NCBI GenBank assembly: GCA_023078555.1
Contig: CM041200.1
Coordinates: 5,646,861-5,710,860 of the forward strand
Direction of reading: 5' to 3'
Length of the DNA: 64,000 nt
DNA from: Ulva prolifera
Taxonomy: Eukaryota > Chlorophyta > Ulvophyceae > Ulvales > Ulvaceae
The notes under the pieces were generated by a model. The model was not told the DNA's origin, ran no database searches, and saw nothing but the letters and a program-made list of their open reading frames with translations. The position numbers were made by a program, and so were the translations under genes. Of the stretch, positions 1 to 64,000 are shown piece by piece (position 1 is the first letter of the stretch; each line of letters starts with the position of its first letter).

Positions 1-370
1 CGGGATGTAGGCCATACCACTCGCGTCAATGACGGTGCAAGCATTTGCCAGCTTGGCGATGTTGGTGTTGATGCCACCGCACATGCCCTTGTCAGTGGCA
101 ACAGGCACGTTGACCGTCTTACGGACGGGTATGTCTGCACATAAGGAACAGGCTGATTGTTGACAGCGAATAGGGTGCTGCATGGCAGTCGGGGGTCGAA
201 GAACATCTGAATCGCACTGGTCTCCTCTCCAAATAGCTTCAGAAATGGCTTTGGCGCCCCGCCAGCCTGTTCCTGCTGAGCCTGAGCCCTTTTCATTTTC
301 GATGCAGCAACCATCTTCATTGCTGAGGTAATTTTCTTGATGTTTTGCACTGACTTGATGCGGGCTTTGA
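1..370 (-). CDS. ATPC: Mitochondrial ATP synthase F1 gamma subunit, partial
   Basis: Gamma is the central rotor stalk of the F1 part of mitochondrial ATP synthase. Two exons are readable on the minus strand: 370-218 and 134-1, with an intron at 217-135 (GTGCGA donor, GTGCAG acceptor). They join in phase to give the family N-terminal helix (RIKSVQNIKKITSAMKMVAA) followed by PFLKLFGEE and the conserved loop ATDKGMCGGINTN. The spacing matches the mitochondrial rather than the chloroplast paralogue as I remember them. The gene runs off the left end, so the Rossmann-like domain and C-terminal helix are missing. The 5' end is also missing: an acceptor at 371-372 implies an upstream exon. A possible mitochondrial presequence starts at an ATG at 662 (minus), beginning MALRRSLFQVAHTLRQAS, but I could not find a phase-consistent splice to it. 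Confidence 0.88.
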
Positions 371-542
371 CTGCACACCATCACGCCCAATGTGTAAGCC
401 ACTCGGGCCAAGTATCAAGCTGTAGAGCGGCACAATGCACCATGAAACAATCTAAGCCCACACCTGAGGCTAGAGTAGCGGCATTACGAGCTCCGTCGGC
501 AAACCTGTAAGCGCGGCATCTCTATCGGCAAGTCACACCAAA

Positions 543-662
543 TCAAACAAGGGTGCGCACATCAAACAAAGCAGCGCACCGTGATCCCACAACTTCATAC
601 TCATGCACAGATGCCTGGCGCAGTGTGTGCGCCACCTGGAATAGCGAACGCCTTAATGCCAT
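543..662 (-). other. Possible presequence exon of the ATP synthase gamma gene
   Basis: The minus-strand reading from ATG 662 starts MALRRSLFQVAHTLRQAS, an arginine-, leucine- and serine-rich stretch without acidic residues, typical of a mitochondrial presequence. It lies about 170 bases upstream of the first confident gamma exon. No donor in the needed phase (one base past a codon) was found, so this is an inference from position and composition only. The region is listed high to low because it is on the minus strand. Confidence 0.25.
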
Positions 663-915
663 CGTGCGATCATGTACCTCGGGCAGAAACCTCTTGGAAC
701 CTGCCGACCAAGAACCACGTAGTGTCTCGTGTATTGATGTTTCGGCAAAGTCGTGTACTGTTCGCAGCTTGGGGTCGAAGCGTCTCTGTCCGATTGATTC
801 GGGGTGGCTTAGGTGCACGGGAAGGGCGGTAGGCTTGCTTTGGTGAGCAGTTGCCAAGCGAAGCTGAAGATCGGATTGTCAGCAATGAGGATCATTGGTC
901 TGACTGGAAAGCAGC

Positions 916-2692
916 ATGGACAGTACAGCTTCAAGCGGTACTTTGCTTCTGTGTCTTGGTTGGGCGACGTTAGTCTTCCGTTGCGTCGTACAAAGAACAT
1001 CCAGTGAATATTTATTGAATATGGGGTGCATTCCTTCCACGACGGCGCACGCGTCTAACGTGGTGGCTCAATATATACTGGCGCACAATGTGATCTGCCG
1101 TTGCAGTGCATGCCAATTGTCCAGTGATGTGTCCGTTCCTTTCTGGTTTGCATTGAAGCCTCCAGGAGGATACAGTCTTCAAGTCCTCAGTTGGAGCGGT
1201 AGTGAACTAAAAGAAACTATCAGTAGCTTGCTCCTCAGAGATAACCCAGTTTATGATACGCTGTATGATGGTCAGCGTCGCATCCTGGGTATGCATCTGC
1301 GCTTCCATGCATTTGATTGAGCAGCAGGGCAGTTAACTGTGACATGGTTCGATCTACTGCCGTGTGACCATCACGTACAGTCTTTGTGGTGTGTGCGTGT
1401 GGAACGGAAGGATCGAAAACAGAATTCAAGGGTGGGTGTGAAGAGTGCATGTTCATGTGTTCTGCAGAATACAATGATGAGGATCCTGGAACAGGCAGGG
1501 AAGAATTCTATCATGCACATTCTAAGGGTGTTCTGATGTTGGGCTGCAAGCATGCAACTTGGCTGCAACACAGTGTGCCTGCGTTCCCGCACCAAAGGGC
1601 ATTTTATCCACATGCACAATCTGTCTATGGGCAACATTTTGCATGCTTTCAGGTGACTCTCCTTTTGTATCTCTGCTGTTCTTGTCTTCTGCGGGTGGCT
1701 GAGTGAGTGTCAGCCTGAACACATGACAGTCTGTGGTGCATGGGTGAGCTTCTTGCATGTGGGACTCCAAGCTGTCAGCTGCAAACATGGGCACTTCTGT
1801 TCTACAGATGTCACTGGAAGCTGGTGAACGACTTTTACAGATCATCTTGTCAGTGGACCCCTATATTGTCTCCGACAATACCAGCTCTCTTTTACCTTGT
1901 GACGCATCACACGTTACAGAGCAGCTGCGGGAAAACGCCGGGGGCAATCACCCTTCCACCAGGCTCAAATCCGGCTACGCAAATTCCAGACATAGGGCAG
2001 AAGGCTTGACGGTAAGATCTGGTGGCACTGACCGCGGTTCCGACAACGCAGACTTACAGGAGACTCGGCGTTGGGGTGCGCATGCAGCGCAGGCACGACT
2101 TTCCACCACTGCGCAGGGCCATCAGAACATTCTAAGCGGTCCTGGTGCAGAAACATCACAAACCAAGTTCACACTCCAGACTGATGTTGGCCCAGCTGAT
2201 GTCATTGCTAAACCTGCACGCCTACATCAGGACATCTGGGATTCCCTAGTGGCGCCATCGATTGGCTGCAGTGCGCTAAGAGTTGAGTCGTGGCTGCATG
2301 GCGGGAACAAACTGCCAGACAGGTGCCAGGCTACGTCCTGTGTGGTCAATGCGGCTGGAGTCAAACTTGACATGCCATTGAAAGCAACTTTTACAGCATT
2401 TCCAACAGTGTCATGGCGGGCGGAAAGTGACGCAGCTGCAGAACCAGTAGGCATGCAATGGGACATCTATCAAGATCATGCAAAATGGGCAGTGTGCTGC
2501 AATACCGCTGCAGTATGTTTTGGTGACATGAATCGTATGCTATCGCAGCGGAAGCGAGGGGGCTTGGCAATCTGCTACCGACCATCGGACATGGGACGGA
2601 CACAATTTGCTGTGCAGCTACACAGGCGGCTGATTGCATGGCTGGTGCCTGACGCCCAGGCATGCTGTGCTCGTGCTCAACCTGCCATTTGA
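916..2692 (+). CDS. DNase II family acid deoxyribonuclease
   Basis: DNase II enzymes cut DNA at acid pH without metal, usually in lysosomes or outside the cell. Three exons join in phase: 916-1270, 1468-1652 and 1808-2692, giving about 474 residues. The first residues (MDSTASSGTLLLCLGWATL) look like a signal peptide, and FWFALKPPGGYS and NPVYDTLYD match the family N-terminus. Exon 2 holds HAHSKGVLML, the first catalytic His motif, then HSVPAFP and YGQHF. Exon 3 holds VAPSIGCSALRVESW, the second catalytic His motif DHAKWAV, and GDMNRMLSQRKRGG near the C-terminus. Family members are usually about 350 residues; the extra length is mainly a low-complexity insert of roughly 90 to 100 residues near the start of exon 3. 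An additional intron inside exon 1 cannot be excluded, because about 50 residues between the signal peptide and the first motif look unlike the family. Confidence 0.85.
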
Positions 2693-5600
2693 TTATTGTG
2701 CTGTCGTTGCTGGGGCACGATAGTGTGATGCCTTGACGCATATCTGTGGCGGGTTCATACAAGAAAGCATACAAAATGGTGCGGATCACTGTATCTGCGG
2801 GCAACTGTCCATAGCATATCGACAGCATACCACTGACCCGCAACCAATCAATGATTAGCGATGCGCAGCTTGGCTGCTCAAAATGTGAGCTTTTATGTGT
2901 GGTGATGGCCTACAGTGCAGTTTCAGTGGCGAGCCTTTGTTCGCACCTACTGGCAGCAGCAATTCTGAATCGGCTTTATCTTGTGCCAGAGCTGACACAG
3001 TTTTGGCTGCGGCATGTCACTGTCGTGTATCAAACTCAGCCGTGACGCCACCGTGATTGTCCTACAGAACTACATCTCGGTGGCGGAAGGTTTCCAAATA
3101 CCCAGGCTACATAACGGCCATGCAGGCACCTCTGTGAAGGGTGTACATGCCAAGTAACGTACATCACAGGCACCAAGAGATGAGATATATTCAGCAGCAT
3201 GATCAGTCAATCGCGTACCATCCATCACAAGCAGCGGTAGTTGCAAACCAGAAGATGTGCGCAGTGTGTGCCCTTTTGTGGTGTTGCCACCCCATGACTC
3301 AGGTGCTTTTGCGTTCCTGAATCTATTGTGAATGTCTGATGTCCTCGTCCCACACGTGGCGCGTGTGCTCCGATTTTTTGGTTCTTGACATTGTGGCTTC
3401 ATCAGCAGCCCGGTGGTGGGAGGGGGGGTGGGGGGGTGCACGGGAGCCAGGCCTGCGTCATATAGTGGATGGCGCTTCCGCGGGTTGGTTCGGCAGTACC
3501 TGCACACTTGTACTGCTTCGTCCTTCTGCTAGGTGTAGGGGAATAATTAGATCATTTGAGCAGATGCTAGATGATCAGGGCCTGACATGATGAGATCAGC
3601 AACGCGATTTGACTGTTCTGGCCGGAGTTGTAGCTGTGCCGAGCGTACTCACATGCAGATTCGTGGGGAGCTGTTTGGCTTCCTGTGGGAAAGTATTGAA
3701 TCGCTTGGGTCTGTGATTGATTGGGTTGAGGCGCACTGCCTATGCCACGCTCGCAAACTAGAGCTTCATCGGAGCAAAACGCAGCGAAGTGTTCGATGCA
3801 TGATCGAAATGATGTAAGTTTGCCTCACCAAGGGTACAGAAGCGGTGTAGCTGTCATAGTTTTACTGAAATTGCTCTCCAGGGACGCATTCCAAGGCCAG
3901 GCACGAGCGTGGTGCTTGCGCTCACTATGTGTGTTGCAAAACCAAAGCAGGAGCGGTGGGTAACACTGCAAGAACCCCACAGCCACAAGCACAGCCAGAC
4001 CACAATCGACACTCAACATAAATCGATTCCAAGGCTCCGCAGCTACTTAACACTGCCCACAAGCAGACAAACTATCGTGCATGCACAAATACAGGGGCGC
4101 CCACACACGCAAGTGCTCATACAATCATGCCTGCATGCACACACCCCCAGGCGAGGACGAGGGGCGACTTGCGGCTCAGGCCGGATGGCCAGCGAGCGAC
4201 AAGAGATTTTCAGATGGGGCGGTGAGGAACATCAAAAGGACCTTACTATCAGTGAGGCAACGGCGCGGATTTGGCGGGCAGCGGCGCAGCAGCGCGTTAT
4301 CGGCAGAGTGGACAGCGCGCATCGCGTTCTTGAGGCGGCACCAGACTCTGCAGTCACGTAAGCAAGCCTGTTGAGCAAAGAAAACACATCTGGGCCAACT
4401 GGTAATATTTCGCGAGACAACATGACCAGGATGCAGGCGCCTTTGCCTGTGTGGCCGCCGTGATTGCGCCCACCGTGATCACGTTCGCACAGGTCAGCAG
4501 CCACAGCGCCATCATGGGACGCTGCAGTGCGAGCGTTCGAGGCGGCTAGGCGGTGAACGACGAACACGTGATCGATCACCGGCGCGCCTGAAAGGAATGC
4601 AAGGATGTTGCCACGCCGAGTGGCCCTGATCGGGGGAGGACCTCCGTCGGGGCGCCCTATGTGGGAGATGTCTGCTGTGGCAGCTTGCGGAGCTGCAGGG
4701 GGGCTGAGGGTGGTGATGTCCAGGGCTCTACATCCCGATTGGTTTCCCAATTTTTTTTTGGAAAAGAGCAAAAAAACTGACGGCGAGCGAACCGAGCCGT
4801 CGGTTTTCCCGACAAGCCGGGGGAGTGCCGTCGGGCGTGCCCGACGGCCGCCAATGGTGCTTTTCGGGACCCCCGACAGTCGTTTAAACGTCAACAGCTT
4901 GTCGGGATCCCGAGTTCTTGCTGCAGTAACAGCTTTCAGATCTGTGAAGGCGAGAACACTGTCCACTGCATTAGCACGTACTAACACAAATCACACGCAA
5001 TTTATTTGTGACTCCCCCGACGGAACCTGAGGGGGTTGTCGAACCTTGACATCCAGCAGGCTGCATATCGGGCCAGCCCGACCAAAAAATGGGCAGGGCT
5101 TCGGGTTCCCGACAGGGAAAACCAGGCCTGTAGAGCCCTGGTGATGTCCCCCGCGTCTCGGGCCCCGACACCTGTCGCGGCGGACGGTCACCGTTGCGCA
5201 GGCCTGACCTTCCGCCGCGGCTGACCTACGAGGCGCCGATGACCTACGAGGCGTATCTGGAGGACGTGAGGGCGGCACCGTATGTGGCGGGGGGAAACTG
5301 TACAGGTTGTATGTTTGTTCCTTGCATGCGCGCAGGGGCAGATCGTCTGCTGAGGCGGTCAGAAAATCGCTAATGGGGCCATTCGCTGTAGACGACACTG
5401 TAAGTAGCATCCCAGGTGGGGTAAGGTTGCACAAGCGGCGCACAAGCACGCACGATGTGCATGTGCACGTATGCATGGGAGTGCGACGCCATCTGTAGTG
5501 CACGAGAGCAGGCGTGGATGGCATAGTTGAGTAGAGGGCGTTTTTGTGAGTCTCGTGATGCTCGCACAGGTCATATGGGGCACTGTGCGGGCCGGCACGG

Positions 5601-6270
5601 CGTGTTGACTGCCCTGAGAACAACCATTATCGCGCAGCCTGTGGCGGGTTCGCTGGCCAGATCTCGGATTTATGATATCAATATGGTGCTAGATTAGTTC
5701 GAACGCCGTCGTGGACGTGGAAAGTGCAGAGAGTCTGAAATGCCACCGGGCTGGTACGAAGTCTCGTACCGGCGAGAGTTTGTGGAGACATAAGGCAGTG
5801 GGTGATCTGTTGTCTGTAAAATTTTCGGAGATAAATCAGGTGATCTGTGTTGTTGAGGCTGACTGCGCTCTCAGTGGGCTTGGCTGTCACCCGAGGGTGC
5901 AGCACCGCACCCATAGACCGCTCTGACACCCCTGCCGCACGGGCCACAGCTGCGCAACAATCCTGTCCTTTGAATGAAAACACCACAGTCTGCTTTAGAG
6001 TCTATGGGGCTTGACTGCTGTGCATTCCGCCAGGCAGTCTGCGGGTGGGCCTGAAAATTCACAGAGTTGAATGGCCCCATTACCTTTTTCCTGACCGGAG
6101 GGTCATGTCCCGTTACATAGGTGTTCGTTACTGGCCACAGAAGCAGCACGGCTTCATAGACACGATCGCAAGCATTGACGCAGCAGGTCGACAGGTCACG
6201 ATGGGGTGATCTAGCGAGCATATAGCTCCTTGCATCGACATAACCTATATCACTGTGAATCTCAGGTGCG
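2693..6270. other. Gene-poor region with no recognised gene
   Basis: I recognise no protein here. Several open readings of 70 to 250 codons exist on both strands, the longest at 4232-4987 (minus), but none shows a family motif, and the longest runs through the palindrome cluster at 4712-5170. A short stretch at 5221-5305 (+) reads LTYEAPMTYEAYLEDVRAAP before a possible splice donor; its repeated TYEA comes from a direct repeat in the DNA. It could be an exon or chance. The DNase II 3' UTR presumably occupies the first few hundred bases. Confidence 0.4.
4712..5170. repeat. Palindrome-rich element with TCGGG/CCCGA hairpins
   Basis: Within about 460 bases the motif TCGGG faces CCCGA across 1 to 4 bases at least six times: near 4799-4811, 4827-4848 (10-bp perfect stem GCCGTCGGGC with a 2-base loop), 4864-4876, 4902-4913, 5101-5112 and 5158-5168. 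The outer parts also show an imperfect inverted repeat: CCAGGGCTCTACA near 4722 reappears as its complement near 5125-5137, followed on both sides by similar GGTTTTCCC and T-rich stretches. This resembles a small non-autonomous DNA transposon or foldback element. I found no target-site duplication and no second copy in the window. Confidence 0.5.
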
Positions 6271-7900
6271 GTGAGAGCATCATCCACCCATTGCATGATG
6301 ACAGGGCCAGTGCAGAGCATGTGGCGACTGCGCACGGGCTCGAGCAGAGCTCAACCGACCTTATGTAGGGCGACGAGGCGTGATCTTCTGATCGCAGCAC
6401 CGGTGGCTGGCGTAGCTCTGCCATCGGCTGCATCCGGGGCCCCTTCCAGCATCTATGATTTTTCGGTCCAGCAGTACGGACAAACAGTCGAAATGTCAAA
6501 GTACAGAGGTGAAGTCGTTGTCGTCGTAAATGTGGCAAGCGAGTGACCCTTGCAGGTACGGTGACTGAGCGCTTCGATCGCTATCACCAAGAGAATCCGC
6601 CTTGCCATTCACGTGAACGAGGTGAAAAAAAAAGTAACACAGCAATTTGCTAGAGTGCACGATGCTGACCTTGGTCAGCTCGGTCTTCCGAGACAGTGTG
6701 TTATCCCGTCGTCACTGTTCAGATGCTGAATGAGTCCGTGGTGGTGTGCAGAACGTGAATTACCCTGGTCTCAGGAGACTGTACGAAACGTACAGAGACC
6801 AAGGGTTCAACTTGGTGGCCTTCCCATGCAACCAGGTGTGCCTGTGCAGCTGCAGGGTATTTGCCTGCTTGTAAGCATTCCCATTGCCCACCTTCCCGTA
6901 AACGCACCGTTGTCCTGCTGTGGTCGATTCTGGATGTCGTCACCGGGTGCGATGAGCGACACACATCTCACTGATTTTGTTATCAAGTCATCGACCAAAC
7001 TATGCTCGTTTCATGGCGGACAGTTGTTATTGTGTGCAGTTTGGTGGGCAAGCGCCAGGTACATCAGAGGATCAGCGGCAGGCTGCCTTCCGAAAGTTTG
7101 GATTTGAGTTTGATGTGATGGATAAACTCAATGTGAACGGTCCCGAAGCTGATCCTCTGTACCAGTTCTTGCGGTCCCGTCAACCCCAGTCAGTACCCCG
7201 AGGTAGCCGGGCCCCTTCTGGTTCCAGTGCCATTGAGTGGTGCGTCGCCCTATTCTGAGGTTTCTCTTGCCTCTAAATAAAGCTCTCTCACTTACATGTC
7301 GGTACGTAGAGTAAAAGTAAATCTGAATTTACTGAGCCGTATCCTATTGGACATTGACATCTCCGAGTTAACGGGACCACATAATGCCTAAGGGATAAAC
7401 CACCTGGAAATCCCCCTCCGACGACCGTACGCAACTCACAGGGCCTCCTCCGGTGCTGAGCGAGGTGGTCACGCACGGCCGTTGCGATTCCCTAGTATGT
7501 CGCATTCCATAGTTATTCGCAAGGGCACCCTCACCTTTGCTGCCATGCCAGCTGTTAGCTTCAGAGGATGGGTGAGGTCAATCTGCATTGGTTGACCAGT
7601 ATTGCATAACAGAACTGCTCCGGCTCGCACCTGGTCAATGGCAGCCGAGGTGCCCTGAACAGCGCACTCGTGTGCACAGCCGGTAGACACATCAAATTGG
7701 TTGGCCAGTGCAGGAATTACGTCAAATTCATGGTTGACCGAAAAGGGCAGCCGTTGAAGCGCTATGGACCTTCATTTGACCCTTCTGACTTCGAGGGAGA
7801 CCTGAGGCTGCTGCTGGCGGGCAAAGACCCAACCCCTGAGGAATGCCTGCTGCATCCTGGCAGAAAGGTCTGCAATGTTGATCGCCTCTTGGGCGCATGA
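6271..7900 (+). CDS. Glutathione peroxidase with probable selenocysteine (TGA at 6544-6546)
   Basis: Reduces hydroperoxides using glutathione or thioredoxin. Four exons join in phase: 6271-6555, 6752-6835, 7040-7239 and 7714-7900, giving about 251 residues. Exon 1 reads VVVVNVASE, then TGA, then PLQ before a strong CAG|GTACGG donor. Exon 2 continues NVNYPGLRRLYETY and FNLVAFPCNQ, exon 3 starts FGGQAPG, and the join between exons 3 and 4 rebuilds the conserved Trp (IEWNYVKF). The TGA sits exactly where the family has its peroxidatic Cys or Sec, and spacing to the NY motif is correct only if TGA is read through. Glutamine (FGGQ) and tryptophan partners are present. The N-terminus is Ser/Thr/Arg-rich like a plastid transit peptide and is followed by TRRDLLIAAPVAGVAL...ASGA, a twin-arginine-type lumen signal. 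The C-terminus has a Cys-containing extension (EECLLHPGRKVC). Exact start uncertain. Confidence 0.86.
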
Positions 7901-8021
7901 AGGCCATGTGTGATTTGGACCCGGTTTGGGTGCAGCCGTGGAGGCATATTCTGGCTGCTGAACCTGTGAACTATTACGTGTGTGTACTTGTTGATGTCAC
8001 CGGCTGTGCATGGCACAATTT

Positions 8022-8067
8022 ATGACAGGACCATGGGACATCCAAGAAATTGGGTCCATGTCCTCGA
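8022..8067 (+). promoter_or_regulatory. Candidate SECIS element in the peroxidase 3' UTR
   Basis: About 120 bases after the stop codon, ATGA at 8022-8025 is followed by a stem (AGGAC at 8027-8031 pairs with GTCCT at 8060-8064; ATGGG at 8033-8037 pairs with TCCAT at 8055-8059). AA at 8044-8045 lies in the apical region, and GA at 8066-8067 closes opposite the ATGA. This is the order of elements in a eukaryotic SECIS, the RNA fold that directs selenocysteine at UGA. Departures are a C-C mismatch next to the core, a longer than usual distance from ATGA to AA, and no clear lower helix. Only a candidate. Confidence 0.35.
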
Positions 8068-8402
8068 GCCAGGCAAAGACCTGCACCTGTTTCTCCTGAT
8101 GGGTGCATGTTGTCGCCGTTGTGTCGTGCGGGTGGGTGTTGTCATCATAACCAGATGTTCTGACCTGTGCATGAGCAAATTTTATCGTGAACAGATTGTT
8201 CCACGAGCGATGCAGGATTGTAAAGGTTACAATGGCTGATTCTGGTTGAGTCAACACAACCTTTGTATGATAAGCTGTGCCATAACAAGTGAACAACTCA
8301 AATGCACCAGCATGCAAGCAACATTGGTGTTCATACACAGCAAAGTTACTGGGTGACCCGCAGTGCCCTACGTGACACACATTATTTGATGGATCTACCA
8401 AT

Positions 8403-9530
8403 CTACGCCTTCTTGGTCTTCCCAGGGAACAGGCGAATGCAAGACTTATACAGAAGTCCTGAAAACACTACTGCGACCGCACCCCATTGCCCCGACGTCA
8501 ACATACTACCTGCCAGCAGCACGGACGCCAGGATACTAAAGAACTTCCGGGTTGTGCAGACGATGCTGCATATCAATGATCCAAATTGTGAAATTGTGTA
8601 AAAGATGGCAAGCTGCCCAAACGCCCCGCACAGGCAAAACCCAGCCAGCTCCCAAGCTGCAGCCGGATATTTCGAGCAGAAGGATAGTACTTCCATGCCA
8701 GTGTCAGATAGAAGGAAGAAGTACGCAGCATAATAGAGGCCACCCCAGAAATTCGTCCAGCACATCATGTGTAAGCTGGTCGTCTTCGGATACTTGCGTT
8801 TGATCTCATCTTGGCCGGTGTTTGTGTAAGAATCAAGAATCAGGTTGATCGCTACGAGAGCATACCCAAGCCAGGGGTTCTGGTCTTGGACCCCCGCTTT
8901 CCCCTTCCCAGAAGACAGAATGGCAAAAAGCCCCACTCCAGAACCAATTGCCAGGGCACTGACATATTCGAGTGTTCTGTACCGCTTACCATAAAGCAAG
9001 CTTCCTGTCAGCATGATGGGTACTGACTTGCATGACTTGGCCAGCACTTGAGCCGGATAGCTGATGTTCTTCAAAGCAAAGACTCCACACACTGGACCGA
9101 TAACATTAGAAACTCCGATAAGCGCATAGCTTCTGGCCGGAGGCATAGGACCTGTCTTGCCTCTGTCCAGGAACAACGAAAGCAGTGCTGCCCAAAGGAA
9201 GCACGCCATGCACTGAAAGCCTATCAGCGCATCGAGCCGTTCGAAGTGCACTTGCTCATCTCCGTACTTATTCTTTGACAGGAGCTCGGACACGCGTCCC
9301 TGCGTGATGTATGCGCCATAGATCATTGCGACACATGAGACGAACTGTACCGCCATCCATATCTTACTGGACGGCTTCTCATCATATTTCTTTGGAGCAT
9401 CATTTGTAACGAGTCCGTTTCCTCCTTTTGAGACTACCTTCATATTAAGAGACCTGCGTCGCCCTGAGAACTGAACGCAAGATCTCGAGAACAAGTTGAT
9501 GTACTTCTGTAGAAGCAGTTCTGCAAACAC
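8403..9530 (-). CDS. UDP-galactose/UDP-glucose transporter, SLC35B1 type
   Basis: Nucleotide-sugar transporter of the drug/metabolite transporter superfamily, expected in the ER or Golgi membrane. A single uninterrupted reading of 375 residues covers the whole family: an N-terminal cytosolic part, a first helix with AMIYGAYITQGRVSE, then about nine more hydrophobic segments. Family-typical stretches include NISYPAQVLAKSCKSVPIML, GYALVAINLILDSYTN and SIVCTTRKFFSILASV. It ends in KTKKA, a KxKxx dilysine signal for retrieval to the ER, which fits SLC35B1 better than Golgi relatives. The gene has no intron although its neighbours have several, so it may be a retrocopy or have lost introns. The start could also be the internal Met 30 codons downstream (MKVVSKGGNG); the longer start adds a basic leader. 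Confidence 0.93.
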   Translation of the reverse strand: MFAELLLQKYINLFSRSCVQFSGRRRSLNMKVVSKGGNGLVTNDAPKKYDEKPSSKIWMAVQFVSCVAMIYGAYITQGRVSELLSKNKYGDEQVHFERLDALIGFQCMACFLWAALLSLFLDRGKTGPMPPARSYALIGVSNVIGPVCGVFALKNISYPAQVLAKSCKSVPIMLTGSLLYGKRYRTLEYVSALAIGSGVGLFAILSSGKGKAGVQDQNPWLGYALVAINLILDSYTNTGQDEIKRKYPKTTSLHMMCWTNFWGGLYYAAYFFLLSDTGMEVLSFCSKYPAAAWELAGFCLCGAFGQLAIFYTISQFGSLICSIVCTTRKFFSILASVLLAGSMLTSGQWGAVAVVFSGLLYKSCIRLFPGKTKKA

Positions 9531-12180
9531 GCACTATGCACCGAGTAGCAATCGTGCAGACATAAAATTGCAAAAGAAGCCTGTTGCAAGGACCTTCTAT
9601 CTTCCATGGCTCCTACTTGAAGTCAGAGCATCTGATCATGCGTCAACCAGTTCGCACTGAGTGCGTGCATGAGCCCCGGTATCACCCCGGGTCTGAGCCC
9701 CCGGTACACCACGCGTACAACACTAAAGTTCGCTGCGCGAGCTGCGTTTGTGAGGACAAAGTCAGAGGCAGGTAGCACCACGAGCAATCAGCGTGGCGCA
9801 AGTCGCACAACATGATCAACCCAGTCCAAGCTCCTCACATCCCCACATGTCGCGGTACAGCAAGCAGCGAGCTGTGTGGTCCACATGCATGTCTCTGATC
9901 ATGCCTGTGCACAGGACCTTGCCAGAGGCGACTCGTGGCAGCCAGGTGTGCGTTGATTAGCTGTGAACAAATTTTACTCTGTCCACCCCCACAGGTGCTC
10001 AGGCCGATGCCCTTATGGGTATGACATTATGCCTAAGACGTGATTTTATGGCAGTCTCCGCAGGCCGCACAAAATCTTGACACGACCTACCGTAAGTGTG
10101 GGAGGCCAGCCGCGGCTGAAGCGTCACCGCGGCAGCAGGAGAGACTTCAAGGAAACTGAACCCGAATTTGAGCCAAGCAGAAGTCTTAAGACGAGCAGAG
10201 CAAGGGAGCAGGCTAGGTTTTCATTAGATATATGTGTAAGTTTGCTTTGCCATACAATGGCCCGGTATGTGTACCGGGCCATTGCATGGCAAAGCAAACA
10301 CATCAAGCCAAACCACTGACCAGCTGCCACACAAGGCCAGCTAGGGAGCAGACCAAGCGTGACTCAAGCAGAATTTACCACCTCCTCAGGGGAGCAGCTG
10401 GGCCTGGTAGCACAGACTGCACTGGGGCCCCCTCATGATCGATTGAGTTCATGCCATCTCAGTGTCTCTATTGCCACTACTCATGCCGACCTTGTCCCAG
10501 GGCAACCAGGCATCCCTCGAACGAGGGACCCCTCTACTTGCGCACCCAAAACCTGGTCGGACCGCCCACCAGATCACATGTAGCTTCCCGGGAATCATCC
10601 GGCTACAAAACATGACGGACCGGGTTGGCGCGCACGCAGGCCATATGTGCAAACATCTGCCACATGTGCATATGCCAGCCAAATCGCGGGATCACACCCT
10701 CAAGATCACGCACAGCTCTGGTCTCTACATATGCGCTTAAGCCTTGGCACTGTTGCACCCTGCTGCACAGTCGGCAGCTAGAACTGGACCGCGTTCATAG
10801 TCCCCTGTCACATGCAATTATTCTCTACTTAACATGCTCACAATCCAGCTCAGCTGTGGACTCGCCTGTTGCTGGGGCTGCAGCCATGGACTGTAGATGA
10901 GTGCGATGCGAGCGGTGCGTGGCACTTTCTGGTGCAGGGGCCGATACGCGGAGTCCTAGACACAGCGTGCAGCGCACTACGAGTTTTGTGAGCCCTGTAT
11001 CTACTGAGCGGGCTGCTGGTCAGGACCTGCACCAGCGGCAACTCAGGCGTTGCAGGAGGTCATGAATAGGCAGGGGCTGGCGGTGATCGCTGCGGCCATG
11101 AGGAAAGGAAACACCCCCATCAGGCATCATGCTGCGCCCTCAACTCGGCACCCAGGGCGGCGGGCGCCCATCACAAGCACACTCATCATCGTGTCGTCCG
11201 CGCACAGCGGTAGCTGTATCACCATCTTGGGCAGAGGTGAACTCAAAGCCAAGGATTCCGGCAGCACAAGCATTCGCTCATGGTCAGCCGCCAAAGGCTG
11301 TGCGGCACGCACATCTGCGGCGAGATGGCCACCAGGGTCCCCGACTTCGAACAGACCCACCTGGTCCTCACACCCACAGGATGCAGAGACCAGGTGCGGT
11401 TGCAAGCCATGGATCACGTACCATTTAGCTCACGCACACCCTATGTGCAAATGGGCGCCCGGAAACGCCTGCCGAGTCGCCCGCACCGCAGCCGGCTGCC
11501 CCATAGCAGCGTACATATAAGGTTTGCACACGCACAAGGCGAATGTGCACACCGCACAGTCGGGGATCCCAGCACCTTGAGCAGCGGGAACACACGAGGT
11601 GCACATTGCGCCGCTACTTGCGCAGGCCGGCGCTCGACACCATGGAAACTTCGGGTCGAAATACTCAATATTCTCGTCCCCATGGGCACGTGTACACAGC
11701 TGGCGCGGGCCAGCACAGGTGCTCATTGCTGTCTACCGAATGCTTATGTTTGAGAGTGTACTTAAGGCGAAATGAGCGCGTGATTCGCCGAGCACCATGG
11801 AAACGCCGCGAAGCTTGCACAGATGGTGCACCATGTCGAGCGGCATCACTATGGCCACATCAAGCGTGGCGTTCAGGCGACCTGCTACAGAGTGGTGTTG
11901 TGGTGTTTGCTCCTGAGTTTGTGTGGAGCAGTTATACATGTGCAGCGCTCTTCCCGCGCAATGCATGCGTGATGTGGAGCAGGAACGATTCTGGCCACAA
12001 AGCCCTCTCGAAGCTTGTACAGTGCAATCGGTGCCAGCGCCCGTCTGGGAGCATATGGCTAAATCTTTAGTGGAGAGCCCAACATTGTGCTTGTCCGGAT
12101 AGCTGTACCCTGAAACGAAAGCTCGCTCTAGAAGGCCAGTCTAAAGATGGTGTCCGCAGTTTGCTGCACAAGGCCGTCGG
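9531..12180. other. Intergenic region between divergent genes, no recognised gene
   Basis: This 2.6-kb stretch separates the minus-strand transporter from plus-strand HCF136, so it should contain both promoters. Open readings up to about 175 codons occur around 11050-12070 on both strands but show no motif I recognise, and opposite frames look equally plausible, which argues for chance. A long hairpin lies at 10240-10299. TGCATG-type hexamers are frequent. Confidence 0.4.
10240..10299. repeat. Near-perfect 28-bp inverted repeat (hairpin)
   Basis: The arms 10240-10267 and 10272-10299 are reverse complements with one mismatch in 28 positions, separated by the loop TGTG. The arms begin GTTTGCTTTGCCAT and end in CGGTA at the loop. 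The stem is too long and regular for chance. It has no T-run for a terminator and no coding role is apparent. It could be a small-RNA precursor, the remnant of a foldback element, or a cruciform-forming site. Confidence 0.8.
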
Positions 12181-14462
12181 GTGCGTGGTCCGTTGTGTTC
12201 CGAGTCCAAGTCATACAAGCCACCCGCAAACATCCGTATGTTCACGTATGTTGGTGCAGGTCACACTTTCAGGGTGCCCGTTGCTGGCACCCGCGCTGTG
12301 CGTGCACCCACGGTCCAATGCGGGGCCGAGGTGGATCGTCGTGGGCTCCTCGCCACAGGATCAGCTGCGGCGTTCTCTCTCGTCACTCCATCTGCAGATG
12401 CGGCTGACTTCAACGTCAATTCGAGTGAGTGGGAAGCGGTGCGGCACCCTGATCTCGAAGCACCTGCTGAGCCAGGCCCAATACGCATGCGACGGAGCTT
12501 ACGGGGCCAGAGTTGACCACAGTCAGATATATGGAGCAAGTGAATGTCAAATCAGTGGAATGTTTGTTGTTGCGTCGAACGCATTCTGGCTAATCTGGCT
12601 AACCGCGTTGTCACAGGTCTCTTTGCCAATCGAAGACGGAGTTGTTCTCCTTGACATCGCGTTCACTGGGTCGGACCCCAAGCACGGCTTCCTCACCGGA
12701 ACCAAGCAGACGTTGCTCGAAACTTTTGATGGAGGCAAGACATGGGAGCCTCGGTACATCGAGAGTGTTGATGAGGAGGGCATCAACTACCGGTACAATG
12801 CTGTGTCTTTCAGTGGCTCCGAGGGTTGGATCGTGGGAAAGCCTGGTACGTGCTCTTAGTCAGGTTTATGTTGATCATATGTGCTCTTCTGCGGAAAGGT
12901 GGGACACCTGAGTCGCGGTGATCGCATTGCCTGACCACACACTTGCCTGAATCACAGTCAAGCCATTCTACAATGCACGCCCTGGTAATACTATCTTGTG
13001 AATATCGGTTCTGCTTCGATTTTGTTCAGCAAATTGTGCTACGTTTGCTCTGTAGCAGTGCTGCTTTTGTGGTTCAGGCATCCTCCTGCATACCGATGAC
13101 AGTGGCGCCTCCTGGACGCGAATCCCGCTCTCCAACAAGCTGCCAGGTGCACCCATCAAAGTTACAGCTCTGCCAGGTAAAGGTCAGGCTGAGATGTGCA
13201 CTGAATCAGGTGCCATCTATGTCACCGATAACACTGCCTACACATGGAAGGCTGCTGTGCAAGAAACTGTTGATGCAACACTGAATCGCACAGTGTCCTC
13301 TGGAATTTCTGGAGCATCATACTATGAGGGAAGCTTTGCGAACATCGTGCGCAGCCCCAGTGGCAGCTACATCGGGATATCATCCCGCGGAAACTTCTAC
13401 ATGACATGGGCGCCAGGCGATGCATCATGGGAGCCACACAACCGCCCTTCAAAGAGGCGGCTGCAGAACCTGGGCTGGACGAACGATGAGCGGATCTGGG
13501 TAACGACGCGTGGTGGAGATGTCCTGTTCAGCGATGATGACGGCGTGTCCGCCGAAAACTTTGGCAATGCCAAGATCGGATCTCGTGGATTTGGGCTGCT
13601 TGACATTGGGTGCGCTCCTGAACCTGTATAAACATTGTCGATGATTCATACACACAAGCGTCAGGAATGTCAACCTGAAGTGCCATCACAGCCCGGAGTG
13701 TTGCTATCTCGCCTGCCTGCGTGTGCTGCCCACAGGCCCTGGCAACACCTGGGGAAGGTTGTCGAGGTTGTGCGAACGCATCAAGCATATCCATCTCAGC
13801 TAAAATCCTTTTACAATTTTTGCACTGGCACAGCAATGATGTCTGAGCAGTGTAGTGAGTAGTGCAGATGGACGTGTGTCGCACTGGCATGTACGATTTG
13901 TGTGCACACTTGTGCCTCAGCCCTTTGCATGAGCAGCTGAAACATGGCAGTGTAGCGTAGTGATCATGCATCATTACCAACTGTTGGACATCTGATGCCT
14001 CACGGACTCTGCGCCATCGAAGGTGGTTGACAATGCAGCCCGATTCGGCATTGATCCGAAATGTCCATCCTTGATTGTCGGGTGTTGTCGAGATTGACCT
14101 TGCAACCATATTGCCAGCAATGGCCTCCATCTGCTGCAGAGATTATGTGAGAGTGAAACTCCGCTTCACTGACCGTGAGCTGTAGGTTCCGGACAGACAC
14201 AGATTGCTATGCGTGCGGTGGTTCGGGCAGCCTTTTCAAGTCCACTGATGGTGGGAAGACATTTAAGCGCTTGAAGGCCCTTGATCAGGTTCCGGGAAAC
14301 CTGTATGCAGTGAACTTCACGTCACCATCTCAAGGTTTTATCCTAGGAAACGATGGCATCCTGTTGCGGTGCGCTGCTTCTGGTCTGCCTGGCAACACCC
14401 ATGACGTACCCCTGTGGACAAGTATAAAGACAATGGACAAGACAATGGGCAAGTGTGCATGA
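12181..14462 (+). CDS. HCF136: Photosystem II stability/assembly factor HCF136 (Ycf48)
   Basis: HCF136 is a lumenal seven-bladed propeller that binds newly made D1 during assembly of the photosystem II reaction centre. Four exons join in phase: 12181-12438, 12617-12845, 13078-13609 and 14186-14462 (about 431 residues). The N-terminus is a bipartite signal: a transit region, then DRRGLLATGSAAAFSL...ADA, a twin-arginine motif with hydrophobic core and lumenal cleavage site, as known for this Tat substrate. Family blocks follow: DGVVLLDIAFTG, GWIVGKPG, ESGAIYVT, WKAAVQETVDATLNRTVSSG, ISSRGNFYMTW, PHNRPSKRRLQNLGW, GSRGFGLLDIG, ACGGSGSLFKSTDGGKTF and GFILGNDGILLR. The long third intron (13610-14185) holds nothing recognisable. 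The reading extends about 25 residues past the usual C-terminus, so a further exon is possible. An alternative start at 12147 with a short intron in the transit peptide is also possible. Confidence 0.95.
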
Positions 14463-15622
14463 TAGTGCACATTTTATCACAGCATGACTTCTTTGATATG
14501 TCACATTTTGCAGCCCACTGTGGCTAAAGTGAATGGGCCTGACTTTGGCCTTCTCAATCACACCATTGCGAACTCCTGCCATGGCACATCTGGCCACTGG
14601 CATTGCGTGTGAGCCATTCGTCTTCAACGTGCATATGAATTTGGTTTTCTGCGTCAGCGCCATGCCCAGCGCCATGCTCAGTGCAGAGTTGTCACATTTA
14701 CCTTGTTTTGTTGCAGGGGCGTGTGTATCGATCACAGTGGAATTGCCTGAACTGTTCCATGCTGCTATTCTTTCTCATGTGTCAGCCACAGTATCGAAAT
14801 CATATGCAGGTACTTGTCTGCTTGAAGTGGAGCCAGATCTGACCAAAAATGCTTGAGGCTAGGGATGCCACATCATGTCAAACACATGTAATCACGGGAT
14901 CTGGAGTGAGCTCACACTCGCTATGAACATTGTTGTACTATGTATCAAAATTTAGGCGTTGTCTAATACAGTGCAGCTATTGGTAACGTAACCCAGAACT
15001 TTGCGAGTCATGTACGTGCTCCACATGGTGTGCCAGTAGGGTCCTTTTCGTGCGTGTACACCAATCTACAAAGGCACCTATATGAAATAGACGATTGATG
15101 GCCTTCCAGATGTGTGTGATCTGAAGAACCTATGACATCTACAATACCATGACCGCCTGGCTAGTGGACTATTGCCACAGACCGAACCAGCAGTTGATAC
15201 ACACTATTGACGTTCAACGATAAATGCTTGCAATATCCTTTTCGTGAAATTCGTTGTGTTGCATCCGGCTGACATCAAAACCCAAGAGTCCCAGCATGCA
15301 CTTTTTATGCCACATACCACCCCACTCGACGTCAGTCTTCCCTCTGCCGTTGCACCATCTGACGTGCTGTGCAGGCCGGACAGAGTTCCACGATTCAATT
15401 CGACAATGCACATTGAATAGGCCACTGCGGATCGCCTTGAACTGAAAAACCAGGAACATCCTAGCTGCTGCCATACAGATCATATGCTATCTGATCAACT
15501 GGGGAGGCATATGAACTGCGTGTACATTGTGACACGTAATTTATGGTGCACTGATGGGGCTTACATTGGCAGCTTTCCTGGGCTGATCGAAGGAAAACGT
15601 TGCACAAACCTCGGCAAAAGTT
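14463..15622. other. Intergenic region between convergent genes
   Basis: HCF136 (+) and RPL12 (-) end towards each other across 1.16 kb. It should contain both 3' UTRs. I see no coding motif, repeat or RNA gene here; small open readings on both strands look random. Confidence 0.4.
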
Positions 15623-16349
15623 TCAGGCTTCGGGAATCTCTACCTCACCCTCATCAATCTGCATCGACAAAAGATTTTCCTGATGTGATGAGACGTTTTC
15701 TACATGCCATGCGTTGATGCCATTTCTACAAAACGTGCACCCCAACTTGTTCCCAATACTAGGCAGCGGTAACATCGCCACAGATACAATATTTGCATGA
15801 GGAGCCACACCTTCCTCATCATCTCACTTGGGTGTGCGCCCTCGACTGTGCAACCAACTGAGACACAAGTGCCCAGAATCTCCTTGCAAGTGCCAGACAG
15901 GGCCTTCGCACAAGAACGGGGAGCCATGACCCGTGCAATTTCGATGATCTCGTTCAACTTCAAGTTGCCGTTGTGCTTGATGTTTTTGTCCTGCACAGCA
16001 AGACGAGGCAGCGTGATGCCTCCAGCAGTTTTGCTGTATGTACCAGCCCCTCCACCGGACGTACCTTCTTACGATCCCTTACGGGCTCCTTCAATGCTTT
16101 GATCACCAGAGCAGACGCTGTTGGAACAACCTCGACCTTGGCCTGGCGATTCTGTACAACGAGCTTGACGGTGACTCGGAGGCCTTTCCAGTCCTTCCCC
16201 GTTGCCTTTGCAATATCCTCACCAACCTTCTTTGGCGAAAGGCCAAGAGGACCGATCTTGGGCGCAAGAGAGGACGCTGCTCCAATCTCACCGCCCACGG
16301 CACGCACGTACACGTTGAGGACGGCGGAGGGGTCAAATTTAGGAGGCAT
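15623..16349 (-). CDS. RPL12: 60S ribosomal protein L12 (uL11)
   Basis: uL11 forms the base of the ribosomal stalk with the GTPase-associated rRNA. Three exons join in phase on the minus strand: 16349-16065 ([20 protein letters not shown] to RDRKK), 15990-15811 ([20 protein letters not shown] to HPSEMMRK) and 15658-15623 ([11 protein letters not shown] then stop), giving 166 residues, the usual eukaryotic length. The signature [22 protein letters not shown] and the [23 protein letters not shown] block are intact. The first-exon start is fixed by the MPPKF motif, preceded by out-of-family sequence. The last exon is only 36 bases. The gene is divergent from the MYB gene, with 287 bases between start codons. 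Confidence 0.97.
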
Positions 16350-16636
16350 TCTGACGATCACACGATACGACAAGAACTACCGGAAAGGCAGGACATCTCG
16401 GACAAATTTGTATAAGTAGTCTACACCTGACGCTGGTTTGATACGCTCGCGGCTGTTGCACGCGTGGATACGCGCCCATGCGCCGATGACGTCAGGCATG
16501 CATTCAGTGAACTCGGCCTGCCACCTGCCCGACACGCACTCGCCGTTCCAGCACTGCGATGGCCACCCTGTCGTAGTCCGGACATGTACAGCTTTCGTGT
16601 TTGTTTGGAAAGCGGGCTGTGCAGTTAAGTGGAATC
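16350..16636. promoter_or_regulatory. Shared divergent promoter region of RPL12 and a MYB gene
   Basis: Only 287 bases separate the two divergent start codons, so this segment must hold both 5' UTRs and core promoters. It includes a TATAAG-like stretch near 16411 on the plus strand and a TGACGTCA palindrome-like site near 16488-16495 (cgatgacgtcagg), the consensus of CRE/bZIP binding sites. The role is inferred from position. Confidence 0.4.
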
Positions 16637-17677
16637 ATGGAATCTTCGTCATCCGATATAGCCAAGGCCAGCCACGACACGGAGTCCCTCACTCTTGTCG
16701 CTGAACGACTGGGTTCTCCACCAGCCAAACAGGCTAAAAAAAGACTGAAGCATTATGTTATCATGACGCGAAAGGATCAAGCCTGGACGAGTAAAGAGGA
16801 TGCCATTCTGCTCGAAGCGTATTCGCGGCTTGGCAACAAGTGGACAGCCATCGCAACAATGCTGAAAGGCAGGACGGACAACGCTGTGAAAAATCGCCAT
16901 GCTCTGCTACAGCGGAAAAAGCATAGCCAACTTCACATCTCGAAAGACGCTGGGCGTAAACGAGCCCGCGCACATAGCGATGCACAGGTACACACGGCAG
17001 AAACAGAGAAGTTTTTTGAGATTGTCGACTTGCGATTTCTACCTCGCTCCTCCTGGTTGCCCTCGTTTGCATTGACTGAATAGAACTGCTGTTGTGTCAT
17101 GTCTTTCTGCCCGATAGCATCGCATCAGGTATTGTTGATTGATCTGCATTCCTAGGGCATACTGTCTGAAAGTGAGCCACAGCGTAGGATGTAATTCTGA
17201 GCTTGGGTCTGTGGAAGCTGATGCCGGTGTCTTGTGCAGGGGGCACCGTACCACATGCCTCGAGACCCATCGGCGTACGTTCCGCCGTCGGAGTTCTATT
17301 CGCCTCGTCCATCAGCCATTATGCCCGACGCCCTCGCGCATCGTACGCTGTATGCCCCTCACCCCTTTGGTCCGTACCTCGATCCGACACCGTATCTGCG
17401 ACCCCCTGCTATGGCACCCCATGCTGGAAGCCTCATGGGTTACACGCCTACTAGCCCCATAAGAGTGCATGCTGCGGACATCGCAGCGCATGGATATGCA
17501 CACGCATATGAGGCTATCGCCGGCCTGGATATGCAAGCAGAGTTGCGGGGCCGGTACTCCCTTCAAGCCCTTGATTACTACCACCGTCAAGCAGTGTTGG
17601 GTGCTACTGGCATCTTCCAGAATGTGGACTCACTTGGACATGTTGCTCAAGAGGGTTCGACAGGCCAGAACATGTAA
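16637..17677 (+). CDS. Single-repeat MYB-like DNA-binding protein
   Basis: Two exons, 16637-16987 and 17240-17677, join in phase (CAG|GTACAC donor, TTGTGCAG acceptor) to give 262 residues. Residues about 50 to 100 form one MYB repeat: a tryptophan in QAWTSKEDAIL, a second in GNKWTAIA, and the recognition helix GRTDNAVKNRHALLQRKK. This resembles the last repeat of R2R3-MYB proteins, particularly the FOUR LIPS/MYB88 group (GNRWTEIA, GRTDNAVKNRF), but no preceding repeat is seen in the same exon or just upstream. The C-terminal half is rich in Pro, Tyr, Ala and His (PSAYVPPSEFYSPRPSA), a plausible activation region. Likely a nuclear transcription factor; target unknown. The frame remaining open past the donor in exon 1 was treated as intron. 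Confidence 0.8.
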
Positions 17678-17751
17678 CCGCAACAGTGTGCAAGACGAGA
17701 AGACCGACTGCGTTCAGGATTGGGGCAGACCAATAGATGGTATGGTCGGTG

Positions 17752-17803
17752 TGAATGGAGGCAAATTGGGCTGGAGTTGAATGGAGGCAAATTGGGCTGG
17801 AGT
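17752..17803. repeat. Perfect 26-bp tandem duplication
   Basis: Two adjacent identical copies of a unit starting TGAATGGAGGCAAATTGG, located about 75 bases after the MYB stop codon, probably within its 3' UTR. Recent slippage or duplication is the simple explanation. Confidence 0.9.
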
Positions 17804-19468
17804 TGATGATATGGACAGGGTTCATTGGGAATTGGAATCAGCTTCACATAAGGTGGTAACTATTATTACTGTTACGAAGGTGACTCGGAACTAGGTGATG
17901 GATTTGGCGGTGGATGCATACTACTGGGAAAATAGTCAAGGTTTCACTCACCAGCTTGGCTGCTCCTCGAGACCCGGCACATGCTTCACACCATGGCATG
18001 GCGCGACATTGGCCTGTCGCATGCCTTATTACAGTTGCACTGGACGATTCAAAAGGTAGCCAGCAGTGTGCATCTGGCACTCAGTGATGCCATGTTCAAC
18101 CCAGCCCAGTCATGTGACTCGTACTCATGGATGCTTGAATGTCTGTGGCCTTGATTTTGCAGTGGCTGGCTTTCACTCAGTCCAGCTTGCGCTGACGCAA
18201 ATCGTCTCTCAGACTACCAGCACAGCATGCTGAGGTAGTTGCATACAAATGTAAACATGCCACGGCAACATACACGTCATCAAAAGCGGGCAATGAACTC
18301 ACAGACCTATCATCTAGCATTCTTTTCCTGATGCCAGGCTATGTAGCACCTTCGTGGAGCATGAGTGCTGAGTTCAGCATGTGATGTTCCGTACGGGCAC
18401 GGGTAAAGCTTGAGCTGCTGAATACCGCATTGCAGCTAGCCAACATGTATGCTTCAAGTTTTGCCGTTCAGCCACCATTTCCAAGTTTCAGATGACAATG
18501 GTGTTGTGCGATTTGCAGGGTCCTCCTGTTGAGAGGAAGAACGATGTGATAAGCTTGTTCATGCATGCCCAAAGTCCAGAGTTGTGATTTTGACTGAAGG
18601 GCTTATGACCATGGTAGGCATGAGCTCATGGCACAACAGAAGCAAAATGAAAATGTCATAGCAGAATTGCGGGGCCATGTCCATGCCTGTGCCAGGTTTC
18701 ACATGTTCAGGTGACGATAATCTGTGCTTCCACCGAGAAGGCACGAAGCTGGGCATGCATCGATGTCAGGGAGAGAGGGCGATTTTGCAGATCACACACG
18801 GGTGACCAGCTCCGGTGCAAACATAGCCGTATGCATGCAGGGGGGCTGGGGGCAGGTTCAGAATTCTAGACCTTGATGGCGTAGGGGTAACGAGGCAGGG
18901 AAGACGCCAGCTGTTGCAGCCAAAGAACTGACCCCCATGTTGGAAATTGTGTCATGCCCAGCAGGACATGTGCATTCGGCTCAACACCTTGAGGGCAGAG
19001 GGATGCACCGCTAGAGCTCATTTTGGTTGGCGATGGCAAAGCTACGGTCTGTGAAATTGTGTGCAGATGAACTGTGTTACAAGGATAGAGGCAGCAAGGC
19101 GGGTAGCACCGTGAAAGCAGCAAGCAGGACAAGAACACACCCAGCAACCCGGTCCAACGCACCCATGCCACAGAATTCAACCAGCGCACGCGAGACCCAC
19201 AGCGCCCCAACAATCGACACAAACCCCCAGACCGCCACACGCCCACACAGTCACCCCGCCACAGACACACCCAACCCGCACCCCACACCTCAATGTCCGT
19301 CCCCCATATACACACACCCCGCCCACAAAACACACACCCATCTCAGGTTCCCGGGCTCTCGACGCAGCCGCAGCCGGGGCAACGCCGCCTGAGGCTGCCC
19401 AACCGGGCACCCAACCGCCGGGGGGCCCCGCCCCAACCCCCACCCTCCCCACACGCCCAGAGCGAACC

Positions 19469-19592
19469 CGGCTAGCCTGGCGTCCCGCGCAGCCCGACTA
19501 GCCCGTACCGCATCTCACCAGAGAAAAGGCCGGCTAGCTTGGCGTCCCGCACAGCCCGACCAGCCCGCACCACATCTCAACAGAGACCAGGC
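19469..19592. repeat. 62-bp imperfect tandem duplication
   Basis: Two adjacent copies of a unit starting CGGCTAGC(C/T)TGGCGTCCC differ at under ten positions, mostly transitions, so the duplication is not recent. It lies next to the C-rich tract and about 320 bases before the hAT element. Confidence 0.8.
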
Positions 19593-20408
19593 GGTGTCAA
19601 TGCAGTCCGCCCTCCCTCCGACAATGTAATCGACAGTCATCTCACGCCATCGTGTGTAGCAAGTGGGCGGCTCAAAGATGCCGTGTCTTGCACGCTGATC
19701 CTGTCGACGCCACACCCGGACCCCGCTGTATACAGAGCTACATAGCTGCTTTATTTGCCCTTGGCATACATCATGGTACATGCAACCAATGGCATCCTGG
19801 CGGACACCTGTGCGCACTGCACACTTGTATGCTGATGCTGTGCCGCTCATCATGCGACGGCCTACAGGTTGCTTTAAGGCAGCATTTCGGGGCCGGGCGG
19901 AGCGGGAGCCTGCAGGCTAGAGCTGTAAATTTAATTTTAATCCCATTTTAATCAATTTTAACAAGCTATTTTAGTTAACTATTTTAACGTTAAAACGCGT
20001 GAGTGGCGTTAAAGGGGGTATTTTTACTTTTATTTTACTTTAACACTTTTTTTAATTTTAACCGGGCTTTAAAGCTAAAATGGCAGCCCAAAAGGGCTGT
20101 ATGTAGATGACTTTGACCATCCTCATAGGACAAACAGCTCTAGCAAAGCACGTTATATAAAGCTCAGTCACAGCTAGTCACCTAGGTAGCTACTGTTGGC
20201 TCCTAGTACTTATCTGTGCCGCTGTGCACTTGCTCATGCTTGAAGAACCACGAACTCTAGACCTCAGTTTGAATTGGCAGCTGTAAGTTCTAGACATGAC
20301 AAAAGACAAGCACACTGTTGTTCAACAACGCCGTGAAAGCAACATGTCTTTTCCCTCACTGATATCAAGGCTGCTCTCCTGTCGGGAGCTCTCACAGCAT
20401 TTCTTGGT

Positions 20409-20951
20409 GTGCATGAGACTAAGACTCTGAAGCACTTGCACATAGATAGCCGCAAATTGCAGCAGGTTGGGGTAGATGGTGAGCCGCCTGTCGCCTTTTG
20501 GATGCATCAAGTCCCAGAAAAGTGTTTGTTGAGAGAGGCTGCAATCAGAGTGATGTCTGCGAAGCCCTCCTCAACAGCTGTCGAGAGGCTGTGGAACTCA
20601 TTTGGAGACAACTTGACTGCCAAGCGAAGGTCAATGAAGAACAAGACGCTTGCAATGACAGTGTACGCCAAGATGAACGTGCACCTCCATCGACAAATTC
20701 AAGCAGACTGTCGAAGCGTGGAGCTTCAACAACGGCACCATCATGTTTGTTCAGGAGGACTTCTGAACGAACATGATGGTGATGTGGTTGAAGCTCCACG
20801 CTTCGACAGTCTGCTCGAATTTGTCGATGAAGTGGATGAGGAGGAGTTGGTGATGCAGAACATGGGTTCCGTTACATGTGACCCAGATTCTGACAGCCTA
20901 GGAGCATCTCCATCGTCGTCAAGTTGTTCAGGCGATGCAGATAGTTGGTAG
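20409..20951 (+). pseudogene. hAT transposase C-terminal dimerisation fragment
   Basis: A 180-codon open reading inside the element. Residues about 40 to 93 (LREAAIRVMSAKPSSTAVER, then LWNSFGDNLTAKRR and MTVYAKMNVHL) match the hAT C-terminal dimerisation region, where Ser/Ala-rich 'SSTAVER' precedes the helix with the R-R pair. The BED zinc finger and most of the RNase H-like catalytic domain are absent, so it cannot be a functional transposase alone. The reading then passes through the inverted duplication at 20690-20827 and ends in an acidic, Ser-rich tail. It starts in mid-domain, so the ATG may not be used. Confidence 0.8.
20690..20827. repeat. 65-bp inverted duplication inside the hAT fragment
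   Basis: Arms 20690-20754 and 20763-20827 are reverse complements with about five mismatches in 65, separated by 8 bases. As RNA this is a long hairpin. The right arm continues the acidic coding tail (EAPRFDSLLEFVDEVDEEE), so the left arm is probably an inverted copy of coding sequence inserted next to it. Confidence 0.9.
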
Positions 20952-21193
20952 GTCGTGCAATAGATGCATGTAGGTGGTTGTGGACATGTCTGGGCCGTGT
21001 TTATGCCGTGCAATTGGCAGCAAATGCCTCTTCGACGTATTTAACAACTTTAATGGTAAAGTGGCAAAGCACCATTTTAAAACACGTTTAAAGTAAAGCT
21101 TTGTGACCGTATTTTACTTTTATTTTACTTTAGCTTTGTTAATTAACGTTAAACCGTGCTTCCAAAAGTTAAATTTACAGCTCTACTGCAGGC

Positions 21194-21944
21194 CGCTGCT
21201 GCTGTCGGGCCCGTTCTGAATGCATGGTGGTCTTGCGGTGGTGACGCATGGCGTTGTCATGCCGGTGTTCAGTACAGGTGCGTGGAGTGCAAAACATTGG
21301 TATGTACTGGATCTCGGCTTCGTACCCTTGTTGTCGAGTTGCCGAGAGCGGGAACCTGCGTTTCCGCGAACTGCCTTCATGTTCATATGACATGCAGCGT
21401 GGGGGACCACATCATGCTGTTCCGTCTGAGGAGAAGCTGCCCACTGCAAGCCTGATACGAAGCCGTCCTAGGTTTATGTTAGTGTCGCGTCGGTAGACGT
21501 TCAAGTGGAGTAGCCGATTTGTGGCCCTCAGTTCTGTAGGCATCGGGTTGTGCAGCTCCCTGTGCACGCTGTTTCAGCGTGCCCAGGCGCATCGTTTGCT
21601 TGTCTTCTTGAAGCGTCCTGCTTACATTATATTTTGAAGCTAGGGACTATATGCCGATGGGTGCAATGCTTGCGTCGTCCGGCCAGACGCTCTTACACAG
21701 CGTTGCAGTTTTGTGTCTGCATCTGTGCCTCCTTATGGGCGGGTGTCGCCACAGCTCCAAGCAAATGGAGAGTCGATCCAGGCATTACACAAAGGTCCGC
21801 TTCAATTGCCTTGAATTTTCTTTATTCTGCCTTTGGTTCCAGAATATGTCCTTGTTGATCTGGTCAACTGACAGGTATCTTGTGCCATGACATGAGCCTT
21901 ATCGATACCCATGGCCCTCGTCACACTCTTACACCAAGCTGCAG
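21194..21944. other. Region between the hAT element and the ammonium transporter exons
   Basis: The missing N-terminal exons of the ammonium transporter should lie here. A stretch ending near 21838 reads GITQRSASIALNFLYSAFGS, which resembles the transporter's first-helix region, but no splice in the correct phase to the exon at 21945 was found. Confidence 0.35.
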
Positions 21945-23637
21945 GGCGTGGTAGCAATCAGCACATCGATTATTTGCTGGCTGGTTGTCGGTCATGGGGT
22001 GTTCAACAACACTGGACCACCTCTTCTGGGATCACAGGGCGTCTTTGTCTCGGGCCTACACCCCTCCAAAGCTCCAGCTGCTCTGAAGCAAGCTGTGACC
22101 CTGACTCTAGTAGCCAATATTGCATTGGGCGCTGTCTCAGAGGGCATCACCCTTCGAGCAACCCTGCTACTGACTGCTATTATCACTTGTATAGTGGTAC
22201 CCGTCTCTGCCCGAACAATTTGGCATTATGATGGTGTGGTTGACGCTGTTGTTGTGCGACAAAATGCACATCGATCTGCTGTAGCACTGCTCTGCAGTTC
22301 AAGTCCATGCCACTGCAGGCATTTTCACAGCTGGAGGAAGTACATGGACCTTCATTGCCAATGGAGTAGGAGTGGTAGATGCCGGGGGAGGAGGCATCAT
22401 ACACTTTACCGCTGGTGTCATTGCATTGGCATTGTGCCTGGTTGTCAGTCCCGCAGACCCAAAGTCTGGGAACCTGGAGATTGCAGACCCTGAAGGCTTG
22501 AGCAGTATCGGCCAGCGTGTGCAGAGCTCTTGCTTCTTCTGGGCGGGGTTCGCATTAGTCCATGGAATCTCAGTCACCAATGCTTCCAATGGTGGGCATG
22601 AAATCTCGTTGCCGGAAATGGTAAATGTTTCCTTGTCTGAACAATTCACATCAGCTCGAAAGCTGCACGAATCGCAGCAATGTGGCATTGCACATGTCTG
22701 TTTGGGGCCCCATCACACATGTGGTCATGGTATCACACGGTCTGCAGGCTGCCCTGGCAACTCTATTCAGTGGTTGCATTGGCTGCTTGACAGCACTGCT
22801 TCAAATGTACTCGATGCGGAGCTCTTGGAACTATAATGACGTGGCGTCTGCTTGGGCAAGGGCTGTGCGTGTATCAGTGGTGACAGCAGCAGCTTCCTGT
22901 ACTGTGGTCCCTTTGTGGTCACACTTGTTGACAGCTCCTCTGGCTGTCATCTTTGCACGGAAAGTCCACAACTTCTTCATACGCACTTCAGTCTCTGACC
23001 CTTCCGGAGTTGTGGCAGTGCACCTGGTCGGCGGTGTGTGCAGCATGGTGTCTGTGGGACTCTTCGCGAAGCCGGTGCGCTACACTGATCTCTGCAGTGA
23101 CAGGCCCTGCCAAAGAAAGTCTTGCAGCTGTTCAACAAGAGTTTGCTGAAGCATGCTTTAAATAGATAGCCCAGCCATCCTGCAGAATCCGTGTGGCCTT
23201 TGTGTGGCTCCTGTACTTGAGTATGCGCATCAAGCAGAATTGTTTGCGTCTTCATGAGCAGAATTCAGTCCTGGCTGGGGACCTCCCGTAATCTCCAAGC
23301 TCATCGAGATCGCTAGCGAGAGCATCTTTGCCTGCAAGTTTGATCAAAAAAATGCCAGGACTGCCAGTGATATCGCAATCACACGGTATCACATGTATCT
23401 GCTATCCAGGACCTGCTGCTCACACTCCCATTGATGCCATCCGATGGTGCAACCCAGCGATCTGCCGGGATTGCTTTTGGTGGACCAGGACAGCAGCTTG
23501 CAACACAGCTCATTTGGCTCAGTTTCAACATCATGTGGAGTCTGCTCCTAATTTTGCCGGTCGTTTTCATCCTGAGGTCCCTCGGCATTCTGATGGACGA
23601 CCCAAATCTGCATGTTACAGGTGCTGTACTGCAGTGA
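21945..23637 (+). CDS. Ammonium transporter (AMT/MEP/Rh family), N-terminus unresolved
   Basis: AMT proteins form trimeric membrane channels for ammonium uptake. Four exons join in phase: 21945-22233, 22319-22620, 22748-23074 and 23458-23637, covering about 365 residues from the third helix to the C-terminus. Recognisable blocks are ALGAVSEGITLRATLLLT (family GAVAER), VDAGGGGIIHFTAGVIAL with the first pore His, FFWAGFALVHG (family LWFGWYGFN), AALATLFSGCIGCLTALL, DPSGVVAVHLVGGVCSM with the second pore His, GLFA, and GGPGQQLATQLIWLSFNIMW before a last hydrophobic helix. Both twin-His residues are kept, but several normally invariant aromatic and Asn positions differ (FALVHG instead of WYGFN), so this is a divergent member and substrate is uncertain. 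The first ~100 residues, including the extracellular ammonium-binding site, were not located with confidence. Confidence 0.8.
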
Positions 23638-26600
23638 TCCTATTGTAGCAGTACCTTTCAACCACCAGTTGCGATTAATGCTTGCTTTGGAGCCATGCAC
23701 AAGCCACAGCAGGCGTCGGGCATTTTGCACGGGCTCCCAGGGCCTCCCAAATCATTCCACCCATCCTCGTCCGCATGGGGTATGTCCTGACAGCGTGGAT
23801 GGCCACATGCAGCTGTCATGCATGAGGCGAAGAGGAACATCAACAAAGCAATTTGGACCTGGTGTAAGGACATGCTGGATGCTTCCCGTGAGCAAATACG
23901 CGGAATCTTTTGCTATCGGCGCAGAATGCAGACAACTACTGTTTCCATCAATCATGCATCCACAGTAGGCACGCGTGTGCATTTTCCTGGTCATGTTCAT
24001 GCATCCTTCTCGTCGTCCGCTGAGTCGCACGACTGGCGCCCAGTGAAGGCACATGTTGCGATGCACCAGGCAATCAAGATCTTTCAGCAACAAGAAGAGG
24101 TGCGTACAGCTTTGCACCATCCCACCAAGTCGATTGCTGTTGATCCCAGGTTGCAATCAGGTATTGCATGGGACCATCACGTGGCAGCGGAATGGTGCAA
24201 GATACGGCTGTGCCTTGTCACGCGGGCATGGCATACATGCTGCTGCCTGAGAAAGACCAAACGATCAGAGCTTGCTGCTCATGGTTGTGGCTACTCTTGC
24301 AGTACTTTGTGGGCTGTTACGGTTGGGCAGAATGAAGAATTATTGATGCCGCCGCCATGAGTCGTGTTAACTGGACTTACATGTTGCACCCGCAGTGCAG
24401 CATTGATGCGCATGTTTCGCTCATCGCGCACAACTGCATGCTACCGTCATGCTGCCGGTGCTCAACTGGATTCCCACATGACGAAAATGCTATCTTGTTG
24501 ACAGACACGAATACAGGCTGCGTTGCATACAGGGTGCCTCCCGGGCGCACCAAGACTACTCTGACAAAGATGCAACAAATCCTGCTGCATCAGGCTCGAA
24601 GATATGTGAAAGTCACAGCACACAATCTCAGCACTCTGGATTCAATGCAGCCACGTTGTTTGGGAGGGGCCACGCCAGTGGGAACAGTGCGCAGACAAGT
24701 AGCAACAGCAGAACAGTTGTGGTGAGCCATACTTGCCATACCAGACTAGACACATGTAGATGCTGTAGCTAATTTAGTAGGGTCGACATTTGGGTTTTTG
24801 AACCTCGCATGATGTCAATTTTGCTGCGCAGCCCAGTCTGATTAGGCTTGTGAGTTTTCATGCTTTGATAATGTTTGGCAGGCACCACTTCACGAGTTCG
24901 CCTTCAGATGTGGCTGCTTGCAGTGGATGGGAGCTGGAGGTTCTGATGTGGACTCCTCCGGCTTGTCTGCAAACCAAAGGCAGCATAGCTTTCCTGACAG
25001 CGCGATGGTCGGTGCTCGAGCCATGAGCCCAGGTACGTTTTGCGTCACTACAGCACAGCTGTGTACAACCTGTGATGTTGCAGTCACAGCACTACAATAG
25101 GAGGTCACATCATGTGCGATTGTGGAACTTCCACACGCCGGTCTGGCCGCATATTCTGCATCTTATGCATATGTCCAGTCCAGCATGGTCATGGCACACC
25201 ACACACAAGCATTATTTCTGTGCCGCTGCAGGATTGTCTCTGCCATCCAATGTAGGAGGCGGACAGCCGAAAATGCCATCAGGTGTCCAGTATTCAGGAG
25301 TCCTTTCTCCATTGACAGCTGCACTGATGATGGCAAATGACGTGGCACATAAGGCATGAAGCAATCACACTGAAGCGCATTGTTCCTACCGCCCTTGCTC
25401 CTGATGCTTGTAACCACTTGCAACCATATTGGATCAGGCAGCGTTTGGGGACTGTCTCTCCCCTCTGTATGCTGGACCTGACACAGATGGAAGAGCTGAC
25501 ATCCAATGTCTATGGCGACATCTTCTTGGATCTCAAACCTTACATATATGTTTGACAATTTGAGGCAGTGACAGCTGTGAGAATGTAGAAGCACACTGCG
25601 GCGTGCGAAACGACAACAAATTGTTCCAGGTCTCGATGGATCTGAGGCTTTTGAGGCAGGAACCTGGCGCCAGGTGACTGTTTATCGAGATCAAGAAGCG
25701 CCTGTGCCATTTGTGACAACATTTTGCTGGTTTTGTGTGAAAGGGGATCACGCAGATCCAGGATGGGACACTTGTGCCATCTCGACCCAATTTTTGTGGA
25801 TTAAAATCGCCCCTATATGGCATTTCCTGCAAAAAAGCAGATGATGCAAAACTTTTACTGCATGCCTTGTAGATCTGCAATATGTTACAAATAGTTCACA
25901 GCCACTACTACAGTCATGGCAAAGGAGTTGCTATGCAAGAGTCCGTCCTTTGCATGTTGGATCAGCCTGGCATGAATGCACGGTACATGGACGGAACTCA
26001 TGAATGTCAATGGAAAGTGGGAGTGCAACTCTGGATAAAATTCAACATTTTCCTGCAGTTCATGCAGTATCTCAGAGATATCAGAGTTCAGTGCCGTGCA
26101 CTGAAAATGTACAGGCCGCACAAATCGCCTCCGAAGCGCCTCACAATACGTGTGTGATTTAGGCTTACCAGAGTGCAAGATGCTGGGTTGTGGATGAACA
26201 CATGGCCCCACCAAACACCATCAGGCACCAGACTCATGTGGACTTGCACTTCAGGGACCGTGACCCATGCACAGAGTGTACAACTGTGATGATGCTCCAG
26301 TGACACACTCTCAATCACAATTCTCACACTGCAAACAGTGATTGCACGTGTGTGAACAGTTACTTCACTCATATGTACAGCTGCACTTGATTCCATGAGT
26401 TTGTTATATGATCCAGGCAGATCAGAATTTGCAATTATCGTCCGTGCTAGGTAAATAGCTGTTGTTCGGCAAGATGATGATCCACTTCGTCTATGTCCCT
26501 GATTCATATGCATAGTTCATATGATGCCAGAACTTTGAACGGCGCACTGTGTCACACTCAAAAGCGTCAGTGCTTTGAGATTGTCTTTACACAATGGTAT

Positions 26601-28222
26601 TGCAGCAGGCGATGCTGACTTTGAATTATGTCTTCAAGCAACGAACCCTGCAAGGGCAGTTCCCTTGCAGTCAAACTTTGCGATCATCATGGTCTTGGGC
26701 AGTTCTCTGGGAACCTGACAAAGACCCCAAAACTCTTTGGCCTATGCCTCAAAGCGATGTGGCCCACAAACCCAACAGTGATGGACAATCACACCCAGGT
26801 CAGCCCCTGCTGCAAGGAGTAGGCGGATATGTACGAGAGGAGGCGGCGGAGTCAGGGGATGGAACTGTGGAAGGTACGCACGCTTTGATAAAGGAGCCAT
26901 TAGCACAGCCAGCTCCAGTGCGGCTACGCATCTCAGTGCGCCGAGCAATCGCAGCGTAGACGACACTGCAGGTAGGCATTTCTCTGGGAGGAAACAATTA
27001 ACAATGATCTCATGCGTTGGATTCAACTCTCGTCGGTTTTCCCCTGAGCGGGGCCAAACATCCAGAAGAGACAGCAGTGGTTGGAGGGGACAGGGCTGTG
27101 GCCGCCTTTGTGTCTGCCATCAAGGACAAGAATCTGTCATACAGCGATAGATCTGCACTGTACATGTTTAAGTTTTTCGTGGGGTCATATTTGCAGCTGC
27201 ACTGGTCACGGGCGAGCCCGGGAGTGCCGATCAAAACACGGCCAAGCCACCATGGTGGCTCAGCCTTGGTTCGAGCGCAGGACACTATGGTGTGCCAGCT
27301 GGGTCTTCGGCGACCGCTGGGCCCCACAGCAGGGCAAGCTCGAGGACAGAAAGTACATGCAAGAACCCCCAATACGTCAAAGTTCGATTTGCGCCGTCTC
27401 ACCTGCGACGTCTGGACATGTGCCGCCAATATGATCATCTCAACGACAACCATGCTGCTGAGACTCTATCGCCACACCCGGAGCACCTGCTGCCACAGTA
27501 TCTGCTCTTGACCCTGCCTGTGCACATGTGGATATCATATAAATCCCGTGCACGCCTTGCAAGATCTTCCATCGGCTGTAGCAGCAATCCAGTGTGCTTG
27601 CCCGGCCGGAGGTGCTGACGAGATATGCTTCAGGCAGATGCCGTGTATGCGGGCCGTGCAGTTCCTGCTTGATCCTGCAGTGTGGTGGCCGCTTGCCAGG
27701 CCCGACGCGGCGTGGCTGTTCCAGTACGCCGCGATGCTGTTGCTCGAGGATCCTGGCCCGGGTCCTTAAGGGCCAATCGCAGCAGCCGGAGCCTGGTGCG
27801 GGACATCATCTGAGCGGCGGGCTGTGTGCCTGTCAATGTTTTATGCTTTTGTGTGATCTGTCCGCCCCTCGGATTGCTGAGCCGGTGTCCGTATGGGCTA
27901 GGCGTGGTGCCCGATGTCGGGTGTTTCCCCCGCGCGTGTGGCCGCGTGGCTATGCGCTTGAATGCAGTGCTTACCCTGTCAATCGCTGTCTGAGGAGCAG
28001 TGTTCTGCTGCGCCGCGGGAGCTGCCTACGGCACATGCCAGTGTCATACGCCAATGCGTGGACGTGCATGCAGTCGTGACTGTTATCCACCGGCTTGGGG
28101 CATTAGGAGAATGCTTATAAAGAGCCGGATTGACAGATGTACGGGGTTCTGTCTGGGAGGTACCGTAGCTATTCCAAGGACCACACAGGCGCCCATGCTG
28201 CCAAGATCAGCATGAACATAGA
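23638..28222. other. Unresolved 4.6-kb region with possible exons
   Basis: No family recognised. Two places look partly coding. Around 24867-25368 (+), a frame ending DSAMVGARAMSPG at a good donor (25033) joins in phase across an acceptor near 25230 to LSLPSNVGGGQPKMPSGVQY and SPLTAALMMAND. Around 27017-27770 (+), several frames have protein-like composition (GDRAVAAFVSAIKDKNLSYS; later MRAVQFLLDPAVWWPLARPD) with candidate splice sites between. Neither assembles into a complete gene by eye. The rest shows only short random readings. The promoter of the peptidase gene at 28223 should be at the right edge. Confidence 0.35.
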
Positions 28223-31200
28223 TTGCGCTTCGCAATGTGGCATCGCCTAGGTAGCACGATCTCGACGCGGAAGTGGGCAGTTCGTTCGCCGTCGTCACAA
28301 TTGCCACGCCACTTCGTGACCAGGCGCTGCTTCAACCAACAGTTGTCAACCATGGCCAACTCTAACAACCCTTTCCCTACAGATGAAGCCGTGTATGCGA
28401 ATGAACAGACGTACCAGCTTTTGTCCGCGCTGAGGTCCGTCCCGTCGATTGCGGGGGCGTCCTGCCAGAGGCTTGCCGGCAGTCTTGATCAAGACGATCA
28501 GGACGACGAAGAATTGCGGGTACGCACCGGAAGGCCTGAAAGCGATGTGGCCATAGCAATACCCAGTGGCCATGTGTACTGGTGGACTGCACATTCTGTC
28601 AGTAGAGGACAGTCAGACTTTTGGAGGGCAGGTGACTCTAGCGCACAGCGACCAAGACCGAGACACCACTCTGACAAGTCAACGCATCGTTAGCTGTCGA
28701 AATGGGAGCTTCTTCACGGCCCACTCCAGCATCCCTCTGCCGGGGGATGTGTCCATACTCTCCACATCACCATCCGGTGAATGCACAGTCATGGTGAAGC
28801 CTGGCACGCCGCAAACTATTGAGATTTGGACGCCATGCCGCAAGAAGTCTCATCTAGAGATCCCCGAGGACCTGCACGGGTCAGTACTCAATGACGGGTT
28901 CTTTGGCTATGGGTTCACTTGGTCCCCTTGTGGGCGATACGCTGCTTACAGCGCTGAGGTGCTAGACCTGCCGCATGTCCCAGAACTTGTACAATTCGCA
29001 TGCTGGTTCCGGCCCACGTTTATATGCATGCTGCCAGGCATCTACGCAAGATAAATATGTGCCTGCATGACATGCAGCGTGGCAAGACAAGTCAAGGCCA
29101 GGACGATGGCGCCCAAAACCCGCCCTCAGCCCCGAAGCAAGCTCCCTTGACGAAGCCGGTGAAAAAGGTACGGTGCTCCCGCTCCCTGTAGATACGGCCA
29201 TGTTATGGCCAGGTGCCCGTTCCTCATCATCCGAAGCCCGACATTCTGCAACTCACACGCTCTCGCAAGGAAAACTGTTGCAATCATGCATCAGAGCTCA
29301 GGTACATACACGCGCACAGAAACGCTGAGCACTACCTTGGCTAGATGCTGCTCCATACGAAAGAGTTCCTCTAATGCCACTTGTGGACGCACCCACCTTG
29401 GGTGCCAAACAGCACATCCATCCGCAAACCCCCGTGCCGCCTGCCAAGCGTGATCTGTTGCACAGGACTCAAAGTTGAAGGAGGACTGGGGCGAGAAGCA
29501 TACGGGGAAGAGGCCACCGACTGTGTTTGTGCTGGACACGGAGGCCTGCCGTGCCTGGGCGATTGAAGGACAGGCTGAAGACACCTCGTACGGCCAGCCA
29601 CAGTGGACACCGGAGGAAGGCCTGCTCATGGTGCGCCCCCGCCTGCACTGCTGTGTGCGCCGCCATGTCCCGTCGGCTCTGCTGTTGCCACGCGTCCGCG
29701 GTGCTGCAGCTGCACCACAGGCGCGCCTTTGTGGGCCTGCGCATGCCCCGTTATCAGAAAATTACATCGTTTCACCAACACCGCATGCTTTCCAGCCTGG
29801 CTGTTCGCGGCGACCTTGGGCGTGAAGTGTCCCGGTGGTGGCTGCGGCATCAAGCCGGGCTGCTGTCCGTGCAGGCGCATGGCCACACCGCAGCTGCCGC
29901 TCACCATTGTCGCTGACGCAGGTTGCATGGCCACACCAGCAGGAGGTCTTCCCACACCTCAAGTTCCGGCTGGGCCTCGTGTACTGTTTCAACCGCACCT
30001 GTGGCTTCGTGCTGTGCAATGCTCCGACCGCCGCGCCTGCCGCGGAGCCCAACACGAAGCAGCCTCCGCTGACGGCAATCACATTCGAGCCGGCCCTCCA
30101 GTCCGCCATGGAAGCCCGATTTTCCCCCAATGGAGCCTCCCTTGTTTTTGTGTCGCATGAGCAGGTGCGCTTGTTGTCAGCTGGGTGGCTGCATGCTGTG
30201 TGAAGGCGGGTCTGCTTTAGAGCAAGTGAATATGGGTGCCTCGTGTGGCACGAGGCCTGTCTTATCAAATATCAACAGAAATCACGGGGTCATGCCGTAT
30301 CAAAGCATCAAGTCTCCAGGGGCTGCTGCCTGCGACATGATCAGGCATCGCTCGAGCCGTGGCCTGAGCCTCGTGGTCTGTTTAGAGGTTGCCTGCCTGC
30401 CAAGTCCTGGGGACGACAGTGCCTGTCTGCTGGGGACGAGAGTGCCCAGCTCGTGTGCGCCGCAAGTGCTGGCACGCTGGATCGGTTTCCACAGGCTGCT
30501 GAACGTCACACGAGCTTCGTCATCTGAATCTTCTGAAGTGCATGTGCTCTCCCATGCGGCACCGGTGTGCACTCCCCTCCTCATACTTCACACTCTTTCA
30601 TGTGCGTACATGAAAAAACACTGGCGGCAGGTGGTAATGTGCTGTGGCATGCATGGGCGTCAATGGCGCGAGCCGTGCCGTGCAGGCGTGTGTGTGCAAG
30701 ACTCACAGCGCAGGCGCCTCGTTGCACGTCTCCCGCTGGACAGACATAGCGCAGCGCGCAGCAGGCGAGGCCGGCGTTGCGGTGCCGCAAACAACCATCG
30801 TGCCGACGGTCGACGCACCTGCCGATGTGGACGCCTTCCCGGGTCTCTACCCTGCAGGATTGGCTGCAACGATGATCCCCGCCCGACCATGGCTAGGTGT
30901 GCTGCCACCACCGCTCTCCGCACCTGCTCGGTCTGAGGTGTTGCGTGCGTGGTGTGTCCGGCCGACGGGCAGAACGGGTGCCTGGCGCTCCTGCCATCAA
31001 GTGTGTTGCCAGGATGGCGTCTGGGCTCTTGACTGTTGGTTGTGCTGTGGGCGAAAAGTGCATAAGAGAATGAAACCGTGATGGCTGGAATGGTTGGTAA
31101 TGTCGTGTGTGGTTGTGGGGGATGTGTCGGACGGGCAGGCAATTGACACAATCTGCAGCTGGCCAGTTCGGGGCGTGGCGCAGGCCAGCTGCAGTGGTAG

Positions 31201-34200
31201 CGGGTGTGGGCCCGCTGCGATGCTCTTGTCGGACAAGCCAGCCTGCAGGCAGCACCACAGACCGCTCTGCTCGAATCTGCTCGCATGCATGTACACCGCC
31301 CCGGGTGTACTCTTATCTCAATCCGTTCTCAAAGCCACGAGCCTTTCTAGCTTTCCAGTCCCCAGAGACCATTCTAACGAGTGCCACAGGCCACCCCAAT
31401 GCCGTGATTGGCCGCGTGTACGCCAATGATAGGCACTTACGCCATGTGAATTTATTGTTGATTGACTTCTCAAGTGGGGGCCCCACATGTTGAGCTGAAC
31501 AACACATCACAGCTTCTGAGCGATGCTGCAGGGGACTCGAGTCTGCTGGTCAACACACTGTGGGGCAGCTCTGTCGCAGTGACTGCGGTTTCCCTCACAG
31601 GCCAGGTCACCCGGCTGAGCCCCCCGGGGAGGTCCCGTGCCGTCATCGCGACCACCTCTACACGCCTGTACGCCTCCGGCTCGTCTCTGGCCTCCCTGCC
31701 ATGTGCGTACACCTTGGAGCTGGCCGGCGGCAGCGGCGAGAGGCGATTACCTGGGCCGGAGGCGCAGAACCAATGGAAGGTGGCGGGGGACGTCCTGAGT
31801 GGCCTTGGGCTGCCAGCTGATGCAAAGGCGCTGCTGCAGGATATCTCTGTCACCCGCAGAATGTCGGGTGAGCTCTCAATCCATAGCTCGCCGTGTGCTT
31901 GGCTGCCATTGCCTCCTGCGGAGAAGTGATCCTTCTGTGAGTGCGCTTTCTAGCGGATGGATGCCGCTGGCCTGTTGCACGGAGCAGGGCCTGCTGCTTT
32001 CTAGCTGCATCGTTTCAGTTCCTGCTGCTCCTCGTGGTATTGGTTGCGCTGTGGAGGCAGTCAATCGTTTGAGGTACGATGCTGAATTATTCTTACGACG
32101 TATGCGGCGTCGGCGGCATCACGGCATGCTAAGCCGGTGCTCTGGGGCGTGTGCTGTGGTCCACGATCAAATGCAGCATGGCAGGTTCGATTATGTACCA
32201 CAATGTAACCGAAGTCAGGCAGATTGGGCATGCACTCGGGCTGTGGCACGTGCTGTAACGTGTGCTGCGGGCTGCAGGTGAGAATGTAGAGAGTGTAGTG
32301 TACCGGCGCATGAGCGCCGGCGATACCGCGACGCCGGGGGTGCTATTTCTGCACGGGGGGCCGCACCATGCGGTGTGGGACTCGTTCGCTGCGCCGCTCG
32401 CGGCGCTGCTGGCTCTCAATGTCACAATTGTGCTGCCGAACTACCGCGGCTCGACAGGCTACGGCGAGGCGCACACGCATGCGCTCCCTGGCCATGCCGG
32501 CGAGGTGCGCTGATCCTTGCTCTATTTGTTCATGCATGCGTGGCGGACGTGTACTGTTCTCGATCCTTCTCATCTTTTCTAGTGTTTTATCTTTACGTGC
32601 GGCATGCATTACCCGACGTCCCTCAGTCAGTGCAAGTGACGGTGGATGATCTCTCACAGTGAGGCTACAACCGAACCGCGTGCTGCCTTGCGCGAGCACC
32701 ATAGCATGAGCTGCACCAGTGGCAGGAACGTTGCCGTCAGTGCATCTCTTACGCAACAGAAGACCCTTGTTTAGCTTTCTCTGTGCATGTCTGTGTGAGC
32801 ACGTCATGGGTTGCTTGGACACTGCCAGCGCTGCAATCGACACCCTGTGGCTACAGGGATGCGTGGCAGGCCTGTGGGTGATTGTGTACAGTGCGATTTG
32901 TACCACGAAGCACCTGCTTGGCACCTCCTCGCCGACGGTGGTAGTTTGATCATTCGGGGTGTTCAAAGACTGTCCAGAGTCTGCTGATCGGAGGTGTGTG
33001 CTGTGCCCGGGTCGGGCGGCTGGCAATTGTTTGGGTCTCTTGAAAATTCCATGCCATGCTTGCAGATGGATGTCAAGGACTGCTACGAAGCACTGCAGGA
33101 GGTTGTGGTAGCCGGGCTGATTGACCCTGCCCGTGTCGTTGTGCAAGGCGGCAGCCACGGTGGTATGGTCTTCTCCCACCGTCTGTGGAACATCATTCAC
33201 ATACACAAATCTCTTGAACTGTCTGTGGAACTGATCCATAGAGAGAATGCACCTTCACCAGGCATTCATCATTGACCATCTCTGGGTATCGGTGTGCCTG
33301 ATGTGACTGGAGAGTCCATCGTTTGATAATCAGGCTTGCGGCGCCACCTGTTGCGTCTCTGCTGTCGTTCCCCTGTATGGCGGTCCTCAGCAAGCGACTT
33401 TGCATGCAGGATTCTTGACAGGGCACTTGATTGGCCAGTTCCCGGACGCCTTCAAGGCTGCAGTGATGAGGAACCCGGTGTTGAACATTCCCCTGATGAT
33501 CAACGTGCGAAGCCCGCCTCCTGCTTGGATAGGCATGTCTATTTCGTCAACTAAATATGTCGTTGTTCATGCCTGTCCCTGCAGGTTTGCAGCAGGGGCC
33601 CAGCTGCCGTCATCCTAACGATCATGTGCAGGTGTCGGACATCCCAGATTGGTGCCAGGTGGAAACCGATGGCAGTTCCGTCGCCCTGGATGGCGTGCCT
33701 CAGTTTCCACCAAGTCTCGAGCAGCAGCGCAAAATGCATGATGCTTCACCGATCTCGCACATTGACAAAGTCAAAACGCCCGTCATGATGATGCTTGGTT
33801 CCAAAGACCGCAGAGTGCCTTCCGTGGACGGCCTGTCTTATGCTAAAGCCCTCAGGTTTGCTCCTGTCACAGCAATGCCCTGTTGGATGTTTTCTGATGT
33901 TGACGTGCCTGGGGCCAAGCGATGAGCTGCTGCGCATGTATTACTGCTCAATGTATACATTACAGCCATTTCCGGGGGCCTCGGGCCATCACAGCCTTTG
34001 ACTGCACGGCCACAGACATGGTTCACAGAGGTTTCGACTTGTGTGGGGTACATGAGGTCCGCTGTGCTGACTTAAGGCAGCCATCTTGCTGTAGGACGAG
34101 TGACAGCTGTCCCAGGTCTACAAAGCGCTGGCGCATGCTTGGATTTACCACAGCTCCATGTGTACAGGTGCCGTGGGAAGAAGGTCGAGGTTCACATCTT

Positions 34201-34291
34201 TGAAGAAGATGCCCATCCCTTGGACAAGCCAGTCACGAGCTTTGTATCATGGCTTCGCATTATCGAGTTTTTCAGGATACATCTACAATGA
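28223..34291 (+). CDS. AARE: Acylaminoacyl-peptidase (prolyl oligopeptidase family, S9C)
   Basis: Releases N-acylated amino acids from short peptides; plant homologues also clear oxidised proteins. Twelve exons join in phase: 28223-28573, 28632-28958, 29078-29167, 29466-29630, 29922-30164, 30701-30896, 31532-31867, 32278-32504, 33066-33162, 33410-33504, 33632-33855 and 34168-34291 (about 824 residues). The N-terminal two thirds is the propeller ([39 protein letters not shown]). The hydrolase domain has [14 protein letters not shown] (oxyanion side), [11 protein letters not shown], the nucleophile in QGGSHGG, the acid in [11 protein letters not shown] and the base in [11 protein letters not shown], so the triad is complete. 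Start options are 28223, 28235 or 28351; the longer starts add an Arg/Ser-rich leader that could target an organelle. The first intron is only 58 bases, so that border is least sure. Confidence 0.94.
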
Positions 34292-34612
34292 AGGGATGGT
34301 GTGAAAGCATGCGGTTTTGTTACACCAATGGAACGCATACACTCTATGTTTTTCCAACCAGCAAACCCTGAACCGGACCAAGTGCATCACCCGCTCGTCA
34401 TTCATAAGCAGTTTGCTGGGAATAAAGTGTGCCCAGGTTGTGCTGTGCGGAGGTTGTGTAGGGCATACAGTACGATTGGCATGGACTCATCATACGAGAC
34501 ACTGTGACAGACGCTGCATGCCCAATCCCTCAGGGTCGAGGCGGCAGCAGTGGGTACTGGCGGCATACTTCGTTCACACTTCCCTCACTTACAACATAAG
34601 CGAATGTGTCTG
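34292..34612. other. Convergent intergenic spacer
   Basis: 321 bases between the stop codons of the peptidase (+) and eIF2B gamma (-), presumably both 3' UTRs. Nothing else seen. Confidence 0.5.
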
Positions 34613-36909
34613 TCAGTCCTTTGCTGTGCTGCTGGCCAGTTGTTCATCCCTGTGGTCCGCATTCTCGCGTACATGCTTCTCATGACCGACGGAGCAGTCT
34701 TTCAGCTGCGCTTTGCTCCCGATGACAGCCTTATGCCCAATGATGGAATTCTGAATGTGAGCATTGTCACCAATCACAACCTCGTCCATGATCAGCGAAT
34801 TCAAGATTTTCACGTTCGCCCCAATCCTGCAAACAAACGCCCTGCTGAAACGGCACCGTCGCGCGTACCGGCGTGCATCCATGCAACAGCGGTAATTCCC
34901 AACTGCATGGGGCACCTTGACACTGTGATAGCACGCACTTGCATGATGCCCCAACCACAGACCGTTTCACGGAGGTGCGGTCCCCTATGCTCGTGGCCTG
35001 AGCCACTAAGCAGCCCGCCCCAACAACCGCCTTGTTGCCCCGCTCCACAGTTGGATGCAACATCTCAGGTGCGCCGACGAAGTGTTGCCCTGCACACTGC
35101 TGCTTCACCTCAATCACCGCGGTCTGTGTGAATCTGTGAATCACGCCAGCATTGGAGACAGAGCCGGCACAACAGGACTATGCCAGGGCGGAGCCAAGCA
35201 GGGCTTGCAGCGCCACAGAAGCAGCTGCAGTGGTTGTCCCATGAGGCCAGCAGCACTGCAGTACATACTTCACCAGCAGCCGCACAATGCGGCATTGCTG
35301 CATGCAACTCACCCATGCAAACTTACAGCACGCTGTACAAAGATGGGCGAAATGTTCTCAGGATCGGCGCAGCAACGCACCTGCTTCACTGCTGGCCATC
35401 TCCCTGTTGACCTCTAGGAGGCTTGGTAGCGTGTTGACCCGCCGGCACAACTGATGCGGCGGTGCAACGTACGCGCTGCAAAATGTGTCACCAGAACGTG
35501 CGGCTGCTGCCCCAAAAGCACTGCCCCGGAATTGGGGGCACGCTTTCGCCAGGTGCTGCAGCTGAGCTTGGTACAGCTCACTGGTTGGGCTGTCCAGAAC
35601 GTTCATAGCCAGGGACACGCTGCTAGCTCGAGCATGGCCCGGGTTCGGTGCGGCCTCGCTCTTCTCCCATTGATCTCTCACCAGCTTTGGTAGGCAGTCC
35701 ACCTGCATATCGACCAGATCTGTGCTGGGCCGGCCAAGCTATACTTTGTTGCACATATGCATTCACAAGCTGACGATACTGTCCACGGTCGTGGCATGTG
35801 AATCGTGGACACGGGCAAGTGCGATTGAAAGTCTTTCACATGTCATTATTTTGAACACACACAAGCGGTGTCATGGAAAGACAGAATCACAGTCTGATCA
35901 GTGACTGCAATCGGCAAGGCCATTCAACAATGGGGGGGGAGAGGACACTCACCTTGATGCTGCTCATGTCGGAGGCCTGGATTTGTGAAATGAATTGACG
36001 GGACAAAATGTAGATGCTCGCATCCCGGTAATGGGTAGACAGCGTTACTGGGGAGCTTGACCTGACTGCAGCTTGCGGTATGACCACCCGGCGCAGATGC
36101 TCAGGATCATATGCGTAGCTTATTATACGTTGTGAGACTGGCTCCAGCGCCACGTAGTCGACCCCCTGCGGGCTGGAGCAGTTAAGGTGGGAAACGTTTG
36201 GCATCTTGCATATTTTGCCTGTATACATTGGTTGCGCAGACGGGGTGGTTTTGGGAACATGTATACAGTACAGTACTTCAATGTACTGCACTCCACACAC
36301 AGCACCATTGATAGCTATCACAAGCGACAATAGCGTACCTTGGGGATCTTGCCCGGCTTGGTTGTAGCTGCAGCAGAAGAGGTGCTTTCTGCCAGCACGG
36401 TTGTGGCGACTGCCCCCCGGGTGCGGTGTGTGAACAACACTGTGTCTAGTGGCACATCGGTGACAGTGTCTCCACTCATCACTACCACTATATCTCCTGA
36501 AAGCTTGTCCGCAACAGCCCGCACAGCATCTGCTGATCCGCTGTCTTTGGCCACTGAAACCACCGTTATCGACATGCCTTGCAGCTTCGCTTCTGCTTTC
36601 ACGTACTTCTGTATTTTCATTGTTTCACCCCAGGCAACCTGAATTTAAAGCACAGTGATGCAGACGTGGATTCCCTGATGACCTCACGAAAGCACCGTGA
36701 GTCATGAGCGTTCTAGTTGGTGTAATTTGGACGTCGTCGGAGCACACCACCAAGACAGACATGATCCCGGCATGCTTCAAGGCCATAAGAGAGTATAGAA
36801 GCACTGGTGAGTTGGCTACCGGTAGCAGACATTTGGGGTGATCGCTAGTACTCAGCGGGGTGAGCCTTGGGTCAATGCCGCCTGCTAGAACGATGGCTTG
36901 CTCGACCAT
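34613..36909 (-). CDS. EIF2B3: Translation initiation factor eIF2B subunit gamma
   Basis: Part of the catalytic gamma-epsilon arm of eIF2B, the nucleotide exchange factor for eIF2. Six exons join in phase on the minus strand: 36909-36748, 36638-36339, 36165-35953, 35702-35381, 35089-34939 and 34826-34613, giving 453 residues, close to the family length. The start is the ATG of MVEQAIVLAGGIDPRLTPL, followed by HPKCLLPVANSPVL (nucleotidyltransferase-like domain) and VVVMSGDTVTDVPLD. The C-terminal half has left-handed beta-helix hexapeptides: NKAVVGAGCLVAQATSIGD, VKRSVVGASCKIGANVKI and AVIGSKAQL. The N-terminal loop is degenerate compared with true pyrophosphorylases (no GxGTRL), as expected for gamma, and separates it from GDP-mannose pyrophosphorylase. 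The last exon ends with a charged tail and stop at 34613. Confidence 0.93.
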
Positions 36910-37513
36910 GCCGCCAGCTGTGGGGAAAACACACCGTCCTACAAATCAAAACAGTAGAGCACACGACTGAGATAAATTGAGCGTAGATGGCAATCGATGC
37001 GTGAGACGTAGCAGTAAAGAGATCTGTCTCCTGAGAACGAGCGGACGTGCTGCTGTTTCAAAACGAGATTTGAGTGAAGCTCTGGAAAGCTCACGTGATC
37101 AGAAATACTTCGGATGTGGTAGCAAAGCCCATGAGCCGTGAACGCATGTTCCGAGGTGCGCGACGCGACAAATGTGCACATGTGTGTGCGGCATACCTCA
37201 AGCTAGGCCATGCACATAAGACCGTCCGACTTTCTGCTGATGGCATGACGTGCGTCAGGACACTTCGTGTTGCGCCAATAGTGTAACGTGCATGGACTGC
37301 ATAGTTTTGGAAATGCTCAGGACCCCGAACGTGCCTTGAGATTGCCACAGAATCGCGTAAGGGCATGAGCAACCCGATAATAATTCTTTTGCAACTAATG
37401 CCTTCTATCTTGCCCCGCTGATCGCATGTGCCCAGCACCACGTCTTTCGCACCCCACCCGTGCGTTGCCCGCCAGCGTCGCGAAGGCATAGTAAGCCGAT
37501 ACGCCTCAAAATC
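36910..37513. other. Divergent intergenic region
   Basis: 604 bases between the starts of eIF2B gamma (-) and the MYND gene (+). It must contain both promoters. No element identified; a CCCCACAG just upstream of the eIF2B gamma ATG could be an acceptor for a 5' UTR intron. Confidence 0.4.
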
Positions 37514-40249
37514 ATGGAGCAGGCCTCAGCGGGCAAGGGAGAACCGGGCGTGAAGCTTTTGACTGAAAGCAAAGAGATCCTGACAAAGCTTGCGCCTGTT
37601 CTGCGTCAAGGTTCGCGCTGTTGCCTGCGTAGGCGTTCACGTTTTGTGCGGATCAACGTGCGCGTGCGCTGAGCAACATCGACGGGGTGCAGGCAACACA
37701 GATGATGAAGATGGCGACGAAGGTACAGAGTATCGTGCAGCATTGAAATCTTTGATAGAGACGCTTGTGAAGACGGCAGGGTGGGTAAGTTTGCAAGGCA
37801 CATTCCAAGCTGTCAGCGAAGGCATCAAGAAGACTTCGGCCCATCAGCACATTCAAGATCGTGTTAAATGGTCAACCTTCAAGCATGCCACCGGAGGTGT
37901 GTCCCTCTACGGTAGCTTTGCCACGAGCACTCAAGCAAGAGACTGGACACAGGACATGTGATCGATAAACTGCTGCAACATGTGCCATAGACCTCCCCAG
38001 TGTAACATATGCAGGTTGGGACTTACACTTCTTCCGAAAGCCTCCATCCCCAATCGTGCTCCTGCAACAAGTAGCGTATGCAGCCGCAGCTGTGGCAGAC
38101 CATGGCAAGAATGCCGACGCACCCCGCCTCGAGGTTTCAGTTGACCTCCTTGAGGAGGCCTTCCAGTACATCGCCGACCGAAAGCAGATCAGCACCTACC
38201 AGTGCGTGGAATCTGAATTTGGCATTCCCATCAAAGGCCTCCAGTTCTCCATCATGCGCCTGCTGTGTTTGCTGTATCGCCAGGTGCGCCACATGTTCGT
38301 ATGTCTTCGTGTATAGCGAGACTAGAAGCTGCTTTTGCGATAAACGTCTTGATCGTGTCAGCTCGTGACAGGAGGAGACTCTGCCGCTGTATCGTTTCCC
38401 TTGTGCTGCAGCTCTTATTTGCTGACCGGTACAAGAATATGACATACATCTTTCGGCATGCGGAGGCCGCAGGAATCATGATCATGCTTGCCAATGAGCA
38501 GTATGCCGGCCATGCTGAGCATGCATGGAATACTATACAGAAGATGACACTAGGAGTGATGTTCATCACCCAGCACGTGCGCCTCCCATCCCCGACAAAT
38601 TTCCCAGTGTCTGTATAATTCAAACTGTAATGTACACTGCTGCTGCCTGCGCTTGTGTGTATGCCTGCTCCTGACCAGCCTATGCATATCCGAGGTTTCT
38701 ACAGTCACCTTGGGAGGTCTGATGGGGTCCTCATCAACAGCCTTCACATCCATCGGCGATGTCAACGACATGGCAGATCATGTGACGCAAGCTGGCTGAT
38801 GTTCATGATTGCCTCCAGGAGTGCGTGTGCACGTTGCAAAGCCTTGAAGTTACGACCGCATGTGCTGTGTGTAGGTGCTTGAGCACGCATTCCAGAGCGC
38901 AAAGCATGCAGCATCGGCTTCGGCTCACTTGGGCCACGACTTTGCGTTTGTACCGGCAGCTTATGACCTCGCATTCCTGATCACCGTGGGGCTGCCCGGG
39001 AGCTCTTTCGAGCTTGCAGAAGCAAAGCGCCTCATGCAAGAGATTCATGAAGGCGAGAAGCGCCTCGAGAAAAGCAGCCTGAAGGATGCCGTGCTGTTTC
39101 ATTGCCCCACAAAGCAGTACCTGGTTGTCCTGAAGAAGGAGTGGGAGAAGGAAGAAAAGGCTCGGAAGGCCGTAGAGAAGAAAAAGGGCAAGAAGAACAA
39201 GACGAAGGCGGACTACCTGGAAGAGGAGCGCCTCCAGGACATCAAGCCCGGGCATGTACCTGTCACAGATTGGAGAGTCTTTGACCAGCGCTTCTATTCG
39301 TATTACACATGGCTCGAGCCTCCCCTGCAACCAGAGCCACAAAAGTGTGAGAATTGCAAGAATCAGTGCCTCAAAGTCCACAGGTGCCTGTCGCCCGTGA
39401 CATATCAGCGCTGGTTTTGCACAGCTCCGGAAACAGCTCGGCATCATGCGCTGTCCAGCGCTGCCGCTTGTGGTAGCATCCTGCAAGACAACGCGTGGTG
39501 GGACATGGTCTGATCTGATTTACAGGTGTGATACATGCAAGCTCAAGGCCTACTGCAGCTCCATGTGTGCTGCGGCGCATATGTTTGATCATGAGTGCGA
39601 TGCTGCACCCAAGCCATGGCTCAGCCCACCTGTGGGGCCAAAGGCAGCACCGCCAGCAGAGCTTGGAGAAGAAGGCCTATTTGGCTTCATCCCATGGAAT
39701 CTGGTCAGATATGGATTTCTATGCGCCCTTTCTTACATCGCATATCACACCTTGGAGGCTTTTCTCAATTTCAAGTGCGCCTCGAGGGCCGATGTCTGCT
39801 GGTCATGTGATACACATGCTTGTATGAACGTTCCCAGGGCGCACATTTACCCAGAGCCGGGGTGAGCTGGTGTTCGAAACATGCAATCTACGGCATAGCA
39901 AAACTGGCGATCGGCGTGAACTCTGATGTGGGTCAAGCAAGTGTCTGCAGCAACTGTGCTTTGCATGGGTAGCGGATCCAGGTCTCCGTACCCTGATGAG
40001 CTCCATGTGTGCAGAGAAGATCGCAAGGTTGGAGTCTGGGAAGCTTTGACAATGCTGTTCGAAATGCTTTGGCAATTTTTCCATCAGCGAGTCGAACGAT
40101 TGCTGGGAAGCACTGGGTCTCCGCCACTACCATCTGACGCAGCCGGGCCTGAGCAACTCACGGATGCAACTTCCACCACCATAGCAGAGGATGTGATAGA
40201 GTCCCTGGAGAACGGTGTTCCATCTCTTAGTGGTCATCAAGAGCTATGA
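37514..40249 (+). CDS. MYND zinc-finger protein of unknown function
   Basis: Eight exons are inferred: 37514-37610, 37693-37784, 38041-38283, 38412-~38577, ~38695-38781, 38875-39383, 39526-39774 and 39982-40249. All junctions except the one between exons 4 and 5 are phase-consistent. The 39383/39526 splice assembles a full MYND finger: CENCKNQCLKVHR then CDTCKLKAYCSSMC and HMFDHEC, eight metal ligands in the right spacing. Before it lies a helical, charged region with a lysine-rich stretch (EKKKGKKNKTKADYLEEERL). After it comes a hydrophobic stretch (FGFIPWNLVRYGFLCALSYI) that could be a membrane helix, then VWEALTMLFEMLWQFFHQ and a Ser/Thr-rich acidic tail. MYND domains bind proline-rich partners. 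I do not recognise the full architecture; the upstream block GLMGSSSTAFTSIGDVNDMA is distinctive and could be used for searches. Confidence 0.75.
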
Positions 40250-40513
40250 TGATCTGATTGCCAGCAACAGATGCTAACAAAAATTCAGTAAGATGGATGC
40301 ATCAGGATGACCATTTTAGAGGATAGATACTTCAGCCAAACTTTGCCCTGCTGAAGTTTATGACAAAGCGGCTGCATTTGGCATAGGTTGGACGGTGTCC
40401 GCCTCCCTTTGTACAATATGAATATCACAGTGGTCAGAGCATATGGGACGTGCAGCTGCCCACCGCCACTGGCGCAGTTGTTGTCAAGCAAGATTGCACT
40501 ATGAGAGCCTGGA

Positions 40514-41140
40514 TCATGATAACAAATACACTCGCTGCCCTATGTCTTGCACGATCCACTCAAAGCCTTCTTGACATCCAGTGCCAGCACGTGCACTGCA
40601 TGCAATGATTTTGCAGTTCCGGTTACCTATCAGGTCAATTCTGATGACCTTGCTAATTTCGTCTATAGTAAGGGCGCCGTCAACGTCTTGCTTATTCGCA
40701 AACACGAGGAGTGTGGCTCCAGCAAGCCGTTCTTCCATCAACAAATTGTGAAGTTCCTTTGCACACTCTTTCAGTCGTCGGCGATCGGAGCTGTCCACAA
40801 CCCACACCAGGCCATCAGTCTGCTCGAAATAATTCTTCCAGTATGACCTCAGAGTTTTCTGGCCCCCAACATCCCATATATTCAGCAGATACTCCCCGTA
40901 CGGCATGCTCTTGATGTTGAAACCAAGCGTTGGAGAGACTTCGCTGACGTCTTCATCGTTGATCCGTTTCACAATTGTTGTTTTCCCCGCGTTATCTAGC
41001 CCTCTACACTCAGTAGCTACATATATCAAGTTGATTCCCTCCTGCACACAGTCTAGCAAACATGGAGGAACATACACCATCAAGATGCGCATCTCTTTTT
41101 CCTTGCGCCTGGTCTTCCGGATGATTTTCAGAAGAACCAT
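40514..41140 (-). CDS. ARL2: ADP-ribosylation factor-like GTPase ARL2
   Basis: Small GTPase that works with tubulin cofactors in microtubule assembly. Two exons, 41140-41076 and 41003-40514, are joined through a GTATGT donor and TGTAG acceptor, giving 184 residues, identical in length to human ARL2. The start MVLLKIIRKTRRKEKEMRIL aligns residue for residue with the ARL2 N-terminus, then GLDNAGKTT (P-loop), SPTLGFNIK (switch I), WDVGGQKTLRSYW (switch II), NKQDVDGA and CSARAG (base binding). Position 2 is Val rather than Gly, so N-myristoylation is impossible; ARL2 is generally not myristoylated. The frame open upstream of 41140 is treated as 5' sequence. ARL3 is less likely given the ERLAGATLLVFANKQD block. 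Confidence 0.95.
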   Translation of the reverse strand: MVLLKIIRKTRRKEKEMRILMVYVPPCLLDCVQEGINLIYVATECRGLDNAGKTTIVKRINDEDVSEVSPTLGFNIKSMPYGEYLLNIWDVGGQKTLRSYWKNYFEQTDGLVWVVDSSDRRRLKECAKELHNLLMEERLAGATLLVFANKQDVDGALTIDEISKVIRIDLIGNRNCKIIACSARAGTGCQEGFEWIVQDIGQRVYLLS

Positions 41141-41819
41141 ACTGATGCTGTCTGGGAGGAAACGGGATGACAAGACAGCAACAACCACGGACGAAGTACA
41201 CCTTCTCTCAGTTGGAACTTCCCATGCTGCAGGACTTTCTATGAGTGCGATCAATCAACTGTCGTCCCAGGTACATTCGCTAGAACCTTGAGCACACTTG
41301 CGTAGGCATTTAGGCTGACTCGACATTCGTGTTTGTGAAATGTACAGCGCGCTCGCCACGAGAACATCGATTCAGTCTGGAAAACACTGCACGGGACAGG
41401 ATGATAGACTGGACTTCCTTCATGCAGGCGCTCATACAGGAGAACTTGGAAGGTAAGTGGTGGGATTCCACATCATGTCGCCCTGTTGCGGGCGTCTCGT
41501 ACCGCAGCTACCAAGGTGCGTTGTGACTCCCTCACGTCGATGTAAAGCGGTAGCAGCGTGGCTACAAGGGATCGCACACACGTGCCAGCCTCTGGCATCA
41601 ATAATAAGTCGCGCGGAAGGAGTGACTGAAGTGGATGCAGCATACATCTCTCAGAACATGATCACCATCGACCGGATCAATTGCGTACTTCCCCCGCATG
41701 TGTATTCCTCAGCTGCCTCGATTTCCAACGGGCACCAAGGCTCCAGTGGCAGTCGGTTGTCGCATGCTGCCTGTGGCCTGTTCTGATGCTCAATCATTCA
41801 TGTGCAACAAGCTTCTCAG
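41141..41819. other. Divergent spacer with a possible small exon
   Basis: Between ARL2 (-) and the PPR gene (+). A reading from ATG 41402 (MIDWTSFMQALIQENLEG) runs into a strong AAG|GTAAGT donor at 41453, so it may be a 5' exon of the PPR gene or of another transcript. I could not connect it in phase. Confidence 0.35.
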
Positions 41820-44527
41820 TCTTCTGTGAGGTCAGGTATCCTGCGAAGCATCTGTTTCGTCCTGCTCGCGCTGGTAGCAGCACCGTTCATTCTGCCATCG
41901 CACCGCTCAAACTTGGAGCGTGCGCCTCGCAAGCTGAAGCAACGTTGTCATTCAGTAGACAGGTACTGTCTGCTTGTGATTTTTCTAGGGTACTTCCCTG
42001 TGAGGTCCGAGATACCTGGGCCTTCGCTGCGCGCTGCTACAACACGTTCACTCTGCGGTCGATTTGCAGACACCGCTAGGCCCCCACACAGGCTCAGTGC
42101 AAGTGGATGGATCGATAACTCTGCCCTTACCCACGTGGCTCCAGGAAGCTGCAAGCCCGCAAATACCGTTCAAGCCTCCCACGTCAAATCGCGACAGCTC
42201 GACGGCAGCACATCGCCACAGAAACTACAGCAACAAGGACTTGGATAAACTGATATGCAGCATATCGCACGATCCAGTCGTATCTGATCGCTTGCTGGTG
42301 CTTCACCGCTGGCTACTAGATATCGACCATGCATTTGACTCCAGACTCTGCACCACTCTGATATCGTCATTCATGCGGCTGGGTCAGCCAGCAGCAGCCC
42401 TGAACATCTTCTTCTGGATGATCGAAGAGGCTAAGAAAGGTCGTAAAGAGCTCACTCCGACGGTGTATACTTACACAGCAGCTATTCAAGCAGCCACAGC
42501 AGCCCGCACGTTCACCCAAGCCTCGATGATCTGGAAGCATGCGCAAAGTGCAAGAATTCGGGGGGATGAGCAGCTGACATGCACCTACATGGCAGCTTTG
42601 TTTCAAGCCAGCTACTACAGCCAGGCCCTTCAGCTGTTTGATAGCTTGCACAACCGCCAGTCCGCACCGCCTGCACAAGCGTATGTGCTGGCGATACGCG
42701 CCCATACCAAGATGGGTAACGCTCGTGCGGCCCTAGATCTGTGGGACGAGATGCAAGAGAGGCTGAAGCGAGATATCACAGGTGGGCTCAACCATGCAGC
42801 CTTAGCCACAGCTGTCATGCTCGCACGAATGGCGTGCCATCTCCAATCTCTTAGGCTGACACCAGTCAGATGCCCCTCATTGTGCAGGCCATGGATACTC
42901 TGCTGCAATCTCAGCCTGTGCCCATGCAAGAGAGTCCGAAATGGCCCACAAAATCTTCATCAAGATGACACGCAGCGGTATTCAGCCCGACTGCGTGTCG
43001 TGCACATCCCTGATGCATGCATATGCCAGCACGGGGGCATGGCGTGCTGCAGAGACGCTGCTAGAAAAGATGAAACAGTCTGGCGTACAGCCACGGGCGC
43101 AGACGTACACCGGGCTGATGGGGGCGTATGGAGCCTCGGGCGAGCTCGGGCGTGCGCTTGCGCTGTGGCGTGCGATGCGCTCGCCTGAGTGGCGTGGCCC
43201 GGCCGCAGACGCACACGTGCTAGCAGTGCTTGTGAAGGCTGTGGGTCGTGGGGATGCGTCCCGGGGGGCGTCTGCAGAGATTGCAGAGGCCATATTCTCA
43301 GAGGCGACTGCGGACATGCCCGCTGCCATCCAGGCCTCCGCGTCGCTGCCTCGGGCGGCCGTGTCTGGTCCCGCAGAGGCTTTGATGGCAAAGACATGGA
43401 GTCAGTGGACGGAGGAGGGGTTCCATGCAGTTGAGGCTTTCCTTGGCATCACACTGGACGCGGAACCAGTAGTGAAAGGAGCCATGCAAGGTGCAGAGGA
43501 GATTTCTGTCAGCAACGGTGCTGTCTTGAGTGATGTTAAAGGACAGCCTGGTGCAAAGTGGGCGTGGAGTAGCGCACAGAGCCATGCAGAGAGAGCGTCC
43601 ACACCTGCTGCTGACTGTGCATCTGCCCACGCCGCAGTGGTAGCAGAGGCACAGCAGGCGCGGACAGGCGGCGGAAGCACAGGGCCGCAGTTAGACCCAA
43701 TAGTGAGCGTGGCGGGCGCTGCCGCAGCTGCAGCCAGGGACTCTGCCAGAGCAGCAGAGCAGGCCTGTGAGGAGAGGATAGATGCGGAGGCGGCTGAACA
43801 GGAGGTGAGAGACCTGACGGGGCGGGGGCTGCCAACGGGGCGCCGGCAGGAGAGCTTCAGCGATGTGAACGATGCGGTGTGTGTGGCGCTGATGATGACG
43901 TACTCTCGGGCGGGGCGCTGGCGCGAGTGCACAGCGGTGATCGGGCGCTCCCAGGAGTTGGGCATCGCTCCAACATCCCAGATGTTCAATGTGGCCATGT
44001 ACGCTGCAGCTTGTGCAAAGCAGCCCCACGTTGCCGAGGCGCTGTTTGACTCGATCTCTGGGGAGTCTTGGCGGGTGAGCTGGGAGACGCTGGTATTTGC
44101 GTACAGCCGATGTGGCATGCATGCTGAGGCTGAGGCGGCAATCGCGCATATGCAAGCCAGCAACATACCGCTGCGCGATTACGTTGCTGTTGCGCTAATT
44201 CAGGCATACAGTGAGGCGGGGCAATGGCGGGTTGCACTTCGTGTCCAGCGGCGGCTACGGTCACTTGGTATCAAACCCACTGTGCATGTGCTGAATGCAC
44301 TGTTGACAGTGTGCGTCCGATATCATGTGTATGATCGTGGGGTGAAGCTCTTGCGAGAGTTCCGGATTCGCGACTCGCCGAACAGGACTAAGGTAACGGA
44401 ACTGCTCGCTCGCGCTGTCTGCCAGGAGGAGGTGAGCACGATAGAGACACAGCAGGTGCTTGCGACTGCATTGTCTGGTCTCGCAGCAGCTGTTGGCGGG
44501 GCACTCATTCGCAGTGGCCTGTTTTAG
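41820..44527 (+). CDS. Pentatricopeptide repeat (PPR) protein, probably organellar
   Basis: PPR proteins bind organellar RNA base by base and control editing, splicing or stability. Confident exons are 42070-42781 and 42888-44527, joined in phase so that GHGYSAAISACAHARESEMA becomes a normal repeat. An upstream exon ending at 41962 (GSSTVHSAIAPLKLGACASQ, transit-peptide-like) joins in phase 0 to 42070; its left border and the start codon are uncertain. At least ten 35-residue helical repeats are visible, for example YTYTAAIQAATAARTFTQAS, CTSLMHAYASTGAWRAAETL, YTGLMGAYGASGELGRALAL, CVALMMTYSRAGRWRECTAV and ALIQAYSEAGQWRVALRV. An Ala/Glu-rich segment of about 180 residues (43300-43860) interrupts the array. 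No DYW or SMR domain follows the last repeats. Convergent with the EXS gene. Confidence 0.88.
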
Positions 44528-44769
44528 GCAATGGATGATATAGCTTTGCGTGGTGTATGCTAGGGATGCGTGTCAGTGTCTGCCGCAGGCATGTAGGTAC
44601 TGGTGCATTAAAGAATTTCTGTACCAGGGAGAACGAATTGTTGAATTCTACGGTATTGCTGATTGTGACAAGTCCGTCGATTGTGTTGTCGATATGTTGC
44701 GGATGGACTGCATTTAGCGAGTGTAAGGACAATGCAACCTGGAACTGCTTGAATGGCTGGTTTCTGCAC
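44528..44769. other. Convergent spacer
   Basis: 242 bases between the PPR stop (+) and EXS stop (-); presumably overlapping 3' UTRs, nothing else recognised. Confidence 0.5.
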
Positions 44770-46839
44770 TCAAATTTCTGCCTCGCTGCCAGGAGAGTCC
44801 GCACTACGATCATCTGGTTCCATGTACGCACTGCTCTTCTTCTTGTCCCTGCTCAGCTGCTGCTGGTGCGGAATGAGTGGCCCCAGTGCCGGTTGTTTGC
44901 CCTCGATTTTCCTCAGCTCATTCTCAACCCTAACAAAGGCCCACAAAAAACGCCTGAATACCTCAAGTAGCGTCATGAGCAAGACAAACCACTTCATGTG
45001 CCTCAGATCCGAATTGAGTTTGTATGTCCATGAAATCCGAAGAACGAGATTGATTCCAATCAGAGTGAAATATAGTGAACTGCTTTGGAACATCCGTACG
45101 CTTGACTTCAAAATCTGACGGGCACCTGGACGCAAACTTTGCGAGATCACTGCTGAGCAGCCCGTGTATTACAAGCATTTGGATTTCCATCACGATGCAC
45201 CCGCTTTGTCGTATTCACAGGTGCTTAAGTGAGCCTGAAAAAAAAAAACTTAAACAATAAACTATTTATTTTCTAGTATGCACCCAAGAGGATATGTTTG
45301 ATGACTCACAATGGCATGCGACGTTGTCCAGCTGCGAACTGGCAGAATGATCGCACCAGGAGTGAACAGTCTGATGTCCCAATCACGCTCCACGTCCCAG
45401 TAGAACGAGTAGGTGGTGTTGACAAATGCAGATACAAGCCACAGCGGTTTCCAAAACTGCCTCCAAGCATGCTGTGGCACGCTGTATTTGACGAAGTTGA
45501 GGAACACAACTGGCAGTGCTGTTGTGTACTTGATGGCATTGAGCACCTGCCCCTGATCATTGTTTGCACGTGCAACGATAAGGCACTGGCAAAATCGCCA
45601 TATGTATGGCAGGGCAAGAACATACGGGATGAATGCGGCTCCATTTCCGCACACCTCTGCACAAGCAGCACTGAACTTCAGTTTCAAATCTACTCATACC
45701 ACCCTGGTCCATATTTCTGGTGCGTTTAATATTTCAACTACTGAATTTTGCTACACGGACAGCTCCCGTGGCGTCGAGCATACGAAGCAATGATCCAGAT
45801 CCAGCACTGCACCCACACACAGCCACTAGAGAGATGTCAGAACCGCAGCGACACATGCATAGCGACAAAACAGAGAAGGCTTGAATTCTAAGTGGATGTC
45901 AATATCGTACACGGGCCGGACTACTGCACGGATTTGAATGTGTGCCAAGGCCTTTGCATAGCCACATTTGCAACAGGGTAGACCGGCAGCTTCGCTGTCT
46001 TATGACCAACACAGGAAAGGCCACAGATTGACAGAGGTAATACTTTCAGGACTATCCCGGAGCCTGTATGCGAGATTGCGTACCAGGGTCGAATCCATGA
46101 GCAATTGATTCCATTATCGGCCGTCTGGAAGTGAGATGGCATATTGCTATAGCTAGATCACCGAGTGGTTTTGCCAAGGATGTCATGATATCTGCCAGGA
46201 GGAAGTCGGTGAAGTGCACTGTCTGCAGATTTTGTGAATCTTCATCACTCAGGCGGGATTTCAGCAATTAGCTGACGCAGTGAAAACAGGATACACACTG
46301 CTGTGCATTATCACAAGATCAATCGACTGCAAGATAAGAACTCTCACCTGGAATGGGAGAATGACTCTCCGCAGTGTGTCCAGGAAAAACCATCTCTGTG
46401 GGCTGTAGTTTGTGCCATGTGCGAAGTCCAAAGGATTAGCCAGCAGCATAGCGATTGCGGAATAGAAGACGCCAGGTTGATAGCCAGCAAGCATATTGTA
46501 GTTATTGCTTGCGAGGAGGATGTAGGCTGAAACGCTGATAGACATCAGTGTGGTACACGATTCGGCTATTCTTGCCAGGTCACCAGCTGAAAGAAGGAAC
46601 TTCAGATGCTCGGCAGCGAAGCATGCATCATAGCGAATGTAGTATGCCTCGAAAAAAGATACTACTGCTGTCCAAAGCCATAGCATGAAGAGCATCGGAA
46701 GGAGTGGTTGATAGAATATGAAGAGGGCATCCGTGGCACCGGCAGAGAGAGACGGTGCGATCGCGAACAGCAATCCAGCAACCAGAGCCCAGCAGAATGC
46801 ATGCGTAAAGCTGCGAAGGTACGTCATCATTGTGGCCAA
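44770..46839 (-). CDS. EXS-domain membrane protein (ERD1/XPR1-related, no SPX domain)
   Basis: Four exons join in phase on the minus strand: 46839-46348, 46222-46084, 45656-45357 and 45125-44770, giving 428 residues. The whole protein is one EXS domain: N-terminal helices (HAFCWALVAGLLFAIAPSL), FYQPLLPMLFMLWLWTAVV, FTDFLLADIMTSLAKPLGDL, VCGNGAAFIPYVLALPYIWR, AIKYTTALPVVFLNF, SFYWDVERDWDI, YFTLIGINLVLRISW and EVFRRFLWAFVRVENE. These match the family signatures FADFFLADQLTS, LPFWWRFLQCL, YWDVVVDW and RRFQWxFFRVENE. No SPX domain precedes it, so it resembles yeast ERD1, which exports Golgi phosphate and helps retain Golgi enzymes, more than PHO1/XPR1. The C-terminus is short, charged and Ser-rich. 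Confidence 0.92.
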
Positions 46840-47529
46840 CTTGCGCCCCTCTGTTCTTCAGGGGTGTACTCTTCTCCAGCACAGACACAGCGGCACTGGG
46901 AGCGAAGCTTTCATCGTTGCTTTGAGCATAGCAGCGCTAGGTCACCATAGCGTCCACGTATACATACGGTATGTCGCGATGGCAAGGCGATGTTGGACTT
47001 CCTTGTGGTCTTCAGAAAGACGCTGGTCTGCCCTAAAGCGGATCACAGGTGCCCCCACCGATGATGGATGCCCCCAAGTGAGTGTACATAATGCATGGTA
47101 GCTTGAGAAGTATGTATCAGCACTTCTTTCGTATAACGAGCAATCCTGCCATCTCTGCAGGTCATCTGCCGCTAACGCACTTTGAACAGTGCACGACACT
47201 GCATGCAGCGCGCTGCGTCACCGCGCAGGTGCGAAGCCGCATGCTTTGGCCAACCTGCGGCCGGCACTGTTCCACCATGGCGCGCCATGAAGCCACTTCA
47301 TTGAGCAAGCTTATCCTGGTACACTCAGCACGTGCACCACAGACTTCCACTGTTTCGCTTGCGACGTCTGACCTGAGCTGGCATTCGCAGCATGCTTTGA
47401 AGCAAAGTCACTTGCCAGACAAAGCTACTTGTCAAATACGTGTTAAGCTGCGATAGATCTGTACATTGCGAACATCTTGCGGTCGCCGTAATTGTGTCTC
47501 GTTGGGTCGGTCCTTGATCAAGTAGCACC
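46840..47529. other. Divergent spacer
   Basis: 690 bases between the EXS gene (-) and the unknown gene at 47530 (+). Short readings on both strands show no motif. Should contain both promoters. Confidence 0.4.
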
Positions 47530-48887
47530 ATGTCCGCGAATGTCTGTTTGCTGTTCAGTCCGTCAATCTTCCGCGCAGTTCAGAGTAGCTATAGACGTGA
47601 ACTATTGACTTTCAATCCAAGAGGCTGCTACACCTCGCTGGCTTCTGTCGTGCGATCTGAAAACCAAGCGAGGCGCTGCAGCACGGATGCTTCACAAACA
47701 GGAGCGAGGAGTAGACGGAACGCACTCGAGCAAATCACCGAAGGGTCTTCCATGACTCGTACGTTGTGAAAACCCCCACTCCTGGCGGAAAGCAGTTGGC
47801 GCCCTGCTTTGTGCTGCCGCATTGGGGCTGATTTGCTACATGCCGTCCCCTGCAGGCATACAATTGTGCTGATTGACTTGCTTTGCAGTTCGGCAGTGGA
47901 CATTCTCTCGCTACGCAATCCTGTCCACATTGCAGCATTCGGCCCTAATGGATATGCTCATGCGACGACACGAACTTGCCATGGCATGTATCGCAAGGCA
48001 AATTCTGGATGCCTCTTCTGCTCATGGCGACATTGGCGTCAATCCTGCAGCAGGAAATCGCAAGAAAGCTCCTGTGACGAAGAACACACCTGACCGCTCT
48101 TGTTTTGGCACTGCACATTATGCCGTGCAGTCAGGGGAATCATTCAATGGATGGCTTCACCGGCTACGTTGCGAGCTGCCACAGGCTCGATCTAGCAAGC
48201 GGGTCTATGTTGTCTCATCCGAAACTAGTGGTGAATTCGATATTCAATATGAGGCCGTCCCCACCCCAGAGAAAGTGGAGAAAAGCAGAGCCCAGTTAAA
48301 AAAGCTGCTTGGAAAAAGCCTGGAACCACGAACGAAGCGGGTGCTTTTTGAAGAGGGATTGCCGTACACACAGTTTGTTGCTGCACTAGGAACACAGCTG
48401 CTGCTGCAAGTTCAGAGATGGGCCAGACGGGCTGCTCAGTCAAAGGAGATTCAACCCAGTCGCCAATTGTCGCAAACGCTATTAGTTGAAAGTCTGCTTG
48501 CTATTGAGGTGTGATCATCACCTCCGAAAGGACTTTTTCTGCCAAGTACAACTTTGGCAGACATCCAAAATGTTTCTGCACCAGTTGATGTTTCGGTGTG
48601 GATGACGTACAGGTGGTGCTTTGCACATGCTTTCCGGTGGAAGCACCTGCGCTACTGCATACATTCCTGGTCAGCTGATGTAACATGCTGAGCTGGCATT
48701 CACCACTTTGCAGGCTCATAGTTTAGCCCCTCAGCTGCTGGACGAATCCAAGACACGCACTCCAAGCCGGCAAGAGGTTGAAGAAATGGTGCAAACAGTC
48801 ATCATGAGCCGTGGTGTCGACTACTCTATAGATCCAGATCAACAGCTCTCGTTATCTTTGCTGGCTTTGCAACTGGCGCGGCAAAAG
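47530..48887 (+). CDS. Unknown protein, probably mitochondrial; 3' end unresolved
   Basis: Three exons join in phase: 47530-47758, 47889-48508 and 48714-48887 (about 341 residues before the last donor). The N-terminus (MSANVCLLFSPSIFRAVQSS, followed by many Arg and Ser and almost no acidic residues) is a typical mitochondrial presequence. The body is helical and basic (LMDMLMRRHELAMACIARQI, VEKSRAQLKKLLGKSLEPR, TRKRVL-like patches, TQLLLQVQRWARRAAQ), followed by EVEEMVQTVIMSRGVDY and QQLSLSLLALQLARQK. I do not recognise the family. A frame near 48930-49020 (LMWEPSFKSYVVQWNS) and another near 49410-49530 (YTFNLHTYVGRTIESTQF) could be further exons, but phases did not fit. Confidence 0.65.
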
Positions 48888-50898
48888 GTGGGATCGTGGC
48901 TTGTGCGACACATGCTCACAGTCTATAGGGCAGCTCATGTGGGAGCCATCGTTCAAGTCGTATGTGGTTCAGTGGAATAGTGCTGCAGGGCAGGGAGAAT
49001 TGATGCAAGGCACAAGGCACAAGGAGTACAGTCTTCTGGTCTGGCCATGGTGTCTCCGCTGGCGTGGATTATTGTGTGCTAGTGTTTTCCAGTAGCGTTG
49101 ATGTTGGATAGCACAATAACGGATCTTGTGGCCAACGCATAGATTATCAGGTGAGGTCATCCACACAATAGAGCAGTTTGCCCTCATTTCGACATTCAAA
49201 CGTGATTGTTTGGCTGTACAACCATGGCTACATTGAGCTTCTTCTAATATCATCACATGCCTATGCAGAAATGGTGGCGGGTGATTCGATGCAAGCATAG
49301 AAACAACCCTGTGCAGAATCCAAAGGGGGCAGAACGCCTGTGCACAGGCCCGGACACTGACGAATCTGGGGGAATCAAGAGACACTCCCTTCCTGCGTTA
49401 TGCAGCGAATGCAAGGGAATACAGCGTGTACACTTTCAATCTTCACACTTATGTTGGTCGCACGATTGAGAGCACACAGTTCAGAGCCGTGCGGTCCGCA
49501 GCTATTCTGTTACGCCATGTTCAAGGACAAGGATTGACATGCACCCGAGCCTGGTGCTGCACTCCATGGGGGGCTCGCTGCGGGTGGTACAGCACTGCAC
49601 CATGCATTGTGGTATGTTAGGACGAATGCAGAGGGTGCCACTTTCAAGTCGCAATGCAGCCTGAGGAAAAGCTGTTGCAAGGGCTACAGACGAAATTGCT
49701 GGTGCAGCCAGCAGCAATGCAGGTGGAGGCTAGTTGGCACAAGTACTGCAAGGGATCATCCCGCTGCGGTGGGTTCGAAGAACCCATGCACACAGCCCTA
49801 CCATTCTGATAAACCAGCAAAGGATGCAATAATGGCTGTGAACATTACTGACAAAGTGGCCGCAAATTGCACAAACCCATCTTGGACCGCTGCAGGGCTG
49901 CCCACGGCCGTCAGCTGTTTTGCAAGGGTCACATCGCTGCGGTATGTGCATCCGCCCATGGAAGGCCTTATTGTTGTGTGGCTTCTCCCTTAATGCCCTT
50001 TGCCTAAGCTATAGTCACACGGGTTCGCCTTGTGCGGTTCGGAGAGTGGATGGTTTTTTGGTATGATTGTGATGTCGTTGCTGCGCCCCTCACGGCTAGT
50101 TCTTGCCAGTGTATACGATAAACTTGCCTGCTGCTGCCTAATTCGGTAGGGGGTGCATGTGAGGTAATCATGTCACGGTTCAAAATTACTTTTGATACCT
50201 GCTGTTTGTTGTATCAGACGCTTCCGTGCGCCTCACAGCATCAATCAAGCACGTTATTGGTGTTGAGAAGCATTGCCGTAGCACTGCGATTACCCACGCC
50301 CAACAGCTGTTGTAACTACTAAAGCCAAGTTGTAAATGTTCTGGGTGAGAAACTTGGACCTGGCTGCATGGGAGACAAGCGATGGAAAGCTGGCAAAAGC
50401 TGGCTGGTTGTGGCAATTTCTGGCTGCATGCGTACACGGGCGTCTGTTCGCAGGAAAAACCTAATGTGGCTGTCATACTGAACTCAAGTTCCGGTGTCGG
50501 AGAATCGATGTCAGGAAAGCTCGGCTTGCTCTCGGGTTCTGTTGCGACAGATGACGTGGCTACATGTGCGATTCACCGTGTGGCGTCGTTGGCGTTTCAC
50601 GCTGCTTTGACCCACCACATTCGAACGCTACACACCTCCCAACAAAGGCAAGCAACAGCGCACGCAAACGGGCGATGTCGATGAATCTTTCGAGACACCT
50701 CAAGCCAAATTCCATCTTCTCTAACGGCGTTGGCTTGTCAGCCCGTCAGCCCTCGAGCGTACTTGGGAGTGCACTTTCCAGCAGACCGATCATGGTGTGA
50801 CTTCGAACAGGGAGCATTGCGTCAGGAGATTGTATGCCGCACAGTCCTGGAGCGCGGCGTACGCAGGCACTGCATGACTGGATCGACTGTCGTTGCAG
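48888..50898. other. Unresolved region between two plus-strand genes
   Basis: About 2 kb that may hold the last exons of the unknown gene and the first exon of the proteasome factor. Readings with protein-like composition occur near 49410-49530 and 50382-50640, none recognised. Confidence 0.35.
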
Positions 50899-51558
50899 GA
50901 GGAGTCACTGCCTATGCCGCTTGCAAACTATGACCCCATAAGGAATGGACTGAGGAATCTCAAGGCCGAGGCTCGACCTGTTCATCCTGTAGACCAGGCA
51001 CAGAGACAGGTGCTACATCACATAACCTTCGATGTGGATCTGCTTGCATGAGACTGCTTTGTCATCAGTCCACATCCCTGAAGCCAGGCTTACCATAAAA
51101 TAATAAGCTATAAATGAGCTTGATGTAAGTTCATGTGCAGCGAAGGGTACATGGATTTGACCAAGACTTGCAGCAGCTGCAACAGGCATATGGCTTGGCT
51201 TTGCCCGCTCGACTGCAAATTGAAGCGCAGATCGTGAACAAGTGCGTACCGAGTTCTCACGAAATTTTATATTGCTTGCCAGGTAAACGTTGCATCGCCG
51301 GCCTGGATTCAAATATCCGCTATCGAGGAGCAGCATTCGTGCCATTGACATGTCCAGTTGGTGTTCATGGGCTCCAGCGTACGCAGGACGCGGCTGGGGC
51401 TTCCCTCATCAAACATTGGCTTGGATGCACTGATGGGCCGTCTTGATGACTTCTCTGCCGAATCATACCTAGGATTGCCAGAAAGTAGCGTTGACATGCC
51501 CGACTTCAGAGCAGCGATCGAGCAACAAAGGGGTATCCATATCAAGCGCGGAGTATAG
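50899..51558 (+). CDS. POMP: Proteasome maturation factor POMP/UMP1
   Basis: UMP1 is the chaperone that guides 20S proteasome half-mers and is the first substrate of the finished particle. Three exons join in phase: 50899-51009, 51141-51241 and 51387-51558. Family features are the N-terminal GLRNLKAEARPVHPVDQ (family GL(R/K)xVRxxxxxxHPLE), the central QDLQQLQQAYGLALPARLQI, and the C-terminal LPSSNIGLDALMGRLDDFSA, ESYLGLPES and the terminal hydrophobic-basic tail. If translation starts at ATG 50914 (MPLANYDPIRNG) the product is 122 residues, slightly short of the usual ~140; a further 5' exon joined at 50899 would restore the length. The C-terminal EDYLNDP motif of plants is altered to ESYLGLP. 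Confidence 0.88.
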
Positions 51559-52183
51559 TGCGTGCACATCTGTGCGCACATGAGGATCACCATACGCTGC
51601 ATCGTAGATTTGACCAGTAGTGGCAACCAAAAATTGCCGAGGACATGCACAGATCCAGAAGCTAGATTGTGGCCCCTGGGTCAGTTGTTCCCCCTCACGA
51701 AATTCAGCACCGTCTTTCAGTTTGATGAAGACTGCGGCATGACAACATCGGGATGCACTGTCTACATGCATTTTTGGCTGCGTACCTTGCCGGACCCCAG
51801 TGGGGCCAGGCCAGCCACGTATAAGAGCATCACTGTTTTCAAAATCATGAATAGCTGCCTTTATGAGAATCTGTGTGGGGAGGAGCACGCCTGCTGATCA
51901 CAAACTTCGATCGTGCGCATTCCCGTCCGTGACGCCTCGTTGTGCGTTGTCTTGCGAATTGTCGATCGCAGCTTGCCACGGTTTCTGAGAAGCAAGAGGT
52001 ATTTATGGCGAGTTGAGTGAGACTGCAGCATTGGATCCATCCTGCTAGCAAAAATGGCGCAGCTCGTGCCAAGGGCATCTCGTTGTATGATGTCGATTCC
52101 GGGCAATGGAACAACGAGACAATTACAGTGTCATTGTCATATTGAGGGTGTGAGAAGTGGACTGGTAGAGTATCGCGTTAGAG
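51559..52183. other. Intergenic spacer
   Basis: 625 bases between POMP and the pseudouridine synthase, both on plus. Contains the first gene's 3' UTR and the second gene's promoter; short readings only. Confidence 0.4.
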
Positions 52184-54143
52184 TTGCAGATGTGGGGCCA
52201 AAGGTGTGAAGCCTTCTGCAGGCCGAACGATGTCCCATGGCGGAACGTCACTGCGAAAGTTCCTCTCAGTTGTTGTTCGCCCTTTTCACCATGTCATATT
52301 ATCAGTGGTGGTTTTGCTTCTATACGGTGTGTGGGCCCGCCGACCCAAGTCCTTTGTTTGAATTCTGCAGTTGAGTGTACAGAACTGCTGCAGAAAAAGT
52401 GCCGGGTAGATGCACTCTTGAGCGTCCACTTTCCAACATTCAGCCGCGAGCGCATAAAATCAAGTATCCAGGGCGGCAACATGAGTGTCAATAGCGTTGT
52501 GCGGACAAAGCCCTCATTCTCTTGCAATGTGGGCGATGTGGTGAGATTCTCAATCCCTGCTCGTCCAGAAACAGTGGCGGAACCCGAAAATATTCCAATC
52601 GATATATTCTACGAAGACAGTGATGTACTGGTCATCAACAAGGCAGCAGGCATGTTACTTTCCAAACGATATGCGAACTCGATCCTCACATGAATACACA
52701 GCAGCGATGAGTAGTACGTTCGCCAGCAATGAATACAAGGCATGGCAAAGGACACACAGTGTGGTGTGCATCAAGCCCCAATATCTATGCAGGCATGGTC
52801 GTTCACCCATCTCCAGGGCATAGCGGCGGCACGTTGGTGAATGCAGTGTTGCATCACTACAGTTTGCCTGCGGTTTCACTCGCCAGTGCCAATGATTCGG
52901 CTCAACCTGCATTGCTCGCTCGTCGGGACAATGATACAGACGATGCAGTAGATGCATCCTCTGAAGATGATTGTCCAATGCTGCCCCAAAACAGCGAGGG
53001 GGTCATCAGGCCCGGCATCGTGCACCGGCTAGACAAGGGTACAACAGGTCTGATGGTAGTTTGTAGAACAGACATGGCCATGTTAAGGCTTGGCGAACAA
53101 TTTCGACAGCGCACGGTACTCCATGTCTAGCCATGCCATAGTGGCCCCTTCGTGTTTTGACAGTGTCATCACCTCCTTGCTTGTGATCTCTAAACTAACG
53201 TTTTTGGTTTGCAGATAAACCGACTGTATTGGTCGATCACCATCGGAATTCCAGAAAAACCCTCTGGAGAAGTGTGCACCAACATAGGACGCCATCCTTC
53301 TGATCGACTGCGAATGGCCGTGTATGGGTTCGGGTCGTCCAGGGGCCGTGAAGCTGTCAGCACATACAAGTGAGTTCTGATTACCTACACAGTTGCCATG
53401 ATTCTCTGTACAACTCTGCGTTATGATTAGCATGCACTCTGGCAGCCTGTGGACCGGGAGTGGGGAGCCTGTGGACGGTCTCACTTCAAAGACATGGCAA
53501 TATCAATCGTTAAGTGGTTGTCCAGTGCTTCATCTCAGCATTGTCTCGTGTGCACTTGTACCACGAGTTGTTTCAAGCTCTTTTTTCAAAATGCACTTTC
53601 TCCCGCTTAATAGGCAATTGGGAGGGCAGGCCTGCGTTCCTGATCGACAAAATGGCCACTCTATGCATCGAGAGAAGCATCGGTGCTGGTATTGCAGGGT
53701 GGTGCACACGATAGCAAACGGCACAGCTGCAGTTGTGCAGTGGAAGCTAAAAACAGGCAGGACTCACCAAATTCGGGTACACGCACAGCATATTGGCTGC
53801 CCCCTTTTTGGTGACAGCAGCTATGGGGGTGTACATCACGCTGTGAGTAAGATGGCTCGAGGGGTTCCTGCACGGTGTGATCCCACCATTTCACGATGGA
53901 CATTTCCCAAATGCATAAGCTCATGACAGATCAGATTGCCACGTCAATGCGGCTCACATGGCCAGTCATTGCAGGGAAAAAGATATTCGAAGTGCCGTAG
54001 ATGATCTGGGAAGGCCAGCACTACATGCCAAAATGCTTGGGTTTGAACATCCGACAACTGGCAGGATGCTGAAATTCGAGTCGGATATCCCGACAGACCT
54101 TGAGGAGGTGCTAGATAAGCTAGCTGGTATTTTCAAAAATTGA
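52184..54143 (+). CDS. RluA-family RNA pseudouridine synthase
   Basis: Converts uridine to pseudouridine in rRNA or tRNA. Five exons join in phase: 52184-52649, 52793-53115, 53215-53369, 53698-53874 and 53975-54143 (about 429 residues). An S4-like RNA-binding part (RVDALLSVHFPTFSRERIKS, IQGGNMSVN) precedes IFYEDSDVLVINKAAGMVVH. The catalytic motif is HRLDKGTTGLMVV with its Asp. KTGRTHQIRVHAQHIGCPLF and GDSSYGG are the substrate-binding and family C-terminal motifs, then LHAKMLGFEHPTTGRML. The first intron uses a GC donor (CAG|GCATGT at 52650) with a TGCAG acceptor; no GT donor fits the phase. The N-terminal ~65 residues lack a match and may be an organelle-targeting region or contain a missed intron. 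An acidic insert (DNDTDDAVDASSEDD) lies before the catalytic motif. Confidence 0.93.
52650..52792 (+). other. GC-AG intron
   Basis: Inside the pseudouridine synthase gene. Joining AAGGCAGCAG to GCATGGTCGTTCACC rebuilds the conserved KAAGMVVHP exactly; the intron then begins GCATGT and ends TGCAG. The nearby GT (52654) would break the frame. Confidence 0.8.
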
Positions 54144-54933
54144 TGGCAGATTGCATATTTCTGGCACACAAGGAGTTTGCAGGATATATGAGAGGAAGCA
54201 GGACAGTTACAGATCAGAACAGCGCCAAGATGCGTTGGGCGCGCTATTGATGGGAAGGTAAAACTCACCTTATCTCAGCTCAGCCCAAGGTGATATATCA
54301 AGTGATTGTAATGGCAGTGTTCGCCGCTATCCACGAACATGTTTTCTGTTTGACCGACCCACTTCAGCTAATTCGCGCTGTCACTTGCCGTTGTTGGTCA
54401 CTGGCATTGCCCCACGCCTGTAAATTTTTTATTTTGGCACGCCATCGCGGACATAGCATAGGGCTTACGGAGATTACATGGATCCAGGCAGAGCTGGTGC
54501 CGGTTTGAATCGACTGGGGCTGTTCCGTGACAAGCACACACTGTAGAGCAGTCATCCGAACTGTGATCAGCGTGGGGAAGAGAGCATGAACATGAGTCCT
54601 CGGGACCGCAGCTGAAGAATGTTATCTCGTGGCTCCGCTCGTTCAACGGTGACTGGAACGTCTGTGCACATCGACTATGCTTGGTCCCTTGTCACCACCA
54701 CCTCACACCTGTCGACCGAGATCCCCAACCAGAGCAATTCGTGTTTGCTAACTTCAGCGCATGGAGGCTTGCAGAATATGACCCGTGCAGTTCAATTTCT
54801 CTAGCTATTTTGTTTATAGTTTCCATCACTTCTGATCGTGAAGCTATCATCAGTGTCGCTAATCGACTGCGTCAATGGGGCACAGTCCGTGCAACTGAGA
54901 ATCCGTTCATTCCAATCAACAGTAGCATTTTAA
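54144..54933. other. Intergenic spacer
   Basis: 790 bases between the pseudouridine synthase and the ALIX gene, both on plus. No motif recognised; expected to contain a 3' UTR and the ALIX promoter. Confidence 0.4.
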
Positions 54934-57900
54934 ATGCCTGAATCTGGCAATCCACTCGTCGGCATCCGGATGAAGAAAACCTCAAAGGTTGACGTGAAGG
55001 GGCCGATCATGTCGTACATCAAACGTGTATATGGTGATCGCATGGCACATGATGCAGCAGAGTCTCTAGATGAGCTGCAAGAGCTCCGTAATCAGGTGCA
55101 TGGGGCAGGTGCGCTTGATTAGGCATAGGATCTCGGCTACCACACACATGATGTAACCGAATGTGGCAGGAATCGAGGCAGTTAAGTTTCGCCGTGATGG
55201 CTATGCCCATGCCTCCAGTGACATTTTGATAGTCTCTTCATTCAATACTGCAGGTGCATCCGTCACCGGCATTGGGATGGAGTCTTTCTCGCGATACTAC
55301 AGTGCTCTGAAAGCAATTGAACTCCGCTTCCCAGTAAGCCCAGATTCCTCCCACGTCAACATCAGCTTCAAGTGGCACGATGCTTTCAAAGACAGCCTGT
55401 CGTGCACTCAAAAGAATATTCACTTCGAGCAGGCTGCCATTGTTTTCTGCATGGCTGCCATTTCAAGTCAGAGAGGCGTGTCTGCCAACCGCACGGCAAC
55501 GCAAGGAATTGCGGAGGCGGCCAAGGGCTTCGCAATGTCTGCAGGTGCTCTGCTTTGCCAAAGTCTGCTTCATGTAAGTATCGAATCGGTCTACACAATG
55601 ATGGCAGGAGCCCAATTGACACCGGCAACAGCGGCCACGTCAGGCACACACGTCCCTGTCATGAGAGCCTCTTTCGGGTTGCTTGTTGAGTCATCTCCTG
55701 TTGTCGACTGCAATCTGGTGGGCTCATTGTGAGCAGCAGCGTGGGCCATCAATCATCCTGGACCCCACGATAACAGCCTCTGTTTCCAAGCTCGAAACTC
55801 ACTGTCCTGTTCCTCACAGCACTGGGTCTTCTTGACCGCTGCCTAAGGTGACTTCTGGCTGCAGTAGACAACTTTCGCACACCCACCAGTACCACGTCCA
55901 CCATAGAAAACTCTCAAGAACGGGTAGCCATCTGCTGCAGGTCTGCTGAAGCACCTGCGAGAGCATCTTGTAATCAAGACAGACCACAAGCGCACTACTG
56001 ATATCACAGGCGAGTGCTGCACCATGCTCGAGGCCCTGATGCTCGCCCAGGCGCAAGAAATGTCATATGAGCTCATGCATGCAAAGCGGGCCAGCAACCC
56101 CCAGGTGTTCACTCAGGCTCTACTCGCCCAGGTCGCCTCTTCCTGTGCTGACCTATACGCAGATGTGGCGAAGAAGTATGAGGCTCCGTCCCTGACAAAC
56201 CACTTTGACAAGGAGTGGGCTGTGACTGGCCGTGTGAAGCATTTTATGTACCAGGCTGAGGCGGACTACCTGCATGCAATGCATCTCGAACCAATGGCAG
56301 GGGCCAGATTTGGTGAGCACCTTGGCCACCTGCGCCGGGCCGCGTCTACACTGCAGAGCAAGCACAAGGATGTCAAACTCGCTCTATCAGGGCTGCAGAA
56401 GCAATTCAAGGTAAGGATGCCTGCCTTTTCGTTGCGACTCAGATGTCATCACTGCGAAGGTCGGGTGTCCCGGCTGCCATCAAAGCACTGCCCTCGTTCA
56501 AACCCCAGGAGCAGCTCCTTTTGACTGTGGCAGCCATTGATGTGTACCCGAATGCTGATGTGACTGGATGGATGCTTGAGTGCTTGCACCTTGCAGGCCC
56601 TCGAGGTCAAGGTTGAGAAACAGCTGGAAGAGTCGGAGCGTGCTCAGCGTAACATCTACATGCAGCTTGTTCCAGATAACCTCCCCAAGCTTCCCCCGAA
56701 GCAGTTGGCCAGCCCTCATGACCCAGCTGAGCTCCTGAACTCCCCGCAGAAGTGGTTTGAGCAGATTGTCCCTGACACAGTCACCCGCCACCTGTCCAAG
56801 TGCGTTTCTGGGCCAATTGGCGACTCGATTGACCTCAGCATGGTGTCTCGGCACAGAAGGCCTACTGCGTTGAATCTGTTGCTATCCTGGACAGGGGGGG
56901 GAAGCCTTGGAACATGAATCGCTCAGTGATCATTCAAGCTCACGCTGCCTTGAGGCTGGCATGGGTGTCTGGGCCTGCAACTGTGGCATGGACTGCACTT
57001 GAAGTGAAGCTTTTAATTCAGCTCGGTGTTGTGAGCAGGTACACGGCACAGACAGACGAGATCGTGCGGGACCTGCTGAAAACCTTGGAGGGTGCGACTG
57101 ACGAGGCCCGCACTGCCCTCGTCCAGCATGATCTGCCCGGCGTGCTCGAAGCGATGCACCCCTCCAGGCCCCCGGAACTTCCCGAGAGGGCTCGCAGGGC
57201 TCTGATGGAAGACTTTGTAGCATATGGCCCCGCCATGCAGCTGCGGGAGGCGTCAGAGGAGCTAATCAGACAGCGAGAGATGGTGTGCGCCACTGCAGTG
57301 CTTGCATTTCAATGCAGCATCTCGTTCTGTATATGTCGCCCGAGGGTGTGGGCTTCTGTGGCAGGCTATTGCGTCAACAGGCACTGCATTTTCTTGTGAG
57401 CTGCTTGCTCCAGTGCCACCCATCAATGGCAACCGGCGTCCCTCTCCGACATGGCAGCCCCACGGCTGAAACGTCCAGGAGACCCGCACCCATGCCCCCC
57501 ATGCCACCCATGTGCACACGTGCTTTCATGTGCAGGCAGCGAAAAACCTGCGCGCATGCAGCCAGCTGCTGGACGAGGAAGAGCGCGCCGATCTCGCGCT
57601 GAGGCAGCAGTGGGGCGAGCGCTGGACGCTGCCGCACAGCAGCGTCCTCGCGGCCACACACCGCTCCACCATCTCCACGTACCACACCCTCCTCCAGACG
57701 GCCGCCGAGAAGGACGCAATGCCTCTGCAGAAGCTCGAGGCGAACCGCGGCCGCCTCGAGGGGCTATCCATCGACAATGCCCGCTCCCGGCTGCCACACC
57801 TTGAGCAGCCGATGGTGTCGATTGGTGCGGCGGACCCCGCGACGGTCGTTGCAAATCTACGGGGGGCGATGGTCGGCCTTGAGGCACTCGGGACGGAGCG

Positions 57901-59250
57901 GGATGGGCTCGAGGATTGTGTGAAGTCGGCGAAGGATGCGGACGATATCCTGCCGGAGCTGCTGCAGGGCGGCACGAGTGACACGGCGCCGATCTTTGAA
58001 GAGCATTTGAAGCGGTACGAGCCGCTGCGGCAGGGCGTAGACACGAATGTGCAGCGGCAGGCAGAGCTACTGCAGGTGATCGCCGCAAATATGAGCTCGT
58101 TTCGGACAGTGTTCGACGTGGCTGGCTGGCAGCAGGAGTGCGAGCGGGTTTCTGGTGCGGTCCACTCGGCGCGCCTGTGTTGTCTGTGGCACCGGCGCCG
58201 AGCCTTGTGTGCTGTGATGCTTCATGTTGATGTTTTGGACCTGGGCTATGGCTTATTATGTGCACAGTGCAGTTTGACTTTAAGGGGCGGCTGCAGATGC
58301 CCTTTTTTTGCGGTTTGTTCAGGATGATGTAGATTCTATTTGCTGGCCGGGTTTCAGTGGTGTGGGCATGCTGTGCAGGTCAGATCGTTGATGACGTTGA
58401 GACTGGCAAGCAACTGCTGAGCCAGCTGGGTGAGGGTGTCCGCTGGTACTGTGACATGTTGGAGAACATTCAGAAACTGGAGCAGCTGCTGCAAGGCTTC
58501 GTGACAGCCAGGGCCCTGGAGCGAGAGATGTTCCTTGAAAACCTGAAGAAGCAGTCAGAGGTGTGTTGCGGGTGCCACCAGAGTTGTGATGTTGCAACTG
58601 CACTTTGCAGGCCAAACCTGCTATGAGCTGACGCTTCGTGCATTTTTTTCCCTTCCACTCTTTTCAACACATGCCGTCAACACCTTGGAAACATGCAAGG
58701 CACCCTTGCAGACCGGTGAATTTGATTTGGAACGTGCATGCAGAAGGATCGTGTGGACCAAGCGAACGAAGAAGCAGCACGCCGGTTTGCCAAGATGGAT
58801 CTCTCAGCGACCGGCGCCACCATCGGACATCCGCCGCCGCATCCTGCCACACACTCACATCACCCGTACCCCGTTCCCCAGCATGGCCCCGCTGCACCCC
58901 AAGCAGCACCGTATGCCACGTACCCGGCAGTTCCCGGGGCCGGTGACTGGTCCCAGCCGTACCCTCAGTACCAGGAGCCTCAGTACCAGGGCCATGCACC
59001 ATATGGTGTCCCCCGGTCGAATGATCCGCCTCCGCATCACCATCCCCAACATGGCGGCTATGGGGGCACAGGTCCTCCACCCCAGCACCAGCCCTATGCC
59101 CCCCAGGCTCCGTACGGCCCTCGGGGTCAAGAGGGCCAACATGCGTACAGCAATCAAAACCAGGAGTATGGCCAGGACTCCGGCTACTATCAGGCGCAGA
59201 CGTATCCCCAGGGACCTTACGCCCAGTATCCTCCACCTGGATACCACTAA
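54934..59250 (+). CDS. ALIX: ALIX/BRO1-domain ESCRT-associated protein
   Basis: ALIX links ESCRT-I/III to cargo in endosomal sorting and membrane scission. Eight exons join in phase: 54934-55108, 55254-55544, 55941-56410, 56597-56799, 57039-57282, 57536-58154, 58379-58560 and 58744-59250 (about 896 residues; human ALIX 868). The start MPESGNPLVGIRMKKTSKVD aligns with the BRO1 start. BRO1 motifs include GPIMSYIKRVYG, FSRYYSALKAIELRFPVS, FKWHDAF, HFEQAAIVFCMAAISSQ and LEALMLAQAQE. After the BRO1 domain comes the V-domain coiled region (exons 4 to 7; for example LAATHRSTISTYHTLLQTAA and DDVETGKQLLSQLGEGVRWY). The last exon is a Pro/Tyr/Gln/His-rich tail of about 150 residues (PQYQEPQYQGH, PPPGYH). 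No PSAP/PTAP motif is visible in the tail, so TSG101 binding through that motif is not supported. Confidence 0.95.
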
Positions 59251-60344
59251 GGTGCTGGGGCGGACAGCCATAGTGTCCCGTGGCCTATGGTGGATCTAAT
59301 GATTCGCTTGGGTACTTCCTGGAAGCATAGGGCCGCCAGCTAGTATGTGATAAATTATCACTGATAATGCTTGAAGAATAGAGCTGGTGTGGTTTTGGGC
59401 ATCAGTGTTGCTGTCATTTGCAGTGGTGTCAAAAAAAAATTAGTACCGTATAGCTTGCGTGAAACGTAGCCAGCCGGCTTGAGCGATTTATCCCTTTCCA
59501 TTGTTGTTCATCATCATGACCGAGACATTGCAATTTCGGATCCTGCGTATCACAGATCACAATCCAACGCCTTGCATATTTAAGTTGTTGCTTTGACCCG
59601 GTGCTGTGGACAGCGTTGTGGCCAGTCACCAGGCATCTGCAAGCCCGCAGGTGGTGTTATGAAGGCACGCCGGGCCTTCAATAGAAACCTTCTGCACAGC
59701 TTGTAGAATCATGTCAGAGCTCCCCAGCTGGTGAAGTGTAGTCATTCCCTTTCAGATATGTGTAACAGCGGTGTACAAACGTATGCCATAATTATATGGG
59801 TTTAGAACGGCTGCATGCACTATATTTTCGAATGCTACAAGTGCCATGAACAGATCGTGATTAAGCAGCTTGTTTGACACTATGTACCACGTCGACAATG
59901 CCCACAATTCGTCGTCAACTTCGGGGGTCATCACAGAATGAGGGGTGGAACTCGGAAAGCGTTACGACCCCATTGGTTCCTATGGACAGGGTCGAGCAGA
60001 ATGCTTTAGAGAGCAGGGTCTTCTGGTCCCCACACAGCATGTGCCTGCAATACAACAGGCATCAGTCACACTTGCAGTGCCGCTGCAGCAGGGCATGGCC
60101 CAAGCCCCATAGGAGCCAAATCGTGTACATTTACATAAGCTTTCAAACAATACGTGCTTGCTGCTGCACCTGACGGTCCTAGCACCCGGGGACTTCTTAG
60201 CTATGACCCTTACAGCAGCTCATGAAGCACAGCTTATAAACTGCTGACATACGCGACACTTTAGGTGAAAATATGAGGAATATACATATCCATAATGGAG
60301 AAAAGCACCCACCTAGTCCTATGCCGCATGAATGCATGCGGCAG
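59251..60344. other. Convergent intergenic region
   Basis: 1.1 kb between the ALIX stop (+) and NEK stop (-). No coding motif or repeat seen; both 3' UTRs are expected here. Confidence 0.4.
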
Positions 60345-63300
60345 CTACCTGAAAACAATATCTTCCATCATCTTGAGCCGATACACCGCATACGCAAAAT
60401 GGGGGTTTGGGGCCAGCACTGCTTCTAGCTGACGAAGCACATCCTCGGTCGAGGTGGCAGCTGTATCTGAATCGAGGGACTTACATGCCGCCAGCAGCTT
60501 TTCAGCTCCGAGCTGCGCCTCCAGCCTGATCCTGAGCTCTTCAACCCTAGCAGCTGTGGCGCTGCTACCAGTACAGGCCTTCTGCTCAGGTGACGGAAGC
60601 CTTCCTGGTGCAGACCCCGAACCTGTGCGGCTGTCGCTGGATGCGCCGTTTGCACCGATCTTGTTGGGCCGGGCAGCCTTACTGCCCTGACCACTGCGCT
60701 TTCTCGACCTTGTCAGGCATCCAACACTTACACGCTCGCCTGACGACGGCTGCTTGCGGCGTCCTGATGTCACTGCCACAGCTGATGTTGCGCATACCCC
60801 TGCCGCACCTGTTCCAGGTTCACCAGGCTGCCAAGCTGACCCAGGACCGCTTGGCTTTCTTTTTGCGGCATGGACGTCCCTGACCGATTGCGCACGGCCC
60901 TGCAGCTCATCCACACGAGGCCCAACTGCTGGAGATTGCTCTGCAGCAGCCACTGATTGCAGCAACTCAGCCGAAGGCTGTGTGGTCACAGCAGGTTCAC
61001 TGCTCGTCGCCTTTGCACTGCAGGCCTTGCTGCTTTGCGATGGGAGGCTGCACCGAGGAAGGAAGATTTGCACGACTGGGTCACCCCCACCCGTAGCCGC
61101 CTGCGCTCCTTGCCCATGCTTCTGCAGCACGGCACCAGCACGCCTCTCCTTCAGCGCAGCGCGAGTCACCTGTGCAGTCCCAATGCCAGCACGACTGACT
61201 TGCCCAGGCACGTCATGAACGTGGCTGTCCCCACCTCCCTGCAAGAGCGTGCTTCGCTGAGCACGTACATGCTGCTGCTGGCCACCCTTGGCCTGTGCAT
61301 TGTTGCCCCTGGAGCTTGGCCTGGAAGCAGCAACAGAAGACGCATCGGAGTCAACCTTCTGGCTGGCTGGTTCCATAGAGTCTGCCAGGATGACAAACGA
61401 TGGCGCGTCTGGCCGGGAACCACGGGCGCCGCCGTCCTGGTTTGTTTTCGGCTCCATCCCTGCCCCTGCCTTCTTTATATCCTCCCGACGCACTCGAGCT
61501 TTCACATGCTTCAACGCAAAGCGGTGAGCTGCCTTCAACTCCTCAGCGCGTCGGCGCTCCGCTGCGCGCTCCTGTGCCTTGGATGGCTGGTCAGGGGACA
61601 CAATGCTTACGCGCCTCTGCTGGGCCGGTCCTTGCGTGCTCCCCCATTTCGGCCGCACCTGCAGTCATGCTTAGCACTCAAGGAAGCGCGCACACACAAT
61701 CTGCGGGCAGCCGGGAGAACGTCTGAGGCCAGCTCAGTATGGGGCCAGAGCTGCCACAGCAATTGAGCGGAGAGCTTCTGACATACCTTGAAGGAGGTGG
61801 GCTCTTTTCCTGGCCGCTTCACATTCGAACAGAAGCCCGCCCTTGAAGGAGCAGCAGGCATGGAGCATGCACCACCTTTGAGCAGAGTCCTTCGCCCCTG
61901 CGTGCTCATCTGGGCACTTCGCTGCTGAGTATAATTCAGGCTCTTGCGGAGAGGGTTTGCAGGGTCGGCGCGAACGGTCGGACGAGCACACGCAGAAAGC
62001 ACTGAAGCGTCCGCCTTACGTGCTGGAATGCACTGTAGCGCTGCGGCTGCTGCTGAACTCGTCCCCGTGGATGACCCGGGGCTGGCGGGGCCATACCTGT
62101 CTGCCCCCATGGATGCATGGCGCTGATTTCCAGCAGCGCCAATGAGGGCGCCTCGATGTCTATCATTTCCAGGCTTGCAATGTGAGCCTGGTGTTACACA
62201 GGGACTCGATGGCGATGCCTGTTGTGATGCATTTCGTCTTCCGGGTTTCCGCGGACTGTACCGCGGCGACGTCGTGACAGATACCTCCAGGCCACGGACT
62301 TCTGCTGATGTGGCTGCGCTCATGTCTGTACACACTGTAGGCACGGGCGAGGCACGAGAACTGACACATGAGCGGCTGCAACAGCGCTCTAATGCCGAAG
62401 TCGACCGCAGCTCCATCGACTTTGTCAGTGCACCCTGCATCAGATCTAACGCTGCAAAGTTGTCCTGCAGCCACGCCTTGCTGACGAGGCGCTGACCACT
62501 TACACGGCGGCTGTCCTTGCGAGTGTCACGGGCCATTTCGTGTGCGGAACGAAGCCGAGCACGTGAGGCATCAGCTTCAGGACTACAAGTGCTGCCAGAT
62601 GGCTCAGCCAGGGCATCACTGATCACCTCAAGCCTGGCAGTGCCACACGGCATGCCTGTAGATACACTGTGCGGCAGCGGCGGCGTGTGAGGCCTCACAC
62701 GCTCAGGGGGCAGCGATGTAGATGGCTGCATCTGATCCACAGGTTTGGCCTCGGGGCTGCACAGCGTCAAGCCGTGGACAGGCACGATTGAGCCCCAGGG
62801 TGCTTCACCCTCCTTGCTGCGGATTGGCTGAGAGCATACTGAGCTTAGGGAGCTCAGGGAGCTCAGGTCGCCAAGTGCGTCTCGGCAGGCAGCCTTCTCA
62901 GGATCACTGGGTTCCCTGCCCGCATCCTCTGTGTACACTGCATCATGTTACTTGCACTGCTCAGAGCTAAGACTCACAACAACAACGACGACAAGCAAGA
63001 CTATGCCAGTGCAGAGGAACGTCGCACCCAAAGCACCAGGCATGCTGTGGCCCTGACTAGAAAATGTCTGGCTCGCGGAGGTATCCTGGATTGGCTGTAG
63101 CACTGGTACGATATGCACATCTTCCACATCTGAGAGGCAGAAGGAACGAATCCGCTGGCTCGCTGAGGACTTCATGCGCACTCCTGCTGCAACAGCAGCC
63201 TTGCCCTTGGTCAGGCTGCTGCGCAGGGACGTGCTGGCTGAAGCAGGAGTTTCCCTGAGACGAGCCGACAGCGACGCATGCACACTGCCCAACAGCCGCC

Positions 63301-63795
63301 GGACCTCCTTACAGGCCGCTTTTGTACGTGTGTCAGATGCTGGATTCTGAGGCCCTGGTTGTGAGTCTTCACAACCACTGGAAGTACTGGCAGCAGGCAC
63401 AGCCAATGGCTGTAGTGTTGGGGGCATTGCGAGAGTCATTGTGTCTGCTGAGAACGAGCTAGCGTTTGAGGCACGTGGCCAGCGAACTTCGGGGAGCTGC
63501 TTCCGCATGAGATCTGAGTACCGCTGCAAGTATGGCTGCATCCATGGTAGCTTGAGGATGGCGTCGGCAGTGGGCCGGCGGGCTGGGTTCTGTGACAACA
63601 TGGAGCGAATGAGGCTGCACAGGTGGACGCTGAAGCGAGATGGGACCGGAGAGAAGCGGCCCATCAGGATGTTGACCATCAATGCCGGCATGGTGTTACC
63701 ACTGAATGCCCTTTTCAGTGTTGTCAGCTCATACAGCAAGCATCCAAGGCTCCATATGTCGCTCTTCTCACAGTATGGCTTGCGCTCGCACATTT
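60345..63795 (-). CDS. NIMA-related (NEK) protein kinase, 5' end outside the window
   Basis: NEK kinases regulate the cell cycle and cilia or flagella. Three exons join in phase on the minus strand: 63795-63037, 62928-61787 and 61658-60345 (over 1,070 residues). The first begins inside the kinase C-lobe just after the activation segment (EMCERKPYCEKSDIWSLGCL), then LYELTTLKRAFSGNTMPALM and NPARRPTADAILKLPW, typical of NEK1/NEK5-type kinases. A very long Ser/Ala/Arg-rich, probably disordered region follows. Near the C-terminus are an Ala/Glu/Arg coiled segment (AQERAAERRRAEELKAAHRF) and a terminal LEAQLGAEKLLAACKSL ... YRLKMMEDIVF motif, which is characteristic of the NEK1/5 C-terminus. The N-lobe and catalytic loop must lie beyond position 64000. 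An acceptor at 63796-63797 marks the upstream intron. Confidence 0.9.
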
Positions 63796-64000
63796 CTGCA
63801 GAAGTTCCATTCATGTGTCAGTTTGGAACCCAGTTGGCTGACCGGAATTAACACGAATGCTCCTGTGCAATGCAGATGCAGCTGTGCGCTTCCTCACAAT
63901 CATGCGCACGAACTGCGAGGTATGTGGTGATCCTGATGTCTGAACCATGTTCCAAGAAGCTTTCTGTCTGCAACTGCAGATTCATGAGGCAATGCATGTG
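63796..64000 (-). other. Intron of the NEK kinase gene at the window edge
   Basis: Follows the acceptor CTGCAG at the NEK exon and shows no kinase motif on the minus strand within 205 bases. The activation-loop exon is expected beyond the edge. Confidence 0.5.

Follow-up and report, generated by a model that had tools for sequence, protein, structure and literature searches.

The TGA at positions 6544-6546 of a GPX4-type glutathione peroxidase gene of Ulva prolifera is very probably translated as selenocysteine (Sec), and the product of this gene is in all likelihood a genuine selenoprotein. This reading, already put forward in the initial annotation, is supported because the TGA occupies the catalytic column of the family, because the genome encodes tRNA-Sec, eEFSec, SecS and SelD, and because a second Sec gene, SelT, is present together with its SECIS element. 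Positions without a prefix refer to the window, i.e. the whole analysed stretch of 64,000 nucleotides (C5:5646861-5710860). The searches outside the window covered the genome (88.9 Mb in 44 contigs) and 14 control genomes.

Gene model and catalytic site

The spliced gene consists of four exons on the + strand and three introns of 196, 204 and 474 nt, all with GT..AG borders. Exon 1 (6319-6555) holds the active site NVASE-U-PLQ and ends at the donor CAG|GTACGG. Its frame is free of stops from 6259 to the TGA and otherwise open as far as the donor at 6555, and the in-frame TGA stands in the context ...KYRGEVVVVVNVASE-TGA-PLQ|gtacgg. The start codon is uncertain; the first ATG was taken at 6319, and in-frame ATGs are also found at 6295 and 6298. 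Exon 2 (6752-6835, + strand; NVNYPGLRRLYETYRDQGFNLVAFPCNQ) begins with NVNYPGL in phase 0 and is backed by the gene model as well as by Pfam and PDB matches. Exon 3 (7040-7239, + strand) extends from FGGQ, which contains the Gln of the catalytic tetrad, through IE as far as the second base of the tetrad Trp codon. This codon is split by the exon 3/exon 4 junction, and exon 4 (7714-7900, + strand) supplies the rest of it, followed by NYVKFMVDRKG with the tetrad Asn and by the remaining codons down to the stop TGA at 7898-7900.

If the TGA is counted as one residue, the product comprises 235 residues (236 codons including the stop), and neither a frameshift nor a further in-frame stop occurs between the TGA and the end of the gene. 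The readthrough protein matched the Pfam profile GSHPx (PF00255) from position 1 to 108 of 108 with 106.3 bits (cut-off 27). At a threshold of E <= 0.001 it also matched 41 sequences of the PDB, 2v1m with the lowest E value (2.3e-40), and the alignments with the PDB glutathione peroxidases, 2v1m being the best, were free of gaps at the TGA. The details described previously for this locus, namely the TGA between NVASE and PLQ ahead of a CAG|GTACGG donor, the phase 0 start of exon 2 and three phase-consistent, conserved exons beyond the TGA, were all recovered in the gene model. An annotation that reads this TGA as a stop would shorten the enzyme to a stub of 75 residues.

Relatives for the alignment were chosen with one motif pattern, which was run on 35 viral and 31 bacterial or archaeal loci. 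It matched seven of the 35 viral loci, all of them with Cys, and 31 of 31 prokaryotic loci, likewise with Cys; the 28 viral loci without a motif match, two of which gave unrelated strings, were excluded. Together with two paralogues from the same genome, these 38 relatives (31 bacterial or archaeal, seven viral) yielded 40 aligned sequences. All 40 have Cys where the window gene has the TGA, and the gene offers 90 other single-base routes to a stop codon; judged from this comparison, the placement of the TGA at the catalytic column is therefore more than chance.

The catalytic tetrad of glutathione peroxidases is composed of Sec or Cys, Gln, Trp and Asn. The latter three residues are all present in the window protein (among the 40 relatives, Trp and Asn are invariant and Gln is retained in 39), and the FPCNQFGGQ motif is retained. 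The spacing of five residues between the catalytic position and NY, as claimed in the initial annotation, is common to animal GPX4-type PDB chains, the window protein and the paralogue on C6; it is one residue shorter than in the window protein in the paralogue on C8 and in the bacterial sequences that were inspected. The residue following the catalytic position is Pro, versus Gly in 39/40 relatives, and the near-invariant Thr of the G-x-T motif (38/40 relatives) is absent, the sequence P-L-Q being found instead. G-x-T after the catalytic residue is common, yet it is not known to be a catalytic requirement. By its sequence the active-site loop is unusual.

Ahead of the domain, exon 1 encodes at 6373-6441 (+ strand) a twin-arginine motif, a hydrophobic stretch and an AxA motif (TRRDLLIAAPVAGVALPSAASGA), which by eye looks like a twin-arginine thylakoid transfer (Tat) signal. 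This N-terminus suggests delivery of the predicted protein to the plastid, perhaps to the thylakoid lumen. In the portions of the literature on selenoproteins and the thylakoid lumen that were accessible, no lumenal selenoprotein was found, which is not proof of absence. Past the family domain, exon 4 encodes a C-terminal extension with two Cys residues (PTPEECLLHPGRKVCNVDRLLGA; 7829-7897, + strand).

Sec machinery and further Sec and Cys genes

That the organism possesses a Sec machinery was borne out for tRNA-Sec, eEFSec, SecS and SelD and by a second Sec gene, whereas PSTK was not found and SBP2 is represented by an L7Ae-domain candidate only. The tRNA-Sec, on whose presence the selenoprotein reading depends, was detected at C3:9867193-9867278 with the Rfam model RF01852 (71.8 bits, cut-off 47), which was above its cut-off in 5 of the 14 control genomes, and was also reported by ARAGORN as tRNA-SeC with the anticodon TCA. 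The eEFSec-specific domain (C7:2130549) was above the cut-off here and in none of the 14 controls, and the best PDB match of the joined eEFSec pieces was the Sec-specific elongation factor 5izk (2.1e-17). SecS was detected as five exon pieces at one locus (C7:1601204-1604313), with a profile that passes in 3/14 controls, and SelD (SPS) at C5:2973714-2974763 with 239 bits for the joined pieces (cut-off 125; 2/14 controls pass). The motif RCKGCAAKVPP of SelD contains the active-site Cys and then Ala at the usual place of the second Cys, by which reading the protein is of the Cys type; a second Cys at this site is common in bacterial SelD.

The PSTK profile gave two weak matches in the genome, none above the cut-off. 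The better one is KTI12 according to Pfam, and the weaker one resembles a different P-loop protein by eye. The L7Ae domain at C5:5336800-5337015 is SBP2-like by eye, and its PDB matches were generic L7Ae-family proteins only (28 sequences, best E 0.0027).

The second Sec gene (C4:5931616-5932035) was the only match of the Rdx family above the cut-off in the genome. It reads CSG-TGA-GY in one otherwise open frame with a TAA end and reached 54 bits with the NCBIfam profile SelT/SelW/SelH; the finer name SelT is our reading of the sequence. A SECIS element is located 45 nt past its stop (NTGA, 12 nt, AA, GA), so that gene and element together span C4:5931616-5932140. This element meets the published rule, is the only rule-passing site in 960 nt, and a site with AA or CC so placed occurred in 1 of 400 shuffles. 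Its folding energy is not below that of the shuffles (z-scores of -0.1 and -0.2), and its assignment is based on motif and architecture. Even apart from the glutathione peroxidase of the window, Sec is very probably being inserted in this organism.

Two further glutathione peroxidase genes encode intact-looking Cys enzymes with 36.6 and 39.0% identity to the window protein. One of them lies on C6 and one on C8. The C8 gene was considered as a Sec gene due to a TGA inside the match; its catalytic codon is that of Cys, and the TGA is intronic. Likewise, MsrA with a TGA inside the match proved to be a Cys protein (GGCFW). No Sep15/SelM match was found in the genome at E <= 1. The thioredoxin reductase profile yielded 15 pieces from four genes at 14 loci, none above the cut-off, and no GC-U-G end was seen in the seven of these 14 loci that were translated, in which the C-termini of all four genes are represented. 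The SELENOU-type profile gave four matches, all of which were translated; the two weaker ones led to no assignment. The match at C1:3212037 contains two TGA codons, which were taken as intronic, and by eye reads RRPGC|VLCRDEA across an intron, i.e. Cys; the region C1:3210537-3213938 (- strand) contains a SELENOU/PRXL2-like gene of the Cys form, although algal members of this family frequently carry Sec. At C6:6938923, another SELENOU-type match, a CPFC motif lies upstream.

Among the few families searched, predicted Sec thus occurs in one glutathione peroxidase and SelT, and Cys in the two other glutathione peroxidases, MsrA, SelD and the SELENOU-like gene. This is a partial selenoproteome, limited to the families named here and without, for instance, SELENOK, S, O or MSP.

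The 3' region and the SECIS candidate

A SECIS-like stem-loop is located at 8004-8078 (+ strand), with its quartet 121 nt past the stop of the glutathione peroxidase gene. Its architecture was recognised by eye and then by script. Helix I (8004-8014/8068-8078) comprises nine pairs and is followed by an internal loop with the core ATGA (8022-8025) opposite GA (8066-8067). Helix II (8027-8036/8056-8064) has nine pairs and one bulged C, and the apex consists of a GAC bulge (8037-8039), a mini-stem of six pairs (8040-8045/8050-8055) and a GAAA loop. The candidate therefore shows the SECIS architecture (helix I, NTGA/GA, helix II) within a 3' UTR of presumed extent. The published rule demands NTGA, 10-13 nt, unpaired AA or CC, and GA, according to the accessible part of PMC2375036; the candidate fails this rule, as no unpaired AA or CC lies 10-13 nt past its quartet. 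Further features distinguish it from, or are shared with, the algal type II elements with a long mini-stem, as far as these are described in the same source. Helix I, the internal loop, the ATGA/GA core, helix II and an apical mini-stem are common to both; the GAC bulge stands in place of the unpaired AA or CC, and the quartet is preceded by A, versus G in most Ostreococcus elements (PMC2375036). In that source, SECIS elements of Ostreococcus and some of those in Chlamydomonas are reported to have a long mini-stem, and the overall form of the candidate is therefore at home in green algae.

The scan for sites with AA or CC at the required spacing detected no rule-passing SECIS within 3.8 kb of the stop. 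Within 6 kb, two such sites with CC were found at distances of 3.9 and 5.6 kb; they were taken as chance, because 36 sites of this kind occur in 128 kb of the window. The first SECIS scan and a loose scan were too permissive to decide; in the latter, -16 kcal/mol was reached by 4% and -14 kcal/mol by 11% of the 246 blocks, each 520 nt long, compared with -15.7 kcal/mol for the candidate. The test for the architecture, which was written after the candidate had been seen, gave six sites on both strands of the window (128 kb), two of which, including the most stable one, lie in the 520 nt past the stop of the glutathione peroxidase gene. The second of the sites in this 3' UTR, at 8171, was discarded for its weak helix II with gaps. 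When the 520 nt were shuffled 400 times with their dinucleotides preserved, 9 of the shuffled sequences contained any architecture site and none an equally stable one. Applied to 30 of 42 loci of the same genome, which amount to 193,628 nt on both strands, the test gave 11 sites, some duplicated by overlapping loci, and two of these (-16.6 and -15.9 kcal/mol) are as stable as the candidate with no known Sec gene adjoining. The folding-energy z-scores of the candidate are modest (-1.9 and -1.5). The Rfam SECIS model gave no match at the glutathione peroxidase gene up to E 10, which says little, because the same model was silent on the SelT element. The stem-loop at 8004-8078 is most likely the SECIS of the window gene.

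TGTAA serves as a poly(A) signal in chlorophytes, and a possible signal of this kind is found at 8219-8223 (+ strand). An ORF for a nucleotide-sugar transporter of the UAA family (8406-9530, - strand) converges on the glutathione peroxidase gene. Since the TGTAA at 8219 and a TTACA at 8227, which is TGTAA on the other strand, are 8 nt apart, the 3' ends of both genes may overlap. Elsewhere in the window, an ORF at 1757-2689 (+ strand) matched deoxyribonuclease II (PF03265), two overlapping ORFs with PPR repeats at 42064-44524 (+ strand) probably form one gene, and an ORF at 62951-63814 (- strand) encodes the C-terminal part of a protein kinase domain.

Proposed function, alternatives and relation to known algal selenoproteins

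In the proposed mechanism, the UGA in the transcript of this nuclear GPX4-type gene would be decoded as Sec, which the tRNA-Sec and eEFSec of the genome would deliver once an SBP2-like protein has bound a SECIS of the 3' UTR. The stem-loop described above is the most likely candidate for this element. The selenolate of Sec would then reduce peroxides together with the tetrad residues Gln, Trp and Asn, and the N-terminus would direct the product to the plastid, perhaps to the thylakoid lumen.

Because the SECIS is uncertain and the loop odd, two other readings retain some probability, a gene in the course of being lost and a SECIS of unusual type. It is improbable that the Sec enzyme is being lost, with a weakened SECIS, a drifting loop, a mostly truncated product and the two Cys paralogues doing the work. 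The missing AA or CC at the canonical place of the SECIS, the replacement of G-x-T by P-L-Q past the catalytic residue and the two intact-looking Cys genes elsewhere in the genome would fit such a loss; however, the frame is intact over 236 codons including the stop, with neither a frameshift nor another in-frame stop, and the GT..AG introns, the tetrad residues Q, W and N and FPCNQFGGQ are all retained. Also rather unlikely, if somewhat less so, is the full combination of a type II SECIS in which a GAC bulge replaces the unpaired AA or CC and a Tat-exported selenoenzyme of the lumen with a rebuilt U-P-L-Q loop, in a genome in which the SECIS of SelT is canonical.

A nonsense allele or an assembly error in a Cys gene, in which TGC or TGT is read as TGA, could be suspected because Cys, found in 40/40 relatives, is one base from TGA. 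Such an event would have had to strike the sole codon at which Sec is known, versus 90 other single-base nonsense routes, in a genome with a tRNA-Sec and a second Sec gene and with a SECIS-like fold 121 nt past the stop, and we regard it as very improbable. An alternative splice form that removes the TGA, the form with TGA being a regulatory dead end, is hardly credible. A scan of 6420-6752 with GT or GC donors, AG acceptors and at most one microexon of up to 120 nt gave, on paper, 1307 ways of joining exons 1 and 2 without a stop, but none of them yields a catalytic Cys at the distance from NY that is usual in the family. The nearest one, with a 7-nt microexon (6542|6693-6699|6752), yields NVASEQC-NVNY, in which the Cys is displaced by one residue towards the C-terminus and separated from NY by only two residues. 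Removal of the TGA by splicing with gain of a catalytic Cys, the outcome named in the initial annotation as speaking against Sec, was thus not found in any of the 1307 combinations, and translation of the TGA as Sec remains the preferred reading.

In its sequence and general features, the predicted enzyme shares with animal GPX4, the phospholipid hydroperoxide glutathione peroxidase, the family, the five residues from the catalytic position to NY and the tetrad; it differs in the lack of G-x-T after Sec, in the Cys-containing C-terminal extension and in the plastid-like N-terminus. Chlamydomonas reinhardtii, compared here by description only, possesses two Sec enzymes, CrGPxA/GPX1 and CrGPxB/GPX2, which according to the available text of PMC3095285 are organellar or chloroplast-targeted, and one Cys glutathione peroxidase; the two Sec enzymes are likewise mentioned in the accessible part of PMC9404770. 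Like the predicted product of the window gene, they are Sec enzymes of the GPX4 type beside a Cys form, whereas Sec is followed by Gly in CrGPxA (PMC3095285) and by Pro here. One survey, as far as its accessible text goes, reports that the sequenced genomes in its set of Chlorophyta outside the Mamiellophyceae, with one exception, contain the machinery and fewer selenoproteins, and that some predicted algal selenoproteins have no predicted SECIS (PMC6627142). With one putative Sec glutathione peroxidase, two Cys paralogues, a Cys MsrA, a Cys SELENOU-like protein and a Sec SelT, the window gene fits this chlorophyte picture.

If the SECIS candidate works despite its lack of the apical AA, the requirement for this AA becomes directly testable. 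The class of Sec glutathione peroxidases is already known and among the commonest of algal selenoproteins, the four most widespread being Sec-GPX, SELENOU, SELENOT and TXNRD according to the part of PMC7539508 that was available, and the window gene adds one Sec-decoding genome.
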